Shown piece after piece: positions 1-64,000 of a stretch of 64,000 nt of DNA. The notes below the pieces were generated by a model. The model saw only the letters and a list, made by a program, of their open reading frames with translations, did not search any database and was not told the origin of the DNA. Source of the DNA: an uncultured Schlesneria sp. Its GTDB lineage: Bacteria > Planctomycetota > Planctomycetia > Planctomycetales > Planctomycetaceae. Where the stretch lies: the NCBI GenBank assembly GCA_903840265.1, contig CAIMFH010000148.1, positions 1-64,000 of the forward strand, read 5' to 3'. Positions within the stretch are counted from its first letter, which is position 1; each line of letters starts with the position of its first letter. A program made the translations under genes and the position numbers.

Positions 1-162
1 CAACCCCATCTCACGATACAATGAGTCTGTGGACATGCTGAACTCTCCTCTGGAATGTCGTGCCGCTAAACACAACTCCAGGGGTGACCAGCATGTCCGC
101 TTTTTTCAACTCATCCCCCCAAATAGTCGGATGAACCCAAAGACCTGACGCCTCGTTGTGCC

Positions 163-753
163 TTGTTGGTAAGAGATAAATATCTCGAAGAAGTTCCCGG
201 AACCGCACCACAACAGTACAGCTGTTGCGATGGTCGTGGCCAGATTATCCACGAATACCCCCAAGATGACAAAGGATTATTGATTCGTCGAGATCGCGCG
301 GAAGTCATCGTGAGACAAGCTGCGGAAGCGAAGTGCTTCTCGTACAAAGCAGAACTGACTGTGGAAGGAGCAGCTCCGCTTTATGAGCAGCTCAGAGACT
401 ACAAACAAGTACCATATGCAGAAAAAGTACTTGATCAACTCCACGCAGAGAGTCGACATCGGGGAACGTTGCCAAGCAGTTCCACCATTGGCGCGATGCT
501 GGTGTTCAGTCCCACTGATGGACGACGTGAGCCGATTTCGCACTATCGCGATTGCTACGACAACTGGCAGAATCGAGAGTTCGAAATTCTGCCGTATCGT
601 TATGCACTCGACGATACAGCGATCAAAGAGTTTCAAAATCAGTACTTGGATCAGATCAGAAATGATCTGGTCGCCTGTCTGGGGCGATCAGGGCGAAAAG
701 CAGCGAAGAGCACCCGCACTTACCAGTTGACGTTTGTTTGGGGCTTGTTGTGA
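163..753 (+). CDS. Hypothetical protein (196 aa, TTG start)
   Basis: I do not recognise this protein. The frame is open from about base 130 and has no upstream ATG, so the start would be the TTG at 163; the true start is uncertain and the gene could be a 5'-truncated remnant. The product is soluble-looking, without signal peptide or membrane segment. Its C-terminal half carries an aromatic and acidic stretch (HYRDCYDNWQN, then LDDTAIKEFQNQYLDQ). Codon third positions are noticeably richer in A/T than in pgi and most other genes here, which hints at a foreign or decaying gene. A complete 66-codon frame on the other strand (11-211) overlaps the start region, so even the coding strand at the left edge is not certain. 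Confidence 0.4.
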   Translation: MLVRDKYLEEVPGTAPQQYSCCDGRGQIIHEYPQDDKGLLIRRDRAEVIVRQAAEAKCFSYKAELTVEGAAPLYEQLRDYKQVPYAEKVLDQLHAESRHRGTLPSSSTIGAMLVFSPTDGRREPISHYRDCYDNWQNREFEILPYRYALDDTAIKEFQNQYLDQIRNDLVACLGRSGRKAAKSTRTYQLTFVWGLL

Positions 754-800
754 TGAGTCGCGTTACACAATGTTGGTCAATTCGCATTAAGGAAAGAACG

Positions 801-923
801 ATGTTTCGATTTGTTTTGACGCTTGCGGTTTGTTTGTCCTTCGTCTCGTCCGAGTGCTGGCCTGCGATGTTCAGCCAACCCATTTCTCAGCATTTGCCTC
901 GCAGTCACAAAGGCGCACACTAG
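801..923 (+). CDS. Tiny putative secreted peptide (40 aa)
   Basis: A short frame starts at ATG 801, preceded by a purine-rich AAGGAAAG sequence at good distance. The product begins MFRFVLTLAVCLSFVSSE, a textbook Sec signal sequence with positive n-region and hydrophobic core, leaving a mature peptide of only about 20 residues (one Cys, basic C-terminus with His and Lys). A perfect 12-bp hairpin lies 37 bases after the stop. Start signal, signal sequence and hairpin together suggest a real mini-gene, but no family is recognised and coding potential of so short a frame is hard to judge by eye. Confidence 0.4.
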   Translation: MFRFVLTLAVCLSFVSSECWPAMFSQPISQHLPRSHKGAH

Positions 924-959
924 CCGTCAACTCTCAGTATTTTCGGATTGTGGCACGAT

Positions 960-986
960 GCGGGTCTCTCGTATCGAGAGACCCGC
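960..986. terminator. Perfect 12-bp hairpin between convergent genes
   Basis: Bases 960-971 and 975-986 form a perfect 12-bp stem with a 3-base loop (TAT). There is no following T-run. It lies between the tiny secreted-peptide gene (plus) and the 3' end of pgi (minus), so it may work as a two-way transcription stop or RNA stabiliser. Confidence 0.55.
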
Positions 987-1118
987 GTCATGCTTTGCAA
1001 AATCTAGGGACTGTTTGTCACTACGGCCAATTGGCCCGGCGTGGAGACCAAATCTGCTCTTGCCCCTTTAGTCCTAATCTCTCAGCGAGACTGTTTCCAC
1101 TTGGATTCGAAACAGCAG

Positions 1119-2738
1119 TTATTCTTCGTGAATCACTTCACGAAACGTCGCCGTTTCGGGCGTGTCGCCGTCCACGTGATCGACACCACGTCCGATGTTT
1201 GCGGCCAGATGCTGCAACAGCTTGTAGACCCACTCTGTTCGGTCGGGCAGCCCAATCGCGGCAGCGACTTGTTCGGCCGTTTGCGGTTCGTCGACTTGCT
1301 TGAGGTGAGCCACCAGCCGGGATTGCAGATCGAGGACTGATGCCGCCGCCTTCTTGCCCGCTTCGACACCGGGCTGGTGATAGGCGTTGATGTTGACCAG
1401 TTCGGCGTAGAGACCGACAGCCCGTTCGTACAGTGCGATCAAGGCACCGATGCTGCGACCATCGACTTCGTAGACCGAGATCGTGATCGAATCGCGACCG
1501 CTGTCGTAGAGTGCCTCGCGCGTTCCCAACAAGAAGCCTTGCAGGTAATCGCCCGCCGTGATCCCCGGTTCCACTTCGAAGTCGAATTCGGAGAGTTCGC
1601 CCTGATCGTCGGTATCGAGGTCTCGGTCCTTCAGCACCTGAATAAACGTCGCGAAGAAGTTGGGGATGCCGTCTCGCAGTTGTTGCACGTAAGCATGCTG
1701 GTCGGTCGAGCCCTTGTTGCCGTAGACGGCAATCCCTTGATGGACAGTCTTGCCGTCTCGATCCAGTTCCTTGCCCAGCGATTCCATGACCAGTTGCTGC
1801 AAGTAGCGGCTGAACAGACAGAGCCGATCCTTGTACGGCAGGATCACCATGTCTTTCGTGCCGCGTCCGTTGCCGATGTGGTACCACATCAATGCCAGCA
1901 GCGCGGCCGGGTTCTTCATGGGGTCGGATTCGCGCGTCAGCCGGTCCATTGCGGCGGCACCGTCGAGCAGATCTCCGGTGTAGAGACCTTGCAGCGCAGC
2001 GGGAAGCAGTCCCACGGCCGACAGCACCGATGTCCGTCCGCCGACCCAGTCCCACATCGGGAACGTGGTCAGCCAGCCTTCGGACTTGGCAACCTTGTCG
2101 AGTTTGCTGCCCACTTGTGTGATCGCGACCGCGTGCTTGGCGAAGTCGACCCCGGCATCGCGGTAGGCCTTCTGGACTTCGAGCATCCCGTTGCGAGTTT
2201 CGGGCGTCCCACCGGACTTAGAAACGACCACGACCAGCGTCTTACCGAGTTGGCCGTCCAGTTCGCCGAGGATCTGATCAATCCCGTCGGGATCGGTGTT
2301 GTCGATAAAGAACGGCATCATCGCGTCGAACGGAGACCCCAACCCTTGCGCGACAAACTGCGGGCCGAGGGCCGAGCCACCGATGCCGCACACGATCAGG
2401 AACTGGAACTCTTCGTCGGCCGAGGTGATGCGATTCTCGTGAATGTCTTCCGCAAACTTGGCGATCGCGGCCTGAGTGTCGCGGATTTCCGCGGTGATCT
2501 CGGGGGTTGGCGCCAGTTCGGGGGCTCGCAGCCAGTAGTGGCCGACCATCCGATTTTCATCAGGATTGGCAATCGCCCCTTCTTCCAGAGCTTTCATTGC
2601 GGCCAGCGCCTGCTGCATGCGAGGCAGCAGCGGAGCCAGGTCGCTCTGTTCGAACCGCACGCGACTGACATCCAGCGAGAAGCCCAGGTCGTCATCGGTG
2701 ATCAGATACTGACAATATCGTATCCATGCAGCAGACAT
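1119..2738 (-). CDS. pgi: Glucose-6-phosphate isomerase
   Basis: Interconverts glucose-6-phosphate and fructose-6-phosphate in glycolysis and gluconeogenesis; cytoplasmic. The 539-residue product carries the family hallmarks in order: GIGGSALG (118-125), phosphate-binding SKSGGTPET (173-181), [13 protein letters not shown] (232-244), ESLGKE with the catalytic-base Glu (319-324), [10 protein letters not shown] (340-349), and the C-terminal QPGVEAGKK with the conserved catalytic Lys region (455-463). Length fits the family's usual 450-550 residues. The ATG at 2738 has GAGG about six bases upstream. It is monocistronic, with convergent small genes downstream and a divergent adaptor gene upstream. 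Long frames on the opposite strand of this gene are GC-rich shadows. Confidence 0.97.
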
Positions 2739-3068
2739 GGTTCGCCTCTATCGAAATGGAAGACTGGCAGGGCCGCTGACGCGCCGACTCTGCGGGATCG
2801 CTGGAACGTGGTCACTACGATAACGACGTTCCGCCAGCAGTGCGACAGACGCCGCCATCGTCTATGATCGTCTTTCACCGCCTTCATGGACTTGTTGACG
2901 CAAACGGCTGAAGATTTCTTAAAGACGAGTCAAGAATCGCATCTCAAATTGACCTGCCGCCGATAGGAGAATAGCTTTGAGATGGTTTTTGTGTGATTCT
3001 GCTTTGCCTTTCTGCGGTGGAGTCGACAGAGCGGGAGTCGTTCGGGCAAATCACAAGCGGAGGGTACC
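2739..3068. other. Divergent intergenic region pgi / efflux adaptor
   Basis: About 330 bases without a convincing gene. It must hold the promoters of pgi (leftward) and the adaptor gene (rightward). I see the adaptor's GGAGGG ribosome site at its right end but no clear -35/-10 pair or riboswitch. Confidence 0.4.
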
Positions 3069-4058
3069 ATGAAAGGTTCGCGGGTCCGGACACTTATCCT
3101 GTTCGTGGTTTCTCTCTCCCTTTTTGCCTGTAGTTCACCCAAGGCAAAGCCTCCGCGCAGGGCTCCTCAGGTCACGGTCGGCCTGGTTCAGTCCAAAACA
3201 GTCACGCTCTCGGAGAAATACGTCTGCCAGCTTCGTGCGGACCACCATATTGACATTCGCGCCCAGGAGGTCGGGTATCTTGACGCGATTGAAGTGAAAG
3301 AGCGCCAGATGGTGAAACAGGGTGATGTCCTGTTTCAGATCAATTACAAGAAGCTGTTCCAAGACAAGGCCGCCGCTTCGGAGGGGCCTTCGCCGGACGG
3401 TGCCAATGTGACGAAAGCCCGAGCCGGTGCCGACGCGGCGACGGTGGCATTGGGTATCGCCCCGCTGACGGCACCTTTTGATGGAATGGTGGGACGAATC
3501 TCGCTGGAGGTCGGCAGCATCATCCAGAAAGGTGAAGCCTTAACGACGTTATCCGATAACGACACAATGCGGGCCTATTTTCACCTCTCCGAAGCCCGCT
3601 ACCTGGAATTCAAGACCGAGTTGGAAGAGCACAAGGATGAACCGCACATCGAACTTTTCTTGCCCAACGGCAAAAAATACGATCACATCGGCCAACTTGC
3701 TGCAATCGGTGCCAACTTCAATACCGAGACCGGAACGGTAAGTTTCCGGGCCGACTTTGCCAACCCGGATCACCTGCTGCAACATGGCCAGACGGCCACT
3801 CTGCTGATCGGCCGAATCCAGCATCATGCCATCGTCATTCCTCACCGAGCGACATTCGAAATCAGTGACGATCGCTACGTATTCGTGGTCGACAAGGACG
3901 ATGTCGCCCGGCGACGCAAGATCGTCATCGACGATGAGACGGACGACCTCTATGTCATCAAGGAAGGGCTTCAGGTCGACGAGAAGATCATCGTCGACGG
4001 AGTTCTGCACGTTCACGATGGCGAGAAGGTGGAATACAGCGATCAGCCGTCCAAGTGA
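3069..4058 (+). CDS. Efflux RND-type periplasmic adaptor lipoprotein, hairpin-less
   Basis: Resembles AcrA/MexA-type membrane fusion proteins that bridge an inner-membrane RND pump and an outer-membrane channel. The start ATG follows GGAGGG. Residues 1-21 form a lipoprotein signal with lipobox LFAC (Cys21). Two lipoyl half-motifs are visible (about 64-95, and 133-163 with APFDGMVGRI), then the beta-barrel and membrane-proximal domains. The oddity is between the halves: only about 35 residues (96-132, rich in Ala, Gly and Pro) replace the usual 60-100-residue alpha-helical hairpin, so the protein is 329 aa instead of about 370-400. No RND pump or TolC-like gene follows. It may be a degraded or specialised adaptor working with a distant pump. 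Confidence 0.85.
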   Translation: MKGSRVRTLILFVVSLSLFACSSPKAKPPRRAPQVTVGLVQSKTVTLSEKYVCQLRADHHIDIRAQEVGYLDAIEVKERQMVKQGDVLFQINYKKLFQDKAAASEGPSPDGANVTKARAGADAATVALGIAPLTAPFDGMVGRISLEVGSIIQKGEALTTLSDNDTMRAYFHLSEARYLEFKTELEEHKDEPHIELFLPNGKKYDHIGQLAAIGANFNTETGTVSFRADFANPDHLLQHGQTATLLIGRIQHHAIVIPHRATFEISDDRYVFVVDKDDVARRRKIVIDDETDDLYVIKEGLQVDEKIIVDGVLHVHDGEKVEYSDQPSK

Positions 4059-4089
4059 GATGAGGACAGTTGAGTGGCAACCTAATCGG

Positions 4090-4368
4090 CTACTTTGGCG
4101 CGATGCTCCTGTCCGAACGTAGGTAAGCGACGAAACGTGTCGCGATGATTCCCATCCAAGCGATCATTGGCTGAACGAGCAGAAATGTGAATAGAGGTTC
4201 TTTGCATAGAACCAGCGCCGCAGGGTGGTCGATCAATTTCACGACAACGACAACTCCTGCCAGTGCGACGAGAGGCGTTGTGCTGAGGCCATACATGATC
4301 AGACTCCAAATGCCGCTTGGTCCGGTGAACTCCTTACGTACAAAGTCGAAAACAACTCTCTTCCACAT
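4090..4368 (-). CDS. Small two-segment membrane protein
   Basis: A 92-residue product of unknown function. I prefer the ATG at 4368 because GGAGAGG lies directly upstream; an in-frame ATG 51 bases earlier lacks such a site. After a basic N-terminus (MWKRVVFDFVRKEF) there are two hydrophobic segments: about residues 22-46 (with LVALAGVVVVV) and 55-82 (with FLLVQPMIAWMGIIA). The tail is short and polar. It converges on the adaptor gene with a 31-base gap and shows no link to it. No family recognised. Confidence 0.55.
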   Translation of the reverse strand: MWKRVVFDFVRKEFTGPSGIWSLIMYGLSTTPLVALAGVVVVVKLIDHPAALVLCKEPLFTFLLVQPMIAWMGIIATRFVAYLRSDRSIAPK

Positions 4369-4866
4369 CACCCTCTCCAAACGATACCAAGACTTCAACA
4401 GCAGTCTTTCGGCGGGCACGCGGTCCGCAAAAGCGATGCTAGCGCGCTTCCCTCAACCTCCGAGATCTCAAAACGAGATTTTTCGCCTTCCGATCATGAA
4501 GTCATCGCACGCCGCGATTAGTTACTTCGCGAAATCATCTTTTAGCAAATCGAACAGGACCTAATTGCTTTTCCATAAATACATTACATCTTGCCTCCGC
4601 AAAACGCTCTCTCCCCGCGAAGAGCCGCTGCAATCTCTTGCAAGAGGCCTGTCGATCTACTACCATCTCCGACATTGAGACTCAGTCTCAACTTGCCAGC
4701 CAGATTCAGCCAGCTTGAAATCCCGCCCCTTGAGCGTGGTGTTTGATACTCCATCGAGCCCCTGCTCTCGTTAGTGAAAGACGTTTGTTCCACTCCAGCT
4801 TTTCGACAGATGTTGTCGTCGAGCAGCCGTCGAGTGTGGCCGAGCGAATGTTGAAGGAACTTGCCC
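4369..4866. other. Intergenic region, no gene seen
   Basis: About 500 bases between a leftward small membrane protein and the rightward GYF protein. Base composition is lower in GC than in the coding parts. Short frames here lack start signals and protein-like composition. It presumably holds two divergent promoters; I could not point to specific boxes. Confidence 0.4.
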
Positions 4867-6639
4867 ATGGCAGATCAATGGTTCTATCGGGTGTTCGGTC
4901 AAGTCGTAGGGCCCATGCCGCTGGAAAAACTGCGCGAGTTGGCCGACAGTGGAACGATCCGAGCTCTGGATGATGTTCGATCAGGTTCGTCCGACTGGGT
5001 TGCCGCGGCCACGATTGATGAACTGGGGCTGTCCACCAGCGAACGTCACACCAATTCCAACATGGCGACGATGACGATGAGCGATCTTGAGATCGCCACC
5101 ACCACCAGCAACGATGACTGGTACTACGAGATGGGTGGGCAGGAACTGGGCCCGATTACATTCGACGAACTGTTGACGTTTGCCGAGCAGGAACAGATCA
5201 GCGCCGATGACCAGATCAAGCTTGGCGCGCAGGGGAAATGGCGACGAGCTGGCTCCATCGGACGTTTGATGGCCGCAATGCCCTACAGAGCCGTTGAGAA
5301 GACGATTGCGCCGACTCCGGTGAGCCGTCCCCTTGATCGGCAACCCCCTGAAATCGTCGTCGCTCCTCAAGCTCTTCCCGAACCCGATCTGGAAGCAACC
5401 TACCGAGCCGCCTACGAAGACGCCAAGGCCAAAGTCGCAGAGACGATCCTGGCGCAAGCCGAAGCGACGTATCAGGCGGCCGAACAGCAGGCGCAGGGAC
5501 TGATCGCGTGGTCCGCGAAACCCGAGATGGATCGGCACTGGTGGGGCTGGTCGAACGGAGTTGAATTTGGCCCCGTCGAATTTACTCAGGTCTTTGGTTT
5601 GGCCAAGGCGGGTCAGCTGAAGGCGACGGACTTCGTTCGTAACGGCCAGTTTGGACAATATGTTCCCGCCTCGAATTTGCCGGGACTATTCAACGCGGTC
5701 GCGATGTTGATGCAAGCCAAACAGCAACGCGATCTGGCGGCCAGTCAGGCTCAAGCGGCTGCGGCGGCTGTCGCACCTCCGGTCGTTCCGATCATGGCGA
5801 TAAGGCCAGTGCAGACCAGCGAACCAGTGCGCGTGGTCAAGGAATCGTCACCGCAGCCCGCGACGCCTCGACGACAATCGGATGCTGTCATCGCCGTGAC
5901 CGCATCGGCCCCGAAACCTCGGTCGAATCCCGAGTTAGACACAGTTCCCGCTTCGAATCGCGCTGCTTCCAACCTTTCGATCAATACGCCTGCTGACGTA
6001 GTTCCCGTCTCGCCAGAGCCGGCTAGACCAACCCCTGCTCGACCAATGGGCTATTCATCGCCCATGGCATCGACGAGCGGATTCGGTTCTTCGTCGAGTT
6101 CGTCCTATGCCACGAGCCGCCCGGCACCGGTGGCGGTGGCGAAGTCGTACCCGAAGAAGAGGTCATCGGCTTCTGATTCGACGTGGTTCTCTGACATGCT
6201 GGACACCTTGAAGCAGCCCAAGATCCTGGGAGCGGCCGTCGCGGTGTTGCTGGTTGTCGGCTGGGTTGCCATGCCAAAGAGCCGCGGAGCGGATATCAAG
6301 CGGTATCAGGCGCTCAAGCAGATCCATGATGAGATCCAAACGAAACGCTCCAGCCCGGGGGAACTCGCCTCGCTGCAAGAGAAGCTCGGTACGACAGCCA
6401 AGAAAATTCTGGCCGAAGTCAAAGACAAGGCCAGCCGCGATGAACCGGTGAAGCAGTCGTTGCTGTGGGCCACTCGCGACGAAGTTCCGCGGATGATCCA
6501 AGCCGGATTCGCCGTCGAATCACCTGCCGAAAAATCATTCGCCGCTCGATTGAAAGAAGCGGCTTACGACCTGGGTCTGGAGAAGCGGCCCGAGATCCAG
6601 ATGGCGCAGGTGGTCCCGCAGACCGGCGATGATAATTGA
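4867..6639 (+). CDS. Triple GYF-domain membrane protein
   Basis: A 590-residue protein. The start is ATG 4867, eight bases after AAGGA; a TTG six bases earlier is less likely. Three GYF_2-like domains are visible from their W-[FY]-Y/G-P-[MVI] patterns: about residues 4-50 (WFYRVFGQVVGP), 84-135 (WYYEMGGQELGP) and 224-272 (WWGWSNGVEFGP). Then comes a long linker rich in Pro, Ala and Ser (about 290-440, including a serine run), one transmembrane segment near 452-470 (AAVAVLLVVGWVAM) and a charged helical C-terminal domain. GYF_2 domains are typical of planctomycete membrane proteins and bind proline-rich partners in the families where this is known. Topology is probably GYF domains in the cytoplasm. 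Specific role unknown; it converges on the Fic gene. Confidence 0.8.
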   Translation: MADQWFYRVFGQVVGPMPLEKLRELADSGTIRALDDVRSGSSDWVAAATIDELGLSTSERHTNSNMATMTMSDLEIATTTSNDDWYYEMGGQELGPITFDELLTFAEQEQISADDQIKLGAQGKWRRAGSIGRLMAAMPYRAVEKTIAPTPVSRPLDRQPPEIVVAPQALPEPDLEATYRAAYEDAKAKVAETILAQAEATYQAAEQQAQGLIAWSAKPEMDRHWWGWSNGVEFGPVEFTQVFGLAKAGQLKATDFVRNGQFGQYVPASNLPGLFNAVAMLMQAKQQRDLAASQAQAAAAAVAPPVVPIMAIRPVQTSEPVRVVKESSPQPATPRRQSDAVIAVTASAPKPRSNPELDTVPASNRAASNLSINTPADVVPVSPEPARPTPARPMGYSSPMASTSGFGSSSSSSYATSRPAPVAVAKSYPKKRSSASDSTWFSDMLDTLKQPKILGAAVAVLLVVGWVAMPKSRGADIKRYQALKQIHDEIQTKRSSPGELASLQEKLGTTAKKILAEVKDKASRDEPVKQSLLWATRDEVPRMIQAGFAVESPAEKSFAARLKEAAYDLGLEKRPEIQMAQVVPQTGDDN

Positions 6640-6665
6640 ACACTCATCCGCTTGTAACGTTGGAT

Positions 6666-7787
6666 TTAGCTGAGTCGTCGTTTGCCGGGGATTTCGTGCC
6701 CACTGTCAACCAACAAGGTCTCGTACTCTTTCGCCAGCCGATAGGTTCGTGACTTGGTGGCTGGGTTTCCGATCACCAGAAACCCGGACTTCAGCCATCG
6801 CTGGCAGAGTAAGTAAGCTTGTCGGGCGGGAAGCTTGAAGAACTTCGCCACGTCGTTTCGCGTGACTTCCTTCATGCGAAAGAATAGACCCAACACTCGT
6901 CGTTGCTGCGCAGAAAGATCTCGCAGGACGACGCTCTGTTCAGGCGTGGAGTGCCGACTCGCGAGTTCCGCTCGTGATCGGACCGTGGCAAATGACTCTG
7001 CCATGCCCAGGCAGAAGTACGTCACAAACGAAGTCACGTCGGCTTCGGCACGTCCGAAGTAGTAGTTATGGCTATTTCCGACGGCCAGGCCGCTGTAGTA
7101 ATCGCTCAGGTTGTCAGCGTAGTACTCTTCGAGCGAATAGATACCATTCAAACCATAGCCATTGCGATGCAGGATCAAGTTGGTCAATAGCCGGGCGGTT
7201 CGACCGTTTCCGTCAAAGTAGGGATGGATCGTCGCAAACTGATAGTGCGCCAGAGCCGCGACTACGGGCACGGGGATGTCGTCTTCAACGATCGAGCTAT
7301 TGATCCAGCGCACCAGTTCGCGCATCATGGCGGGAACATCTTTGGGCTCGGGCGGCATATAAACAATTCGATTCGTCCGTGAATCGCGAATGACATTCTG
7401 CCCATCGCGATAACGACTCGGTTGCGACTTGCCACACATCACCAGTGAATGAATCGTGCGGACTTCTTTCTCGATCAGTTTGGTTGAATTACTGCTGATC
7501 CGTTCCACATATTCCATGGCGGCGAAGTAGTGACGAACCTCGGCTTCGTCTCGTTCGCGACCGGGAAAGTTCCCCTCGCCTTCGAATACGGCTTCCACTT
7601 GCAGGGCCGTGAGCCGATTACCTTCAATCTGCGTCGACAGATGAGTAGAAAGCAGCCGCGCAGTTCGGCGGAGAGAATCGAGCATCCGAGCTGATAGAGG
7701 CAGCGTGGCAACCAACTGACGGTCGGCCTCTAAGCTCATTAACGCTTTGGCAACTTTGCCCGTGATTCGATAGGTCGGTGAAAACAT
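6666..7787 (-). CDS. Fic-domain AMP-transferase with winged-helix tail
   Basis: Fic enzymes usually transfer AMP from ATP to hydroxyl groups of target proteins. The 373-residue product has the core motif HPYFDGNGR (188-196), matching HPFx[DE]GNGR with all catalytic residues. An inhibitory alpha-helix motif STQIEG (51-56, fitting [ST]xxxE[GN]) lies upstream of the core, which is the class II self-inhibited arrangement. Around 300-373 the sequence looks like a winged helix-turn-helix (RNDVAKFFKLPARQAYLLC), common in stand-alone Fic proteins. I chose ATG 7787 because GGAG sits seven bases upstream; an alternative start 48 bases earlier has no site. It has no antitoxin partner, as expected for an internally inhibited type. 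Confidence 0.92.
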   Translation of the reverse strand: MFSPTYRITGKVAKALMSLEADRQLVATLPLSARMLDSLRRTARLLSTHLSTQIEGNRLTALQVEAVFEGEGNFPGRERDEAEVRHYFAAMEYVERISSNSTKLIEKEVRTIHSLVMCGKSQPSRYRDGQNVIRDSRTNRIVYMPPEPKDVPAMMRELVRWINSSIVEDDIPVPVVAALAHYQFATIHPYFDGNGRTARLLTNLILHRNGYGLNGIYSLEEYYADNLSDYYSGLAVGNSHNYYFGRAEADVTSFVTYFCLGMAESFATVRSRAELASRHSTPEQSVVLRDLSAQQRRVLGLFFRMKEVTRNDVAKFFKLPARQAYLLCQRWLKSGFLVIGNPATKSRTYRLAKEYETLLVDSGHEIPGKRRLS

Positions 7788-7860
7788 GCGGCAGCTCCAA
7801 GAAGGTGAGACTAGCCGCTGCCGAGAAAATGTCAAGAAAGTGTCGAGAAACCGCGGGTGG

Positions 7861-7940
7861 GTGGCACGTCCCTGAAGCTTTGTGAAGGGCGTGGTCTTCG
7901 CGTTTATCCCCCGTCCTTCGAAGACTCAGGGACGTGCCAC
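7861..7940. repeat. Short inverted-repeat element, 15-bp perfect arms
   Basis: Bases 7861-7875 and 7926-7940 are perfect inverted copies (GTGGCACGTCCCTGA and its complement), enclosing about 50 non-coding bases. The element sits upstream of the Fic start in the gap before the sigma-28 terminator. It could be a MITE-like repeat or an RNA hairpin. Confidence 0.6.
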
Positions 7941-8019
7941 ACCTTCGAGTGCGGACGCAGCGCCGCTCGCCTGGGCGTATCTCGCAACGCTTCGCTCGCG
8001 ATCGCGGGTATCAATGAAC

Positions 8020-8053
8020 AAGCCCCGACGAAGATGAGTCTTCGTCGGGGCTT
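8020..8053. terminator. Hairpin terminator after the sigma-28 gene
   Basis: A 15-bp perfect stem (8020-8034 with 8039-8053), 4-base loop, core AGCCCCGACGAAGA. Read leftward it follows the sigma-28 stop by about 25 bases and is followed by a T-rich TTGTTC. It most likely ends the flagellar operon. Confidence 0.8.
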
Positions 8054-8077
8054 TGATGTTCAGACCCGTGCTCAAGC

Positions 8078-8863
8078 TTATTGCTGAGCGAATTCGGGAC
8101 GGCGGCGGCCGAGTTGTTCTTTCAGGCGATTCACGATGCTCGAATGCATCTGGCTGACTCGCGATTCGGACAGACCCAGCGTCGTGCCGATTTCCTTCAT
8201 CGTCAGTTCCTCGTAATAGTAGAGGATGATGATGAGGCGTTCGTTGCGATTCAGGCCTTTGGTGACCAGCTTCATCACATCGCGCTTTTGAATGCAGCGT
8301 GTGGGGTCTTCGCCCTTGGTGTCCTCGATGATATCGATCTCGCGGACATCCTTGTAGCTGTCAGTCTCGTACCACTTCTTGTTCAAGCTGACCAGGTTGA
8401 CCGCGCTGGCTTCCTGCTTGAGTTTTTCGTATTCCTCGACCGGAACACCCATCTTGCGAGAGACTTCTACGTCTGTCGGCGGGCGTCCAAATTCGGCTTC
8501 GGCTTCCTTGCGGGCCGCTTCCACCTTGCTGGCTTTACTGCGCACCAGGCGCGGCACCCAGTCCATCGTGCGTAGTTCGTCGAGCATCGCTCCACGAATA
8601 CGCGGCACACAATACGTCTCGAACTTGACGCCTCGTTCCAGATCGAATGCTTCAATCGCATCGATCAGCCCGAAGACGCCAGCCGAGATCAAGTCGTTCA
8701 GGTCGACTCCATCCGGCAGCTTCGCCCAGACTCGTTCCGCGTTGTAGCGGACCAAGGGCAAAAAGCGTTCGATCAGTTTATTGCGCAACGACTGGTTCGT
8801 TTGATCGCATTTGAAATTTGCCCAAATCTGGGCAATATCTTCTTCGGATACTCTCGTGACCAT
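8078..8863 (-). CDS. fliA: RNA polymerase sigma factor for flagellar operons (sigma-28)
   Basis: Directs RNA polymerase to late flagellar and chemotaxis promoters. The 261-residue product shows the FliA/WhiG layout: region 2 (LPLVRYNAERVWAKLP, then DLISAGVFGLIDAIEAFD and GVKFETYCVPRIRGAMLDEL), a short region 3 (DVEVSRKMGVPVEEYEKL) and region 4 (LIIILYYYEELTMKEIG, then LGLSESRVSQMHSSIVNRL). I chose ATG 8863 because GGAGGG lies just upstream; an in-frame ATG 39 bases earlier has no site. It is the last gene of the flhA-flhF-flhG cluster and is followed by a strong hairpin. Activity is normally controlled by the anti-sigma FlgM, which is not seen in this window. Confidence 0.93.
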   Translation of the reverse strand: MVTRVSEEDIAQIWANFKCDQTNQSLRNKLIERFLPLVRYNAERVWAKLPDGVDLNDLISAGVFGLIDAIEAFDLERGVKFETYCVPRIRGAMLDELRTMDWVPRLVRSKASKVEAARKEAEAEFGRPPTDVEVSRKMGVPVEEYEKLKQEASAVNLVSLNKKWYETDSYKDVREIDIIEDTKGEDPTRCIQKRDVMKLVTKGLNRNERLIIILYYYEELTMKEIGTTLGLSESRVSQMHSSIVNRLKEQLGRRRPEFAQQ

Positions 8864-8942
8864 CCAACCCTCCATGGTTGTCATTGTTCCACAGTGAATC
8901 ATTCACTGCGAAATGACGTCGTTGCCGTCAGATGATATACCG

Positions 8943-9152
8943 CTAACGGCGGCTCGCTGGGACTTCCGTCCCGGTCATTTCAAATGCTTCTTGCCAGAGT
9001 GTCCCGCACATCAGTCCCAGACCGTAACCTGCGATCAGTGACAGAAGAGCGGCCTGCACCGTGGCATCGAAGCCCACCGACAAAAACAGTCCACGTCCAA
9101 TCGTCAAAACAAAAGCCAATAAGGCCCAACGCCAAGCGTCTCGTCGTGCCAT
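8943..9152 (-). CDS. Small membrane protein in the flagellar operon
   Basis: About 69 residues from ATG 9152 (MARRDAWRW); in-frame ATGs 12 and 75 bases upstream are possible. Two hydrophobic segments: about residues 8-27 (ALLAFVLTIGRGLF) and 32-52 (AALLSLIAGYGLGLMCG). No family recognised. It lies between flhG and the sigma-28 gene on the same strand with gaps of about 190 and 80 bases. The flhG-to-sigma-factor interval of Bacillus also holds extra genes, so a flagellar or swarming role is possible, but only by position. Confidence 0.5.
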   Translation of the reverse strand: MARRDAWRWALLAFVLTIGRGLFLSVGFDATVQAALLSLIAGYGLGLMCGTLWQEAFEMTGTEVPASRR

Positions 9153-9338
9153 GCTCGGTTCCATCCTGGCAGTCGTCCGTCCGTTGTGATGGTTCAAAAC
9201 GCCATCCTCGCGGGCAGAGTTCCGCACAGTCTTTATCGACCGGGCAGAGCGTTAAAGTTCAGTTAATTCACCTTATTTCTCCAAGATCATGCAACCGGAC
9301 CGACTTCTCACAAAAACGCTTTGATCAAACTGTTCACA

Positions 9339-10262
9339 TTAAGCGGCACGGCTTGCTGATCGCCCATTCAACCGCTCGAAGAAACCTTCAGACTGTCCCG
9401 ACACTGTTCGATTCAGTCGCTGAGCCACTTGCTCGATGGCCAGTTGCGCTGGGCATCCAGGGTCGACTTCGATCCACGGAACACGGCGAAACACGGACTG
9501 CGCGACGACCGGATCAAACGGAATGATTCCTGCCAGGCTGATATCACTGCTCAGAAAAGTCCGAGCGGCGTGACGTAGCCGGTCCATGATCCGGGCCGCT
9601 TGTTCGTTGGAGTCGGCCTGATTGATGAGCACCGAAACCCTGGCCACACCAGCCACTGCCAGGCTCTTCAAAGTTCCGTAAGCTTCCGCCACCGAAGTTG
9701 GTTCGGGAGTTGTGACGAGCACTGCGTGATCGACAACGGCTGCGATGGATCGTGCGCGAGCCACGTCGAAGCCGAGGTCCGAAATCAACCAGGCCTGACG
9801 CTGTTCGAACTCATTCAGGTCGCGCCACGCGGCGGTGCGAATCGTCGCAGTGTTCAGTAGGTGTCGACCGCCGGGAATGATTTGTGTACCGCCGGAACCG
9901 CTGAGGGTCACTTCGTGAAGTGATCGGCTGCCCGCCAGTACATGCTCCAGATTCCAGTATCCGTTTTGATTCGCAAGCAGACCAAGGCTGCCCGCTCCAT
10001 CGCTGATATCCAGCATGCCGACGGCCGCATTCTGCCGAGCCAGCGTCGCAGCCAGATTGAACGCGATGACACTCTTACCGACGCCACCCTTACCACTGAC
10101 GATGACGACCGACCGGCAGATCTGCGCTGGCTTGTCAGCGAACTGACAGATGTCGCCTCGACGCAGCGAGGCCAGGTTGCGCAGTTCGCGAGCCTGATCG
10201 CTGCTCGAACTATTGTGATGGAGAGTGGTCAACAAAGGTCTGCAATCAAGTCTGGAGAGCAA
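9339..10262 (-). CDS. flhG: Flagellar number/placement MinD-like ATPase FlhG (FleN/YlxH)
   Basis: ParA/MinD-family ATPase that controls flagellar number and position and stimulates the GTPase of FlhF. The 307-residue product has the deviant Walker A KGGVGKS (58-64), a switch-like DISDGAGSLG and later NQAD. Near the N-terminus SDQARELR (21-28) matches the DQAxxLR activator motif known from FlhG/YlxH, which separates it from plain MinD. The start is a TTG at 10262; an in-frame TAA immediately upstream excludes an earlier start, and no good ribosome site is visible, so coupling to flhF (ending 29 bases upstream) is likely. Confidence 0.9.
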   Translation of the reverse strand: MLSRLDCRPLLTTLHHNSSSSDQARELRNLASLRRGDICQFADKPAQICRSVVIVSGKGGVGKSVIAFNLAATLARQNAAVGMLDISDGAGSLGLLANQNGYWNLEHVLAGSRSLHEVTLSGSGGTQIIPGGRHLLNTATIRTAAWRDLNEFEQRQAWLISDLGFDVARARSIAAVVDHAVLVTTPEPTSVAEAYGTLKSLAVAGVARVSVLINQADSNEQAARIMDRLRHAARTFLSSDISLAGIIPFDPVVAQSVFRRVPWIEVDPGCPAQLAIEQVAQRLNRTVSGQSEGFFERLNGRSASRAA

Positions 10263-10291
10263 AAGGAATTAGCGATGCCATCAGTGAAAAA

Positions 10292-11680
10292 CTAGTGATT
10301 TGTCGGGTTTACGGTGTCGAGTCCCATGATCAACCGAGCGGCTCGACAGGAGTCGGCAGGCTCGATGTCACGTGGGACTTCTTGTCCGGTGGCGAAATAC
10401 GAAATAGGGAGTCCGATCTCACGGCTGGCCGACAGCAACCCGCCGCAGCCGGCCGTTTCGTCCAACTTGGTGAACACAACAGCAGTCGGCGATACGGCCG
10501 CAAAACGGTCTGCGGCCGCACGCAGTGAACTCGCGCCGGAAGCCAGGCTGAGAACCAGATAGACGTAGTCCGGTTTGGCAACCGCAATCAATTCTTTGAG
10601 TTCGGCCAATCGGCGATCGTCGTGAGGACTACGGCCGGCGGTGTCGATGAGTACCAGGTCGCAGTCGGCGAAGGCATCGAGCGCCTCTTGCATTTCCGCA
10701 GGGCTCGTCACGATTCGCATCGGCAGATCGATGATTTCGGCATAGGTGCGAAGCTGTTCGACTGCGGCGACACGATAAGTGTCCACGGTGATCAGGCCAA
10801 GCCGGCAGTCTTGCTGCAGCCCGAATCGTCCCGCCAGCTTCGCAAGTGTCGTCGTCTTGCCGACACCCGTCGGCCCCACCATCATCGCGATCTGTCGTCG
10901 TCCAGTGACGGGAGTAATCGCATGGCGGCAGGGAATCTGTCGTTCGATCAACGCGGTCAACAAAGCAGTCGTCGCCGAAGTCTCCGCCAGTTGGCCTGAT
11001 GTCGCATGGCGGCTGAGTTGCTGAACCAGCTCTCGCGCCACATCGTCGGCGACATCGGCTTCGACCAGAGAAAGATAGTGAGGGAACAGTTCCGGCGGAA
11101 TCTCGACCAGACCTCGCGTCGATCGACGGCTCAGGTCTGCGATCATTTGTTGCAATGCATCCAGTCGCTTCTCGATGGATGCTGGTGAGGTGACATCCAG
11201 GTCACTCACCGGCAGAGTGCGACTGGGCGTCGCACTTCGTTGTTGTGCAATCCTGACTCGATTGACCGGCGTCCGCACTGGTTGGAGAAGTGACGATGGC
11301 GGGGCGAGTTCCTCAAATTGTGCAGCTGGCGGCACTGCGACAAACTCGCTTGGCGTCCAATCGAAACCCCCAACAGATGCTTGTTCGTGTTTAGCGGTGT
11401 CAGCCAATGACGCCCGTTTCACGGAAGCGGCGGCCACAGTTGAGGTATCGATTGTGACGGCGACTTTGTCCATTTCAGCGATGAGGCGTGCCCGAGGAAC
11501 GATCGTCGATCGTTGCGCCTTCACTTCCACTTGCGGCTTCGCTGACAGCCAACTGAAGAGGCCGGTCTTCGCGACTTGCTTCACTTCCACGATGACCGCA
11601 TCGAGTCCCATCTCACGTCGCACTTGTGCCAGTGCTTCGTCAGTAGTCGCTGCTCGAAAAGTTCGAATTGTATTGCTCAT
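10292..11680 (-). CDS. flhF: Flagellar SRP-type GTPase FlhF
   Basis: Third SRP GTPase, needed to place flagella and recruit early flagellar proteins to the pole. The 462-residue product has a basic N-terminal B domain (TFRAATTDEALAQVRREMG), a variable linker, then the NG domain with G1 GPTGVGKTT (269-277), ITVDTYRVAAVEQL (297-310), G3 DTAGR (346-350) and G4 TKLDE (404-408). ATG 11680 follows AAGAGA. flhA ends 45 bases upstream and flhG starts 29 bases downstream, the conserved flhA-flhF-flhG order. Confidence 0.95.
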   Translation of the reverse strand: MSNTIRTFRAATTDEALAQVRREMGLDAVIVEVKQVAKTGLFSWLSAKPQVEVKAQRSTIVPRARLIAEMDKVAVTIDTSTVAAASVKRASLADTAKHEQASVGGFDWTPSEFVAVPPAAQFEELAPPSSLLQPVRTPVNRVRIAQQRSATPSRTLPVSDLDVTSPASIEKRLDALQQMIADLSRRSTRGLVEIPPELFPHYLSLVEADVADDVARELVQQLSRHATSGQLAETSATTALLTALIERQIPCRHAITPVTGRRQIAMMVGPTGVGKTTTLAKLAGRFGLQQDCRLGLITVDTYRVAAVEQLRTYAEIIDLPMRIVTSPAEMQEALDAFADCDLVLIDTAGRSPHDDRRLAELKELIAVAKPDYVYLVLSLASGASSLRAAADRFAAVSPTAVVFTKLDETAGCGGLLSASREIGLPISYFATGQEVPRDIEPADSCRAARLIMGLDTVNPTNH

Positions 11681-11725
11681 ATTATTCTCTTGGGCCGAGC
11701 GTTTGATCGGGACAATAAAGCGTGA

Positions 11726-13906
11726 CTAAGTGGCACTGGCGATTAAATCAGGCACGTTCCTGGCAGCGGGCTGCCATGTGCTTTTTGTGACGGGGATCGG
11801 AATCTTGACCGCATTCAAAGGAACTTGACCGGCTGAGCGGATCGTCGTGTCGCGAGGGACTTCGTTCAGACTGAGCACGGCCAGCTTCGGAAGCGAACCA
11901 CTCGTCAGTTGTCGCAGCACTTGCCTGACGCGTGGACCGCACACGGCGACCATTGGCAAACCGGCTCGAACCAACTTCTGAGTTTGTCGCGACAGTTCGT
12001 GGCGAACCCCTTCGACGACTTGCGGAGTCAGCTTGATGATCAGGCCACGTTCGGCGTATTCGAAGCCATTCGCCAGCACATCTTCCAACGCAGGATCAAT
12101 AGTGATCGCGTGGATGACGCCCTGTGAATCTCGATAAGGCTGACAGATCGTGCGACTGAGAGCGTGTCGTACGTATTCAGACAGGATCGCAATTTCCTTC
12201 GTTCGCTCGGCATAGTCGCCGAGTGTCTCCAGAATCGTTTCCAGATCGCGAACAGGCACTCGTTCTCGCAGCAGATTCGTCAGAACCTGATGGACATGAG
12301 ATGGCTTCAACAGTTCCGGGATCAGCTCGTCGACAACTCGGGGAGATGTCTGACGCAAATTATCCAGCAGCTGATGCACATGCTCTCGCGTCAACAGTTC
12401 GTCAGCGTGGCTGCGGACGACTTCTGTCAGATGACTGATCAAAAGCTGTGCGGGTTCGATGACTTGATAGCCGAGTTCGCGAGCCTGTTCGGCTTGCGCA
12501 GGTTCGATCCACTGGCCGGCGCGATTCGAGACGGGGTCTCGTGCATCGGCTCCAGGTAACGTTCCGCTCGTCGAACCCGTATCGATGGCGAACAAAGCGT
12601 CCGGACGAATCTCGCCCGTGGCGACTGTCACACCACGCAGCTTGATCTGGTAGGACCGATCTTTGAGTCGCAGGCTATCTCGAATTTTGACTTTGGGTAG
12701 CAGGATTCCCAACTCTTGAGCGATCCGTTGTCGCAGTTGGCCAATTCGTTCCATCAGGCCTCCGCCATTGGCGGATTCGGCGAGTCGAATCAGCTTGTAT
12801 CCCAATTCCAGTTCAATGGGTTCGATCGCCAATTGATCTTCTGGACGAGTGGCCGACTTTGCAGGTTGGGCCTGTCGAGCCGCATCGGAAGCAGCTTGAG
12901 CAGTCACAACTTCGAGCTGCTGACGTTTCCGCTGCAGTTGCAGTCCGACGAGCATGCATCCTGTTCCCATCGCCAGCATCGGAATCATCGGCAGACCGGT
13001 GAAGGCCAGACCGATCGCGGCCGCTGCGGCCAGGAACAGGACACTCGGATCGCCGAATGTTTGTCCGATGACATCTTGCGAGAGATTGGCTTGTGATGAA
13101 GATCGAGTCGCCAGCAAGGCGGCCGACAGCCCGATCAGGAAACTGGGGATCTGTGTGACCAGACCATCGCCAATTGTCAGCAACGTAAAGACTTCGACGG
13201 CTCGTTGCGGAGCCATCTTATATTGGATGACGCCAATCAGGATGCCACCGATCAGATTGACGGCCGTAATCAGAATACCAGCCAGGGCATCGCCGCGAAC
13301 AAACTTGCCGGCTCCGTCCATGGCGGCATGAAAATCAGCCTGAGCCGTAATTTCCGCACGCAGGCGGCGCGCTTCGTCACCGGAAATGACGCCCGCGTTT
13401 AGATCTCCGTCGACAGCCATCTGTCGGCCGGGCATCCCATCCAAGGCGAAACGTGCGGCCACTTCACTCAGCCGTGTCGCACCTTTCGTGACTACCACGA
13501 ACTGGATGACTGCGATGATTGAAAACAGGATCAGTCCGACGGCGATCTGATCTTGAGCAACGAACTTGGCGAAGGTGTTGATGACTTCGCCAGCAGCAGA
13601 TGTTCCATGAGTCGCTGCTCGAGTCAGCAGTAACCGAGTCGAGGCGATATTAAGGACAAGCCGAGCCAGCGTGGTCAGTAACAACAGTGACGGGAACGCG
13701 CTGAAATCGGACGGACGGGCCACAAACAAGGTTGTCAGCAGCAGCACAACCGCCGCCGTCAAGTTTGCTGCGAGTAACAAATCCAGCACTGCGGGAGAGA
13801 CGGGAACGATCACGACCAGCAGCGACGCGATCAGCAGCACGGGCAGGACGAACCCGGTCAGGGTTCCTGCAACGCCGCGCGGACGATGAGCGCTGTCGGT
13901 AGACAT
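11726..13906 (-). CDS. flhA: Flagellar type III export protein FlhA
   Basis: Large inner-membrane component of the flagellar export gate. The product of about 726 residues has eight or so hydrophobic segments in its first 330 residues and a big cytoplasmic C-terminal domain that would bind chaperone-substrate complexes. The FHIPEP signature region is clear around 144-172 (TRLSEVAARFALDGMPG, then QMAVDGDLNAG). I chose ATG 13906, with GGAG six bases upstream, over a TTG 15 bases earlier. First gene of the flhA-flhF-flhG-x-fliA operon; flhB is not next to it here. The promoter should lie in the 660-base gap upstream. Confidence 0.96.
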   Translation of the reverse strand: MSTDSAHRPRGVAGTLTGFVLPVLLIASLLVVIVPVSPAVLDLLLAANLTAAVVLLLTTLFVARPSDFSAFPSLLLLTTLARLVLNIASTRLLLTRAATHGTSAAGEVINTFAKFVAQDQIAVGLILFSIIAVIQFVVVTKGATRLSEVAARFALDGMPGRQMAVDGDLNAGVISGDEARRLRAEITAQADFHAAMDGAGKFVRGDALAGILITAVNLIGGILIGVIQYKMAPQRAVEVFTLLTIGDGLVTQIPSFLIGLSAALLATRSSSQANLSQDVIGQTFGDPSVLFLAAAAAIGLAFTGLPMIPMLAMGTGCMLVGLQLQRKRQQLEVVTAQAASDAARQAQPAKSATRPEDQLAIEPIELELGYKLIRLAESANGGGLMERIGQLRQRIAQELGILLPKVKIRDSLRLKDRSYQIKLRGVTVATGEIRPDALFAIDTGSTSGTLPGADARDPVSNRAGQWIEPAQAEQARELGYQVIEPAQLLISHLTEVVRSHADELLTREHVHQLLDNLRQTSPRVVDELIPELLKPSHVHQVLTNLLRERVPVRDLETILETLGDYAERTKEIAILSEYVRHALSRTICQPYRDSQGVIHAITIDPALEDVLANGFEYAERGLIIKLTPQVVEGVRHELSRQTQKLVRAGLPMVAVCGPRVRQVLRQLTSGSLPKLAVLSLNEVPRDTTIRSAGQVPLNAVKIPIPVTKSTWQPAARNVPDLIASAT

Positions 13907-14566
13907 TCGTGTCTCCGCCAAAGTGGCTTCGGCCCACTTGGAAGTGATGTGAATTGCAACAAATTGAATTGGGGGAGAAAGGCGGCGGGTTGATATCGAA
14001 AACGGAATCTAGTGTCCAGTGGAATGCGAGTGACATTCTGGCGTAACTCGTTGCACCGGCAGAATCTGCCCGTCATGCCACCTACCGATCAGCGGACGGC
14101 TCGTCATTGCCCGATAACGACGGAAAGAGTGGTGGTTTTTGCCGATTCTCGTTCAAGCAATCATGCTCGCCTCGATCATCAGACCGTGCGACTCCACGAT
14201 CCTGAGTTCTGACTGATGAGTCGGAATCGAGGATGATCTCGTCTGGACACAATTTCAGAGGTCAGATACAGACCGCTCCGGAACTTTCTGCCGATCCTTC
14301 GGTGAGTTCCGCCTGAATGGCCGAGGGTTTCCGAATCGCTCGGTTGAATATTGTGTAGCCAGCCTACGATTACCTTCACGAATTGACGTTCACCCGTCCG
14401 AAACGCCTGACATTCCGTTTAGTCGTCGCAGCTTTCCAAAGAATGAAATCGTCGTTTCGCGTTGGAACGACAGATCTGGGGCTTGGGCCGGCCTCTGCCA
14501 TTCACGATGAACGCTGTGGCTCGGCAGGCGTAGTTCGCTTTCCGGCATTATTAGAGAGATAACTCG
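13907..14566. other. Divergent intergenic region flhA / polysaccharide gene
   Basis: About 660 bases without a convincing gene. Should contain the flhA operon promoter (leftward) and that of the capD-like gene (rightward). I looked for sigma-54 (GG-N10-GC) and sigma-28 (TAAA-N15-GCCGATAA) boxes and found no good match. Confidence 0.4.
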
Positions 14567-16408
14567 ATGAGATTCCGGCTAGTCGCCGCCTTACCGGTCT
14601 ATCTGACGCTATATACCGTCTCACTCACGGTCGCCTTTCTGCTGCGCTTCGATCTGCGAATGAGTGCCGAGACCTGGCGTACCCTCTTCGCCGTGCTCCC
14701 CTTCACGCTGTTGATCAAAAGCATTGTTTTTGTGATGGGCCGCGAATGGAATCGCTACCATCGCTATACGACGATGTCTGATCTGGCGTACATCATCGGC
14801 CTGCGGACGATTGGTTCGTTACTGGTCTTCAGTTTCTTCTCGACGGGAATCAGTGACGTTGTTCCCCCTCGATCTGTCATGGCAATTGATTGGGTGTTAT
14901 CTATTTTAGGCACAATCGTGCTGCGCGCTTCGATCCGATACGTGCGAGAACAATATGGCCTGCAGATGCGCAAGTGCGAACGTAAGCGAACATTGGTCTA
15001 CGGAGCCGACATCAATGCGGTCTCCATTGTTCGCCTTTTGCGAACGACAGCGGCAGACCACGAGATCGTCGCGTTCCTCGACCCCTTCGATTCTGCGGAA
15101 CATACGCTGATCGGTGGAATTCCGGTCGTCAACTACTGCGACGATATCGCTGGTGCAGCCGCGAAGTACAAAGCCGGCCACCTGTTCATCCCTGGTTCCG
15201 TTTCGGGCCGAACGGTTCGTGGGCTTTACCAATATTGCCAGGACGCCGGGGTGAAGGCGCATGTCATCCCCGCGATCAGCGAAATCGTCAGCGGTCGCGT
15301 CAAGCTGTCCATCAGTGATGTCACCATTTCCGATCTGCTGCGTCGCGAACCGACTCAATTGGATATGGAAGGGATCGCGGGATTCATCACCGAGAAAGTG
15401 GTGCTGGTCACGGGAGCCGCCGGTAGCATCGGCTCAGAATTGTGTCGCCAGATTATTGAGTTCAATCCCACCAAAGTCGTGTTGGTCGATCAATCTGAGT
15501 TTGGGATGTTCCAAATCGAGCAGGGATTCGTTGTTCAGGACCTTAAGGGTGTCGAACTGGTCTACGTCATTGCCGACGTAAATGACCAACCGACGCTGTC
15601 TCGCGTGTTCAGCGAGCACCAACCTGACATGGTATTTCATGCGGCAGCGTACAAGCACGTCCCGTTGATGGAAGACAATCCGCAGATCGCCATCCGCAAC
15701 AATGTGTTGGGCACGAAGAGTGTCGTCGATCTGGCCGACCGGTTTGGAGTGCAACACTTCGTGCTCATCTCGACCGATAAGGCCGTCCGACCAACCAGCA
15801 TCATGGGATCGACCAAGCTGGTCGCCGAAAAATACCTGCAGGCCGTCGCCGCCACTTCCAAGACCAAGTTCATTACCGTCCGATTCGGCAATGTCCTCAA
15901 CTCGGCCGGTAGCGTCGTCCCCACGTTTCGCCGACAGATTCTGGAAGGGGGCCCCGTCACGGTCACCCATCCCGAGATGACGCGATTCTTCATGACGATT
16001 CCCGAAGCTGTGCAACTGGTGCTGCAAGCCAGTGCCTTGGGAGACTCGGGCCAGGTCTTGATCCTGGACATGGGCGAACCCGTCAAGATTCTGGATCTGG
16101 CACGCGACATGATCTCGCTATCCGGCCTGCGTTATCCCGACGATATCGATATCGAATTCACAGGCCTGCGTCCCGGTGAGAAGATGTACGAAGAATTGTT
16201 CTACGGAAACGAGAAACGCGCTCAGAAGGTGCATCCGAAAATCTTCTGCGCCGAACGCGAACCGATTTCGCTGCTGGCGATCAAGCAAAACATCAGCCGA
16301 CTGGAACGTGCGATTCAAGGCAATCGAGCTGAAGCTCGGAAAACGCTGGGCGACGTGATCGCCGGCTTCATCGCCGAGGGCGCCGAATTCGATCGTCAAG
16401 CGGCCTAG
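14567..16408 (+). CDS. Membrane nucleoside-diphosphate-sugar dehydratase/epimerase (CapD/WbpM type)
   Basis: Likely UDP-N-acetylhexosamine 4,6-dehydratase for surface polysaccharide or glycan synthesis. The 613-residue product has four N-terminal membrane segments (roughly 5-27, 40-57, 74-93, 104-122), a CoA-binding-like region with VYGADINAVSIV (144-155), and a C-terminal short-chain dehydrogenase domain: TGAAGSIGSE (282-291) for NAD(P) and STDKAVRP..SIMGSTK (402-417) with the Met-x3-Lys pair (M413, K417) that replaces Tyr-x3-Lys in this family. Domain order and length fit CapD/WbpM/PglF. It is transcribed alone; a UDP-sugar dehydrogenase lies 4 kb away. Confidence 0.9.
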   Translation: MRFRLVAALPVYLTLYTVSLTVAFLLRFDLRMSAETWRTLFAVLPFTLLIKSIVFVMGREWNRYHRYTTMSDLAYIIGLRTIGSLLVFSFFSTGISDVVPPRSVMAIDWVLSILGTIVLRASIRYVREQYGLQMRKCERKRTLVYGADINAVSIVRLLRTTAADHEIVAFLDPFDSAEHTLIGGIPVVNYCDDIAGAAAKYKAGHLFIPGSVSGRTVRGLYQYCQDAGVKAHVIPAISEIVSGRVKLSISDVTISDLLRREPTQLDMEGIAGFITEKVVLVTGAAGSIGSELCRQIIEFNPTKVVLVDQSEFGMFQIEQGFVVQDLKGVELVYVIADVNDQPTLSRVFSEHQPDMVFHAAAYKHVPLMEDNPQIAIRNNVLGTKSVVDLADRFGVQHFVLISTDKAVRPTSIMGSTKLVAEKYLQAVAATSKTKFITVRFGNVLNSAGSVVPTFRRQILEGGPVTVTHPEMTRFFMTIPEAVQLVLQASALGDSGQVLILDMGEPVKILDLARDMISLSGLRYPDDIDIEFTGLRPGEKMYEELFYGNEKRAQKVHPKIFCAEREPISLLAIKQNISRLERAIQGNRAEARKTLGDVIAGFIAEGAEFDRQAA

Positions 16409-16423
16409 GCCCGCTCGAACCGG

Positions 16424-16449
16424 CTTGCCACCCTGAGCAGCGTGGCAAG
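16424..16449. terminator. Hairpin after the dehydratase gene
   Basis: CTTGCCAC (16424-16431) pairs with GTGGCAAG (16442-16449) around a 10-base loop, 15 bases after the stop codon at 16408. No T-run follows, so terminator function is only likely. Confidence 0.35.
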
Positions 16450-16488
16450 GTTGGAGTCGCTTTCGATGGCGGCGTGGCAGGGGTTGAA

Positions 16489-16616
16489 GCGTTTCGCGAA
16501 ACCCCGGTGTGTTCACGCAGCCTTTGATCAACGGCATTCGACTTTCAACCGGGCCTTCCCGCTGGCCCAGCCTTGCTGGAGCCGCTTTGGACGAAGCCCC
16601 GGTGTTTCGCGAAACG
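16489..16616. repeat. Palindromic GTTTCGCGAAAC repeat pair, non-coding
   Basis: The 12-bp palindrome GTTTCGCGAAAC occurs at 16491-16502 and 16604-16615, in both cases beside CCCCGGTG-type sequence, so the two flanks are roughly inverted. Bases 16575-16616 form a longer unit that recurs at 20131-20171 with four substitutions and one indel, and a weaker copy (GCTTCGCGAAAC) is at 31194-31205. The 16409-16913 gap holds no gene; besides this repeat it has a TATAAT box at 16807-16812 that may serve the porin gene, although the TTGACA upstream (16778-16783) is 23 bases away, too far for a standard promoter. Confidence 0.55.
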
Positions 16617-16913
16617 CTCCGTTCCCAGCCACACAGCCCCCCAACCCGTCTGAGCAGGGCGGTGTCAGCCACGGGCCTCTTTACATGAGCCTGACAGCGC
16701 GCTGTCGCGCACCAGAGTTTTGCAAGCAATCCAAATCATTCACCACCTGCTGAAAACCACTGTGACATTTAGTCTGGTTGACACACCGCAAATACATCGC
16801 TGTCGCTATAATTGTCAAAATCGCTACTTTCGCTACTTATTGTTCTATTTTTAGACAAATCCTGACGATTAACTAATGTCTCACTAGTTCATTCTTGGGC
16901 CAGGGATGTCTAT

Positions 16914-18569
16914 ATGTTGCGAAACTGCTTCCGGATGCTGATCGTGGGGTGTGCTTTCAATCCATTCATTGCGGTCAGCGCAAACGCGGATGAACCCGCT
17001 CCTCAAGTCGAACCTGCGACTATCGCAAACAAAACTGAGGCATCGCTCCCTCCATCCGCCATGTCACTCCCCCAACTGCAAGAGGACTTTTCGTCGTTAA
17101 AGACGAGGTTCGATGCCTCCGAGACGAGGCTGAAAGAGTCTGAGCGGAAGTTGGATGAGGCACAGATCCAGAATCAATCTCTGTGGACAGCATCAATCGA
17201 CGCATCCCAACGAGTGAATTCACGAGTCTCAGCCGCGGATTTCTTTCCTGGAGCCGTGAACACGAACCTGATGGGGGAAAACGATATCGCCCCGACTCAG
17301 ACGCGTTTCGGGGCGGGGTCACGTCTGGGTGATAGCGGGTTCATCTTCCGAACGGTATTTCAAGGCTCGGTCAGCGGAACCTATGACACGGGGTTTGTTG
17401 GCGGAAAGCCTCTGGAAATGGATCCTGGCACGATTGCGCTTCGCGGAAGCGCTGCTCGTCATCAGTCAGGATTTTTCCAGATGACTGATGCCAAAGGAAA
17501 TCTGGCCGTTGACCTGCAAAAGCAATTCACCGAGACGGGGGATGATGTCCAGGCTCAGGCCTATCTCGAAACTCAGATCGACAACTCAGGTCAGTTGGTC
17601 GTTCGTCACGCCTTCGGTCGAACGGATCTCTCCAACATCGCGATATTGGCAGGCCAGTTCTGGACCGCTTGGGGCGATGAAGGCACGCTTCCTCATTCTC
17701 TCACTCTCAATTCCACGGCGGCAGGAACCGTTTATTCGATCGTTCCGCAGTTGCGATTGGCGACGTCCCTGAGCGATGAAGTGCTCGCATCGGTAGCAAT
17801 TCAAAATCCATTGTCCAGCACAATTGATTCAACGGACCCGACCGACCCAGCACCACCTGCTCCTCCGACACCGAATGCTGTCTTGCAACGCTATCCCGAC
17901 TTGGCAATGCGGATCAGATACTTGGATAGCGAGACGAGATATAACAGTTGCTCTGTCGGTGCATTGATTCGCGGCCTCGGCATCGAGACGAATCTCGGCC
18001 AGGAGCAAGTACGAACGGGTTGGGGGATTACCGCGAATTGCCGAACCCTGATTGCGCCCTGTTCCGCGATCCAATATGGAGCTGTGGGAGGACGTGGCCT
18101 GGGTGGTGACATATTCGGGTTGCAGACAGTTGCTGGCGTTGCCTCTGATCCATCAAATCTTCTTCAAAACCAGACCGACTATGGGGGATACCTCGGATTC
18201 ACTCAGTTATTTTCCGACCACTTGCAGTTTAACACCGCATACGGAATTGCGCGTGGAGACAGCACCCCTGCCGTCCCTTTCCACAAAGCTCAGAACGCCT
18301 GGGCGAATCTGATCTATCGAAACAGCGATCAGTTGAGCGTTGGTTTCGAATACCATTGGGGTGAAAACGAGATTGGCGGAATTCCGGGAGACAATCATCG
18401 GGTTCTCCTCACTGTCCAAATCACGCCCAAAGCAAAGTCAACGGATAATTCTACCCCGGCAGCGACGCCATTTGGTGGGACAAAAATGTTTGCACCGGGA
18501 ATGCCGGCACCGGCAACATTTCTGCCCCAATCCAATGGTGGCGATGTCTCACGTTTCAAGCGGCTGTAG
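16914..18569 (+). CDS. Porin-like outer-membrane beta-barrel protein
   Basis: A 551-residue secreted protein. Residues 1-25 form a signal peptide (ending near SANADE). About 50-90 is a charged coiled coil (LQEDFSSLKTRFDASETRL). From about 130 on there are alternating hydrophobic/aromatic strands with short turns, Asp/Gly-rich loops and barrel-type phrases (VRHAFGRTDLSNIAILAGQFW; FTQLFSDHLQFNTAYGIAR; VGFEYHWGENEI). A signal peptide, coiled coil and strand-rich barrel fit DcaP-like trimeric porins. The last 40 residues are Pro-rich. No operon partner. The assignment rests on pattern, not on a specific motif, and substrate is unknown. Confidence 0.6.
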   Translation: MLRNCFRMLIVGCAFNPFIAVSANADEPAPQVEPATIANKTEASLPPSAMSLPQLQEDFSSLKTRFDASETRLKESERKLDEAQIQNQSLWTASIDASQRVNSRVSAADFFPGAVNTNLMGENDIAPTQTRFGAGSRLGDSGFIFRTVFQGSVSGTYDTGFVGGKPLEMDPGTIALRGSAARHQSGFFQMTDAKGNLAVDLQKQFTETGDDVQAQAYLETQIDNSGQLVVRHAFGRTDLSNIAILAGQFWTAWGDEGTLPHSLTLNSTAAGTVYSIVPQLRLATSLSDEVLASVAIQNPLSSTIDSTDPTDPAPPAPPTPNAVLQRYPDLAMRIRYLDSETRYNSCSVGALIRGLGIETNLGQEQVRTGWGITANCRTLIAPCSAIQYGAVGGRGLGGDIFGLQTVAGVASDPSNLLQNQTDYGGYLGFTQLFSDHLQFNTAYGIARGDSTPAVPFHKAQNAWANLIYRNSDQLSVGFEYHWGENEIGGIPGDNHRVLLTVQITPKAKSTDNSTPAATPFGGTKMFAPGMPAPATFLPQSNGGDVSRFKRL

Positions 18570-18798
18570 AGCACTCAAAACCGGCGCGATTTGACACGGT
18601 TTCTTAACCCGACAATGTCAACTAAGGCATGTCGCTGGATAACGACTGCGAATTTAAGCCGCGCGTTGATCAAGACCGTTTTTTCAAAAAGGTTGGGGAA
18701 GTCCTGCCGCTGCGATTACTCCGTGCCGAACCGAAGTTAGAATCATCGATGTGGACTGTGCCCAATACTCTTTTGCTTAGGCACGAGGAGGAACCAAC

Positions 18799-19197
18799 GT
18801 GAGACGACTCACTTTTGCGGCTGAAAACGGAGTCATCAAGCTCATTTCCGAGCAGGAAGTGGATATGCAGACCACCTCTGCTCCGGGCGCATCGCAAGAT
18901 GCACAGCATCCATTCTGGCTCGAAATGCGTGATGCAGCGGACAGCACATTGATGGCACAGCCGATGCGAGATCCGCTGCCCAATACCATCGAGGTCTTCT
19001 CGGACGACCCTTTGCAGTCAGCCCGTCATGTGCACGATCCGCGCACCGAGCAAGCATTCAGCGTCGTCCTGCCGTCTCTGCCGGATGCGGACTCGGTCGT
19101 GCTGATGCGGGCTGGGACGGCTCCAGGGATTGCCCCCACGGCACTGGGAGCTGGCAGCGGGGCTACGGAAATCGGCAGATTCAAACTGTCCAAATAA
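18799..19197 (+). CDS. Small partner protein upstream of the M64 peptidase
   Basis: A 132-residue product that starts with GTG 18799 after a strong GAGGAGG. No signal peptide and no recognised domain; the sequence is acidic in the middle (FSDDPLQSARHVHDP) and ends in a Gly/Ala-rich stretch (GIAPTALGAGSGATEIG). It stops 13 bases before the ATG of the M64 peptidase, and the peptidase ribosome site overlaps its stop region, so the two are an operon and probably act together. It might be an accessory or inhibitory subunit, or the N-terminal part that is fused in other M64 proteins. Confidence 0.65.
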   Translation: MRRLTFAAENGVIKLISEQEVDMQTTSAPGASQDAQHPFWLEMRDAADSTLMAQPMRDPLPNTIEVFSDDPLQSARHVHDPRTEQAFSVVLPSLPDADSVVLMRAGTAPGIAPTALGAGSGATEIGRFKLSK

Positions 19198-19210
19198 GAA
19201 GGATGAACCG

Positions 19211-20083
19211 ATGGGAACGGCGGACGGCGGAGTGATCGGGGCGACCAAAATCGTCAACAACGGGCCAGATAATCGCAGGTTCAACCTGGTCCTGCTGAGC
19301 GAGGGCTATCAGCAGGTGCAGCTCACGCAATTTTCAGCGGATGCCCATGCGTTCGTCGAAAACCTCCGAGCAACGGTCCCTTTCAACGGCAGCATGAACG
19401 CAATCAACGTGCATCGAATCGACGTGCGGTCTACCGATAGTGGAGCAGACGATCCTGTTGCCGCAGGGGGTACGGGAGCCACGGCGAGGACATACTTCGA
19501 TGCCACATTTGGCAATGGCGGGTTGCGTCGTGCACTCGTAGTGAACAATTCCCTGGTGATCCAAACGGCGAATAGTCTGGTTCCCGCCTGGTCGATGCTG
19601 ATGGTCTTGGTCAATTCGACGATCTATGGCGGAACAGGAGGACACGTGGCCGTGTTCTCGGTGGCACCGAGCGCTAATGATATCGGTCTACACGAGATGG
19701 GACATACTGCCTTCCATCTGGCCGATGAGTACGAATACTATCAGGGGTGCGGAATAGACACAGCCAACAATCACCACCCGGCGAGCGAGCCAAGCGAGCC
19801 AAATGTCACCGTGAACAACAATCGCAACACAATCAAGTGGGGCAATCTGATCGCACCGACGACAGCGGTCCCAACAATGCGAAACCCGAATTGCGCCAAT
19901 TGCGATAGCCGTCCAAGTTCGGCTCCCGCTGGTACTGTCGGAGCGTTCGAAGGAGCGCACTACTATCACTGCGGAGCCTACCGTCCGGAGTACAACTGTA
20001 AGATGAGGGCACTTGGCCAGCCATTTTGTACCGTCTGCTCCAACGTCATCCGACTAGAACTCACCCGCTTCGCAGGTCCTTAA
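19211..20083 (+). CDS. M64-family (IgA peptidase-like) zinc metallopeptidase
   Basis: The 290-residue product belongs to peptidase family M64. The zinc-binding and catalytic motif is HEMGH (161-165) continued as TAFHLADEY, matching the family pattern HExxHxxxxLxDEY. The C-terminal block FEGAHYYHCGAYRP followed by CKMR and FCTVCSNVI is also typical and has four Cys. I start at ATG 19211, which follows AAGGATGAA; the frame runs further upstream without a site. There is no signal peptide, which is unusual for an enzyme expected to act on extracellular proteins; it may act in the cytoplasm or leave by another route. Operon with the 132-residue protein upstream. Confidence 0.88.
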   Translation: MGTADGGVIGATKIVNNGPDNRRFNLVLLSEGYQQVQLTQFSADAHAFVENLRATVPFNGSMNAINVHRIDVRSTDSGADDPVAAGGTGATARTYFDATFGNGGLRRALVVNNSLVIQTANSLVPAWSMLMVLVNSTIYGGTGGHVAVFSVAPSANDIGLHEMGHTAFHLADEYEYYQGCGIDTANNHHPASEPSEPNVTVNNNRNTIKWGNLIAPTTAVPTMRNPNCANCDSRPSSAPAGTVGAFEGAHYYHCGAYRPEYNCKMRALGQPFCTVCSNVIRLELTRFAGP

Positions 20084-20130
20084 CGACCGACATGGGTGGC
20101 CGAGGTCGTACTCGGCGCCCGGGTAGCCGG

Positions 20131-20171
20131 GCAGGAGTCGCTTCGGACGATGCCCCGGGTTTCGCGAAACG
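20131..20171. repeat. Second copy of the 42-bp GTTTCGCGAAAC repeat unit
   Basis: Matches 16575-16616 with four substitutions and a one-base gap. It lies between the M64 gene and the convergent sugar dehydrogenase gene. Just before it are two small hairpins (GCCGAG/CTCGGC at 20099-20116 and GCCCGG/CCGGGC at 20117-20132), so the 132-base gap may also act as a terminator. Confidence 0.55.
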
Positions 20172-20215
20172 TGGGCCTCGCAGCTCACTGAGGCCATGCT
20201 CCTTGGGGCGGCCAT

Positions 20216-21541
20216 TCAGGCCTTCTTAATCTTGTCTCGCCCCTCACTCACCTTCTTCGTCGCATTGCGAGTGTCGAGAACCATCTTGGCGTGCTTCACG
20301 ATGTGATTGAAGTCGTACGCCGAGTGATCGGTCGAGACCAGGATGCAATCCTGCGATGCCAGGAACTCGGGAGTCAACTCCTGACTCTCCATCGCTGGCA
20401 GGTCCGGGTAGTGTCGCATCTTGGGCAGCGAGGGAACGTGCGGATCGTTGTAGCTCAGCACGGCACCACGTTTCATCAGGAGCTTCATCAATTCGAATGT
20501 CGGGCTTTCGCGCGGATCGTCCACGTCTTTCTTGTAGGCTGCTCCCAGGATGCAGATCTTGCTCCCTTTGATCGGCTTGGCGTCATCATTCAACATTCCC
20601 GCCAGTTGATTCACCACATAGTGTGGCATGTGAGTGTTGATCTCACCGGCCAGTTCGATGAACCGCGTTTGCTCACCCCACTTGCGAGCCAGCCAGGTCA
20701 GATAGAACGGGTCGATCGGAATGCAGTGGCCACCCAAGCCAGGGCCGGGATAGAACGCCTGGAAGCCGAACGGCTTCGTCTTGGCGGCGTCGATCACTTC
20801 CCAGACATCGATGCCCATCTTGTCGTAGAGCATCTTCAGTTCATTGACCAGCGCGATGTTCACGGCACGGTAGGTGTTCTCGAGGATCTTGCACGCTTCA
20901 GCGACTTCCATCGTCGACACGCGAACGATCTTCACCACGGCGTGACCATACATGGCGCAGGCTAGATCACCGCTGGTGTCATCGTACCCGCCGACCACTT
21001 TCGGAATCGTGGAGGCTTCGAAATTCGGGTTGCCTGGATCTTCTCGTTCAGGACTGAACGCCAGGAAATAGTCTTTGCCCGCTTGTAGTCCTGTGGCATT
21101 GAGGACCGGCAGCACATTCTCGCGAGTCGTCGTCGGATGCGTCGTGCTCTCTAGCACAACCAGCTGACCCGGTCGCAGTGTCTTGGCGATCGAATGGGCC
21201 GTCCCTTCGATATAGCTTAGATCCGGGTCACGGCTTTCGTTGAGCGGGGTCGGCACGCAGATGATGATGCAGTCGGCTTCGCCGAGTCGGCCCATATCGG
21301 CTGTCGGCTCGAATTGCTTTTCGGAGATCAACTTCGAGATCGCGCCGCTGTCGATGTGCTTGATGTAACTCTTGCCGGCCTTCAACTTGTCGACTTTGGT
21401 CTGATCGACGTCGAAGCCCATGGTCCTGAACCCGGCTCGCGTGAACGCCCGAATCAGGGGCAGCCCAACGTAGCCCAAACCGATCACGCCAATGATAGCT
21501 CGCTTTTCCGCGATCTTTTCCTGCAGTCCGTGGGTCGACAT
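20216..21541 (-). CDS. UDP-N-acetylhexosamine / UDP-sugar 6-dehydrogenase (WbpA/TviB type)
   Basis: NAD-dependent four-electron oxidation of a UDP-hexosamine C6 to a uronic acid for surface polysaccharides. The 441-residue product has the Rossmann motif GLGYVGLP (21-28), ICVPTPLNE, ESTTHPTTTR, the central SPEREDPG, and the active-site segment PGPGLGGHCIPIDP with catalytic Cys273, then AYKKDVDDPRESPT in the C-terminal domain. The exact sugar cannot be read, but GPGLGGHCIP and the length favour the WbpA/TviB branch over UDP-glucose dehydrogenase. AAGGG precedes ATG 21541. It is transcribed alone; probable pathway partner is the dehydratase at 14.5-16.4 kb. Confidence 0.9.
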   Translation of the reverse strand: MSTHGLQEKIAEKRAIIGVIGLGYVGLPLIRAFTRAGFRTMGFDVDQTKVDKLKAGKSYIKHIDSGAISKLISEKQFEPTADMGRLGEADCIIICVPTPLNESRDPDLSYIEGTAHSIAKTLRPGQLVVLESTTHPTTTRENVLPVLNATGLQAGKDYFLAFSPEREDPGNPNFEASTIPKVVGGYDDTSGDLACAMYGHAVVKIVRVSTMEVAEACKILENTYRAVNIALVNELKMLYDKMGIDVWEVIDAAKTKPFGFQAFYPGPGLGGHCIPIDPFYLTWLARKWGEQTRFIELAGEINTHMPHYVVNQLAGMLNDDAKPIKGSKICILGAAYKKDVDDPRESPTFELMKLLMKRGAVLSYNDPHVPSLPKMRHYPDLPAMESQELTPEFLASQDCILVSTDHSAYDFNHIVKHAKMVLDTRNATKKVSEGRDKIKKA

Positions 21542-21853
21542 TCTGAAGCCCTTATTCGTGTCTATCGCTCGTCGTGCGCATGTTCGAAAAATGAAACCAG
21601 CTGCGGTTGGCGCAGCATTATCGGTCTAACCTGCATCAACGATGTTTTCGGAACAAGAGGTATGTCGAGCCCATCGCAGCATCGACCGATCCAACAAAGT
21701 TGTAACCAGTGACCAATGATCAGTTTGACACCAATCCAATCCCGAACAGACCCGATCAAATCGGATCACCGCAGGCGCAGTCATCCGCCCGCTTGATAGG
21801 GATTATACATCACGATTTCGAGTTCGATGTTGCCGTTTTTGGACGTGGTTAAT
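21542..21853. other. Intergenic region, no gene seen
   Basis: About 310 bases, somewhat AT-rich, between two leftward genes. It presumably holds the promoter of the sugar dehydrogenase. No hairpin, repeat or convincing small frame noticed. Confidence 0.4.
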
Positions 21854-22723
21854 CTAGCGAGCTTTGACGATGGGATTCGTCAACGTGCCGATCCCCGTAA
21901 TTTCGATGCTGACCGAATCGCCGTCTTCCAACGTAAAGTTATCGGGCGGAACGACTCCCGTTCCCGTCAGCAGGAAGGCACCGGTGGCCAAATCGTTCTC
22001 TTTGACCAGCCAGCCGATCAGTTCTTCGAATCCACGTTTCATCTGATCCAGATCCGATTCCCCCTGGAAGACGGCGGCGCGACCGCGTTCGATCTTCAAC
22101 CGGATCTTCGTCGCCGGACGATCCACCGGTCCCTCGGGAATCCAGACATACGGTCCCAGGCCGCAGCATTGGTTGTAGACCTTGGCCTGAGGCAAATACA
22201 GCGGGTTCTCCCCCTCGATGTCGCGAGCTGACATATCATTGCCGACGGTGAATCCCACCAGCTTCCCCACGGGCGACACGACCAGCGCCAACTCCGGTTC
22301 GGGGACTGACCAGTTGCTATCCGCGCGAACTCGCAATGGCTGCCCCGGCCCCGAAACGCGATTGGGGGTCGCCTTGAAGAAGATCTCCGGACGCGGTGCC
22401 GTGTAGACTTTGTCGTAGTGCGACGCCCCCGCCTTCGACTCTTCCATGCGAGCGACCTGGCTGCGCTTGTATGTCACTCCCGCCGCCCAAACTTCTTGCC
22501 GATCGATCGGAGCAAGAACTGTTACCAGTTTGGGATCGAGCGCCGGAGCTTTCGTATCGACCAGGAACTTCGCCAATCCGATCGGGTCGGGTGCATGTAA
22601 CAAGTCCATCAAACTGCGGACGTTCTCGACCTGCAGCATGTCCAGCACGCGCAGCTTGCCATCGTCTTCGACCAGCGACACACGAATGGTACTGTCGGCC
22701 AGTTTGAGCTTCGCAAGACGCAT
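21854..22723 (-). CDS. Fumarylacetoacetate hydrolase-family protein
   Basis: FAH-fold enzymes cleave or dehydrate 2-oxo acids with a Mg2+/Mn2+ ion. In the 289-residue product the metal ligands are visible as PEPE (E142, E144) and GNDMSARD (D163), followed by EGENPLYLPQAK and GTGVVPP near the C-terminus. Length and the ENPLYLPQAK block fit the branch that includes 2-dehydro-3-deoxy-D-arabinonate dehydratase of sugar-acid breakdown, but ordinary FAH-type hydrolases of aromatic degradation cannot be excluded. Its neighbours (sugar dehydrogenase, dapL) do not settle the substrate. An 81-base gap follows dapL. Confidence 0.85.
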   Translation of the reverse strand: MRLAKLKLADSTIRVSLVEDDGKLRVLDMLQVENVRSLMDLLHAPDPIGLAKFLVDTKAPALDPKLVTVLAPIDRQEVWAAGVTYKRSQVARMEESKAGASHYDKVYTAPRPEIFFKATPNRVSGPGQPLRVRADSNWSVPEPELALVVSPVGKLVGFTVGNDMSARDIEGENPLYLPQAKVYNQCCGLGPYVWIPEGPVDRPATKIRLKIERGRAAVFQGESDLDQMKRGFEELIGWLVKENDLATGAFLLTGTGVVPPDNFTLEDGDSVSIEITGIGTLTNPIVKAR

Positions 22724-22804
22724 GGTTGACCTTAGAGAAGTTGATGATCAAAGGTGGCAAACAGAATCGCCATCGCGGGAATGACGGCGATCCCAGTCGT
22801 CAGT

Positions 22805-24037
22805 CTACTTAAGCAACTGCTTGATGCGAGCAACAGCTTCTTCGACATTCGCGCGGCTGTTGAAGGCGCTCAATCGGAAGTAGCCTTCACCACTGGCACC
22901 GAACCCGCTGCCAGGCGTCCCTACGACATTGGCCTTCGACAACAAATGATCGAAGAACTGCCAACTGGTCATTCCGCCCGGAGTCTTCAACCAGACATAC
23001 GGAGCGTTCGTGCCACCGTAGACAGTTTGACCCGCATCTCGCAGACCCTGACACAGGATCGCCGCGTTCTGCAGATAGAAATCAATCAATGCTCGCACCT
23101 GCTGGCGACCGGCCGGACTGTAAACAGCTTCCGCACCCCGCTGCACGATGTAGCTCACGCCGTTGAACTTCGTCGAGTGACGGCGATTCCACAGAGCATG
23201 CAGATCCACCGATTCGCCGGCGGCGTTCTTCGCCTTCAGTCCCTTGGGCACGACCGTAAAGGCACACCGCGTTCCAGTGAAACCCGCCGTCTTGCTGAAG
23301 CTGCGGAACTCGATCGCCACGTCGCGAGCCCCTTCGATCTCATAGATCGAATGGGGAATCGATGAATCGGTAATGTACGCTTCGTACGCGGCATCGAAGA
23401 AAATGATCGTGTCGTTCGCGCGAGCGTAGTCGACGAACTTCTTCAACGTCTCCTTCGTCGCGACGGTCCCCGTCGGGTTGTTGGGATAACACAGGTAGAG
23501 CAGATCGACTTTACCGCTGGGGAGTTCCGGGGTGAAATTGTTGGCCGCGGTAACAGGCAGATAAACCAGCCCGGCGTAGCGACCTGCTTCGTCGGAGTCA
23601 CCCGTTCGCCCTGCCATGACATTGGTATCGACGTAGACTGGGTAAACTGGGTCAGTCACTGCGACAACATTGGCACCACCGAAAATATCCAGAATGTTGC
23701 CCGTGTCGCACTTTGAACCGTCCGACACGAAGATTTCATCCGCGGCAACGTGAGCCCCCCGGCTTTGGAAGTCATTAGTTGCAATAGCGTTCCGCAGGAA
23801 ATCAAACCCCTGCTCTGGCCCATAGCCCCGGAACGTTTCCCGATGGCCCATCTCATCGACGGCCTTGTGCATCGCATCAATGCACGCCGTCGGCAACGGT
23901 TCGGTCACATCGCCGATCCCCATGCGGATGATCTTCGCCGAGGGATTCTCAGAGGCAAACTTGGCAACTCGCCGACCAATCTCAGGAAAGAGGTATCCGG
24001 CCTTCAATTTCAGGTAATTATCGTTAACGAGCGCCAT
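22805..24037 (-). CDS. dapL: LL-diaminopimelate aminotransferase
   Basis: Converts tetrahydrodipicolinate directly to LL-diaminopimelate for lysine and peptidoglycan synthesis, bypassing the succinylase route; the enzyme is characteristic of Planctomycetes, Chlamydiae, plants and cyanobacteria. The 410-residue product has the usual DapL N-terminus ([19 protein letters not shown]), GYGPEQG (71-77), YPNNPTGT (184-191), DAAYEAY (215-221) and the PLP-lysine motif [12 protein letters not shown] with K249. I use ATG 24037 because GGAG lies six bases upstream; an in-frame start 78 bases earlier would add a non-conserved tail. The length then equals the family's standard 410. No lysine riboswitch was seen upstream. 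Confidence 0.97.
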
Positions 24038-24143
24038 CGATTTCTCCACAGTCTTTAGGTCAACACGGTCACTCGCCGTTGTAGAGACGCCTCTCGACGA
24101 TTGCAACCATGCCATGACCTCGGAGGCAGCAATTCAAAATCTG

Positions 24144-24294
24144 AAGGCGAGCCACGGATTGAAACAGATCAAACACGGATAGGAGCAAAAGGCGATCAAA
24201 GATCGCCTACGTCGAACCGCATCAGGTCAATCTGAAATCTGATTTGATTTGAATCTTATCCGTGTTTGATCCGTGTTCATCCGTGGCTCGCCTT
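24144..24294. repeat. Long imperfect inverted repeat (about 40-bp arms)
   Basis: Bases 24144-24183 and about 24254-24294 are inverted copies with a few mismatches; the outer 10 bases (AAGGCGAGCC and complement) match exactly and both arms contain ATCCGTGTTTGATC-type sequence. The 70-base centre has a GGCGATC/GATCGCC mini-palindrome. No frame spans it. It lies upstream of dapL in the gap before the next leftward gene, so it may be a MITE-like element, a terminator, or both. Confidence 0.65.
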
Positions 24295-24328
24295 CTGCTT
24301 CTCCGTGGCCGCGTCGATCAGCGCAAAT

Positions 24329-25540
24329 TCACTTCCGGATCTGAACCAGAGCCTTGGCCTGTTCCGGCGTCAGTATTCCTCGCAATGCCGCTTCCAGTTT
24401 TCCAAGATGCCTGTCGAAAGTCAGGCTGTCAAATCTGGATTGGTCGCGCACCACACGCAGCGGCGCTGTGGTCTCCTCAAACTCCGCGATCAGCTTCGCC
24501 ACGGTGGCTGCTTGTTCTGCGGTGAGTTGCAGCCGCGCTGCGATCGTGTCGAACTCAATCGCACGTGCCCCAATCGAGCGCACGATGGCCTGCTCCAGTT
24601 GATGAAGTTGCTCGGTCGACAAGATCTGCAGCACTTCCTGCTTCGTCTCGCCATGGACGCGGGCCGATTCGGTCAGAATCGTATGCACGAGCCGACGCTG
24701 TTCATCGACACTCATGTCTGGAAAGCTCTTATCGGCCCCCTTCAGAACTGACAGTCGGATGGCCGTCAGGTTCTTGTCGTTCTTCTGGAGCGCCTCTTTA
24801 ATCTGCTTCGATTGAGATTCCGAAAGCTCAAGCTCCTGCTTCAACGACGAATTCACCAGCAGGAACGCGTTCTTCCCATTAATCCCGAACACAAACGTCA
24901 AAGGTCGTGGAGCCTGACCGTCGGGATACTTGAGCAACTCGACATCAAATGGCTTGCCCAGCAACACCTGCAGATCGGCCCGCTGTCGCGCCGTCAAGAT
25001 GGCCAGGCTCGACTTCATAGACTCCTGTTTCGCAATCTCCGCCTGCTCTTCAACCGTCTCACGATCGACAGTCGGATCTTTCGCCAACAGAGTGACGCGT
25101 TTGACGGTCTTCTCCGATTCATCCGACATCTTCGTCAGTTGCTCCGGCGTCAGGTTCAGAACCCGGCGGACGCGACCACTGTTGAACATCGCAGACCCAC
25201 CCGCCTGCAGTCCAATCTGCCAGATCCGCAACGCCTGCTGCCTATCGAGCACCGCTTCCAACTGCGGCCCCTGCTGAACCAGCATCGAATCAATGATGTC
25301 CGCCTCTTGCTCCGGATCGCCCTCGACAGCCTTCACGGCCTTCGCGATCTGCACTTCCATCTCTGACAAGATCGCGTTGATCTTCGCCTTTTGTTCATCC
25401 GTCAACTTCAATTCCCGCTGAACCGCCGAGTTGCCGAACAACGTCCGATTCGACTTGTCGGCACTGTGAGCGATGGACACGGCGACGACCAGTTGCCAGA
25501 CAACGACCAGTACACACCGCGAAGATAAGAGTGTTCGCAT
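24329..25540 (-). CDS. Secreted Spy-like (LTxxQ-repeat) helical protein
   Basis: A 403-residue exported protein. I chose ATG 25540, ten bases after AAGGAG, giving an N-terminal signal peptide (MRTLLSSRCVLVVVWQLVV, cleavage after AHSA). The mature part is mostly alpha-helical and carries repeated LTxxQ-type motifs: LTDEQ (46-50), LTPEQ (130-134), LTARQ (182-186), LTAEQ, and LTPEQ near the end. These motifs mark the Spy/CpxP family of envelope chaperones and stress sensors. LLGKPFD (193-199) resembles LLGDPFD in the Spy-like half of the gene at 41129-42223, so the two are probably distant paralogues. Role unknown, probably periplasmic. Confidence 0.65.
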   Translation of the reverse strand: MRTLLSSRCVLVVVWQLVVAVSIAHSADKSNRTLFGNSAVQRELKLTDEQKAKINAILSEMEVQIAKAVKAVEGDPEQEADIIDSMLVQQGPQLEAVLDRQQALRIWQIGLQAGGSAMFNSGRVRRVLNLTPEQLTKMSDESEKTVKRVTLLAKDPTVDRETVEEQAEIAKQESMKSSLAILTARQRADLQVLLGKPFDVELLKYPDGQAPRPLTFVFGINGKNAFLLVNSSLKQELELSESQSKQIKEALQKNDKNLTAIRLSVLKGADKSFPDMSVDEQRRLVHTILTESARVHGETKQEVLQILSTEQLHQLEQAIVRSIGARAIEFDTIAARLQLTAEQAATVAKLIAEFEETTAPLRVVRDQSRFDSLTFDRHLGKLEAALRGILTPEQAKALVQIRK

Positions 25541-25806
25541 TTCTGACGGGCTCCTTGAGACTGGTGCGGACGAGGCCAATTGAGCAACTGGTTGAATCGG
25601 CCATTGTATCGCCGATGCGTGGGGAGACCATCTTTAGTGTTCGGTGCAGATGAGCGAATCCGTATCCACTGGCAATGTCAACGTCGTACTTCACTTTGTC
25701 CGGCCGCTTCCGCAAATCACGATTGCATGCGATTGGATTTATCCGATAATGCAGTCCTGCGGTCGTTGCCCTGACGATGGCATTTACCGTGTTGAAGGCA
25801 ACGCTG

Positions 25807-28770
25807 ATGAATCGAATCGCTGACGCTGGTTTTCGAATCCTGGTCCTCGCCCTCGTCGTGACGGGCGGACTCGTGCGAGCCGATGAGCGGGATGACTTCT
25901 TCGAAACGAAGATTCGGCCGGTCCTTATCAATAGCTGCTTACGCTGCCACGGCGAATTGAAGTCGTCCGGCGAACTGCGAGTCGACTCGCGCGACGCCCT
26001 GATGAAAGGTGGCGAGTCTGGTCCCGCAATCATCCCGGGCAACCCCGTCGAGAGCCGACTGATTCAAGCGATTCAGCGGCACGAAGATGTCTCGGCCATG
26101 CCGCCGGAAAAAGAAAAGGCGCTCCGTCCCGATCAAATTGCGTCCTTTGTCACGTGGGTCAAAAACGGCGCGAACTGGCCTGCGGCGACAGCTCGTTTCG
26201 AGGTCGCTCGTCACTGGGCCTTCGAACCGATTCGTGACGCCGCCATTCCCGAAGTTCAAGACAAGCAGTGGATCGCCACCAGCATCGATGCATTCATCCG
26301 CGCCAAGCAGGAAGCGGCCGGCGTTCAACCCGCCCCGGCCGCCAGCAAACAAGCCTTGATCCGCCGAGCCACCTTTGACCTGACCGGCCTACCTCCCACC
26401 CCGGAAGAGATTCAGGCGTTCGAACAGGATCAATCGCCTCAAGCCTTCGTGACCGTCGTCGACCGCCTGCTCAAGTCACCTCAATACGGAGAACAATGGG
26501 GTCGACATTGGCTTGATCTGGTCCGCTATGCCGATACCGCGGGCGAGAACTCCGACCACCCGCTGCCGCATGCCTGGCGCTATCGCAACTGGGTCATTCA
26601 AGCCTTCAATCGCAATCAGCCGTTCGATCAATTCGTCCGCGATCAGATCGCCGGAGATTTACTCGCCGCCGAAGGCCCCGCCGCAGAATACTCTGATAAA
26701 GTCATCGCCACCGGCTATCTGGCGATCGCTCGTCGCTTCGGACACGACATCGATAAGGACATGCATCTCACCTTCGAAGATTCGATCGATACATTGGGCA
26801 AGTCGATGCTCGGCCTGACGGTCGCCTGCGCTCGATGTCACGACCACAAGTTCGACGTGATCTCCGCCCGCGACTATTACGGCCTGTACGGGATCCTCGA
26901 AAGCACTAAGTTTGCGTTCCCTGGTTGCGAACCACAACAACAGCCACGCGATCTGATCCCGCTGCTCCCGCCCGATGAATTCGCCCGCACGATCAAGCCG
27001 GCCCTCGACCAGGCTGCCGCACTCGACACGGCCATCAAACAGCTCTCCGACGAAATCGCCGGATCCGCACGCAAGTTGAAAGAACTGACCTCGAAGAAGG
27101 TCACATCACTTTCGACGGGCATCATCGCAGACAGCAGCGCGGCTCCCTTCGCAGCCCAACTAAAACGCGACAACAACTCGACAGATCAGATCCCCGTAAA
27201 GCGTGGCGATCTGATTCAACTCTCGATCACGGGACCGACGAATCATGGCGCCGACACGACGCTGGTCGAGTTCGCGATCACCGAGCTCGGCGGCAGTTCG
27301 CGACAATGGAACGTCTCCGATCTGATCGACGACTTCACCGCCGCCAATCCGCACTCGGACCGCTACGGCAACGTCGCGACCTGGTCGTTCTTCGATACCC
27401 GCGACGGCATGGCCCTGCTCCCCGAAAGTCTCGACGCCATCGACGGTCGGCGCGAATTGAAAGCCTGGCGAAACGGCGACACGCCATCGATGTTCGTCAA
27501 CACCTCGAAAGAACCCGTCAAAGTCTGGTCGACTCTCGCCCCCCGCTCCCTCTTCATGCATCCCGGTGCTGCGGGGCCTGTCGCACTCGCCTGGCTCTGT
27601 CCGTTCGATGGCGTTGTCACCATCACTGGCCGAGTCACCGATGCCCATCCCGGCGGACCCGACGGAATCGGCTGGAACCTCGAACAATTTCATGCAGGCA
27701 CACCCGGCGAAGAACAAGCCGTCGACTTCACGACTCTCTTCACCAAAACCTCCGAACAACGTCAAGCTCTCGAGATCGCCAAAAAGCAACGAGCCGACCT
27801 CGCTCCGCAGTTGACCGTCCCCGTCGGCTACGCCGTCACCGAGGGCCAGCCCAAGAACACCCGCCTGCAAAAACGCGGCGAACCCGCCGACCTGGGAGAC
27901 GAAGTCCCCCGCAAGTTCCTGGATGTCCTCGGAGGCCAGAAGCTCCAGGATCCCAATTCCAGTGGTCGCAAAGAGCTGGCTCAGTGGCTGACCGACCCCA
28001 CCAATCCACTGACCGCGCGAGTCTTCGTCAATCGCGTCTGGCAGTGGCACTTCGGTCGCGGTCTGGTCACATCCTCGAACGACTTCGGCTCGCGCGGTAT
28101 CCCCCCGACCCATCCGGAATTACTCGACTATCTCGCCTCGCAGTTCATCCGCAGCGGCTGGAACATCAATGAACTGCATCGTCTGATCATGCTCAGCAAC
28201 GCCTATCAAATCACGTCGACCGCAGACACGACCGCCCCTGCGGAACTCTACACGACATTTCCACGTCGCCGTCTGACCGCCGAAGAATTGCGAGACGCCC
28301 TGCTCTCCGTGAGTGGCCAGCTTGATCGGCAACCAGGGCTGAGTCATCCCTTCCCTCCGGAAGCCACCTGGGGCTTCTCGCAACACGGACCATTCGCTGC
28401 CGAATACGACACCGCCAAGCGGTCTGTCTATGTGATGCAGAAGCGAAATCGACGGACCCGCTTCTTCACGCTGTTCGATGGACCAGACCCCAACACCAGC
28501 ACCCCCGTTCGCGACGTGACCATCGTGCCGACGCAGGCCTTGTTCTTCCTCAATGACCAGTTCTTGCATACCAGTGCCGAGAAGCTCGCGGCGAAGCTCG
28601 CTACGGTCCCGACTGATCGCGAAAAGATCGACTTGGCCTATCGCACGCTGTTCGGCCATCCGCCGACGGACGATCAAGTGGCCGACGCCACCGAATTTTT
28701 GCGAGATGCCTCCTGGCCGGCCTTGTGTCGCGTGATGCTCAGCAGCAATGAATTCCTGTTTGTGGACTAA
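25807..28770 (+). CDS. PSCyt1/DUF1549/DUF1553 planctomycete cytochrome-domain protein
   Basis: A 987-residue exported protein of the very large planctomycete-specific family that pairs with DUF1501 proteins. I prefer ATG 25807 (GAAGG upstream) over one 30 bases earlier. After the signal peptide (FRILVLALVVTGGLVRADE) comes a planctomycete cytochrome c-type domain with CLRCH (C44, C47, H48) and a distal MPP near 98, then DUF1549 (about 155-370, with WGRHWLDLVRYADTAG and VACARCHDHKFD, a second CxxCH), a long middle domain, and DUF1553 (about 710-970, with NPLTARVFVNRVWQWHFGRG). Heme binding is likely but biochemically unproven. The DUF1501 gene follows after four bases, so they form an operon. 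Confidence 0.93.
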   Translation: MNRIADAGFRILVLALVVTGGLVRADERDDFFETKIRPVLINSCLRCHGELKSSGELRVDSRDALMKGGESGPAIIPGNPVESRLIQAIQRHEDVSAMPPEKEKALRPDQIASFVTWVKNGANWPAATARFEVARHWAFEPIRDAAIPEVQDKQWIATSIDAFIRAKQEAAGVQPAPAASKQALIRRATFDLTGLPPTPEEIQAFEQDQSPQAFVTVVDRLLKSPQYGEQWGRHWLDLVRYADTAGENSDHPLPHAWRYRNWVIQAFNRNQPFDQFVRDQIAGDLLAAEGPAAEYSDKVIATGYLAIARRFGHDIDKDMHLTFEDSIDTLGKSMLGLTVACARCHDHKFDVISARDYYGLYGILESTKFAFPGCEPQQQPRDLIPLLPPDEFARTIKPALDQAAALDTAIKQLSDEIAGSARKLKELTSKKVTSLSTGIIADSSAAPFAAQLKRDNNSTDQIPVKRGDLIQLSITGPTNHGADTTLVEFAITELGGSSRQWNVSDLIDDFTAANPHSDRYGNVATWSFFDTRDGMALLPESLDAIDGRRELKAWRNGDTPSMFVNTSKEPVKVWSTLAPRSLFMHPGAAGPVALAWLCPFDGVVTITGRVTDAHPGGPDGIGWNLEQFHAGTPGEEQAVDFTTLFTKTSEQRQALEIAKKQRADLAPQLTVPVGYAVTEGQPKNTRLQKRGEPADLGDEVPRKFLDVLGGQKLQDPNSSGRKELAQWLTDPTNPLTARVFVNRVWQWHFGRGLVTSSNDFGSRGIPPTHPELLDYLASQFIRSGWNINELHRLIMLSNAYQITSTADTTAPAELYTTFPRRRLTAEELRDALLSVSGQLDRQPGLSHPFPPEATWGFSQHGPFAAEYDTAKRSVYVMQKRNRRTRFFTLFDGPDPNTSTPVRDVTIVPTQALFFLNDQFLHTSAEKLAAKLATVPTDREKIDLAYRTLFGHPPTDDQVADATEFLRDASWPALCRVMLSSNEFLFVD

Positions 28771-28774
28771 CGAT

Positions 28775-30202
28775 ATGTACGATCAACATCAGTCTTCGAA
28801 TCCACGAGCCACCCGTCGGCAAGTGCTGCAATCCGCCGTCGCCAGTTCGCTGCTGATGCCCGGTATCCTGCACGAACTATTGGCGAATGAAGGCGAAGTC
28901 GCGGCCAAAGGTGACCCGCTCGCCCCCAAGCAAAGCCACTTTCCGGCCAAAGCCAAGCACGTCATCTTCCTGTTCATGACCGGCGGCGTCTCGCACGTCG
29001 ATTCGTTTGATCACAAGCCGCGCCTGTATCAGGATGTCGGCAAGGAAGTCAAACTCGATCATCCCGAAATCAAAAACCGCCCCGGCTATGAACGGATCTT
29101 CCTGAAGCGTCCGCAGTGGGACTTCCAGAAGCATGGCGAATGCGGCACCGAAGTCAGTGGCCTGTTCCCACACATCGCTGGCTGCGTTGACGACATCGCC
29201 CTGATTCGTTCAATGCACACCGACCACTCGAACCACTACAACGCGACGCTCGGCATGCACACCGGCTCGTTCGCGTTCGCTCGCCCCAGCCTCGGGGCCT
29301 GGACCAGCTACGGTCTGGGAACCGAGAACCGTAACCTCCCCTCCTTCGTGACGATCGCCCCCGCCCAGACCTATGCTGGCACGCAAGTCTACGCCAGCGA
29401 CTTCCTGCCCGGCGCTCATCAGGGAACGCTGGTCGTTCCCGGAGCCGAACCGATCTCCAACGTCGCCCCGCGCATCGGCCGATCGCAGCAGGAAAAAGAA
29501 CTGGCCGCCTTGGCCCGGATGAACCAAAAGCATCTGGCTGGCCGTAACGACGACCCTCAATTGGCTGCGCGCATCAAGACGTTCGAAACCGCCTTCGGCA
29601 TGCAGATGGCCGTCCCCGACGCCTTCGACCTCGCCAAGGAATCAGACGCCACACTCGATCTCTACGGCCTGCAACGCGGCAGCTCCTCCGGCTTCGCCTG
29701 GCAATGCCTGATGGCCCGCCGATTAGTCGAACGAGGCGTCCGGTTCATCGAACTGATCGATACCGGCTCATCCGGCAACTGGGATTCACACGGCGATATG
29801 ATGGACCACGCCCGCCTGGCCAAGAACGTCGATCAGCCGATCGCCGCGTTGCTCAAGGATCTCAAATCCCACGGCCTGCTCGATGAAACCCTCGTCGTCT
29901 GGACCACCGAATTCGGTCGCACGCCGTTCAACAACACCGCCGACGCCAGGGGCCGCGAACACCACAACTGGGCCTTCTCTTCCTGGATGGCCGGTGGTGG
30001 AGTCAAGCGCGGCGTCACCCACGGCGAAACCGACGAATACGGCGTCCGAGTGGCCACCGACGGCGTCCACGTCCACGACTTTCACGCCACCATCCTGCAC
30101 CTGATGGGCCTGGACCACACCAAACTCACCTACCGCCACAGCGGCCGAGACTTCCGCCTCACCGACGTCCACGGCAACATCGTCCAAAACATTTTGGCTT
30201 GA
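28775..30202 (+). CDS. DUF1501 (sulfatase-fold) protein, Tat-exported
   Basis: Partner of the PSCyt1 protein upstream, starting four bases after its stop; an in-frame ATG inside the upstream gene (28748) is less likely because it would precede the signal with a non-conserved tail. The 475-residue product has a twin-arginine-like signal (RATRRQVLQSAVASSL) and the alkaline-phosphatase-like DUF1501 fold with TGGVSHVDSFDHKP, DHSNHYNA, ELIDTGSSGNWDSHGD, VVWTTEFGRTP and REHHNWAFS. These Asp, His and Thr/Ser residues suggest a metal site. Function unknown; PSCyt1/DUF1501 pairs are often suggested to act in polysaccharide breakdown but that is not proven. Confidence 0.92.
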   Translation: MYDQHQSSNPRATRRQVLQSAVASSLLMPGILHELLANEGEVAAKGDPLAPKQSHFPAKAKHVIFLFMTGGVSHVDSFDHKPRLYQDVGKEVKLDHPEIKNRPGYERIFLKRPQWDFQKHGECGTEVSGLFPHIAGCVDDIALIRSMHTDHSNHYNATLGMHTGSFAFARPSLGAWTSYGLGTENRNLPSFVTIAPAQTYAGTQVYASDFLPGAHQGTLVVPGAEPISNVAPRIGRSQQEKELAALARMNQKHLAGRNDDPQLAARIKTFETAFGMQMAVPDAFDLAKESDATLDLYGLQRGSSSGFAWQCLMARRLVERGVRFIELIDTGSSGNWDSHGDMMDHARLAKNVDQPIAALLKDLKSHGLLDETLVVWTTEFGRTPFNNTADARGREHHNWAFSSWMAGGGVKRGVTHGETDEYGVRVATDGVHVHDFHATILHLMGLDHTKLTYRHSGRDFRLTDVHGNIVQNILA

Positions 30203-30280
30203 GCCGGATTACGGATTGGAAATGCAGACAACATACATTTTATTGCTCTGAAGTAAGGCAGCCGTACCACCCCGCGTGAA

Positions 30281-31030
30281 TCAGTACTCTGCCCGATGCC
30301 TTGGGACGAGAATTGGAGACTTAGGGCTTGCGGGAAGGAACATTTCTCTGTTCTTCTCCTCTTCTTCCATCTGCGGGGACATGGCAATCCCGTAAAACAT
30401 GCGGTTCTTGTAGAAGTGCATCAGACAGGCCATTCCTTTGGTCGGTTTGCCGAACATTCGATATCGACACATGAAAGCATCGTCACCAAACGTCTGCCAA
30501 GGCACCATTGATTCCACCGTACGACGGTAAGGATCTTCTTCTATGCACTGGGTGTCGTACACTTCCAGTTGAAAATCCAGAGGCATGGGTGTTTTCTGGG
30601 CAGTGAAATAAATCCCTTTCATCACATTGAATAGCACTCGCTGAATCCGAGTTGGATCAACCTCGAAGCCGGGCATTTCTCCAATCAACAGTCCTGACGG
30701 CGTAACGATCGGTCGGTTGCGAAAGTTCTTGAGCGTTTTGGCGATGCTCCCTGGGCGTTTCGCTAGCTTCCGATCAATTGCTCCCTCGACAACGAGCTTT
30801 GCCGCATCGCATTTCTCGACAGCCCCGAGTTCCAGTGCTAGGACATCCCTGAAATACTCGTTGTCCTCTGAGAAGGCGCTGTTGCAGGCTATGTGCGCCG
30901 GAACCTTTCGCACGAACGGTGGCCTGTGCCCCTTTTCCCACAGACCACGGGGAGCAAAGTCCTCGCGATTCATCGGTCCGTGCGTTTCATCCTTGCCACA
31001 AAACATGCAAAGCATTGGCAGTCGATTCAT
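30281..31030 (-). CDS. HNH-like zinc-motif protein with altered catalytic site
   Basis: A 249-residue product. ATG 31030 is chosen because AGGAGG lies right upstream. The N-terminal 60 residues look like an HNH-endonuclease zinc module: CMFCGKDE (C8, C11) and later PAHIACNSAFS (H46, C49, N50). Where HNH enzymes have EHxxP, this has EDFAP (E23-P27), so the catalytic His is replaced by Asp, and the fold may bind nucleic acid or metal without cutting. The remaining 190 residues match nothing I recognise. It stands alone, converging with the DUF1501 gene; no partner suggests a restriction or defence role. Confidence 0.5.
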   Translation of the reverse strand: MNRLPMLCMFCGKDETHGPMNREDFAPRGLWEKGHRPPFVRKVPAHIACNSAFSEDNEYFRDVLALELGAVEKCDAAKLVVEGAIDRKLAKRPGSIAKTLKNFRNRPIVTPSGLLIGEMPGFEVDPTRIQRVLFNVMKGIYFTAQKTPMPLDFQLEVYDTQCIEEDPYRRTVESMVPWQTFGDDAFMCRYRMFGKPTKGMACLMHFYKNRMFYGIAMSPQMEEEEKNREMFLPASPKSPILVPRHRAEY

Positions 31031-31216
31031 GCATCCTCCTGTCCTGAGCATGACAACTGGACAGGCGTTGAGCAATATTGGTTCATGGCGCGCGTCAAAG
31101 AGATCCTCACCGAAAAACATTCCCATCCGACCAAATGAGGGTCGTGGTCGACCCCAATAAGGGACTCGCCGAACGCGAGGACAGGGTTGGAGCGCTTCGC
31201 GAAACCCCGCCGCACG

Positions 31217-31498
31217 TCACTGCACAGCCGGCAGCAGCGCCGCAAACTGAGCGAAAAACAGAGCCACCTCCGCCAGAATCGGCACAGCCATCTGACGAGC
31301 GTTGGCTGAACGACCGGCGATGACAAGCGCTCCCAGCGGGCAGACGATCCAAGCGATCAGCGCGGGGAGCAGCATCACATGGGCAATCGGCAACACCACT
31401 TCCGAGAATGGCAACGACCACAGCAGTCGGCAATCTGCCAAGCTGAAGCACGCACAGATCGCCACCGCCCCCAGATGCAGATAAATCAGCCAACGCAT
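31217..31498 (-). CDS. Small membrane protein (93 aa)
   Basis: Start ATG 31498 follows GGGAG at good distance. The protein is nearly all hydrophobic, with three likely membrane segments: about residues 3-28 (LIYLHLGAVAICACFSLAD), 32-60 (VVLPIAHVMLLPALIAWIV) and 70-90 (VPILAEVALFFAQFAALL). No family recognised. It is divergent from the leucine-rich protein that starts 44 bases away and is not linked to a known pathway. Confidence 0.6.
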   Translation of the reverse strand: MRWLIYLHLGAVAICACFSLADCRLLWSLPFSEVVLPIAHVMLLPALIAWIVCPLGALVIAGRSANARQMAVPILAEVALFFAQFAALLPAVQ

Positions 31499-31542
31499 GA
31501 TTCACTCCCAGCGAGATTCTAACACGCTCTACGTCGAAGGTT

Positions 31543-32529
31543 ATGCTTCAGTATCACAGTTCTCTGCAAGAATCAGATAAGATGCCGATCATCGACAAGA
31601 TCCTGGATCGCCTTGGTTCGTCGAGAACAAGTTTGAAACATCCGAGAACCGTGCTCAGCAAGTCATTCAGATGCAAAGCGGTTTCAGCCATGAACGCATT
31701 GGCGTCAAGCTCCCCGGTCGAATCTGAAATCTTGATCAAGCGTCGCTGGAAATGGTGGCGTTCGTTGTGGGTTCGAATCCTCGCCATCGTCGCACTGATG
31801 TGGATCATCACGGGTCTGTTTTTGTGGTCCCACTGCCGATCCGCATGGGCGGTCTTCCGCGTGAACGGATTGGCGGAGACATCGCAAAATTCACCTCTGC
31901 AATCGTTGCGACGAAGCTCAGGCCTGGGCCACTACGTCAGCGAGTTCTTCATTCAAGATCGCGACGTCGTCACTGTCTTGTTGTTCAACACGGCGGTCAA
32001 CGACCAGTGGCTTGTCCGATTACGTCGGTTCCCCAGACTGGCAAATGCAGCACTCGATGGTGGTCAGATCGGCCCGGGCCTGCAGAACCTGGCGGACTTG
32101 CCGGACCTCAAAATGATCAGTGTCAGCGGATCGCAGATGACGATCATTCGAAACTGGATCGACCACATCGACTCCACAATCTCGGGCCGGCACTTCCTGT
32201 TGATTCCCCAACTCGAATCACTGGCACTCAGTGGCTTCAAGGGAACGATTTCGGACCTGGATCAGCTCGATCAACATCCGCACCTGCACTCACTTTCGTT
32301 GAATAGTATTTCCCAGTTGAGTCAAGTTCTCAAGCAAATTGAAAACTGCCAGAACATCAAGTCGCTATCAATTCATCAGCAGGAGGCCTTCGACGAAGAC
32401 GCCTTCCAATCTCTCTGCCGCATGCCGCACTTGCAAACTCTGACGATTAGCAATCGTAATAAGATGGACGTCGTCGATTCGCAGTTGAAGCAGTCGTTGA
32501 AATCAACAACGATCGTCTGGCGGCCTTAA
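31543..32529 (+). CDS. Membrane-anchored leucine-rich-repeat-like protein
   Basis: Up to 328 residues; the ATG at 31543 has GAAGG only two bases before it, and a later ATG at 31690 (279 residues) would put a basic cluster (KRRWKWWRSLW) and the membrane segment nearer the N-terminus, as is common for such proteins, so the start is open. One transmembrane segment near 77-95 (ILAIVALMWIITGLFLW). The outer part has irregular leucine-rich repeats (LPDLKMISVSGSQM; LESLALSGFKG; HLHSLSLNSIS; NIKSLSIHQQ; HLQTLTISN) spaced about 25-30 residues apart. Probably a protein-binding domain outside the cytoplasmic membrane; partner unknown. Confidence 0.6.
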   Translation: MLQYHSSLQESDKMPIIDKILDRLGSSRTSLKHPRTVLSKSFRCKAVSAMNALASSSPVESEILIKRRWKWWRSLWVRILAIVALMWIITGLFLWSHCRSAWAVFRVNGLAETSQNSPLQSLRRSSGLGHYVSEFFIQDRDVVTVLLFNTAVNDQWLVRLRRFPRLANAALDGGQIGPGLQNLADLPDLKMISVSGSQMTIIRNWIDHIDSTISGRHFLLIPQLESLALSGFKGTISDLDQLDQHPHLHSLSLNSISQLSQVLKQIENCQNIKSLSIHQQEAFDEDAFQSLCRMPHLQTLTISNRNKMDVVDSQLKQSLKSTTIVWRP

Positions 32530-32583
32530 TCGCGCTCACCGCCACCTCGCGGCACGTAAGTGCGACCCGCACTAGATCGAACG

Positions 32584-33450
32584 TCATAACCGTTTCAGAA
32601 GCTCCGTCTTCTTTGCGGCAAATTCTTCTGGCGTGAGGATTCCCTTCGTTTGCAGTTCGGCCAAACGCTCGATCTTGGCGAAAATATCCTCTTCCTGATT
32701 GCTGCTGGAGCCCGACGGATTCCATGTCTGCGGCGGGGACTCGTACGACTGTGTCACAGGGTTTGCCTGCGATGCTTGAGGTGCAACTCCATTCACCGAG
32801 ATCACCGGCAAACTGGAAACGTCGATCGTGCCATATTGACTATTCAGCGTGACCGATCCACCCGCCCCCTGCTGCTGAGAAACACCACCAATCTGGTGAT
32901 CCAGCGTGTCGTAAACGGTGATAACTCCATTAATATCCACCGCCAGTCGGCGAGCATTCGAGAAATAAGCGTAGCGAACATTATTCTGTCCGCCGCTGCC
33001 ATTGGGACTCCCTAAGTCGGACGGCCACCACGATCCCCAGGCTCCTTGTCCTTGTGGGCTGGGCACGAACAGACTGACAGGGCTTCCCCCCATGCTGGAC
33101 CCCGCCCCAAAGCCCCCGCCCTGCTGCTGCTGGCCACCGCCACCCTGCCATTGCGATTGACTACTCTGTGGCACAGGGACAAATGGTTGCTGAGACAACA
33201 GCTGGGACAGCTCCGAGCACAAGCCATCCACTTTCGATTTCAATCCGTGGTTGAACATGTCCCCGACCATGGTCATACCACCCTGCATCCATTGCCCTCC
33301 ACCTCCCAATTCATGATGGAAGAACTGAGCCATGGTTCCATTTCCGTTCATCACGGACTGAAGCATGCTTGTCACGGCATCCGTGCTAACGCCGTAGCGT
33401 TGAGCGAGGTCGCAAATCTTCTGCCACCCTTGATCGGTGAACTGCTGCAA
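32584..33450 (-). CDS. SHOCT-domain protein with Gly/Gln-rich middle
   Basis: A 288-residue protein. The start is TTG 33450, supported by GGAG eight bases upstream. N-terminal 85 residues are helical (ICDLAQRYGVSTDAVTSMLQ). The middle is low-complexity, rich in Gly, Gln and Ser (about 85-140), followed by a strand-rich region (VRYAYFSNARRLAVDINGVI). The last 36 residues are a SHOCT domain (IERLAELQTKGILTPEEFAAKK), a short helical hairpin found at protein ends and thought to mediate oligomerisation. No signal peptide or membrane segment. No pathway context. Confidence 0.75.
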   Translation of the reverse strand: MQQFTDQGWQKICDLAQRYGVSTDAVTSMLQSVMNGNGTMAQFFHHELGGGGQWMQGGMTMVGDMFNHGLKSKVDGLCSELSQLLSQQPFVPVPQSSQSQWQGGGGQQQQGGGFGAGSSMGGSPVSLFVPSPQGQGAWGSWWPSDLGSPNGSGGQNNVRYAYFSNARRLAVDINGVITVYDTLDHQIGGVSQQQGAGGSVTLNSQYGTIDVSSLPVISVNGVAPQASQANPVTQSYESPPQTWNPSGSSSNQEEDIFAKIERLAELQTKGILTPEEFAAKKTELLKRL

Positions 33451-33557
33451 GATGTAACTCCTGAAAAAGAGGGCACGACACTTTCATGTCGAATAATGAT
33501 GACTGAGCACAGTACAGACTCACCGTATCGAGCAGCTTGGAATGCGACAAGGAAGTA

Positions 33558-34451
33558 CTAGGTCGCACCTGCGCCACTGTTCAGATCGCTCTCCCCCATC
33601 TGCTCAATCTTCACCTGGGCGTTCATTCCGATGTAGTCCGATGTCGACCCAGTAAAGAGACCGGAAATCGGCATCACGCCTCGCGGGTGATGGCTTACGC
33701 CAACTACGATGTGCTTTAATGATGCCGGCTCACCAATCGTCGGATCAAAACCTCGCCAGCCAAGAACCGGCAGGTAGACTTCAGTCCAGGCATGCATCGC
33801 AGCCCGTCCCGCTTCGGAGGCAGGACAATCGAGGTAACCACTGGCAAAACGAGCGGACAAGCCAATGCACCGCGAGGCGTCCATCATCAAGGTCGCCATA
33901 TCCCGACAAGATCCGCTTCCCAATTTCAGAGTCTGTGCAGGAGATTGGACACCTTTGATATCACGTCGCTGATATTTAATTTCGCGGGTGATGGCTAAGC
34001 ACAACGCGATCAACAGACTTTCCGCATCAGTCGCTGCAGCAATCTCCGGGAAGCGCGCCAGCCACAAACGAACCTCATTCAGATCATCCGGGTACGACAG
34101 CACCTGGTAGACCGATGCAATCTGAGTTTCAAGAACGTCGTACTCAATCGGCAGCGCGACGCTCCAGGGCTTATGAAGCTCTTGTTGTGGGAACGGAAGC
34201 GATCGTTGAACAACCGTGGTGCTGCGAATCGCCAGCTCGGCCGCATCCTCAGTAAAGTCCACGATCGCGACGGAGTTGTTGTAAACATCGCGAGCCCAAA
34301 CGATCCGATGTCCCGGAGTAATCTCCAGGTCCATCCTCTCCACTCTCAGATCGTGTCCCTCGCGCGGGCGAAGGACCAATCGATGTCGACCGAACGCAAC
34401 CGGCTTCCGATAGTTATAGACCGTACTGTGTTCAATTCGCAGGCGTGACAT
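33558..34451 (-). CDS. Transglutaminase-like cysteine protease-fold protein (second of pair)
   Basis: A 297-residue protein with the bacterial transglutaminase N-terminal domain (RLRIEHSTVYNYRKPVAFG, LVLRPREGHDLRV) and a transglutaminase-like core. The catalytic triad is visible: GSGSCRDMATLMMD (Cys), HAWTEVYLP (His) and GWRGFDPT (Asp). I chose ATG 34451; a TTG 12 bases earlier is possible. The gene starts inside the 3' end of its upstream partner (20-base overlap), so translation is coupled. Such proteins often act as peptidases or amide-processing enzymes beside circularly permuted ATP-grasp proteins, which are absent here. Confidence 0.85.
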   Translation of the reverse strand: MSRLRIEHSTVYNYRKPVAFGRHRLVLRPREGHDLRVERMDLEITPGHRIVWARDVYNNSVAIVDFTEDAAELAIRSTTVVQRSLPFPQQELHKPWSVALPIEYDVLETQIASVYQVLSYPDDLNEVRLWLARFPEIAAATDAESLLIALCLAITREIKYQRRDIKGVQSPAQTLKLGSGSCRDMATLMMDASRCIGLSARFASGYLDCPASEAGRAAMHAWTEVYLPVLGWRGFDPTIGEPASLKHIVVGVSHHPRGVMPISGLFTGSTSDYIGMNAQVKIEQMGESDLNSGAGAT

Positions 34452-35304
34452 TGGCGGACTCAAGCGAAATACCCTTGTTGCTCAGTTGATTCCGACCCAG
34501 TGGGGTGAACTTCTCACCAGGCGCTAACTGGCAATCCACTGTCATGGAAGTGCCTCGGGCACCACCAAAAATGCTGGCGACGGCCGCATCGGCAGCGTCT
34601 CGACCAGTACCGATGCGGACTAAGCCGTTCAAGGGGACTAGCCGCGTTGCGTCAAAAATCAGCCATTGCCCACCGATGTAGGATTCGAAACACGCGTGAA
34701 AATCGGGAGGAGAAAGTTGATAAGCATATCCAGAAAAATAGCGAGCAGGGATGTTGAGCGCTCGGCAAAGCGCGATTCCAAGGTGAGCAAAGTCTCGGCA
34801 AACCCCCTGTCGCTGGACCACAGTATCATACGCCGACGTTTCCGAATCCGTACTGCCGATGGCATATTCGACATTCGAGTGAATCCACTCCTCGATGGCA
34901 GTCACCTTCTGATACGTATCCGCGATGTTACCGAAATGGTCCCACGCCAGTTTCGCCAGGCGATCCGACTGACAATAGCGACTGGGGAATAGATAAGGAA
35001 TCGCCTCACGATCCAGCTCCGCGATGGAGATCGGATCAACACCGCTGGCCTGCACCATCGCATTCGTGCTGTCCACGGTCGCCGAGTACTCGACGTCCAG
35101 CGTGGCGGCATTCCCCGTTTCGAGCCTGACAAATCGATTCCCATCATTCTCCAGATGGAATTCCTCAATCGGAACTTGCGGAGTTACTGAAAAGTGCTCC
35201 TCCACAATCGTCTGCGACGAGCTCTTCTGAGCATGAATATTGAGAATCAGCGTCGAAGGAAACTTGACGCTGTACTGCAGTTTGGAGGAAACCTGAAATC
35301 GCAT
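34432..35304 (-). CDS. Transglutaminase-like protein (first of pair)
   Basis: A 290-residue protein with an N-terminal beta domain and a transglutaminase core: GVCRDFAHLGIALCRAL (catalytic Cys), DFHACFESYIGG (His) and WLIFDATR (Asp). The beta-sandwich N-terminus starts FQVSSKLQYSVKFPSTLILN. No signal peptide. It overlaps the next gene by 20 bases. The two proteins share the fold but differ clearly in sequence, so they are a functional pair rather than a recent duplication; perhaps they form a heteromer or act in sequence on one peptide substrate. Confidence 0.83.
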   Translation of the reverse strand: MRFQVSSKLQYSVKFPSTLILNIHAQKSSSQTIVEEHFSVTPQVPIEEFHLENDGNRFVRLETGNAATLDVEYSATVDSTNAMVQASGVDPISIAELDREAIPYLFPSRYCQSDRLAKLAWDHFGNIADTYQKVTAIEEWIHSNVEYAIGSTDSETSAYDTVVQRQGVCRDFAHLGIALCRALNIPARYFSGYAYQLSPPDFHACFESYIGGQWLIFDATRLVPLNGLVRIGTGRDAADAAVASIFGGARGTSMTVDCQLAPGEKFTPLGRNQLSNKGISLESANVTPAN

Positions 35305-35560
35305 GTCGCTTGTTTCTAGTTAGGGACTCGCATTGGACGATTGCTGCACATCGTGAGAGATTACGATGCAGCAAGGCTGCAGTTGTGCATCCGGAATCAT
35401 TCAAAGCAAATTCCGCACCACCCCATCTCATCGACACACATTGATCTCCGCAGAGCGGCTCGATCCTGCAGCAATGTCGAATGCCGTCGGGGTCGCCGAT
35501 GAATTGACAGTTGGATATTCTTCCGCGCACTCCCTTCAATCATTCGATCCGGAAACCCGC

Positions 35561-36259
35561 ATGCCCCAGCTACTCATCAAGCACATTGACGCCCTAATTA
35601 CGATCGTAATCGGGCTATTTCTGTTGGTCTACTATTGGCGGGAGTATCCACGGTTGCGCAAGACGAAAAACTTCAGCCGCAACTCGCTTCCTTTTGGTCT
35701 CCTTCTCATCCTTACCGGGATCGGACGAATCGTTCTGACTTCTCAACTGGCTGTTGAGCCTCGACCAGCCAGCGCACTTCAGCCAGTGAGCCCACGTCAG
35801 ACGGTCTTTCCGTGGAAGCGGGCCTTGAGCAGTGACCAGCGAGCATTTGCCAAGTTTCCGGCCCCCATCAACAAACAAACAGAAACCTACCTCGACCTTG
35901 GCGGCAAAGCGGAACGACATACCGTCAAATGCATGGTCCCGGAACGGGATATCAGCCTGGCCCTCACCGACAGCCCTATGCCCCCCGGATCTGAGACCGT
36001 CCCCATCGAGGAACAGTTCGATCACATGATCGGGCTCTCCACGAAGAAGGGCTACAAATTAATTACCCGTGTCTCTGAAGAACATGGTGAAACCCCTGGC
36101 TGTCGTATGGTCATGGAAAAGGACAACGGACAAATGCGGATGGTAATGCGAGTCGCCATAACGCCGAAAATGGTCTATGCCGTTTTCGCAGTCTCAACGG
36201 CCCAATTTCACGACGACCCAGTCATCAATCGCTTTATCGACTCATTTGGTCTGAACTGA
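35561..36259 (+). CDS. Hypothetical membrane protein (232 aa)
   Basis: I start at ATG 35561, preceded by GGAA at suitable distance; the frame is open 195 bases further upstream but that part has no protein-like pattern. The N-terminus carries two hydrophobic segments (about 10-27, ITIVIGLFLLVYYW; 45-60, LPFGLLLILTGIGRIV). The rest is a soluble domain (about 75-232) with alternating strands (GYKLITRVSEEHGETPGC, MRMVMRVAITPKMVYAVF, AQFHDDPVINRFIDSF) that resembles small secreted or periplasmic folds seen in planctomycetes. No family named with confidence. Confidence 0.55.
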   Translation: MPQLLIKHIDALITIVIGLFLLVYYWREYPRLRKTKNFSRNSLPFGLLLILTGIGRIVLTSQLAVEPRPASALQPVSPRQTVFPWKRALSSDQRAFAKFPAPINKQTETYLDLGGKAERHTVKCMVPERDISLALTDSPMPPGSETVPIEEQFDHMIGLSTKKGYKLITRVSEEHGETPGCRMVMEKDNGQMRMVMRVAITPKMVYAVFAVSTAQFHDDPVINRFIDSFGLN

Positions 36260-36421
36260 GTCGAGGGTCGTGCACCGGATGTGGCACGGCCGACTCACCT
36301 CACCGCGATAAACAGCCGCCCCACCCTGCCCTTTTGAGCCGGAAGCACTTACTCTACTTCCACTCAATGGCTGCGACGTAGCCGCGAGATCCACTGCCAT
36401 TCGCGAGCTTGTGCTGCAAAC

Positions 36422-37693
36422 ATGAATCCGTCGTCCATTGAAGTCCTTGCCACAGTTCTGCTGGTGCTGGCCGTGCTGCACAGCTTCATGGTGGGCTACT
36501 TCGCTCGCTGGGCTCATCGTTACCCCAGCGGATCCGTTGCCGAGAACGCACTGCACTTTCTGGCCGAGACCGAAGTCGTCTTTGGCCTGTGGGGAGCCGT
36601 GCTGTTTGCGGGAATCGCTTGCCTTCAGCAGTCGATCGCCGAAGCGGTCCACTACATCGAAGGGTTGAACTATAACGAACCGAAATTTGTGCTGGTGATT
36701 ATGGTGGTCGCTGCCACACGACCGGTCGTCAGACTCGCCGAGACCATCCTCACGAAAGTGGCCGCGTTGCTGCCGCTGCCACCGGGGTTAGCGTTCTACG
36801 TCTCCGCACTAAGTCTGGGAACGCTGATCGGCTCGTTGATCACCGAACCAGCCGCCATGACTTTGCTGGCCATCATGCTGAAACGCCGCTACTTCGATCA
36901 AGGAATCAGCCGCAGACTGGCCTACGCCACGCTGGGCCTGCTCTTTGTCAACATTTCGATTGGAGGCACGCTCACACACTTCGCGGCACCGCCAGTCTTG
37001 ATGGTCGCCGACGCCTGGGGCTGGAACACCACTTTCATGTTGACCCACTTTGGCTGGCGAGCCGTCCTCAGTTGCGTGGTCTCCACCGCACTGACCGCCA
37101 TCGCATTTCGACAAGAACTGTCGTCCATAGAACTCGTTGAAAATCCCGCTGGCAACGTGCCCGCCTGGCTCACCGTGCTGCACCTGCTGTTTCTGGCCGC
37201 GATCGTTTATTTCTCGCACTATCCCGATGTCTGCTTCGGCATCTTCATGCTCTTTCTCGGAGTCGTGACAGCGACGCATGAGTACCAGGACGAACTGAAG
37301 TTGCGAGAAGGCTTGCTCGTCGGCTTTTTCCTCGCGGGCCTGGTGACACTCGGCGGCCTGCAGGAATACTGGCTGCGTCCCCTCATCAGCAATCTCAGCG
37401 GGTCGACATTGTACTTCGGAGCCATCGCGTTGACCGCCGCCACCGACAACGCGGCGTTAACCTACCTCGGTTCGCTGGTCAAAGGGATCAGCCCCGACCT
37501 CCAGTACGCCCTGGTGGCGGGTGCTGTCACCGGAGGCGGGTTAACAGTCATCGCCAACGCCCCCAACCCGGCCGGCGTCGGCATTCTTCAAACAGCGAAG
37601 GTCTTCGAGAATCAGGGAATCAGCCCACTAGGCCTGTTCCTCGGAGCCCTCCTGCCCACTCTGATTGCGATCATCTCATTCTGGTTCATCTGA
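36422..37693 (+). CDS. Putative Na+/H+ antiporter
   Basis: A 423-residue integral membrane protein with about 11 hydrophobic segments. It matches the 'putative Na+/H+ antiporter' family (formerly a DUF), with charged or polar residues inside segments such as LHFLAETEVVFGLWGAV, SLITEPAAMTLLAIMLK, GGTLTHFAAPPVL, ALTAATDNAALTYLGS and TVIANAPNPAGVGIL. The two symmetric NAP/TDN-type helix breaks recall ion-transporter superfamily inverted repeats. ATG 36422 starts right after a purine-poor stretch, so the start is less certain. It is single-gene and presumably serves sodium or pH balance. Confidence 0.75.
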   Translation: MNPSSIEVLATVLLVLAVLHSFMVGYFARWAHRYPSGSVAENALHFLAETEVVFGLWGAVLFAGIACLQQSIAEAVHYIEGLNYNEPKFVLVIMVVAATRPVVRLAETILTKVAALLPLPPGLAFYVSALSLGTLIGSLITEPAAMTLLAIMLKRRYFDQGISRRLAYATLGLLFVNISIGGTLTHFAAPPVLMVADAWGWNTTFMLTHFGWRAVLSCVVSTALTAIAFRQELSSIELVENPAGNVPAWLTVLHLLFLAAIVYFSHYPDVCFGIFMLFLGVVTATHEYQDELKLREGLLVGFFLAGLVTLGGLQEYWLRPLISNLSGSTLYFGAIALTAATDNAALTYLGSLVKGISPDLQYALVAGAVTGGGLTVIANAPNPAGVGILQTAKVFENQGISPLGLFLGALLPTLIAIISFWFI

Positions 37694-37773
37694 ATCGACT
37701 CCAGGCTCTACTCTCCACTCCCTCAAATCGACTCTCTCGCCAGAGGCGACGAGTGGCAATCGGAAGACACGAT

Positions 37774-38166
37774 TTACCAAAGCCGAATGACGCCATAAGC
37801 GTCTAATTTGGAATCGGCACTGACAATCGGCATCGATTCAACCATTGCCTGGACCACGAGCAATCGATCAAACGGATCTCTGTGGTTGTCCGGATACGGC
37901 AATCCGATCAGTCGAGCGGTGTGTACCGGCAAGATGGGTAGCACATTGAATCCATACTGAACTTGCGCCAGTTCGATGAACTCTTCGTAGGGCCGATTCA
38001 AAGTCCATTTCCCCAAGTTCACTTTGATCGCAATTTCCCAGTATGAAGCGGGGCTGATGAAAACTTCATTTGTGAAGTTCTGGATCAGCGTCTGAGCCGT
38101 CCCAGTCAGTTTCTGATCGCCGTCGATGTACCAAAACAAAGTATGCGTGTCGAGTAGCAGTCTCAC
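37774..38166 (-). CDS. PIN-domain toxin (VapC-type) of a type II toxin-antitoxin pair
   Basis: PIN-domain ribonucleases cut RNA with Mg2+. The 130-residue product shows the acidic residues expected: DTHTLFW (D6), WEIAIKVN (E44 region), RDPFDRLL (D97, D100) and SADSKLD near the C-terminus. Start is GTG 38166, overlapping the antitoxin stop (GTGA), so translation is coupled to the antitoxin. Size and antitoxin type fit the Phd/PIN subgroup. Confidence 0.88.
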   Translation of the reverse strand: MRLLLDTHTLFWYIDGDQKLTGTAQTLIQNFTNEVFISPASYWEIAIKVNLGKWTLNRPYEEFIELAQVQYGFNVLPILPVHTARLIGLPYPDNHRDPFDRLLVVQAMVESMPIVSADSKLDAYGVIRLW

Positions 38167-38396
38167 GGCATGTATTCCTCGAAGTCCTGCAGGTGTTCGT
38201 CATCCTCCGCAACAATGGAAATCATTCCCTTTCCCAATCCAGGTGCGGGACGAAGTCGAGGTTTCGGCGCTGGTTGACTCACCAGCTTTGCGACTGTCTG
38301 CTGGTTTTCCGTGATAATCAGCTCCTCACCAGGAGTCATCTGATGGATGAGTTCTTTTAAATTCGCCTGCGCTTCTTCGATCGTCACCGTCGTCAT
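38163..38396 (-). CDS. Phd/YefM-type antitoxin
   Basis: A 77-residue DNA-binding antitoxin. It begins MTTVTIEEAQANLKELIHQ, the Phd/YefM N-terminal fold that binds the operator, followed by GEELIITENQQTVAKLV; the acidic C-terminal part (EDDEHLQDFEEYMP) would wrap the toxin. ATG 38396 follows GGGAA at normal distance; an in-frame ATG 81 bases earlier is less likely. The pair is expected to repress its own promoter. Confidence 0.85.
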   Translation of the reverse strand: MTTVTIEEAQANLKELIHQMTPGEELIITENQQTVAKLVSQPAPKPRLRPAPGLGKGMISIVAEDDEHLQDFEEYMP

Positions 38397-38733
38397 GATT
38401 AAATTCCCAAAGCGATGTCTTCCGACTGCCAAGCGAAACGCAAATCCAGCCTCAACCAGATCCGGCGCGATGTTCAAGATTTGGGATCACTCTGTAATGA
38501 TATACCGCTCATACGTCAGAAAGTGAAACACGACGACCACGCGTCTCCTTGCAGTTGTCCAGCCAAATGAACTTGGCACGCCGCCTCACGCAATCGCGTC
38601 GCTCGCTCAAGATGATTCGAAGACCCTCGGCGCGCACCCCGAAGACTCAGTCGATTCCATTCATCCTGACTAGCTGCGATACTTAGAACAACGTTCTCAT
38701 CCTCACCGTTGAATCAGAAAGCAGGGCCGCCTC

Positions 38734-39291
38734 GTGGATGACTTTGAGAATCCCTATCTTCCTCCCAGCAGTGACGACACGACCCCTGCCGCGATCCCTC
38801 CCGACGTGGATGACGATGTCGACCCACGCACGATCGGCAAGGCCAAATACGTCCCCTGGGTCGCGGTTTCGATGATCGTTCACGGCGGGTTGATGCTGAT
38901 CGCCGCCATCGGCTTCATTGTCATGATCGTGTTTTTGGTTCCTCAAATGACTGAGCAAATCGAGAAACAGCAGCAGATGCAACGTCAGGAAAACCCCAAC
39001 GCGCCGCAATTCCCAAAAGAGGGGATGACCGCACTCTTGTACGGCACCTATGGAGCCATGTCGGCCTTCCTGTTCGTCATCGGCATCCTGGGGATCTACG
39101 CGGGCATCCGGAACTATGGCTATCAGAATCGAATCCTGGGCATCATCACCATGATCCTCAACATGGGCTCCATCTTCTTCTGCTGGTGCCTCCCCTTCTC
39201 CATCGGACTGCTCATCTTCGGTCTGATCGTCTACCTCAGCCCCGAAGCAGATCGAGCCTTCCGCTGGCAAACCGATCGCACGAACAGATAG
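38734..39291 (+). CDS. Four-helix membrane protein with NPYxPP N-terminus
   Basis: A 185-residue product with GTG start at 38734. The N-terminus MDDFENPYLPPSSDD is the Asn-Pro-Tyr-x-Pro-Pro motif common in planctomycete membrane proteins. Then there are hydrophobic segments about residues 42-70, 98-122, 132-152 and 155-170 (WVAVSMIVHGGLMLIAAIGF; AMSAFLFVIGILGIYAGI; ILGIITMILNMGSIFFCW; FSIGLLIFGLIVYLS), with a Gln/Met-rich cytoplasmic or periplasmic loop between the first two. Function unknown. A second small membrane gene follows after 19 bases. Confidence 0.65.
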   Translation: MDDFENPYLPPSSDDTTPAAIPPDVDDDVDPRTIGKAKYVPWVAVSMIVHGGLMLIAAIGFIVMIVFLVPQMTEQIEKQQQMQRQENPNAPQFPKEGMTALLYGTYGAMSAFLFVIGILGIYAGIRNYGYQNRILGIITMILNMGSIFFCWCLPFSIGLLIFGLIVYLSPEADRAFRWQTDRTNR

Positions 39292-39310
39292 CGCCAACTC
39301 CACGAGGCTC

Positions 39311-39766
39311 GTGACTTCAAACACCCTCCGTCCGCAAGCCAACCCCATGCGTGAGTTTTTTCGAGGTTGGAGACGGAAGGTCGGGTGCGTGACACTCCTG
39401 ATCGCATGCGTGTTCGCCGCAGGCTGGGTGCGGAGTCTGCGTGCGCGCGAATTCATGTTCATTGAATTCGAATTTCCATTTGGTGGCCGCATCAATGTGT
39501 ATACCAGCCCTAACCAGATGGAGATCCTTCTTCAGCGAAGTACCGGGTGGCTATTCGTTTTCGGCGAAGTCGATCCCATCGTCACACTGGACACACTCGA
39601 TGGTGTCTGGTTTTTCGACGTCCAGCCAATTGAGGAAAGCATCGTCGATGAAGTGCTACAGGTTGCAGCCGGCTACGAAGTACGAATTTACTTCTACGCG
39701 ATCGTCATCCCCCTCACCCTGCTCTCCGCCTGCCTGATTCTCTGGAAACCGCGGAAGCGAGCGTGA
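39311..39766 (+). CDS. Hypothetical membrane protein (planctomycete type)
   Basis: A 151-residue product; GTG 39311 lies just after GAGG, but ATG 39347 (MREFFRGWRRKVGCVTLL) is the start I would expect from similar planctomycete proteins. One N-terminal membrane segment (VGCVTLLIACVFAAGWV) and one near the C-terminus (YAIVIPLTLLSACLILW) flank a domain of about 75 residues with strands. Probably co-transcribed with the NPYxPP protein upstream. Function unknown. Confidence 0.6.
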   Translation: MTSNTLRPQANPMREFFRGWRRKVGCVTLLIACVFAAGWVRSLRAREFMFIEFEFPFGGRINVYTSPNQMEILLQRSTGWLFVFGEVDPIVTLDTLDGVWFFDVQPIEESIVDEVLQVAAGYEVRIYFYAIVIPLTLLSACLILWKPRKRA

Positions 39767-39945
39767 GTCGTGTCTAAATTAGGCTGCTCAGTACCGACAT
39801 CCACCTATCAGTTCAGACCCGGATGCAAGTGTTCTCAGGCCTGTAGGGCCGCTCCTTCGACTATTAGGTCTTCAACCGGATCCTTGATCCTCTTGAGAAC
39901 GCCAAAGGTCGCCTGCTCTTCAGTAAGACATCAGCCCACATAAAA

Positions 39946-40338
39946 TCACTTAGCAGCGCCCTTCTTGGTCGGCTTTGCCTTTGCGATCACGACTTTTGGA
40001 ACGCTCTTCTTTGTCGCGGTCACCTTCGTCTTTTTCTTCGTACTATTCGGCTGAACTGAAGTCGATGACGGAGCGACCGCGCCTCTCGAGATGAATGACG
40101 GATTGCTATCGCAGAGTTCTTGAAAAGGGGGAATGTAAGTATCCGTCACGCTCGAGTTCAACAGGTTCGGCGACACTCCGACGCCAATCCCGTACCCAAC
40201 ACCAATTCCATTTCCGAGATTAGCGCCGTAATAGTCGCCGTATCCAGAGCCGGGCGGAGCATAATAGAAATCCTGAGCGGCGGCTTCGCGAGACGTCACT
40301 CCACAACAGACCAGGGCGACAAATGCAAGTGTTCTCAT
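39946..40338 (-). CDS. Small secreted Gly/Tyr-rich, Lys-tailed protein
   Basis: A 130-residue product from ATG 40338 (AAGGAAG upstream). Signal peptide (MRTLAFVALVCCGVTSREAAAQ), then a Gly/Tyr-rich part (YYAPPGSGYGDYYGANL, GIGVGYGIGVGVS), and a strongly basic tail rich in Lys, Thr and Ala (TKKKTKVTATKKSVPKVVIA). The tail resembles eukaryotic histone-H1-like or cell-wall-binding tails; it could bind nucleic acid or polyanionic surface material. No family recognised. Gap of 110 bases to the thioredoxin-like gene upstream. Confidence 0.6.
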   Translation of the reverse strand: MRTLAFVALVCCGVTSREAAAQDFYYAPPGSGYGDYYGANLGNGIGVGYGIGVGVSPNLLNSSVTDTYIPPFQELCDSNPSFISRGAVAPSSTSVQPNSTKKKTKVTATKKSVPKVVIAKAKPTKKGAAK

Positions 40339-40448
40339 TCTGACTTCCTTTTTACAGACCTGCCGATATCGAACGATGCATCACCGACGTGCGAAAGGCT
40401 TGGAAATCCCCCAATACGATCGAGTTCGTGCAACTCACTTCCGTGGTT

Positions 40449-40994
40449 CTATTTCGACTGCTTTGCCTTCACAGACTTCAGCTTGGCGACGAAGTCGTCT
40501 GGCTTCATGCGGTCGGTGTTGCTCTTTCCGACGTAGCGGAACAGTTCCTGGCCTGAACCACCCAGCACCACAAGCGCCGGATAATGCACGGTCTGGCCAT
40601 GAAACTTGTAACCGTCAGGAATGCCAAACTCTTTTGCCAAACCGGCGTCGGGGTCGCGGTAAATGACAGGGAGGTCCTTAAGGTCGTCCTGGCTGAGCTT
40701 CCCGGCCCAGGCTTTGATCTCATCAGCACTGTCGGGCTTCAGAAACACATGCAACACTTCGGGAGTCTTACTAGCCAGCTTGGCATATTCATTTGTGTGT
40801 TTGATGCAGTATGGACATTCCGTCTTCAGCAGGAAGTGCAGTGCGATCACTTTCCCCTTCTGCTCCGACAGCGTCAATGTTTTGCCATGAGTCGGCGATT
40901 CGATGGTAAAGTCCGTTGGATTCTCTGCGCGGGCCGTGACGGCGATCAGCGAGAGAATCAAGACCAGTCCAGCTCTTCTGTTGTTTGTTGTCAT
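40449..40994 (-). CDS. Secreted thioredoxin-like protein (paralogue of the anti-sigma domain)
   Basis: A 181-residue exported protein, start ATG 40994; no good ribosome site is visible. Signal peptide 1-23 (LVLILSLIAVTARAE). The mature part is an AhpC/TSA-type thioredoxin fold with TECPYC (C60, C63), which would form a disulfide, and an HYPALVVL strand where the cis-Pro belongs. It is about 71% identical, by hand alignment over 145 residues (103 matches), to the C-terminal domain of the anti-sigma-like protein at 42274-43128. The two copies flank the gene 41129-42223, so a duplication with an insertion between is likely. Presumably a periplasmic thiol-disulfide or peroxide-handling protein. 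Confidence 0.78.
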   Translation of the reverse strand: MTTNNRRAGLVLILSLIAVTARAENPTDFTIESPTHGKTLTLSEQKGKVIALHFLLKTECPYCIKHTNEYAKLASKTPEVLHVFLKPDSADEIKAWAGKLSQDDLKDLPVIYRDPDAGLAKEFGIPDGYKFHGQTVHYPALVVLGGSGQELFRYVGKSNTDRMKPDDFVAKLKSVKAKQSK

Positions 40995-41128
40995 CGGGGT
41001 GATTTTGTTTCTAGTCGATAAGGGAATGTTGGAATCCAATTGTCCAAGGTCCAGATCTTGTGTCGCGAATGCTGACTGCCAGGCGTGGGCATCGACTCGC
41101 TGGCGGACATCAAATCGACGAGCGGAGG

Positions 41129-42223
41129 TCACTCTTCCGCCAGCAGACTGTCCACGGCCGCTTCGATGGTTTTGTCGCCTGTCGCACCTTTCCAATTTAA
41201 TTCGCCTGGCCACCACAGCCGGATATAGCCTTGCTTGTCCACAACGTAGACGCATGGCCACATCGTATTGCCCCAGGCTTTCCAATTTTCAGATTGCAGG
41301 TCGACCATGATTGGAAACTTCAAATCACTTTCGCGAGCCGCGGCTTTCACAGCATCTGCATCCCGCTCGCGATTCGTTTCTGGCGTTTGAATGCCGACCA
41401 CGACTACGCCTTTGTCGGTCAATTCCTTGTGCCATCGCCGGTAGATTCCATAGTTGGCGTGACAGTTGTGACACTGAAACGCATAGAAGTGAATCAGCAC
41501 CACTTTGCCTCGTAACTCCCGCATGGTGAGCGGCGAAGAGTTGAGCCAGTGTTCCACGGGGGCAAACTCCGGAGCCATCGCATGGACGCGCTTCAGCCTG
41601 GCGGGGTCGAACGGATCGCCCAGCAAGGACTTCAGCTTCTCCCGTTGTTCCGGTCGTACGATCTTTGTCAGTCCATCTCGTTCGGCTCTGCTCGCCTTTT
41701 CCGCCCTTTCTTGAAGACCCTTGAGCTCCGGGTCACCAAACGCGACGCGTGCCAAGGCCACTTTCGATTCATCGGTCGCGCGGACTAGCACGGCCAGTTT
41801 CTGTTGCTGAGACGACTGCAGGCCGACCCGCTCCGCCATGTCGCTGCGCAACAGCATCCTGTTTCCTTGCGCGTAGTATTCCAGTTGCCGAAGTCGTTGT
41901 CGCTGCTCTTCCGTTGCGGATTTGCCGAACCAATCCCAAACCTGCGATTCCAATTTGACAGTCACCGCACGTTGCGTGTCGGCAGGCAAGTTGCGGGCGG
42001 GAAACCACTGCGCATCCACTTTGCGAAGCAGGGCTTCCAGATCGCCAATCTGCTTGACGGACAGCTTCAACTCTTTGTGAACCTCCGGCGCGTGGACAAG
42101 ACCAAGCAGGTATTGAGGAACCAGATTGCCGTAGGCACCATTCTTTTCCTGAGCGGCAAGGTGTCCCTGGATCGACAGAAGCAAGGCGACGACGCTCACG
42201 AGACAGCAGAATGCCTTCATCAC
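41129..42223 (-). CDS. Spy-like plus thioredoxin chimera, secreted
   Basis: A 364-residue exported protein; ATG 42223 or the next codon (both after GAGG). Signal peptide 1-24. Residues about 45-210 are helical, Spy/CpxP-like (VHKELKLSVKQIGDLEALL, ATEEQRQRL, LQSSQQQKLAVLV, VRPEQREKLKSLLGDPFD). Residues 225-364 are a TlpA/ResA-type thioredoxin domain with CHNC (C251, C254) and TMWPCVYVVD with cis-Pro (P323). An envelope chaperone-like sensor fused to a thiol oxidoreductase. It lies 50 bases downstream of the anti-sigma gene on the same strand and is probably in its regulon or operon. Confidence 0.78.
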   Translation of the reverse strand: MMKAFCCLVSVVALLLSIQGHLAAQEKNGAYGNLVPQYLLGLVHAPEVHKELKLSVKQIGDLEALLRKVDAQWFPARNLPADTQRAVTVKLESQVWDWFGKSATEEQRQRLRQLEYYAQGNRMLLRSDMAERVGLQSSQQQKLAVLVRATDESKVALARVAFGDPELKGLQERAEKASRAERDGLTKIVRPEQREKLKSLLGDPFDPARLKRVHAMAPEFAPVEHWLNSSPLTMRELRGKVVLIHFYAFQCHNCHANYGIYRRWHKELTDKGVVVVGIQTPETNRERDADAVKAAARESDLKFPIMVDLQSENWKAWGNTMWPCVYVVDKQGYIRLWWPGELNWKGATGDKTIEAAVDSLLAEE

Positions 42224-42273
42224 AGGGCCTCACTTTCGATCAACAACCTGCGAGCGTGTGCTCGAAACAACGT

Positions 42274-43128
42274 TCATTTGTGATCCGTCACCATCGCCAG
42301 CCTGGTGATGAAGTCGTCTGGCTTCATGCGGTCGGAATTGCTTTTGCCAACATAGCGGAACACTTCCTGGCCTGAACCATCAAGCAACACGAGTGCCGGG
42401 TAATGGGTGATAGAACCGTGAAATTCATAGCCGCCCGGAATGCCATATTCGTTGGCCAGCCGAGCGTCGGGGTCGCGATAGATAACAGGGGGACTCTTCA
42501 GCCCTTCCTGGCTGATCCGCTTGGCCCAGACTTTGATCTCCTCAGCACTGTCGGGTTTGAGGAAGAGATGCAACACATTGGGTTCGGAAGCCCCCAGCCG
42601 GGCATAGTCGTTCGTCAGCTTGAGGCAAAACGGACATTCGGTCTTCAGCAAAAAGTGCAATACGATCAATTTGCCCTTCTGCTCCGACAGCGCAAATGTT
42701 GTCCCATGAGTCGGCGATTCGACCATGAAATCGCTTGGCGGCAGGCTCCACATGTGAACACCGAACATCGCCATCGCAGACAGACACAACAAGGCAATGG
42801 CTGTCATCGCGGGATGTCGTCGTGCGAGCGAAGCAACTCGCGACGGGTTGGCGCTGCTCGTTGGCAAATGAATGCCGGGCTCAACGTCCGTGTTTACGGC
42901 ACCCTTGCTGACAGGTAAGTCTTCCCCTTGATGGTCCGCGGCTTCATTAACGACCTGAGTCAGGCATTGCAGCCCCAACTCCAGATCCTGATGTAGAAAC
43001 CACAGCTTCCGAGCGTCCACGTCCGCACGCAGCACGGCTTGTAGTTCTCGGTAGTCTGCCTCCGTAAGAGTCTCTTGTGTCCAAGCCACAAACAGATCCA
43101 GCAGGCGACCCTCCTGGTCGGGCGTCAT
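42274..43128 (-). CDS. Anti-sigma-like membrane protein fused to a thioredoxin-like domain
   Basis: A 284-residue protein, start ATG 43128 with GAGGGGG upstream; its ATG overlaps the sigma factor stop (ATGA), so the two are translationally coupled. Residues 1-60 (LLDLFVAWTQETLTEADY, LRADVDARKLWFLHQDLEL) are the short helical domain that begins planctomycete FecR-type anti-sigma proteins. A linker, one membrane segment (about 107-127, MTAIALLCLSAMAMFGVH) and then a thioredoxin-like domain with TECPFC (C165, C168) follow. The usual C-terminal FecR or LamG domain is replaced by an AhpC/TSA-type fold. I infer that the outer domain senses thiol redox state or peroxide and releases the sigma factor; this is not proven. 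Confidence 0.75.
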   Translation of the reverse strand: MTPDQEGRLLDLFVAWTQETLTEADYRELQAVLRADVDARKLWFLHQDLELGLQCLTQVVNEAADHQGEDLPVSKGAVNTDVEPGIHLPTSSANPSRVASLARRHPAMTAIALLCLSAMAMFGVHMWSLPPSDFMVESPTHGTTFALSEQKGKLIVLHFLLKTECPFCLKLTNDYARLGASEPNVLHLFLKPDSAEEIKVWAKRISQEGLKSPPVIYRDPDARLANEYGIPGGYEFHGSITHYPALVLLDGSGQEVFRYVGKSNSDRMKPDDFITRLAMVTDHK

Positions 43129-43673
43129 AGGGCCCCCTCTTGTAGACGACGTTGTACGCACTCGGTCAAACGTCGCCGAAGTAGAGTCAATTTGTTGTAC
43201 AGCGTCCGCGGCGCTCGCTGCAGTTTTGCGGCCAATTCGGTGATCCCACCGTGTTCCGCATAGGCCGTCCGTAAAAACTCGCGTTCGGCGAGCCCCACTT
43301 CATTCAAACATTGCTCCAGTGCTGCGATCCGTCGCCCCTGGAGATCGAGATCGACGAGCCGTTCCGAAGCCAAAGTCGCAAGCAAGTCGTCATCGAACTT
43401 CAACTGAGATCGCGCCGTTAGCCGCTGAAAGTTCTTCGCCTCGAAAAAACAAATCGTGCTGGCCCACGCCACGAAATTGCTCCCCGATTCATAGGTCTCG
43501 AATTTTCGCCACATCAGCAGACTGGAACTCTGCAAAACATCCTGCGCATCATGCCAACGACCCAGCAACGACATCAGATACCCAAACAACTTGCCATGCG
43601 CAGCCGTCAACAAGGTGACGAATTCCTCGTGCCGATCATTCGTGTTCGTTGTGACGGGTGGGTCAGTCACCAA
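43125..43673 (-). CDS. ECF sigma factor (planctomycete type)
   Basis: A 182-residue extracytoplasmic-function sigma-70 protein. Start is TTG 43673 or GTG 43670; neither has a strong ribosome site. Region 2 is visible in HGKLFGYLMSLLGRWHDAQDVLQ and KFETYESGSNFVAWASTICF (DNA melting and -10 contacts), and region 4 in LAEREFLRTAYAEHGGITELA with LQRAPRTLYNKLTLLRRRL as helix-turn-helix. Layout matches the planctomycete/Rhodopirellula 'Sig-70, FecR-like anti-sigma' group. It is first in a co-directional string of four genes (sigma, anti-sigma/thioredoxin, Spy-thioredoxin, thioredoxin), consistent with autoregulation. Confidence 0.86.
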   Translation of the reverse strand: MVTDPPVTTNTNDRHEEFVTLLTAAHGKLFGYLMSLLGRWHDAQDVLQSSSLLMWRKFETYESGSNFVAWASTICFFEAKNFQRLTARSQLKFDDDLLATLASERLVDLDLQGRRIAALEQCLNEVGLAEREFLRTAYAEHGGITELAAKLQRAPRTLYNKLTLLRRRLTECVQRRLQEGAL

Positions 43674-44733
43674 AATGAAACCTCACGAACCATCGTCAGG
43701 ACGGTTCAATTGCCGAATTCGAGAAGCGCACAAGCTGCGATTCACTAGCATCATATGTCGCGACATCACGAAAGTGACCGACTCGTCCATCCAAGATTCG
43801 TCAGCGGGCTGGGGTAAAGCCATCAACAAGGCACACCCGCTTCACGCTGGATGAACGTGGAAGAATGCGGCGACACAAAAGATCACAAAGACCATTGCCA
43901 TCGTGACTAACGGCTTCGTTTGAAGTCGCAATAAGAGGGAAGAAACGAGCCATCCCACTCCTCTGTTTGCTCATGGGCCGGCAGAAAATATTCGAATTCT
44001 GCCGCAGAAGCTTCATCCATCAGCCACTTCGAATGTTCGTAGCCGCAGCACAGACGCGTGGCCGGGTCGACCAGCGGGAGCCTCCCAGGTGAGATGCAGT
44101 CGAACTCTCAGTCCAAGTCAGTGGAAGAAGAATGAGAGCCCTGTCCGATTCCCCAGCAGTGACGTTATCTTCGATAGCTGACTCATCTTTGTGTCGGACG
44201 GACGGTCCCCATCAGAGCTTTCGGCGGCGACAGAAGAACGAACCACAGCAACAGGAAGGCCCCATTCAGCATAGCCAATCTCGCCTTCCCGTAGCTAAGG
44301 TCGCCAAGACCTTGGGCGGAAGTCGATGTGCCAACAACGTCGAACAACACTGACCCAAGTTCTTGGCGACGTTGGCTACGAGAAAGAATCCTGTCGAAAG
44401 AGACCAGCAACAGGGGTTGTGTCATGCAGAGTCGTGACGAAAGACGTGTGCGCGAACTGTCTGTCGCTCGGCCCTCAGCCCTTGCCCCTCAGCATCTTCC
44501 AGTCGGTTGTGTCATACATCTGCGAAACCTCGTCTCGTCTTCCATTTTAAATTTGCAATCTCCCTTCACTCACATTCGGCATTCCTTCATCGTCTTTATT
44601 CGTGCGAATTCGTCCGATTCGTGGTCCCGTTTTTCCTCTTCTTTTCGCCCCTTCAATATCTTCTGTGGTTCACCTCTTCTCCGTGCCGGGTGCTCACATT
44701 TCCTTGCAGGCGGACGCCGTCGTAGAATGGGCC
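43674..44733. other. 1-kb intergenic region, no convincing gene
   Basis: Divergent region between the leftward sigma gene and the rightward ABC exporter. Frames here lack start signals or protein-like composition; one 80-codon leftward frame (44183-44425) has a hydrophobic end but is interrupted by the inverted repeat at 44290-44380 and is not believed. It must contain the ECF sigma promoter; no clear -35/-10 pair seen. Confidence 0.4.
44290..44380. repeat. Imperfect inverted repeat, 27-bp arms
   Basis: Bases 44290-44316 (CGTAGCTAAGGTCGCCAAGA start) and 44354-44380 are inverted copies with about four mismatches around a 37-base centre. Non-coding; MITE-like or a remnant of a mobile element. 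Confidence 0.5.
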
Positions 44734-46749
44734 ATGCAAACAAAATCCGCTGAACAGACCGCCGCACCTGCCTCCACGCCAACGGCCGCTTCAACCACTG
44801 GCCCCGAGCCCACTTCCAGCCGGTCTCGCTTTGAACAGTACCGTCGCAAACTGAATCGCAAAGAACTGCCCGGCGGTTCGATTCATGGCAGCGGAGACCA
44901 TCGCAAGCCAAAGGATCGAGCCCGCTCGTCCAGTAAACTCGTCGGTCAGTTTCTGCAATTGCTCGTCCCGTTCCGTGGTGCCGTGATTGCGATCCTGGCT
45001 TCGGTCACGATTTCGACGGTGCTCGGTTTGCTGCCACCAGCGGGAACAAAGTTCATTATCGACTACGGCCTGACCGGGAAGACGCTGCCCGAGTACTGGC
45101 TGAAGCGGTTTCCGTCACTGGCCGATCCCAAGTCGCTATTGCTGGCCACCGTGCTGGCGGTGTCGGCCGTCACGCTGCTCAAGCTGCTGATTCATATCTG
45201 GGGCCGGTGGTATGCGACGCGGATCTCCAAGCAAATTCAGTTGAACCTGCGCCGCGCGGTATTTGAACATGCCGTCCGCTTGCCGCTGCATCGTGTGCAA
45301 GAGCTTCGATCCGGCGGCGTCGCGTCGATACTGCGCGAAGACGGTGGCAGCGTGGGGGAACTGGTCTTCGGCATGTTGTTCAACCCCTGGCGAGCCGTCA
45401 TCCAGCTGATCGGCAGTCTGATCATCCTGGCCTGGGTCGATTGGACGTTGCTGCTGGGTGCGGTAATCCTGCTGCCGATGGTCTTTCTGACTCATCGCGC
45501 CTGGATCAACAGCATTCGCCCGCAATTCCGCGTGATCCGCAAGCAGCGCGAAATGATCGACGCCTCGGCGACGGAAGCTTTCGCCGGGATGCGGATCGTC
45601 CGCGCGTTCAGTCGGCAGAAGCGCGAAGCGGCTCGGTTCACGACTGAAAACAACCTGATGGCTCGACAAGAACTGTACGCCTGGTGGTGGATGCGGATCG
45701 TCGAGATGGTGTGGGAAGCCCTGATCCCGATGGCCAGTGCCGCCCTGCTCTTCTACGGGGGCTGGCGAGTCCTCGAAGGACACATGACCGTCGGTGACCT
45801 GATGATGTTTCTGGTCTATCTGCTGATGCTGCTGGAACCACTCGCGACGTTGGCCTCCAGCGCGACTCAGTTCCAGAACAGCCTCAGCGGTTTGGATCGC
45901 GTCTTGGATCTGCTCGCCGAATCGCGCGAGATGCCGTCCAACCCCGATTCATTGCGAGCCGAAAAGCGTGACGTGGCCGGTGCCGTCGCCTTTGAAGATG
46001 TTTCGTTCACCTACCCCGGCAACGACATCCTCGCACTGACCAATGTCTCATTGTCTGTAAAGGCCGGTCAGACCGTTGCCCTCGTTGGTCCCAGTGGGGC
46101 CGGCAAGACGACGCTCAGCAATCTGGTGGCTCGGTTCTATGATCCGACATCAGGTCGCGTGACACTCGATGGCCGTGACCTGCGCGACTACGACGTGGAA
46201 TCGTTCCGGGCGCTCTTGGGCGTGGTCGAGCAGGATGTGTTTCTGTTCGACGGCACGATCCGTCAGAACATCGCGTACGCTCGCCGCGATGCATCGGATG
46301 CCGAGGTTCGCGCCGCGGCTGAAGCCGCCAATGCGATGGAGTTCATCGACCGCCTCAGCGACGGACTGAACACTTTGATCGGCGAACGAGGCGTCCGCCT
46401 CAGTGGCGGCCAGCGGCAACGACTGGCCATCGCGCGAGCGGTCCTGGCCGACCCCAAGCTGCTGGTGCTCGACGAAGCCACCAGCAACCTGGACACCGAG
46501 AGCGAGCGATTGATTCAACAAAGCCTCAGCCTGCTGATGAAGGGCCGCACCAGTTTCGTGATCGCGCATCGCCTGAGCACGATCGCTGGCGCCGACCTGA
46601 TCGTCGTCATGGAAAACGGCCGCATCAGTCAGACCGGCACGCATCAGGAACTGATGTCAGAAGGAGGCAAATACCGCACGATGGTCGAGCAACAGATTCA
46701 CATGACGCTCGGCAATGTCACAACGGCAAACGTCAGGGGTCAGTCGTGA
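44734..46749 (+). CDS. ABC exporter, MsbA/multidrug type (membrane plus ATPase)
   Basis: A 671-residue half-transporter, probably a homodimer exporting lipids, polysaccharide precursors or drugs. I start at ATG 44734 (MQTKSAEQTAAP); the frame is open upstream but that part is low-complexity. After an 80-residue Ser/Thr/Pro- and Lys/Arg-rich cytoplasmic extension, six membrane segments follow. The nucleotide-binding domain has Walker A VGPSGAGKTT (about 450-459), signature LSGGQRQRLAIARA (about 556-569), Walker B LLVLDEATSNLD (about 576-587) and H-loop IAHRLST. All catalytic residues are present. Single gene; the long N-terminal extension is unusual for MsbA. Confidence 0.92.
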   Translation: MQTKSAEQTAAPASTPTAASTTGPEPTSSRSRFEQYRRKLNRKELPGGSIHGSGDHRKPKDRARSSSKLVGQFLQLLVPFRGAVIAILASVTISTVLGLLPPAGTKFIIDYGLTGKTLPEYWLKRFPSLADPKSLLLATVLAVSAVTLLKLLIHIWGRWYATRISKQIQLNLRRAVFEHAVRLPLHRVQELRSGGVASILREDGGSVGELVFGMLFNPWRAVIQLIGSLIILAWVDWTLLLGAVILLPMVFLTHRAWINSIRPQFRVIRKQREMIDASATEAFAGMRIVRAFSRQKREAARFTTENNLMARQELYAWWWMRIVEMVWEALIPMASAALLFYGGWRVLEGHMTVGDLMMFLVYLLMLLEPLATLASSATQFQNSLSGLDRVLDLLAESREMPSNPDSLRAEKRDVAGAVAFEDVSFTYPGNDILALTNVSLSVKAGQTVALVGPSGAGKTTLSNLVARFYDPTSGRVTLDGRDLRDYDVESFRALLGVVEQDVFLFDGTIRQNIAYARRDASDAEVRAAAEAANAMEFIDRLSDGLNTLIGERGVRLSGGQRQRLAIARAVLADPKLLVLDEATSNLDTESERLIQQSLSLLMKGRTSFVIAHRLSTIAGADLIVVMENGRISQTGTHQELMSEGGKYRTMVEQQIHMTLGNVTTANVRGQS

Positions 46750-46769
46750 CGAACATTCAAACAATACTA

Positions 46770-46920
46770 GGTGAGCCGCGCTGCGTCAGCACGTGGACCG
46801 AATAACACGGGGCCATAAAACCAAGGCCAGACTTTCTATTTCCTTAATACCGACTTGATCCTCCGTCACCATAAACACTCAACAGCGAAGAGTCCGCGTG
46901 CTGACGCAGCGCGGCTCACC
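46770..46920. repeat. MITE-like element, 29-bp terminal inverted repeats
   Basis: Bases 46770-46798 and 46892-46920 are inverted copies (GGTGAGCCGCGCTGCGTCAG at the outer end) with one mismatch, enclosing about 93 AT-richer bases. No target-site duplication is obvious. Lies between the ABC exporter and the Gly-repeat gene; a compact 7-bp hairpin (GGCACAC/GTGTGCC, 46931-46947) follows directly. Confidence 0.65.
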
Positions 46921-46930
46921 GAAGGCGTGC

Positions 46931-46947
46931 GGCACACGGAGTGTGCC
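46931..46947. repeat. Short hairpin GGCACAC-GGA-GTGTGCC
   Basis: A 7-bp perfect stem with a 3-base loop, 20 bases before the start of the Gly-repeat gene. Could be part of the neighbouring inverted-repeat element or affect that gene's leader. Confidence 0.4.
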
Positions 46948-46967
46948 GTCTACTATAGATTGATCCC

Positions 46968-47414
46968 ATGACTCAAGCCGCCAAACAAAAACGAACCGTT
47001 CGCTATCGCTCCAAGTGGAACGTCCTTGGACTGCCGCTGATCTCGATCGCGTTCGGCCCGGACTCGTGTACCAAGCAATCGATCGGCTTGGCTCGAGGCA
47101 TCATCGCGATCGGCGACATGGCCACCGGCGTGATCGCCATCGGCGGTGTTGCCGGAGGTGCCATCGCGATCGGTGGCGTTTCGCTCGGCGGCCTGGCCAT
47201 CGGGGGGATAGCGGTGGGAGGTCTGATCCTGGGCGGAATCGCGGTCGGAGGGATCGCCTGCGGAGGTGTTGCGATTGGTCACTATGCTCGCGGCGGAGCC
47301 GTCATCGGCACCTATGCCGTGGGAACGCAGCGTCGCGATGCCGAAGCGGTGAAGTTATTCGAAACAATCAGCCCCGGAAGCTTGCCACCGGAACGGCCCG
47401 CCGCGGAGAAGTAA
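46968..47414 (+). CDS. Glycine-rich AIGG-repeat protein (148 aa)
   Basis: The start ATG 46968 has no strong ribosome site. About residues 40-115 consist of near-regular 5-7-residue units based on [IV]AIGG[VI]A (GVIAIGGVAGGAIAIGG, then GGLAIGGIAVGGLILGG), with Gly at about every third or fourth position. Both ends are ordinary: a basic N-terminus (MTQAAKQKRTVRYRSKWN) and an acidic/Pro C-terminus. The pattern fits a repeat solenoid or a glycine-zipper membrane hairpin; there is no signal peptide. Small bacterial membrane proteins with this kind of repeat exist but their role is unknown. Confidence 0.6.
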   Translation: MTQAAKQKRTVRYRSKWNVLGLPLISIAFGPDSCTKQSIGLARGIIAIGDMATGVIAIGGVAGGAIAIGGVSLGGLAIGGIAVGGLILGGIAVGGIACGGVAIGHYARGGAVIGTYAVGTQRRDAEAVKLFETISPGSLPPERPAAEK

Positions 47415-47458
47415 TAGGTGCCGCAGGTATGAAAGCTAACACTCCCCGATGGACGTCG

Positions 47459-48502
47459 TTAGAGCGGCTTGCTGGCGGCCGCAGGAACATCCCGCCGCGG
47501 CTTGATCGGATACAGCACCCCCGCAACGACCAGCTCTGCTACGAACCAGACCAGTCGCAACAGACCGGCGGCAACGATCGCTTTGTCACTTCCAATGGAC
47601 GGCTGATCCTTCAAGACCTCAACCAGCACCCATTCGCGGACGCCCAGTCCTCCGGGGGCGATCAGGACCACGAAACCAAGAAAGGTCGACAGTGTCACGC
47701 TGGCCAGCCAGAGCGGAAATTGTGACAGACTCACTTGTTCATCGGAGATCGATTGAATCGTGCAGCCCAGACTGAACGCATTGCAAATCCAGCTCAGCGA
47801 TGTCACCGCCAGGCCCTGCAGCACCAGCGTCGCGGTGATCCGCGCGGCCGGCGCTTCCGTCCCGCGCGGCAACGCTTTGTGTCCCACTCGAGTAAACAAC
47901 CAGGCACTGAAGGGCGTGCTCACCACGGTGGCGATCACGACCAGCAACGGAACCCAGAATGGCTGCTGCCGCAGAAAGTGGAGATAAGATGGCAGACGTT
48001 CCCACATCGCGTCGGGAATCACCATCGGGGCCAAGGCGACCGAGATCGCGACCGCCGCCGCCATGGAAACCAGGGTTTCATAAGCCGCAGTCAGCGCGGC
48101 CAGGACCGGACTGACATTGGCCTGTTTCAGCAACGCACCTCGGATCAGCAGCACCATCGCTTTGCCCGGCACGTACTTCCCCAGATGCCCGATGAAGTAA
48201 GCGCGAGTCGTCTCGTACGCACCGGCGTGCTGGTCCAATCGTTTTAGCAACGCATGCCAGAACCAGATCGAAGGAAACCAGCCGATCAGATACAGAGCCG
48301 CGGCAGGGATCAACCACCAGACATCGACACGCAACTCCGTCGGGGGACTCGACTGCCAGAGCCCGACGGCCCGCTTGCAGACGAAATACATCGTCGCCGC
48401 GAACAACGTCCATTTGATCGCGGGCCACCAGCGAGCGAGCAAGCTGGGTTGTGGTTGCGCTGCCGGAACCTCCGTATTTGAAATGTCGTTCACCACGTCC
48501 AA
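47459..48502 (-). CDS. UPF0104 / lysylphosphatidylglycerol synthase-type membrane protein
   Basis: A 347-residue protein with 7-8 membrane segments of the UPF0104 family (flippase-like domain also found in MprF and AglD). Family motifs: FIGHLGKYVPGKAMVLLIRG in the middle and APGGLGVREWVLVEVL near the C-terminus. The family is thought to move lipid-linked sugars or aminoacyl-lipids across the membrane. It is the last gene of the MoxR/VWA cluster, starting two bases after the stop of the 725-residue membrane protein, so co-transcription is very likely. No aminoacyl-transferase domain is present, so it would be a flippase only. Confidence 0.85.
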   Translation of the reverse strand: MDVVNDISNTEVPAAQPQPSLLARWWPAIKWTLFAATMYFVCKRAVGLWQSSPPTELRVDVWWLIPAAALYLIGWFPSIWFWHALLKRLDQHAGAYETTRAYFIGHLGKYVPGKAMVLLIRGALLKQANVSPVLAALTAAYETLVSMAAAVAISVALAPMVIPDAMWERLPSYLHFLRQQPFWVPLLVVIATVVSTPFSAWLFTRVGHKALPRGTEAPAARITATLVLQGLAVTSLSWICNAFSLGCTIQSISDEQVSLSQFPLWLASVTLSTFLGFVVLIAPGGLGVREWVLVEVLKDQPSIGSDKAIVAAGLLRLVWFVAELVVAGVLYPIKPRRDVPAAASKPL

Positions 48503-48504
48503 AT

Positions 48505-50682
48505 CTATTTCTGTTTGCGAATCAATTTCCGATAGACCAGATAGTCGTCCTCGCGCGGGACAACCACGATCAACAGCCGCTGGTCGGGATCGGTGTCATC
48601 CATAATCGGCAGGTCGTTCAGGTCAGCCCCGCCCGTCGGACCGACTTGCGAGGTTACCGTGAACAGACCAAAAGAGGCAGCGACCGAATGCTGATACAAC
48701 CAGCGAAACAATTGCGGCTGGTGCTGCATCTCCCCCGGGAGTTGTGGCTGCTGATACATTCCATTCATCTGATCGTAAGGACTGACAGGGTAAAATTGTC
48801 CGCCGTTCCGAGCCCGCCAGCCAAGCTGCTGCTGATTGAACGCCCATCTCGTCTGCCCGCCCAGACAAGCGACGAGCGTCTGGGGACCAAACTGCTGTGT
48901 GACCAACCCCTGAAATTCACCGGACAGATTGTGACTCTGCAGCATCTCATCAGTGATCCCGTCCGACAGAGCTTGCCAGTCAATCTTGTTTTCCTGCGCG
49001 GGCCCGGGAATCCAGAACAGGCGATTCAACTGAGGCGTCCACTTGGCCAGCTCTTGAGTCACGGTGAACTCGGTTGGAATGCGACCTGCCATTTGAGGCG
49101 GCTTCTTCTCGGTCACCTCACCCATTCCGCGTCCGCGGCGAATCATTCGAGACGCCATCTGCTGCTGGTACAATTGATCTTCACTGATCGGCTGCCCCTT
49201 GCCCAACGCCGAAAACACGCCCTTGCGCACGTCAGTCGTGATCGCCCGCGACGAGGCAATGAACAGCAGTTCGAAGCGACTGGAGCGAACGATCGAGCCA
49301 TCGTCGCCGAGATCCTGCAACACCATGCCGCGACGCGTTTCCGACGACGACATGTAGCGATTCGTGATCCAGACGGTCAGCCCGGTGACCAGCAACGTCG
49401 CCAGCGGAAACGTGATCCAGGTGAATTTCCGGGCCTTCAGTTTGCCCAACACGAAGTAGTCCACCGGGCCGATCACAATCACAAACGAAAACAGGATGGC
49501 GGCCAGCACCCACAACGGGACCATCCGCACGCCGTCCGGCATCAGCCAGTCGAGCAACTCTGTCGTCGAAGTCAGTAGCGGGAGCGATAGTCGTCCTGAC
49601 TGAATGTTGAATTGACCCACGGGCGTGTCGACCAGATTCGTTCCCAGCAGCTCACTCATCCTCAACTTTGGAGTCTCTTTAACCAGCTGGATCTGCTTGG
49701 CATGTAGCCTCCATAAGAAGGCGGTCGCTTCTCGCCAGGCGGGCGTCTCAAAGGTTTCATCGGGATGTTCATCGTCGACTCGCAACGCAATCCGCCCCAA
49801 GCCATTTCGCAGCAGCAGCAGTCGTTCGTCATTCCAGATCGTGCCTGGGATCAATCGTCCCTTCGAATCGGGTTGAATCACCAGATCACTTGGACCATGC
49901 GCCGTCAGGTTCCGCAGGAACTCGACGTGATACGCTTCTAAAACGCCCGTCGGCTCCAGATACAAGCTCCCCCCGGCACGGACCCAAGCGGCGAGCGATT
50001 CCAACTGCGGCTTCTTGAGCAATCTGAACTCGGGGCCCGTCAGCACCACCAGTTCGTAGGCACAATAGCCCAGCGGTTCCTGAGGCATATCCGCTGGTTC
50101 CAGGGACGTGACGATCGTCTTGACCGACTCATCCATCCCGCTGGCCATGGATTCAAACGCCAAGCGCCGATTGATCCGGTCCCGTTCCGCGGATCGCTTC
50201 GGGGTGAGTCGCGACACGCCCATCAGCACCATGAACGATCGCGACTTCGACATCGCCACGCGCAGAATGTGCGCGCCGAGATCCTGGTTAAATCGCTTCC
50301 CGTAGAACTTGATCTGCAGTTGCAGTTGATCGATCGGTTCATCGTCACTGATCGGAGGGAGCATCACTTTGATACGCTGTTGAGGCCCAGTCAGTGCGAT
50401 GTCTTCCGTCGTGACGGTGGCCAGCAGCTTAGACATGTTCTTTAACTGAAATTCGATCCGTCCCTCGACCAGCGCACTGCCGCGAATTTTGACATCCCAC
50501 CACGTCGGGATCGGGCGACCGACCTGGATCGTGGGCTGCATCCCCGATTGCTCGATCTCAATCGGCTTGTCCTGAGCCCGCGCTGTCGCGCTGACCAGCT
50601 GCAGCAGCAATGCGAACAAACCAATGGTATAGCTCCAGCGGCGAACTCGAAAACAGCAGTTCCAAGCAGCGAATGCGTTCAT
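48505..50682 (-). CDS. Large membrane protein of the MoxR/VWA cluster
   Basis: A 725-residue protein; ATG 50682 overlaps the upstream stop (ATGA), so translation is coupled. Signal or anchor near the N-terminus (YTIGLFALLLQLVSATARAQ), then an extracytoplasmic part with a glutamine-amidotransferase-like segment (YELVVLTGPEFRLLKKPQL, AAWVRAGGSLYLEPTG), two membrane segments (LWVLAAILFSFVIVIGPVD; WITFPLATLLVTGLTVWI), and a further outer domain of about 300 residues. No VWA motif. Similar to the third protein of planctomycete BatA/VWA operons. Role probably structural or regulatory in the complex. Confidence 0.7.
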   Translation of the reverse strand: MNAFAAWNCCFRVRRWSYTIGLFALLLQLVSATARAQDKPIEIEQSGMQPTIQVGRPIPTWWDVKIRGSALVEGRIEFQLKNMSKLLATVTTEDIALTGPQQRIKVMLPPISDDEPIDQLQLQIKFYGKRFNQDLGAHILRVAMSKSRSFMVLMGVSRLTPKRSAERDRINRRLAFESMASGMDESVKTIVTSLEPADMPQEPLGYCAYELVVLTGPEFRLLKKPQLESLAAWVRAGGSLYLEPTGVLEAYHVEFLRNLTAHGPSDLVIQPDSKGRLIPGTIWNDERLLLLRNGLGRIALRVDDEHPDETFETPAWREATAFLWRLHAKQIQLVKETPKLRMSELLGTNLVDTPVGQFNIQSGRLSLPLLTSTTELLDWLMPDGVRMVPLWVLAAILFSFVIVIGPVDYFVLGKLKARKFTWITFPLATLLVTGLTVWITNRYMSSSETRRGMVLQDLGDDGSIVRSSRFELLFIASSRAITTDVRKGVFSALGKGQPISEDQLYQQQMASRMIRRGRGMGEVTEKKPPQMAGRIPTEFTVTQELAKWTPQLNRLFWIPGPAQENKIDWQALSDGITDEMLQSHNLSGEFQGLVTQQFGPQTLVACLGGQTRWAFNQQQLGWRARNGGQFYPVSPYDQMNGMYQQPQLPGEMQHQPQLFRWLYQHSVAASFGLFTVTSQVGPTGGADLNDLPIMDDTDPDQRLLIVVVPREDDYLVYRKLIRKQK

Positions 50683-52547
50683 CCTGGAACTCCCGCGGGC
50701 TTCTTCTGGAAGTACCACCACTCCAGGATCAAGAACAATAATCCCGCGAACGCAAACCAGGTCCACAGCGGCTGGTCGGTCTTCACGGTTTGCGTGGCCG
50801 CACCAACCGAGACTTCGGGGAAGTTCAACTTCTCGACAGAGCTCATCGACGATTCTTGCGACGACAGCAAGCTGACTCCGATCCGCTGCGGCTCCGATTC
50901 GCCGGTCACTTCATACATCCCAACGTAAGGAGCCCCCAGCCCCATCAGAAAACCATCCTTGTCGCTCTTCGCCGAGTCCGTAAAGCCTTCTGGGCCCGAG
51001 ACACGATACTCGGTTTCAGGCTGCACCCTTCGCGGCGGCAACGATCCGGCGGGAAGAGCCTTCGCTTCGGAGAGAGCCGCACGAGTCAACGCCACCTGAG
51101 CCGCATTCTGCACCAAGATGGGAAAGCCGACGCGATAGACCAGCGATGATCGATCGGGATGAAACAGGAACTGAAAGTCCGTGCGACCACCACCGCTTCG
51201 CTCCAAGATCAGTGGTCCAGTCCGCGATTGAGCCAGGATCTCGTACCCGGCCAATTCAAAGTCTCGCTCGGTCACGCCCTTGGTGAGCTTCGGTTGATCA
51301 CCAATCTGGACATCCAGCAATTGCACATGCTGCAACAGTGGAGCGGTTCGTTGCCAGTCGACAATGTCGGCCAGGCCGGATTCGATCTCGACCAACGAGG
51401 CGATGTCATCGGGAACATATCCCACGTTGAAATTGACTCGCGCTTCGGGCCCGGACGACAAGGGGCCCTGAGCGAATTTCAGATCGACGGCCGTCGGACT
51501 TCTGTCGTCCCCAGGATACAGGTTGATATCGGGAATGATCGCCAATGCCTTGCGGAAGCTCTCCATGTCCGTGGGACAATAAACCGCCAGCGGCCGAGGC
51601 TTGGGCAAGTCCAGATAGGCGACATTGTCGGTCTGCAGCGAATCGAACCCATCGGGTTTGATTCGAACTTCAATCGACATCGCCACCTCGGCCGCCACCT
51701 TAAACACCAACCGCTCAGCCTTCGTTCCCTCGATCGAAATCGAATCCGACTTGATGACATTCCCGTTCTGCAGCAACTCATACTCAGCCAGCGTCTTCGC
51801 ATCCTTCGATCCTTCGACACGAGCGAACACATCCCAACCGTTTCGTGAACGACGAGCGTTCAGATCAGTAATCCCGATGTTCGGGCCGCCCGCCTTCAGT
51901 CGCTGAAAGTTCAGTTTGAAGGGCAACTCAAATTCGACTTCGTGAGGGACATTTCCATCGGACAACAACATCACGGAATCGATGGGGAAGGCTCGCGACA
52001 AGGCTTGGGCCAAGCGGAACCCATCTTCCAGGTGACTGGCCACCTGACTGACCTTCAGTTGAGAGAGCGATTCGTGCAGTAGTCGCTTGTTACTAGTGAA
52101 GTCCGTCAGGCGACGTGCCCCACCATTGACTGAGATCAAGCACAACTGCTGACCTGGCAATAGATCGTCGATCAGTTTGCCGACCTTTTCCTTCGCCTCA
52201 TCCAGGCGCGACTTCCCACCGGGGCCGTCTAACGCACCCATACTGGCCGAGGTGTCGATCAGCACCGGCAGGTTCTGATGTTGCTGCGTGCCACTCGACA
52301 GGTACGGCTGCATCGCGGCCAGCACCAGGCAGCACAAGAGCAGGATCTGAAACAGCAGTAACAGATTTCGCTTGAACTTCTGGAACGGTGAATTCACGCG
52401 TTGATCGTTGACCACCTGCCGCCATAGCGCGAGCGACGGAATCTCCATCCGCGGACGACGCAGCTTCAAGAAATAGAAGATGATCAGCGGGATTAGCAGG
52501 AGGAACCACCAGGCGTGGATCAAGGCGGAGAAGCCGGGCCAGGTCAT
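50679..52547 (-). CDS. BatA/VWA-domain membrane protein
   Basis: A 622-residue protein from ATG 52547, eight bases after AAGGAG. The N-terminal BatA module has two membrane segments (WWFLLLIPLIIFYFLKL; LLLLFQILLLCCLVLAAMQ) around the motif RRPRMEIPSLALWRQ. A von Willebrand factor A domain follows (about 95-250) with the metal-site motif DTSAS (DxSxS) and VMLLSDGN. The C-terminal part is extracytoplasmic with a final membrane segment (WFAFAGLLFLILEWWYF). BatA proteins work with MoxR ATPases and DUF58 proteins, both nearby. Its gene overlaps the next one by four bases. Confidence 0.85.
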   Translation of the reverse strand: MTWPGFSALIHAWWFLLLIPLIIFYFLKLRRPRMEIPSLALWRQVVNDQRVNSPFQKFKRNLLLLFQILLLCCLVLAAMQPYLSSGTQQHQNLPVLIDTSASMGALDGPGGKSRLDEAKEKVGKLIDDLLPGQQLCLISVNGGARRLTDFTSNKRLLHESLSQLKVSQVASHLEDGFRLAQALSRAFPIDSVMLLSDGNVPHEVEFELPFKLNFQRLKAGGPNIGITDLNARRSRNGWDVFARVEGSKDAKTLAEYELLQNGNVIKSDSISIEGTKAERLVFKVAAEVAMSIEVRIKPDGFDSLQTDNVAYLDLPKPRPLAVYCPTDMESFRKALAIIPDINLYPGDDRSPTAVDLKFAQGPLSSGPEARVNFNVGYVPDDIASLVEIESGLADIVDWQRTAPLLQHVQLLDVQIGDQPKLTKGVTERDFELAGYEILAQSRTGPLILERSGGGRTDFQFLFHPDRSSLVYRVGFPILVQNAAQVALTRAALSEAKALPAGSLPPRRVQPETEYRVSGPEGFTDSAKSDKDGFLMGLGAPYVGMYEVTGESEPQRIGVSLLSSQESSMSSVEKLNFPEVSVGAATQTVKTDQPLWTWFAFAGLLFLILEWWYFQKKPAGVPG

Positions 52548-52568
52548 TGGGCTGCTCCTTCGAATGAG

Positions 52569-52709
52569 AAGACATTGCAAATTGCGAATTGCGAATTGCA
52601 AATTGAAAATTGATGAAGAGCAGAGAAGACCCCAGCCAACGTCTCCAATTCTTCATGTCTTCCAATTTGCAATTTGCGATTTGCATTTCTCAATTTGCAA
52701 TTCCCCTTC
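52569..52709. repeat. AT-rich tandem and inverted ATTGCAAATTGCGAATTG-type repeat
   Basis: Between DUF58 and the BatA-like gene lies a patch of 9-10-base units (TTGCAAA, TTGCGAA, TTGAAAA) on the left half and their complements (CAATTTGCAATTTGCGAT-type) on the right half. It is far richer in A/T than its surroundings. Probably a non-coding repeat that forms a long imperfect hairpin. Confidence 0.55.
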
Positions 52710-52710
52710 C

Positions 52711-53607
52711 TCATTGGACCCATCCTTTGCGCTTCAGCACGTCGAACAGGATGTCGTCGATCGCTTGCGATGAATCGAGACAGATGAAGCGGCCGCTGCG
52801 CTGGCGGCAGAGCGTCGAAAGATAGTCCTGTAGACCATTCAGATGTTCGTGATAAAAGCCGAGCAGATCGCCGACCGATGAGACATCCAGCGTGTGGCCG
52901 TTCTCGGAGTCGACGAACCGCAGATCGCCCGTCAGTTCCGGATTGAGTTCAATCCCGCTCAGTAACTGCACGGCGAAGACTTCCAGGCCGGCACTGAACA
53001 GCATGTTCATCGGCCGTTCCATCGCGCCGAATGTCAGGAAGTCGGACAACAGCACCGCGATGCCGCGGCCACGATGTTGAATCAGCACCGATTCGACTGC
53101 TTCCTCAATCGGAAAGTCGCCACCGGGAGGGATGTCTTCCAGAAACTTAAAGACGCGTTTCATGCTGATCCGGCCCGTGCAGGGCCACAGGATCAGTGGC
53201 GTCTGGCCCGCGTGCTGGCAGGCGAACACGCTGACCTTTTCGATGTTCATCAAGCCCATCACCGCGAAGCATGCGGCCAGTTGCTTGGCTCGTTGAAACT
53301 TATCGCCAAACTGCATCGAGGCCGAGGCGTCGACCAGCACCACGACGTGCATTTCTTCTTCGTGGCGGTACTGCTTCACGTACGGACGATTCAAGCGTGA
53401 GAAGATGTTCCAGTCGACATAGCGCATGTCGTCACCTGCGACATAGTCACGGTAGTCGTTGAACTCGGTGCTGGTCCCACCCTTCCCGGCGAGGTGTTCA
53501 CCGCGACTGCGATTGGTGCGACGGCGCATCGGCAGCATCCGCATCCGCTCCACACGTGAGAGCGTCGCGTTTGTCAGCAGCGACGTGAATTGACTGGTGT
53601 TATCCAT
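52711..53607 (-). CDS. DUF58 domain protein of the MoxR cluster
   Basis: A 298-residue cytoplasmic-looking protein with the DUF58 signature EFNDYRDYVAGDDMRYVDWN and a following VWA-like fold with DASASM (DxSxS) and VLLSDFLTFG. DUF58 proteins occur beside MoxR AAA+ ATPases throughout bacteria and are thought to be their partners or substrates' adaptors. It is encoded between the zinc-ribbon protein and the BatA-like gene, 12 bases after the former. ATG 53607 has GGA upstream. Confidence 0.9.
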   Translation of the reverse strand: MDNTSQFTSLLTNATLSRVERMRMLPMRRRTNRSRGEHLAGKGGTSTEFNDYRDYVAGDDMRYVDWNIFSRLNRPYVKQYRHEEEMHVVVLVDASASMQFGDKFQRAKQLAACFAVMGLMNIEKVSVFACQHAGQTPLILWPCTGRISMKRVFKFLEDIPPGGDFPIEEAVESVLIQHRGRGIAVLLSDFLTFGAMERPMNMLFSAGLEVFAVQLLSGIELNPELTGDLRFVDSENGHTLDVSSVGDLLGFYHEHLNGLQDYLSTLCRQRSGRFICLDSSQAIDDILFDVLKRKGWVQ

Positions 53608-53619
53608 GACGTTCCAACG

Positions 53620-53949
53620 TTACATTTGAGACCGACGACGAGCTTCCATCTTCAAGCAGATTCGAGGACCGATCAGGTAGCCGAGACCCAACCCGATCAG
53701 CGACATCACGATCACACCGAGCAGGCATCCGGTCGATGCCCGATCAAAGACTCGGCCCACGTAGTAACCGAAAAAGGCACCGGGCATCGACAGGATCGCG
53801 GCACACAACCAGCCCGCCAGGATCCCGACAAATCGCAAATCACCCGGACGATACGTATCGCGAGCAATCACCTCGGCCGCGCAACGGTCACATAGCCGCC
53901 CTTCGAGAGGAGATTCAAATTCAGCATGACAAATCGGACAAACCGCCAT
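53620..53949 (-). CDS. Zinc-ribbon membrane protein (109 aa)
   Basis: Starts at ATG 53949. N-terminal zinc ribbon CPICHAEF..LCDRCAAE (two CxxC pairs at about residues 4-7 and 20-23) followed by two membrane segments (VGILAGWLCAAILSMPGAFFG; LLGVIVMSLIGLGLGYLIG). The tail is basic (KMEARRRSQM). It stands between moxR and the DUF58 gene, so it may be a membrane tether of the complex, though the inverted repeat element separates it from moxR. No family name known to me. Confidence 0.7.
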   Translation of the reverse strand: MAVCPICHAEFESPLEGRLCDRCAAEVIARDTYRPGDLRFVGILAGWLCAAILSMPGAFFGYYVGRVFDRASTGCLLGVIVMSLIGLGLGYLIGPRICLKMEARRRSQM

Positions 53950-54031
53950 TCACCCAATCCAATCGCAAACAAAGTTCAGTGAAACCAGAAGAGAAAACCG
54001 AGGAGAGCCATCAATCGCGGTATTGATCTAG

Positions 54032-54161
54032 GTCGTTTAACCGCGTGGGCATCGCCCCGCGCGTGATGGGAAGACAGGCACATTTCTTCGATCGGCGTGT
54101 GGTGAGCATTTTCTGCTTTGCGGCCATGACGCGCGGGGCGATGCCCACGCGGTTAAACGAC
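54032..54161. mobile_element. MITE-like element, 33-bp perfect terminal inverted repeats
   Basis: Bases 54032-54064 and 54129-54161 are perfect 33-bp inverted copies (outer end GTCGTTTAACCGCGTGGGCA), extending by five more bases with one mismatch; total 130 bp. It has no coding capacity. It sits between moxR (ends 54177) and the zinc-ribbon gene, within an otherwise tight operon. No clear target-site duplication at the ends. May be a non-autonomous transposable element; transcribed, it would form a very stable hairpin. Confidence 0.65.
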
Positions 54162-54176
54162 ACATCGACGCGCACG

Positions 54177-55202
54177 CTACATTCTTTCCTGCAGGCCCTT
54201 CACGCATTCGCCTACCAACTCGGCGAGGTCGAGATTTTCGGCCTGGCCGTCGTAGTTCAGCAGCATGCGGTGACCGAGCACTTCGGTCGCGAAATGCCGG
54301 ATGTCTTCGAAGGCGACATGCGCCCGGCCTTCGGCGAGCGCTCGCACGCGGGCCGCGCGAATCAGCGCCTGGGCCGCTCGCGGGCTGGCTCCCCACTTGA
54401 CGAACTGACGGACTCGTGGCGGTGCGAAGTCGGTGCCGGGATGCGTCGCCAGCACCAGTCGCACGGCATAGTCGCGCAGGGCATCGGTCACGACGACCTT
54501 ATCGAGCGTCTTGCGGAGTGTCATGATTCGATCGCCGTCGATGATCTTGGGAATCTCGACCGCGGTCTTCAGGATCGTACGACTGACGACTTCGTTCAGT
54601 TCGTCGCGGTTCAGGAAAGGGACGACCACTTTGAACATGAAGCGGTCGAGTTGCGCTTCGGGCAGCGGATAAGTTCCTTCCTGCTCGATGGGGTTCTGTG
54701 TTGCCAGCACGAAGAACGGTTCTTTCAACTGATGCATCGTGCCGCTGGTCGTGACGGAATGTTCCTGCATCGTTTCCAGTAACGCCGACTGCGTCTTGGG
54801 CGAGGCGCGGTTGATTTCGTCGGCCAGCAGCAGTTGGGTGAAGATCGGTCCCTTGCGGAATTCGAACCGATACTTGCCATGCTCGTCACTAGACATGACG
54901 CTGGTCCCGATGATGTCGGCCGGCATCAAGTCGGGTGTAAACTGGATGCGTTGAAAATGGAGCTCCAGCACTCGTGATAAGGCCTTCACAAGCTCGGTCT
55001 TGCCGAGTCCCGGGACCCCTTCCAGCAGCACGTTGCCGCCGCAAAAGATCGCCGTCAGCGCCGCTTCGATTGTGCGTTCCTGACCGACGATCACTCGACC
55101 GACCGCCTGGCGCACGGCCGCAAATTCCTGTTGGAACTGCTTGGCTTCCGCCTCGAGCATCTCAGCGCTGACCGCTTCCACAGGTGCATTGGCAACACTC
55201 AT
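54177..55202 (-). CDS. moxR: MoxR-family AAA+ ATPase
   Basis: AAA+ chaperone-like ATPase that works with VWA and DUF58 proteins to assemble or activate complexes. The 341-residue product has Walker A GVPGLGKTE, Walker B LLLADEINRASPKTQSALLE, sensor-type ATQNPIEQEGTYPLPEAQLDRF, and the C-terminal AAA lid (WGASPRAAQALIRAARVRAL). I choose ATG 55202 with GGAG upstream; an ATG 12 bases earlier is possible. It starts 29 bases after the large VWA gene upstream and is followed by the MITE-like element. Confidence 0.95.
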   Translation of the reverse strand: MSVANAPVEAVSAEMLEAEAKQFQQEFAAVRQAVGRVIVGQERTIEAALTAIFCGGNVLLEGVPGLGKTELVKALSRVLELHFQRIQFTPDLMPADIIGTSVMSSDEHGKYRFEFRKGPIFTQLLLADEINRASPKTQSALLETMQEHSVTTSGTMHQLKEPFFVLATQNPIEQEGTYPLPEAQLDRFMFKVVVPFLNRDELNEVVSRTILKTAVEIPKIIDGDRIMTLRKTLDKVVVTDALRDYAVRLVLATHPGTDFAPPRVRQFVKWGASPRAAQALIRAARVRALAEGRAHVAFEDIRHFATEVLGHRMLLNYDGQAENLDLAELVGECVKGLQERM

Positions 55203-55231
55203 TTTCGACTCCATCTGGCAAGTAAATCAGA

Positions 55232-57997
55232 CTACGAATGTTCGTTATTTTGTCGTTTCAGGATCAGCAGTTTCTCGATTGTCGAGGCAGAACTATTGTC
55301 GGTGAAAGCCGTTTGATCCACGGTGTTCGTGGGCGGCGGCACGCTTGCCGTTCGCATGGGAGGTGGGGACCAGATCTGAACCAGCATTCTGGCAGTTCCC
55401 TTCGTGGAAAGCGCCGCGGCGACCCATTCTTTCGTGTGAATCAGAGCAAGCATTGTGGGCGACGTGGATGCGGGATTGGGGTGTCTCCGTTCTTCCAGCG
55501 CTTCCGCTACATCAGCCCACATTCGACGAGCGAGTACATTCAGCGGGACCAGCAGCGCCAAGGCAATCAAGAACCAGTCGAAGCTGGCTTCCGGCGTTTG
55601 CTGATAAGTACGCGGGATACGCGAGTACACCGCATCCCGAGCTGGATCGCCAGTCAGGATGGTCCCTCCCGTGGCAGCGGCGATTTGCTGCAGCACCTGA
55701 GGCTGGGAACGAAACTGCAGAAATTCGGGCGAATACTTCGCCGCATAAGCGAATCCACCATACGAAGATTCCTGGATGTCCCCCCGCGCGGTTTTCGCTG
55801 CGACTCGATAATGTCCATACCCCCACAGTGGCACGCGCACTTGATAAGTTCTGGGGCCAATCTGCTCTGGTGTCACGGTTACTAACTTCTGATCAGGCCC
55901 GATCACATCCACTTCGATCGCCAGTCGCGATTCGTCGGGATGGATATCATTCAGTACGATCTGAGCTTCGTCGCCGGTCACACGCGTTGACATCCAGAGA
56001 TATTCTGAACGATGCAATTCGGCGAGTAACTGATGGACGAACCGTGGAAACTGTTCCCACTTCTGCCATTCTCGACCCCAAGTAGAATTGAGATCGGTCA
56101 TCAACACGGCCGTTTTTCCGAATCCGGGCCTGTAGATCGCCAGCAATGGGTGAACCGATTCGGGTACGTCACCTTCCGGTGGCACGCCCATGACGCGAGT
56201 CACGTTACCGCGTTTGAGGGTGGTCGCCACATATCCGCCCAACGCTGGCAATTTCCCGAGATCACTGACAATCCCTGATTCCGCTTCCACCGATGGAGTA
56301 AAGATTCTGCGGCAGAGCGCACCGTGACTGAAGAACCTCGCCTCTTGATCCAAAATCTGCAACAGCTGGGGCGGATCATCCGCTCGATAGAATCGACCAC
56401 CGGTCGCTTCGGTGACGGCTTGCATCCAGTTGTCGCGAGTTTTACCCCAACCAGGGGTGGCGATGATCGAGACCGAAGCCTGGGCGGCGACGAATTGTTC
56501 AACCAGCGTCTGGGAGGGTTGTCCGAATCCCAAGCCGGAAACGATGAGCATGTGGCGGGCACCTGCAGTGCTTTTCTGCAGTTCGCGCAGCCCCAATTCC
56601 ATCACGGTTTCCAACTGTTGAATCGAACCGATCGCGGCACCATTAATATGCGGCACTTGCCGTTCGTACTCCGCAGCGGGCGCCAGCGGACAAAGGACCT
56701 TCCCCTTCAAGCCATCGTCAATCAGCACACAAGACTCGTCATCCCGGCGCAGCAGTTTGATTGCTAGTTTGGTGAATCGCTTGCCTAGGGTGATTCCTTC
56801 ACTGAACTGCAGCCGATCCATGACAATCGCAACGGCGATTCTGGTGTGCGATGTGTCGGGAGTGCCCAGCGAAACGGGCAGAATCTGTTCGATGGCCGTC
56901 TCGTGATACCCACCCGGCTCGAAACTATTCGCTCCCCCTGTCATCAGAAACCCGACACCCTGATCGCAGACAGCGTCGTGAACGGCTTGAAGCTGCGCGG
57001 CTTCGAACTGATTACGATGAACATCGCAAAAGATGATCGAGTCGTACGATCCTAATTGAGAAACGTCCGCTGCCAGATCCCGAGGACCAATCATTTCGAT
57101 CTGACGGGCCGCGTGGCTGATGGCAGCTTCCAAAGGGGGCAAGGCCAGCCGCTGGCTGAGGCCATTTGTGACCAGCAATACCTTTCGAACTCCGTCGACG
57201 AACAGCGCATTCGACACCGTATTGTTCTGCTTGAGAGCATCCTGCGACGGACCCACTTCAATGTTCGCAAAGTATTGATGATAGCCCGGCCGGGCTTCGG
57301 GCAGCGGGACCACGAATTGATTGGTGCCCGATTTGTAGGTCACCTGCTGCTCGGCCACCACGACGCCGTTGTCACCAACTGTCAGCGTTCCCACGCCTTC
57401 GGTCAGGGCAGACAAGAGAACGGTGGCTTCGTCGGATCGTCCCGTGCGATCACGGGAAGGAAGCTGTAAATCATCCAACCAGACTTCGTTTGCGTACGCA
57501 TATTCAACCGGTAAGACGTCGACGACGATGCCGCGCGATTTCAATTCCGGCAGGATCCGCGTCACGTCGCCGTCGGTCGCTGAGCCGTCACTGATGAGTA
57601 CGATTCGCCCGGTCGCTGCCTTGCTGACCAACTCTGCGGACAGTTTCAAGGCCTCTTCAAGATTTGTCGCATTGCTGCTAACTCGGGATTCAATTGGTTC
57701 CACTTGAATTTTGCTGACAGGGGGGACTTCCACCGTCGCCTGTTGACCGAACACAACCAGCCCCAGTTGATCTGGCTTCGTCAGGCTTCGTTCGGCAGTC
57801 TCCGTGAAATAGGCCAGCGCCTGATCGGTCGAGGGGATCGAATCACTGACATCGAGAGCGAAAACGACGGTCCTGGGATTTGCTGAGGTCACAGCGTGAG
57901 AGCTGGTCAGCACCGAGACCATCAGTCCGGCCAGCAGCAGGCGCACCCAGAGCGCGACCTTGTGGCGCTGCGGCGGCGTACTGGCGGGATGGACCAT
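55232..57997 (-). CDS. Giant VWA/glutamine-amidotransferase-like protein 2
   Basis: A 921-residue exported membrane protein and paralogue of its upstream neighbour. After an N-terminal hydrophobic segment (VRLLLAGLMVSVLTSS) comes a VWA domain with VVFALDVSDSIPS (DVSDS metal site) and VLISDGSATDG. Then a GATase1-like domain (SIIFCDVHRNQFEAAQLQAV, GVGFLMTGGANSFEPGGY), a second VWA-like fold without metal motif (MLIVSGLGFGQPSQ), strand-rich outer domains, and one membrane segment (FDWFLIALALLVPLNVLARR). The last residues (STIEKLLILKRQ) match the end of the neighbour. ATG 57997; 31 bases after the neighbour's stop. Confidence 0.85.
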   Translation of the reverse strand: MVHPASTPPQRHKVALWVRLLLAGLMVSVLTSSHAVTSANPRTVVFALDVSDSIPSTDQALAYFTETAERSLTKPDQLGLVVFGQQATVEVPPVSKIQVEPIESRVSSNATNLEEALKLSAELVSKAATGRIVLISDGSATDGDVTRILPELKSRGIVVDVLPVEYAYANEVWLDDLQLPSRDRTGRSDEATVLLSALTEGVGTLTVGDNGVVVAEQQVTYKSGTNQFVVPLPEARPGYHQYFANIEVGPSQDALKQNNTVSNALFVDGVRKVLLVTNGLSQRLALPPLEAAISHAARQIEMIGPRDLAADVSQLGSYDSIIFCDVHRNQFEAAQLQAVHDAVCDQGVGFLMTGGANSFEPGGYHETAIEQILPVSLGTPDTSHTRIAVAIVMDRLQFSEGITLGKRFTKLAIKLLRRDDESCVLIDDGLKGKVLCPLAPAAEYERQVPHINGAAIGSIQQLETVMELGLRELQKSTAGARHMLIVSGLGFGQPSQTLVEQFVAAQASVSIIATPGWGKTRDNWMQAVTEATGGRFYRADDPPQLLQILDQEARFFSHGALCRRIFTPSVEAESGIVSDLGKLPALGGYVATTLKRGNVTRVMGVPPEGDVPESVHPLLAIYRPGFGKTAVLMTDLNSTWGREWQKWEQFPRFVHQLLAELHRSEYLWMSTRVTGDEAQIVLNDIHPDESRLAIEVDVIGPDQKLVTVTPEQIGPRTYQVRVPLWGYGHYRVAAKTARGDIQESSYGGFAYAAKYSPEFLQFRSQPQVLQQIAAATGGTILTGDPARDAVYSRIPRTYQQTPEASFDWFLIALALLVPLNVLARRMWADVAEALEERRHPNPASTSPTMLALIHTKEWVAAALSTKGTARMLVQIWSPPPMRTASVPPPTNTVDQTAFTDNSSASTIEKLLILKRQNNEHS

Positions 57998-58028
57998 GAC
58001 TGGTTCTTTAAATCAACGGCGAGAGGCG

Positions 58029-61000
58029 CTATTTATCTTCGTCGCGTTTGCGTTTCATTGCCAACAATCTTTCGGTTGTCGACGTTGGAGATTCGCCCTT
58101 CCCCTGTTCCGGAGTCGGAGGGGCGGGCCGATCGGTTTTTGGTGCTGAGGTAGACGGGGTCGACGAGGCGGATCGCGGCGGTATGGAACTGGACTGCGGT
58201 GGCAGCGGACGTTCTTCGCGTTTCGATTTCAACGCGGCACTCACTGTTTTCTTGGTCTGCAGCAGCGTTCCCATCGTCGCCGTGGCGGGGGCTCGGCGTT
58301 GCAATGTCAGCGTCTTCCACATGCCGACGACATCGATCTGCACGCGACGCAAAGCGACATCCAGCGGGATCAGGATTGCGAGGGCGATCAGGAACCAGTC
58401 GAAGATCGGCTGCGAACTTCGCTTCGGGACGCGATTGGTCGTATAGATTGCGTCTTTGGTCGGGTCGCCCGTGAGGACTCGGCCACCCGTTCGATCGGCG
58501 ATCTCCTGAAGCTGCTGCCGGTTCGAACGGAACCGCAAGTATTCGGGCGAGTACGAAACGATGAACCCGCCGAAAGCCAAGTCTTTGCGATCGCCACCCG
58601 TCCCCTGAGCAATCGCGTGATAGCGTCCATGCCCCCACAACGGCACCGTCCCCTGATAGCGCCGCGGCCCGACCTGCTTCAACGTCACATTCTCGGACTT
58701 CTGATTCGGGCCGGACAGCTTGGCATGCAGTTCCAGGAATTGTTCTTCGGGATGAAAGTCTTCGACAACAATCACCGCTTCGCCACCGGATGTATGCGTC
58801 GACATCCGCAGATGCCCGTCTTTTTTCACGCGACTGATGTCGGTCATTAACTGTTTGACGAACGGCTGAAAGCGATCCCAGTTCTGCCAGTTCGCTCCCC
58901 AGTTGGTGCTGAAGTCGGATGTAAACGCGGCTGACTTCCCCAGCCCGTGCTGCCAGACTGATAACACGGGATCGAGCGAGTCTGAGTCTTCGGCGTCGGG
59001 CGGACCATTCAGGATCTGCATCGCGGGATGCCCCTTGGCGGTCGTGATCACATAGCCTTTCAACTCGGGCATCCCTTCCAGCCCCTTGATGACGGGCGAT
59101 GGGAAGCCGATCGAGGGGACGAAGGTTTTGTTCTGCAGCAGACTACGTTTCAGCGTCTTGGATTCTTTGATAAAGATCGCTGGCAACTGATTAGGGTCTT
59201 CGGGGAAGTAGTAGCGGCCACCGGTCACTTCGGCGACACCCTGCATCTTCGAGATGTCCAATCCCCCGTGCGGGAAGATCGCGACCATCGAGACGCTGAT
59301 CTGGGCGTCGAGGAAATCCTGAATCAACTTGGGCGTTGGCGGAGCCGGGTCACCATCGGAGATGATGATCATATGCCGTGTCGCCGCGTCACTCTTCTTG
59401 AGTCCGTTCAGGCCGAGCTGCATCGTATTCTGGAAGCTCGGCATGTCGCCGATTGATGCCCCGTTGATCAGCGGCACCAGATCCTCGTACTTGGCGGCGG
59501 GGGTAAGCTGAAACAGCCAGTCTTCACCCTTTTCGGTGTAGGCCAGCACGCCGACTTCATCCTGAGCCCCCAAGACTTTGATCGCCTGCTTGGTGATGCG
59601 CTTGCCCCACGTGTTTCCTTCGGGGAATTCGCAGGTGTGCAGAATGATGGCGAGGGCTCCCTTGGGCAGCACCTTCTTTTGCGAGATATCCATCGAGACC
59701 GGCAGGATCTCTTCGATCACCGTGCGATGATAGCCGCCCGGCCCGAAGCTTTGCGGACCGCCGGTCATCAGGAATCCAGCCCCCATGTTATAGACGGCGT
59801 CTCGCACGGCCTGCAGTTGCTGGGCATCGAACTCGTCATGCGGGACATTGCAGAAGATGATCGCATCGTAGGGCATCAGCGAGGTCGCATCGCGCGGCAT
59901 GTCCGAACCATTGATCACCTCGACGGCTCGTTCTCCTTCGCGAATCGCTTTCTCCAACCGATCCCAATCGCGTTTGTCGCCGACCGTGTCTTTCACGAGC
60001 AACACCTTGCCTTCGCCTTCGACGAAGATGTAGTTCAGCACGGTATTGTTCTGAGCCAGACTGTCCTCGGTCTTCGGGACTTCAATCGTCGCGGTGTATT
60101 CGTAGTAACCGGCCGATCGCAAGGTGAGCGGCACAGTGAACCGGTTCTTGCCCGCTTTATACTTCACCTGAGTTTGCGCGATGATGTTGCCGTTCTCGCG
60201 CAGGACCAGATTCCCTTCGCCGTCACTTAACGAAGACAGCACCATCGCCGCTTCGTAGGTTTCGCCCAGCTTGACTGCGGAAGGGAGATCGAGGCGTTCC
60301 AGCCAGACTTCGTTGTTGTAGGTGTAGTCGATCGGCAGGACATCGACCGCCACGCCGCGGGCTTTAAGATCCGCCAGCGTTCGCGACAGATTTCCTTCCG
60401 TCTGCACCCCGTCGCTGACCAGCACGATGCGACCTTGCACCTCTTCCTTGATGACGGCCGAAGACATCGAGAGGGCTTGTTCCAGATTCGTCGCGCCGCG
60501 GTCAATCTGCGAGTTCAAGGCCTCCAGCGGGAAATTCTTCGTGGGCGGCAATTCCACGGCGGGAGATTTGCCGAAGATGATCAGACTCTGTTCGTCTTTG
60601 TTTCCCTTGGGACGCTGGTTCTGCACCGTTTCCGTGATGTACTTGATCGCGTCATCAGGACTGTAAATCGAGTCGCTGACATCCAGCGCGAACACGACCG
60701 ACAGCGTGTCATTGGTTCGCACCGCGCGCGGCTCGGCCAGCACCATCGCGAACAGACCGAGTAACACCATGCGCACGAAGACAGCGACTTGAGCGCGGCC
60801 TTTTGGCAGTCCGCCGTAGCCAGCGACATGCATCCACCAGAACCACGGGGCCAGCAAGGCCAGGCCCAGCATGATCGGGCGGACGAACATCAACGTGTGG
60901 CTGTATTCCAACCACAGGCAGCCGCCGATAAAGAGGACCGCGAAAACAATCAACGGAATCGCATCGGGCCAGCGCGGTTTATTGCGTGGCGCGGGTAGAA

Positions 61001-61040
61001 AACTCGCGAAGAACCGGCCCAGGTGACGCAGTTGCCTCAT
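58029..61040 (-). CDS. Giant VWA/glutamine-amidotransferase-like protein 1
   Basis: A 1003-residue membrane protein; GAGG lies six bases before ATG 61040. Three N-terminal membrane segments (PDAIPLIVFAVLFIGGCLWL; IMLGLALLAPWFWWM; VAVFVRMVLLGLFAMVLAE) precede a VWA domain with VVFALDVSDSIYS and VLVSDGVQTEG. A GATase1-like domain (AIIFCNVPHDEFDAQQLQAV, GAGFLMTGGPQSFGPGGYH) and a second VWA-type fold (MIIISDGDPAPPTPKL) follow, then outer strand domains and a membrane segment (FDWFLIALAILIPLDVALRR). The cytoplasmic tail is Pro/Ser-rich and ends STTERLLAMKRKRDEDK. It is longer at the N-terminus than its paralogue. Function unknown. Confidence 0.86.
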   Translation of the reverse strand: MRQLRHLGRFFASFLPAPRNKPRWPDAIPLIVFAVLFIGGCLWLEYSHTLMFVRPIMLGLALLAPWFWWMHVAGYGGLPKGRAQVAVFVRMVLLGLFAMVLAEPRAVRTNDTLSVVFALDVSDSIYSPDDAIKYITETVQNQRPKGNKDEQSLIIFGKSPAVELPPTKNFPLEALNSQIDRGATNLEQALSMSSAVIKEEVQGRIVLVSDGVQTEGNLSRTLADLKARGVAVDVLPIDYTYNNEVWLERLDLPSAVKLGETYEAAMVLSSLSDGEGNLVLRENGNIIAQTQVKYKAGKNRFTVPLTLRSAGYYEYTATIEVPKTEDSLAQNNTVLNYIFVEGEGKVLLVKDTVGDKRDWDRLEKAIREGERAVEVINGSDMPRDATSLMPYDAIIFCNVPHDEFDAQQLQAVRDAVYNMGAGFLMTGGPQSFGPGGYHRTVIEEILPVSMDISQKKVLPKGALAIILHTCEFPEGNTWGKRITKQAIKVLGAQDEVGVLAYTEKGEDWLFQLTPAAKYEDLVPLINGASIGDMPSFQNTMQLGLNGLKKSDAATRHMIIISDGDPAPPTPKLIQDFLDAQISVSMVAIFPHGGLDISKMQGVAEVTGGRYYFPEDPNQLPAIFIKESKTLKRSLLQNKTFVPSIGFPSPVIKGLEGMPELKGYVITTAKGHPAMQILNGPPDAEDSDSLDPVLSVWQHGLGKSAAFTSDFSTNWGANWQNWDRFQPFVKQLMTDISRVKKDGHLRMSTHTSGGEAVIVVEDFHPEEQFLELHAKLSGPNQKSENVTLKQVGPRRYQGTVPLWGHGRYHAIAQGTGGDRKDLAFGGFIVSYSPEYLRFRSNRQQLQEIADRTGGRVLTGDPTKDAIYTTNRVPKRSSQPIFDWFLIALAILIPLDVALRRVQIDVVGMWKTLTLQRRAPATATMGTLLQTKKTVSAALKSKREERPLPPQSSSIPPRSASSTPSTSAPKTDRPAPPTPEQGKGESPTSTTERLLAMKRKRDEDK

Positions 61041-61068
61041 CGAATCCTCGCCGGCGAAGTGAGTTGCA

Positions 61069-62904
61069 TCACAGTTCTAGTTCCACAATCCGGCGATTGC
61101 CGGTGTCGCACACATACAGTCGGCCCCGACTATCAATGGCCAAGCCCCAGGGGGTCATGAATTCGGCGGATCCTGGCCCCGGCTTTCCGTATCGCCCCAG
61201 CAGCTTACCCGAACGATCATACTTCGACACGCGGCCTGCCCCGTATTCCACAACGTACAAATCCCCGGTTTGGGTCATCGCAATGTCGTACGGATAGTAC
61301 AGGTCAGATATTTTGTCTGAAGTTCCCAGGATTGCAACCAGTTTCCCCGCTTCATCGAAGACCTGGATCCGATTATTGAAGGCATCGACGATGTAGATTC
61401 GGCCATCAAACCAAGCTGCTCCGCTGGGCCGCTGGAACTGACCGTCCTCGGTTCCATAGGCTCCAATCTGACTGATGTAGGTCCCGTCAGGCTTAAACTT
61501 CTGAGCTCGATCGTTGAAGTTGCCGTATTCGCAGACATAGAGATTCTCTTTGTCATCCTGCACGACGCAGACGGGATAGATGAATTCGCCCGGTCCGGTT
61601 CCCAGCTTGCCAAACATCCCGACGACTTCCCCATCGTGATTGAAGAAGACGACGCGGTGATAATGAGTGTCGGCGACGGCGATGCGGCCATCCTTGAGAA
61701 CGCAGACTCCTTCCGGCTTGCCCACGGAATAATCGGGCATCCACCACTGACGCTGCAGCTTGCCGGTGGAATCGAACACGAGGATCCGGCCGGCATTGTC
61801 GAGGACCAGGTATTCTCCATCCGGCGAGACGGTCATGCCGCGTGGAGCGGGAACACGCAGTCCTTCGGGCGGCATCGACCAATTGGATTCGTGTTTCACA
61901 GCCAGCGTCGGTTCGTACCCCAAATCGCAGCCTGGCAAGACCAGGGCGAGCAGCAACAGCCAGACCTTCAACAGGACTTGATCACCCGCTCGCAGACGAC
62001 GACCCACAGGCCGATGAATAAACGTCCGCCGCGATCCGTCCTGCAGATGTACCAAATCGACCTCTTCGCTCGACCCGGCAAACCGGGCCGCCTCCACCTT
62101 TGCGGGGCCGCTTTGATCCAGACAGATCGACAATCGTTCGGGCCGAATACAGGGACTCGTGTCGACGGAGTTCTGCTGTCCCGAGGGAATCCAATGTGAT
62201 ACGTCGTCACCTGCCAGCCAATTGCACGGCCCCAGCATCAATGCTAATTCGACGGATGCGGGCTGCTCGTAAAGATCCTGCACGTCACCGGCGTAGCTGA
62301 CTTTTCCTTCGGTCAAACAGACGACGTGATCGGCTTCTCGCAAGACAACTTCGGGCGAATGCGTGGCAAACACGAGCGACGTTTGATGGGCCGCGCAATG
62401 CTCGCGAATCGCATCCCAGTACGCACCGAATCGAGCGGGATCGACGTGGGCCAGCGGTTCGTCCATCACCAGCACGCTGGCTCCGCTCGCCAAGGCACGG
62501 GCGACACTCAGCCGCGATCGTTCACCGAGTGACAATGAACCCGGTCGGGCGTCGGCGAGGCGAGTCAGATCGAATGCTGACAACAGTTGCTCGACCTGCG
62601 CTGCATCATGGGGGGTGCTGCTGACTGTCGAAAGATGATCGCGAACGGAGAGATGCGGCCACAAACCATAAGTTGGCGGCGACCAGTAGATCGGCAGGCC
62701 GGTTGCCGAACCGTGGAACTCAATGTGGCCTCGATCGGATCGTTCGAAGTTGACCAGCAGATTCAATAACGAAGTCTTGCCCGCACCGGACTGTCCGATG
62801 ATCGCCGTCACGCCGTGCGCGATCTGCAGCGTGACGCTATCCAGTCGAGGCGACTGGCGTCCTGCAAGCGAAACGTCGTTCAGGGTCCACAGCGATTTCA
62901 TCAA
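61069..62904 (-). CDS. ABC ATPase fused to an NHL-repeat lipoprotein
   Basis: One 611-codon frame. Residues 1-310 are an importer-type ABC ATPase: Walker A GQSGAGKTS (37-45), signature SLSLGERSRLSVARA (LSLGE instead of LSGGQ), Walker B VLVMDEP (144-150), H182, then a TOBE-like C-terminal domain. The usual Q-loop Gln is not evident (YWSPPTYGLWPHLS). Directly after, at 314-326, comes a hydrophobic stretch ending in a lipobox (LVLPGC, Cys326), then six or so NHL/beta-propeller repeats to the end (GEFIYPVCVVQDDKENLYV, EFMTPWGLAIDSRGRLYVC). The TTG at codon 312 (61971) could be a separate start giving a normal lipoprotein, MKVWLLLLALVLPGC. Fusion or two overlapping genes; not decided by the sequence. 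Confidence 0.85.
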   Translation of the reverse strand: MMKSLWTLNDVSLAGRQSPRLDSVTLQIAHGVTAIIGQSGAGKTSLLNLLVNFERSDRGHIEFHGSATGLPIYWSPPTYGLWPHLSVRDHLSTVSSTPHDAAQVEQLLSAFDLTRLADARPGSLSLGERSRLSVARALASGASVLVMDEPLAHVDPARFGAYWDAIREHCAAHQTSLVFATHSPEVVLREADHVVCLTEGKVSYAGDVQDLYEQPASVELALMLGPCNWLAGDDVSHWIPSGQQNSVDTSPCIRPERLSICLDQSGPAKVEAARFAGSSEEVDLVHLQDGSRRTFIHRPVGRRLRAGDQVLLKVWLLLLALVLPGCDLGYEPTLAVKHESNWSMPPEGLRVPAPRGMTVSPDGEYLVLDNAGRILVFDSTGKLQRQWWMPDYSVGKPEGVCVLKDGRIAVADTHYHRVVFFNHDGEVVGMFGKLGTGPGEFIYPVCVVQDDKENLYVCEYGNFNDRAQKFKPDGTYISQIGAYGTEDGQFQRPSGAAWFDGRIYIVDAFNNRIQVFDEAGKLVAILGTSDKISDLYYPYDIAMTQTGDLYVVEYGAGRVSKYDRSGKLLGRYGKPGPGSAEFMTPWGLAIDSRGRLYVCDTGNRRIVELEL

Positions 62905-62921
62905 CCGGCCTTATCAGTCAT

Positions 62922-64000
62922 TCAACGCCGAACAGATAACAATCCGATCGCAGTTCGGTTCACCAGTAACAACAGGAAGACGCAGACGAGGGGAGTGCCG
63001 AAGAAGAGCAGTGCTTCCGCAGACAGCGCGGCCGAACGGCCGAAGTGCATGAAATTGTAGAGCCGAACCAGACCAGAAGCCATGCCCGTCGGTGCCAACA
63101 AATAGGCGGTGGGCAAATCGCAATAGGCCCAATAGCAAACCAGACTGACCGCGAGGAACTGCGGCTGATCCCGCAGTTGCCAGAGAAGCGAAGAGGCACG
63201 TTGGGATTCGCGACCACCTGAGTGCCTAATTAGCATCGCCGTGTGAATCGCGCTGTTGTTGCGTAACGCATTTAACCAGAGTCGCAAGATCACCGCGCGA
63301 GGCAATAGCCACACCACTAATGCCAAGACCCAGGGAACGGGTGTGTCGTAGAGCGAATGGAGCGTCGACGATTGAAATGCCGCCACACAACCCAACGACA
63401 GCAGCAGCGAACCGAATAGCCCCGGCAAGCCCAAAGCCGTCATCGTTCGAAGACGGCTGCTGATCGCCCACACCGTCAGTCCCGCGCTGACCGCGATGGC
63501 CCCTGCGATCGCGATCTCTTTGATCAGCCCCGTCAGTTGAGATCGCTGCTTCACCAGCATCGCGAATCCCTCCACCGTGCGCCAGCCGATGAACCCCAAC
63601 GGAACCAGACATCCCGCAATCAAGAACGCGACAACACAAGACATTCCCAGCCAGTAAACACGGCGGTTGGCGCGTTCATTTGCGAACTCCAATCGAGAGG
63701 CATTGTCACTCGTCTGAGCTCGCTGCGCGGTCAGCCAGCAGAAGACTCCAACGAGGACCGGCAGTTGCCAGGCCAAAGGCCACAGCGCCTGCCTCCACAT
63801 TTCGCCCTGCTCCAGACCCAGTCGTTGTGCGGTGACGAACCAATCGGTCCAGCTCAGCGTTTGCAGCAGTGCCGCCAACTCAAACTCTTGAAACGCCACG
63901 ACGCTCATCAATGCCAAGGCGGGCAGCACGCGCATGATCGGCCCGTGCCAATAACACTTTGCGAGTTCGATCCAGTCACGCCGTGATCCGCGATGCCGCA
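62922..64000 (-). CDS. ABC transporter permease (partial, runs off the window)
   Basis: The frame continues open to the window edge (upstream residues RHRGSRRDWIELAKCYWHGP before the first internal Met), so the N-terminus lies beyond base 64000. The visible 359 residues contain about eight membrane segments and resemble the second half of a ThiP/FbpB-type two-module permease, for example LPALALMSVVAFQEFELAALLQ (BPD-permease EAA-like region) and LIKEIAIAGAIAVSAGLTVWA. Substrate unknown. It ends 17 bases before the ABC ATPase fusion gene, its obvious partner. No substrate-binding protein is visible; the fused NHL lipoprotein might take that place. Confidence 0.8.
   Translation of the reverse strand, partial: RHRGSRRDWIELAKCYWHGPIMRVLPALALMSVVAFQEFELAALLQTLSWTDWFVTAQRLGLEQGEMWRQALWPLAWQLPVLVGVFCWLTAQRAQTSDNASRLEFANERANRRVYWLGMSCVVAFLIAGCLVPLGFIGWRTVEGFAMLVKQRSQLTGLIKEIAIAGAIAVSAGLTVWAISSRLRTMTALGLPGLFGSLLLSLGCVAAFQSSTLHSLYDTPVPWVLALVVWLLPRAVILRLWLNALRNNSAIHTAMLIRHSGGRESQRASSLLWQLRDQPQFLAVSLVCYWAYCDLPTAYLLAPTGMASGLVRLYNFMHFGRSAALSAEALLFFGTPLVCVFLLLLVNRTAIGLLSVRR

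Follow-up and report, generated by a model that had tools for sequence, protein, structure and literature searches.

The window, the whole stretch of 64,000 nucleotides analysed here, carries on its minus strand a four-gene cassette that reads, from its upstream end, promoter-like block, ECF sigma factor gene, A, R and T. The sigma gene (43125..43673) is assigned to the TIGR02989 family. It is followed by A (42274..43128), supported by its open reading frame, Pfam matches and a structure model, which encodes a candidate anti-sigma factor of 284 amino acids. R (41129..42223) begins 50 bases after A and encodes a protein with a ResA-like thioredoxin domain and a CHNC motif. A further 134 bases separate R from T (40449..40994), a redoxin with a CPYC motif whose start was taken as the first ATG of its frame. 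The promoter-like block, GGTCAMTTT-N11-GACRTATGA, sits upstream of the sigma gene at 43751..43779 on the same strand and was located by conservation. The initial annotation had claimed that the sigma stop codon and the anti-sigma start codon overlap; the ATGA is found at 43128-43125, and ORF coordinates show the same 4-base overlap in all seven genomes that carry the cassette. To that annotation we add R, T, the second copy of the redoxin domain present in T and the promoter-like block. Upstream, an ABC transporter gene (44602-46749) reads in the opposite direction. Elsewhere in the window, a PIN-domain gene and an overlapping Phd/YefM-like gene (27.3 bits, cut-off 29.8) at 37774-38477, minus strand, are likely a toxin–antitoxin pair.

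Identification of the sigma protein as an ECF sigma factor was borne out by its match to TIGR02989 (Sig-70_gvs1), which scores 145.9 bits against a curated cut-off of 124.55 and spans the full model length (1-158). The Pfam scan gave Sigma70_r2 at 33.3 bits (cut-off 24) and no region 4 model above cut-off. The gene may start at GTG 43670 instead of TTG 43673, since the GTG is common to the five nearest relatives in the upstream alignment. The promoter-like block precedes the sigma gene in 7/7 cassette genomes. Each of these holds one exact copy and there is none elsewhere in the 12 genus genomes searched, which include five of the eight that lack the cassette; none of those five has the exact block. 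Within the window, a search tolerating up to three mismatches returned one match against 0.10 expected. With two mismatches allowed, ten further sites were found in six genomes, compared with one hit of a reversed-pattern control. Three of the ten are of one sequence type (L145, L146 and L147, in genomes G006, G002 and G001 respectively) and one of these three genomes has no cassette; this version of the block is perhaps the site of another sigma factor. We infer that the block at 43751-43779 is a promoter and that the operon itself is the main target of the sigma factor.

Structure prediction (AlphaFold) of the 284-residue A gave a three-helix N-terminus, one membrane helix and then a thioredoxin fold, with a mean pLDDT of 80.1 and a pTM of 0.67. 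Helices are formed by residues 3-17, 23-35, 37-66, 95-104 and 106-126. The protein thus comprises an N-terminal module (approximately residues 1-66), a linker that is weakly ordered (pLDDT below 50 for residues 75-94), the membrane helix (106-126) and the thioredoxin-fold domain (131-284) that contains C165 and C168. A single hydrophobic segment, residues 106-124, agrees with the one membrane segment originally proposed. Arginines precede this helix and suggest that the N-terminus is inside and the C-terminus outside.

Residues 133-265 match the Pfam families AhpC-TSA (31.7 bits, cut-off 26) and Redoxin (28 bits, cut-off 26.6); neither FecR nor LamG was found in A at E<=1, consistent with the initial description of the outer part. 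That description had also called the domain AhpC/TSA-type, which holds as a Pfam label and fails for the active site. The active-site motif of peroxiredoxins is PxxxT/SxxC. On reading the sequence of A, H158 and K162 occupy the P and T/S places. Because the peroxiredoxin motif is absent, the outer domain is better described as a TlpA/ResA-like CxxC thiol-disulfide domain than as a peroxiredoxin. The reported CPFC motif is present as C165-P166-F167-C168; both cysteines are kept in 7/7 orthologues and are the only invariant cysteines of A. P244, also invariant, is probably the cis-Pro. The solved structures nearest to the modelled domain have TlpA/ResA-like and peroxiredoxin folds, among them 4evm (Z 16.4, rmsd 1.9, 131 residues aligned) and ResA (1su9, E 2.2e-8 in the structure search). 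A sequence search for solved structures returned 4evm alone at E<=0.1 (E 0.036). Over five species pairs, dN/dS is 0.02-0.14 for the thioredoxin domain, 0.21-0.31 for the N-terminus, 0.54-2.5 for the linker and 0-0.87 for the membrane segment, all rough values for short stretches. As judged from these comparisons, purifying selection has preserved both the fold of the outer domain and its active site, around which there are small changes.

The N-terminus of A had been described as short, helical and of the FecR type, and it can be aligned with the same region of ten FecR-type relatives. Matches to the sigma gene adjoin the FecR-type relatives tested, in L011 and L013 as seen by eye. The nearest relative is at locus L042, where a TIGR02989 sigma gene 54% identical to that of the cassette precedes a FecR+LamG protein; the N-terminus of the latter shares 45% identity with A over 53 residues. 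These alignments indicate that the N-terminus of A is homologous to the N-termini of planctomycete FecR-type anti-sigma factors. The outer parts of five relatives are FecR with LamG, FecR, PSCyt2/PSD1, FecR below cut-off, and NPCBM with FecR below cut-off. The PSCyt2/PSD1 case (L011:1-1908, minus strand) is another swapped outer part, fused to the same type of anti-sigma N-terminus behind a sigma gene.

Modelled alone, the N-terminus of A has a mean pLDDT above 90 over residues 1-60. The initial annotation expected this region to fit a sigma-binding fold, and its best structural matches do include anti-sigma domains, each of them individually weak. The model matches RsiW (Z 7.0, rmsd 5.2, 68 aligned), two entries of MucA (Z 6.0, rmsd 2.3, 53 aligned; Z 5.7, rmsd 2.9, 55 aligned), RslA (Z 5.1, rmsd 5.7, 64 aligned), which ties with a retron protein, and ChrR (Z 3.1, rmsd 9.8, 70 aligned). 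Foldseek E-values exceed 1, so every one of these matches is weak when taken alone; the five anti-sigma entries (5wuq, 8z6g, 6in7, 3hug and 2z2s) among 31 structural rows, three of them the top three, nevertheless point one way. At E<=1, residues 1-66 match no Pfam anti-sigma family, and A as a whole matches neither FecR (PF04773) nor DUF4880 (PF16220). PF16220 is absent as well from the five planctomycete relatives scanned (E<=0.1). A profile comparison with the DUF4880-type N-terminus of L061 was not significant (probability 3.3%), and a search of PDB sequences with the N-terminus gave seven matches, all with E of at least 0.21 and none to an anti-sigma factor. Zinc-type (ZAS) anti-sigma factors have a HxxxCxxC motif in their cytoplasmic domain. 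There is no such motif in A, in which C55 is the sole cysteine before the membrane helix.

R matches AhpC-TSA at 53.2 bits (cut-off 26); its best NCBIfam match is ResA PRK03147, at 47.8 bits and thus below the cut-off of 170. It is conserved in 7/7 cassettes. The roughly 200 N-terminal residues that precede its thioredoxin domain match no Pfam family at E<=1, and this part is seen again, within R-like genes, in several other genomes of the genus that lack the cassette. T is above cut-off for both Redoxin (39.1 bits) and AhpC-TSA (38.8 bits). By eye, R and T have signal-peptide-like starts, and from their sequences both look like exported thiol-disulfide proteins. A DsbD-type membrane protein is present in the genome from which the window comes (one match); it fits a supply of thiols on the outer side and proves nothing.

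Over 162 residues T is 65% identical to residues 119-280 of A. A tree was built from 89 rows, comprising 75 distinct outside T sequences (identical stretches merged), seven T and seven A. The seven A domains form one clade (100/97), which sits inside a 13-row clade (97/92) whose other six rows are Schlesneria T; the seventh Schlesneria T, that of G003, is placed, unresolved, outside this 13-row clade. Since the A domains nest as a single clade among Schlesneria T, a single origin of the sensor is most likely, in which T was duplicated within the Schlesneria lineage and the copy was then fused. The 82 T rows share 37 positions at a conservation of 97% or more, and 32 of these, including both cysteines, are kept in all seven copies of A; the exceptions are 147, 152, 163, 172 and 241. 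The residue between the proline of the motif and the second cysteine is Y in 6/7 Schlesneria T, and F (four copies) or N (three copies) in A.

The complete four-gene cassette was found in 7/15 genomes of the genus, whose members are labelled Schlesneria. One of the seven is a single contig, and with the same arrangement in all seven an assembly artefact was ruled out. Six of the eight genus genomes lacking the cassette have no match to A. Weak matches in the other two, G007 and G011, turned out to come from another redoxin, with an R-like gene close by. In G010 an R-like gene (46%) was found, and the 16 kb fetched there gave no significant match to sigma, A or T. The flanks of the cassette differ: when five flanking genes were compared with the loci of six relatives, only 39946-40338 recurred, in G012. 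The domain order of A was also sought in other planctomycetes, as the initial annotation had proposed, and the whole-model matches all fall in one genus. Whole or near-whole model matches occur in seven of 397 genomes of the class, all of that genus (best five candidates per genome). A second, overlapping draw of 392 genomes from the phylum gave one match, the genome of the window itself (best six candidates per genome). Both parts of A are present at four of the 79 loci that make up the best 80 of 120 relatives, and all four are labelled Schlesneria. The class and phylum draws do not support a general planctomycete type; further cousins could exist beyond the best-scoring candidates.

The other 75 of these 79 loci, obtained by scanning a single genome for each species, encode a T-like protein that has no match to the N-terminus of A at E<=1e-3. 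Free-standing T is labelled Planctomycetota, Verrucomicrobiota, Bacteroidota, Sumerlaeota or Hydrogenedentota. One locus labelled Klebsiella pneumoniae (L089) probably bears the wrong species label, because its T groups with T of Limisphaerales (100/96). At L068:193-1149, T is fused to a C-terminal YHS-like part (YHS 20.8, below the cut-off of 30.3), and a fusion of this kind was seen by eye at L073, L088, L091, L092, L098, L102, L120 and L132. In two of the 75 loci, both from Verrucomicrobiota, T lies behind a TIGR02989 sigma gene and a gene for a FecR-type anti-sigma. The anti-sigma of L061 exceeds the cut-off for DUF4880 and falls short of that for FecR; that of L063, a locus where T is inside a 704-aa frame, exceeds the FecR cut-off and falls short for DUF4880. 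The two loci represent an unfused version of what is found in the Schlesneria cassette. Among the 75 T loci, four (L064, L071, L081 and L083) hold an R-like gene that comprises both of its parts.

Within the DNA fetched, msrP and msrQ lie near T in 7/75 T loci; MsrP is above cut-off in each of the three scanned for it, and MsrQ in the single locus scanned. In L069 T is directly behind an msrQ-type gene. L064 has in addition an ECF sigma gene, R and a small lipoprotein-like ORF (by eye) rich in M and in K-D repeats. The full planctomycete stretch, L064:593-7580, comprises genes for a SpoIIE-type phosphatase, an msrQ-type protein, msrP, the M/K/D-repeat ORF, the ECF sigma factor, T and R, and looks like an uncharacterised cluster for envelope defence against oxidants of the hypochlorite type. 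Passages of PMC4623255 and PMC8315932 describe a combination of msrPQ, a methionine-rich peptide and a dedicated sigma/anti-sigma pair as a hypochlorite defence.

The Schlesneria cassette itself contains no msrP. MsrP is above cut-off in 3/7 cassette genomes and below it in 4/7, including the genome of the window, where the single PF00174 match is not MsrP by cut-off. Of the eight genus genomes without the cassette, five have MsrP above cut-off, two of them with an internal stop. MsrPQ as a target of this sigma factor is not supported in Schlesneria, because the 12 genomes searched hold no exact block other than the one that precedes the sigma gene and MsrP is patchy in the genus. Oxidant or hypochlorite stress as the signal is suggested only by the neighbours of T in other lineages.

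We consider it somewhat probable that the cassette is autoregulated, with A sequestering the sigma factor, its T-derived outer domain sampling thiol state or substrate load, and release leading the sigma factor to autoactivate sigma-A-R-T. The N-terminal module of A would keep the sigma factor at the membrane. The outer domain would be a copy of T that replaced the FecR domain on a FecR-type anti-sigma module and kept the active site of T; it would read the envelope condition that T handles, either by its CxxC being oxidised or reduced or by being engaged by the substrate or electron donor of T. When thiol stress exceeds the capacity of T and R, A would free the sigma factor through a conformational change or regulated proteolysis. 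The freed sigma factor would transcribe its own operon from the promoter-like block, and the additional T and R would restore the balance, upon which A would close again. Thiol chemistry in A would in this way gate the sigma factor, as the initial annotation had anticipated.

Reading A as an anti-sigma factor with a T-derived sensor is favoured by the homology of its N-terminus, the nesting of its outer domain among T, the kept active site, the conserved block and the counterparts at L061 and L063. Gene order, domain architecture, purifying selection and the one conserved promoter-like site are likewise direct observations, on which the model places sigma binding by A, the identity and polarity of the signal, the mode of release and autoregulation as its putative elements. 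Counting against it are the weak structural matches of the N-terminus, the lack of an anti-sigma match in Pfam or PDB searches, a block known by its conservation alone, the ten further two-mismatch sites, an msrP link that comes from other lineages, and the T of G003, which groups apart. More tentatively, and at slightly less than an even chance, the sigma-binding module would bear a catalytically competent copy of the enzyme. The catalytic state of this copy would be the signal, and a closed feedback loop would result in which free T and the membrane-bound copy compete for substrate or electrons.

The outer domain could instead sense by binding. It would then act as bait for the substrate of T (a damaged exported protein, for example), for R or for T, the sigma factor being freed on occupancy or on vacancy, and the cysteines would serve in a transient mixed disulfide or for stability. 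The retention of the whole T-family surface (32/37 conserved positions in 7/7), not of the CxxC alone, is what such a bait would show, and R and T are encoded beside A in all seven cassettes. The strict conservation of both cysteines and of P244 nonetheless exceeds what a plain binding site needs, and the partner is purely hypothetical; we regard sensing by binding as unlikely. In a still less likely reading, A works as a T enzyme anchored in the membrane, and the gene fusion does no more than place this enzyme together with sigma control; the trigger would then be an unrelated event, for instance general proteolysis of the anti-sigma module. An intact active site suits a tethered enzyme, the fast-evolving linker (dN/dS 0.54-2.5) looks as if the halves were loosely coupled, and in relatives the same module bears unlike outer parts (FecR, LamG, NPCBM, PSCyt2/PSD1). 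The fusion is, however, kept in 7/7 cassettes, and a second, tethered copy of T needs a reason, because free T is encoded two genes away.

We find it very improbable that A is not an anti-sigma factor at all, its N-terminus having another role and the sigma factor being regulated otherwise. The searches that would favour this are those in which residues 1-66 gave no Pfam anti-sigma match at E<=1, the L061 DUF4880-type comparison was not significant (3.3%) and Foldseek E-values were above 1. Set against them are the match with the N-terminus of the L042 protein (45% identical over 53 residues), itself encoded behind a 54%-identical sigma gene, the 4-base overlap with the sigma gene in 7/7 cassettes, and the anti-sigma entries that make up 5/31 structural rows with three on top.

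Planctomycetes possess many ECF sigma factors, and the signals of most of their regulators are not known. Here the origin of the sensor hints at the signal: the condition that its parent enzyme deals with. If the autoregulated model is correct, duplicating an output enzyme and fusing it to an anti-sigma module would be a simple route to a new sensor with immediate feedback, and the cassette would be a small, self-contained redox switch. That free T is linked with msrP/msrQ loci as well as with other sigma/anti-sigma pairs suggests a role in envelope oxidant defence for this widespread, unnamed redoxin family.

Among known systems, the FecR-type anti-sigma factors that accompany TIGR02989-like sigma factors in Planctomycetota and Verrucomicrobiota (L042, L013, L061 and L063) resemble A in being membrane proteins with a short helical N-terminus encoded behind the sigma gene. 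Their outer part is FecR (with LamG in L042; below cut-off in L061), whereas A has a thioredoxin-fold domain, and L061 and L063 keep T as a gene of its own after the pair, unlike the fusion in A. The zinc-type redox anti-sigma factors RsrA, RslA and ChrR are described, in outline, as likewise using cysteines for redox control of a sigma factor. These cysteines sit in the cytoplasmic sigma-binding domain, in contrast to A, where the invariant cysteines are confined to the outer domain. RsiV, the lysozyme-receptor anti-sigma of Bacillus, is similar to A in that, from the summary accounts, an outer domain senses an envelope condition; RsiV binds the attacking enzyme, whereas A bears a copy of an enzyme of its own operon. 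The extracellular thioredoxins of the TlpA/ResA/Etrx type (1su9, 4evm and 4hqs) share fold and CxxC with residues 131-284 of A; to our knowledge they are not fused to an anti-sigma module. The SigF/NrsF (ECF16) systems, with MsrPQ and a methionine-rich peptide (for example BcrS/AbcS), also combine an ECF sigma factor and a membrane anti-sigma in envelope oxidant defence, and passages of PMC8315932 and PMC4623255 propose that periplasm-exposed Cys detects the signal in systems of this type. The member of the NrsF/ECF16 anti-sigma group described in such passages has six membrane helices, whereas A combines a single helix with a folded enzyme domain on the outside. Among the matches listed in a literature search, at the level of abstracts and with the main ECF reclassification and the 2012 planctomycete survey outside its scope, there was no transmembrane anti-sigma with a thioredoxin-type outer domain. 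Set beside these systems, A is a candidate membrane anti-sigma factor with a swapped outer domain and not a new kind of regulator.
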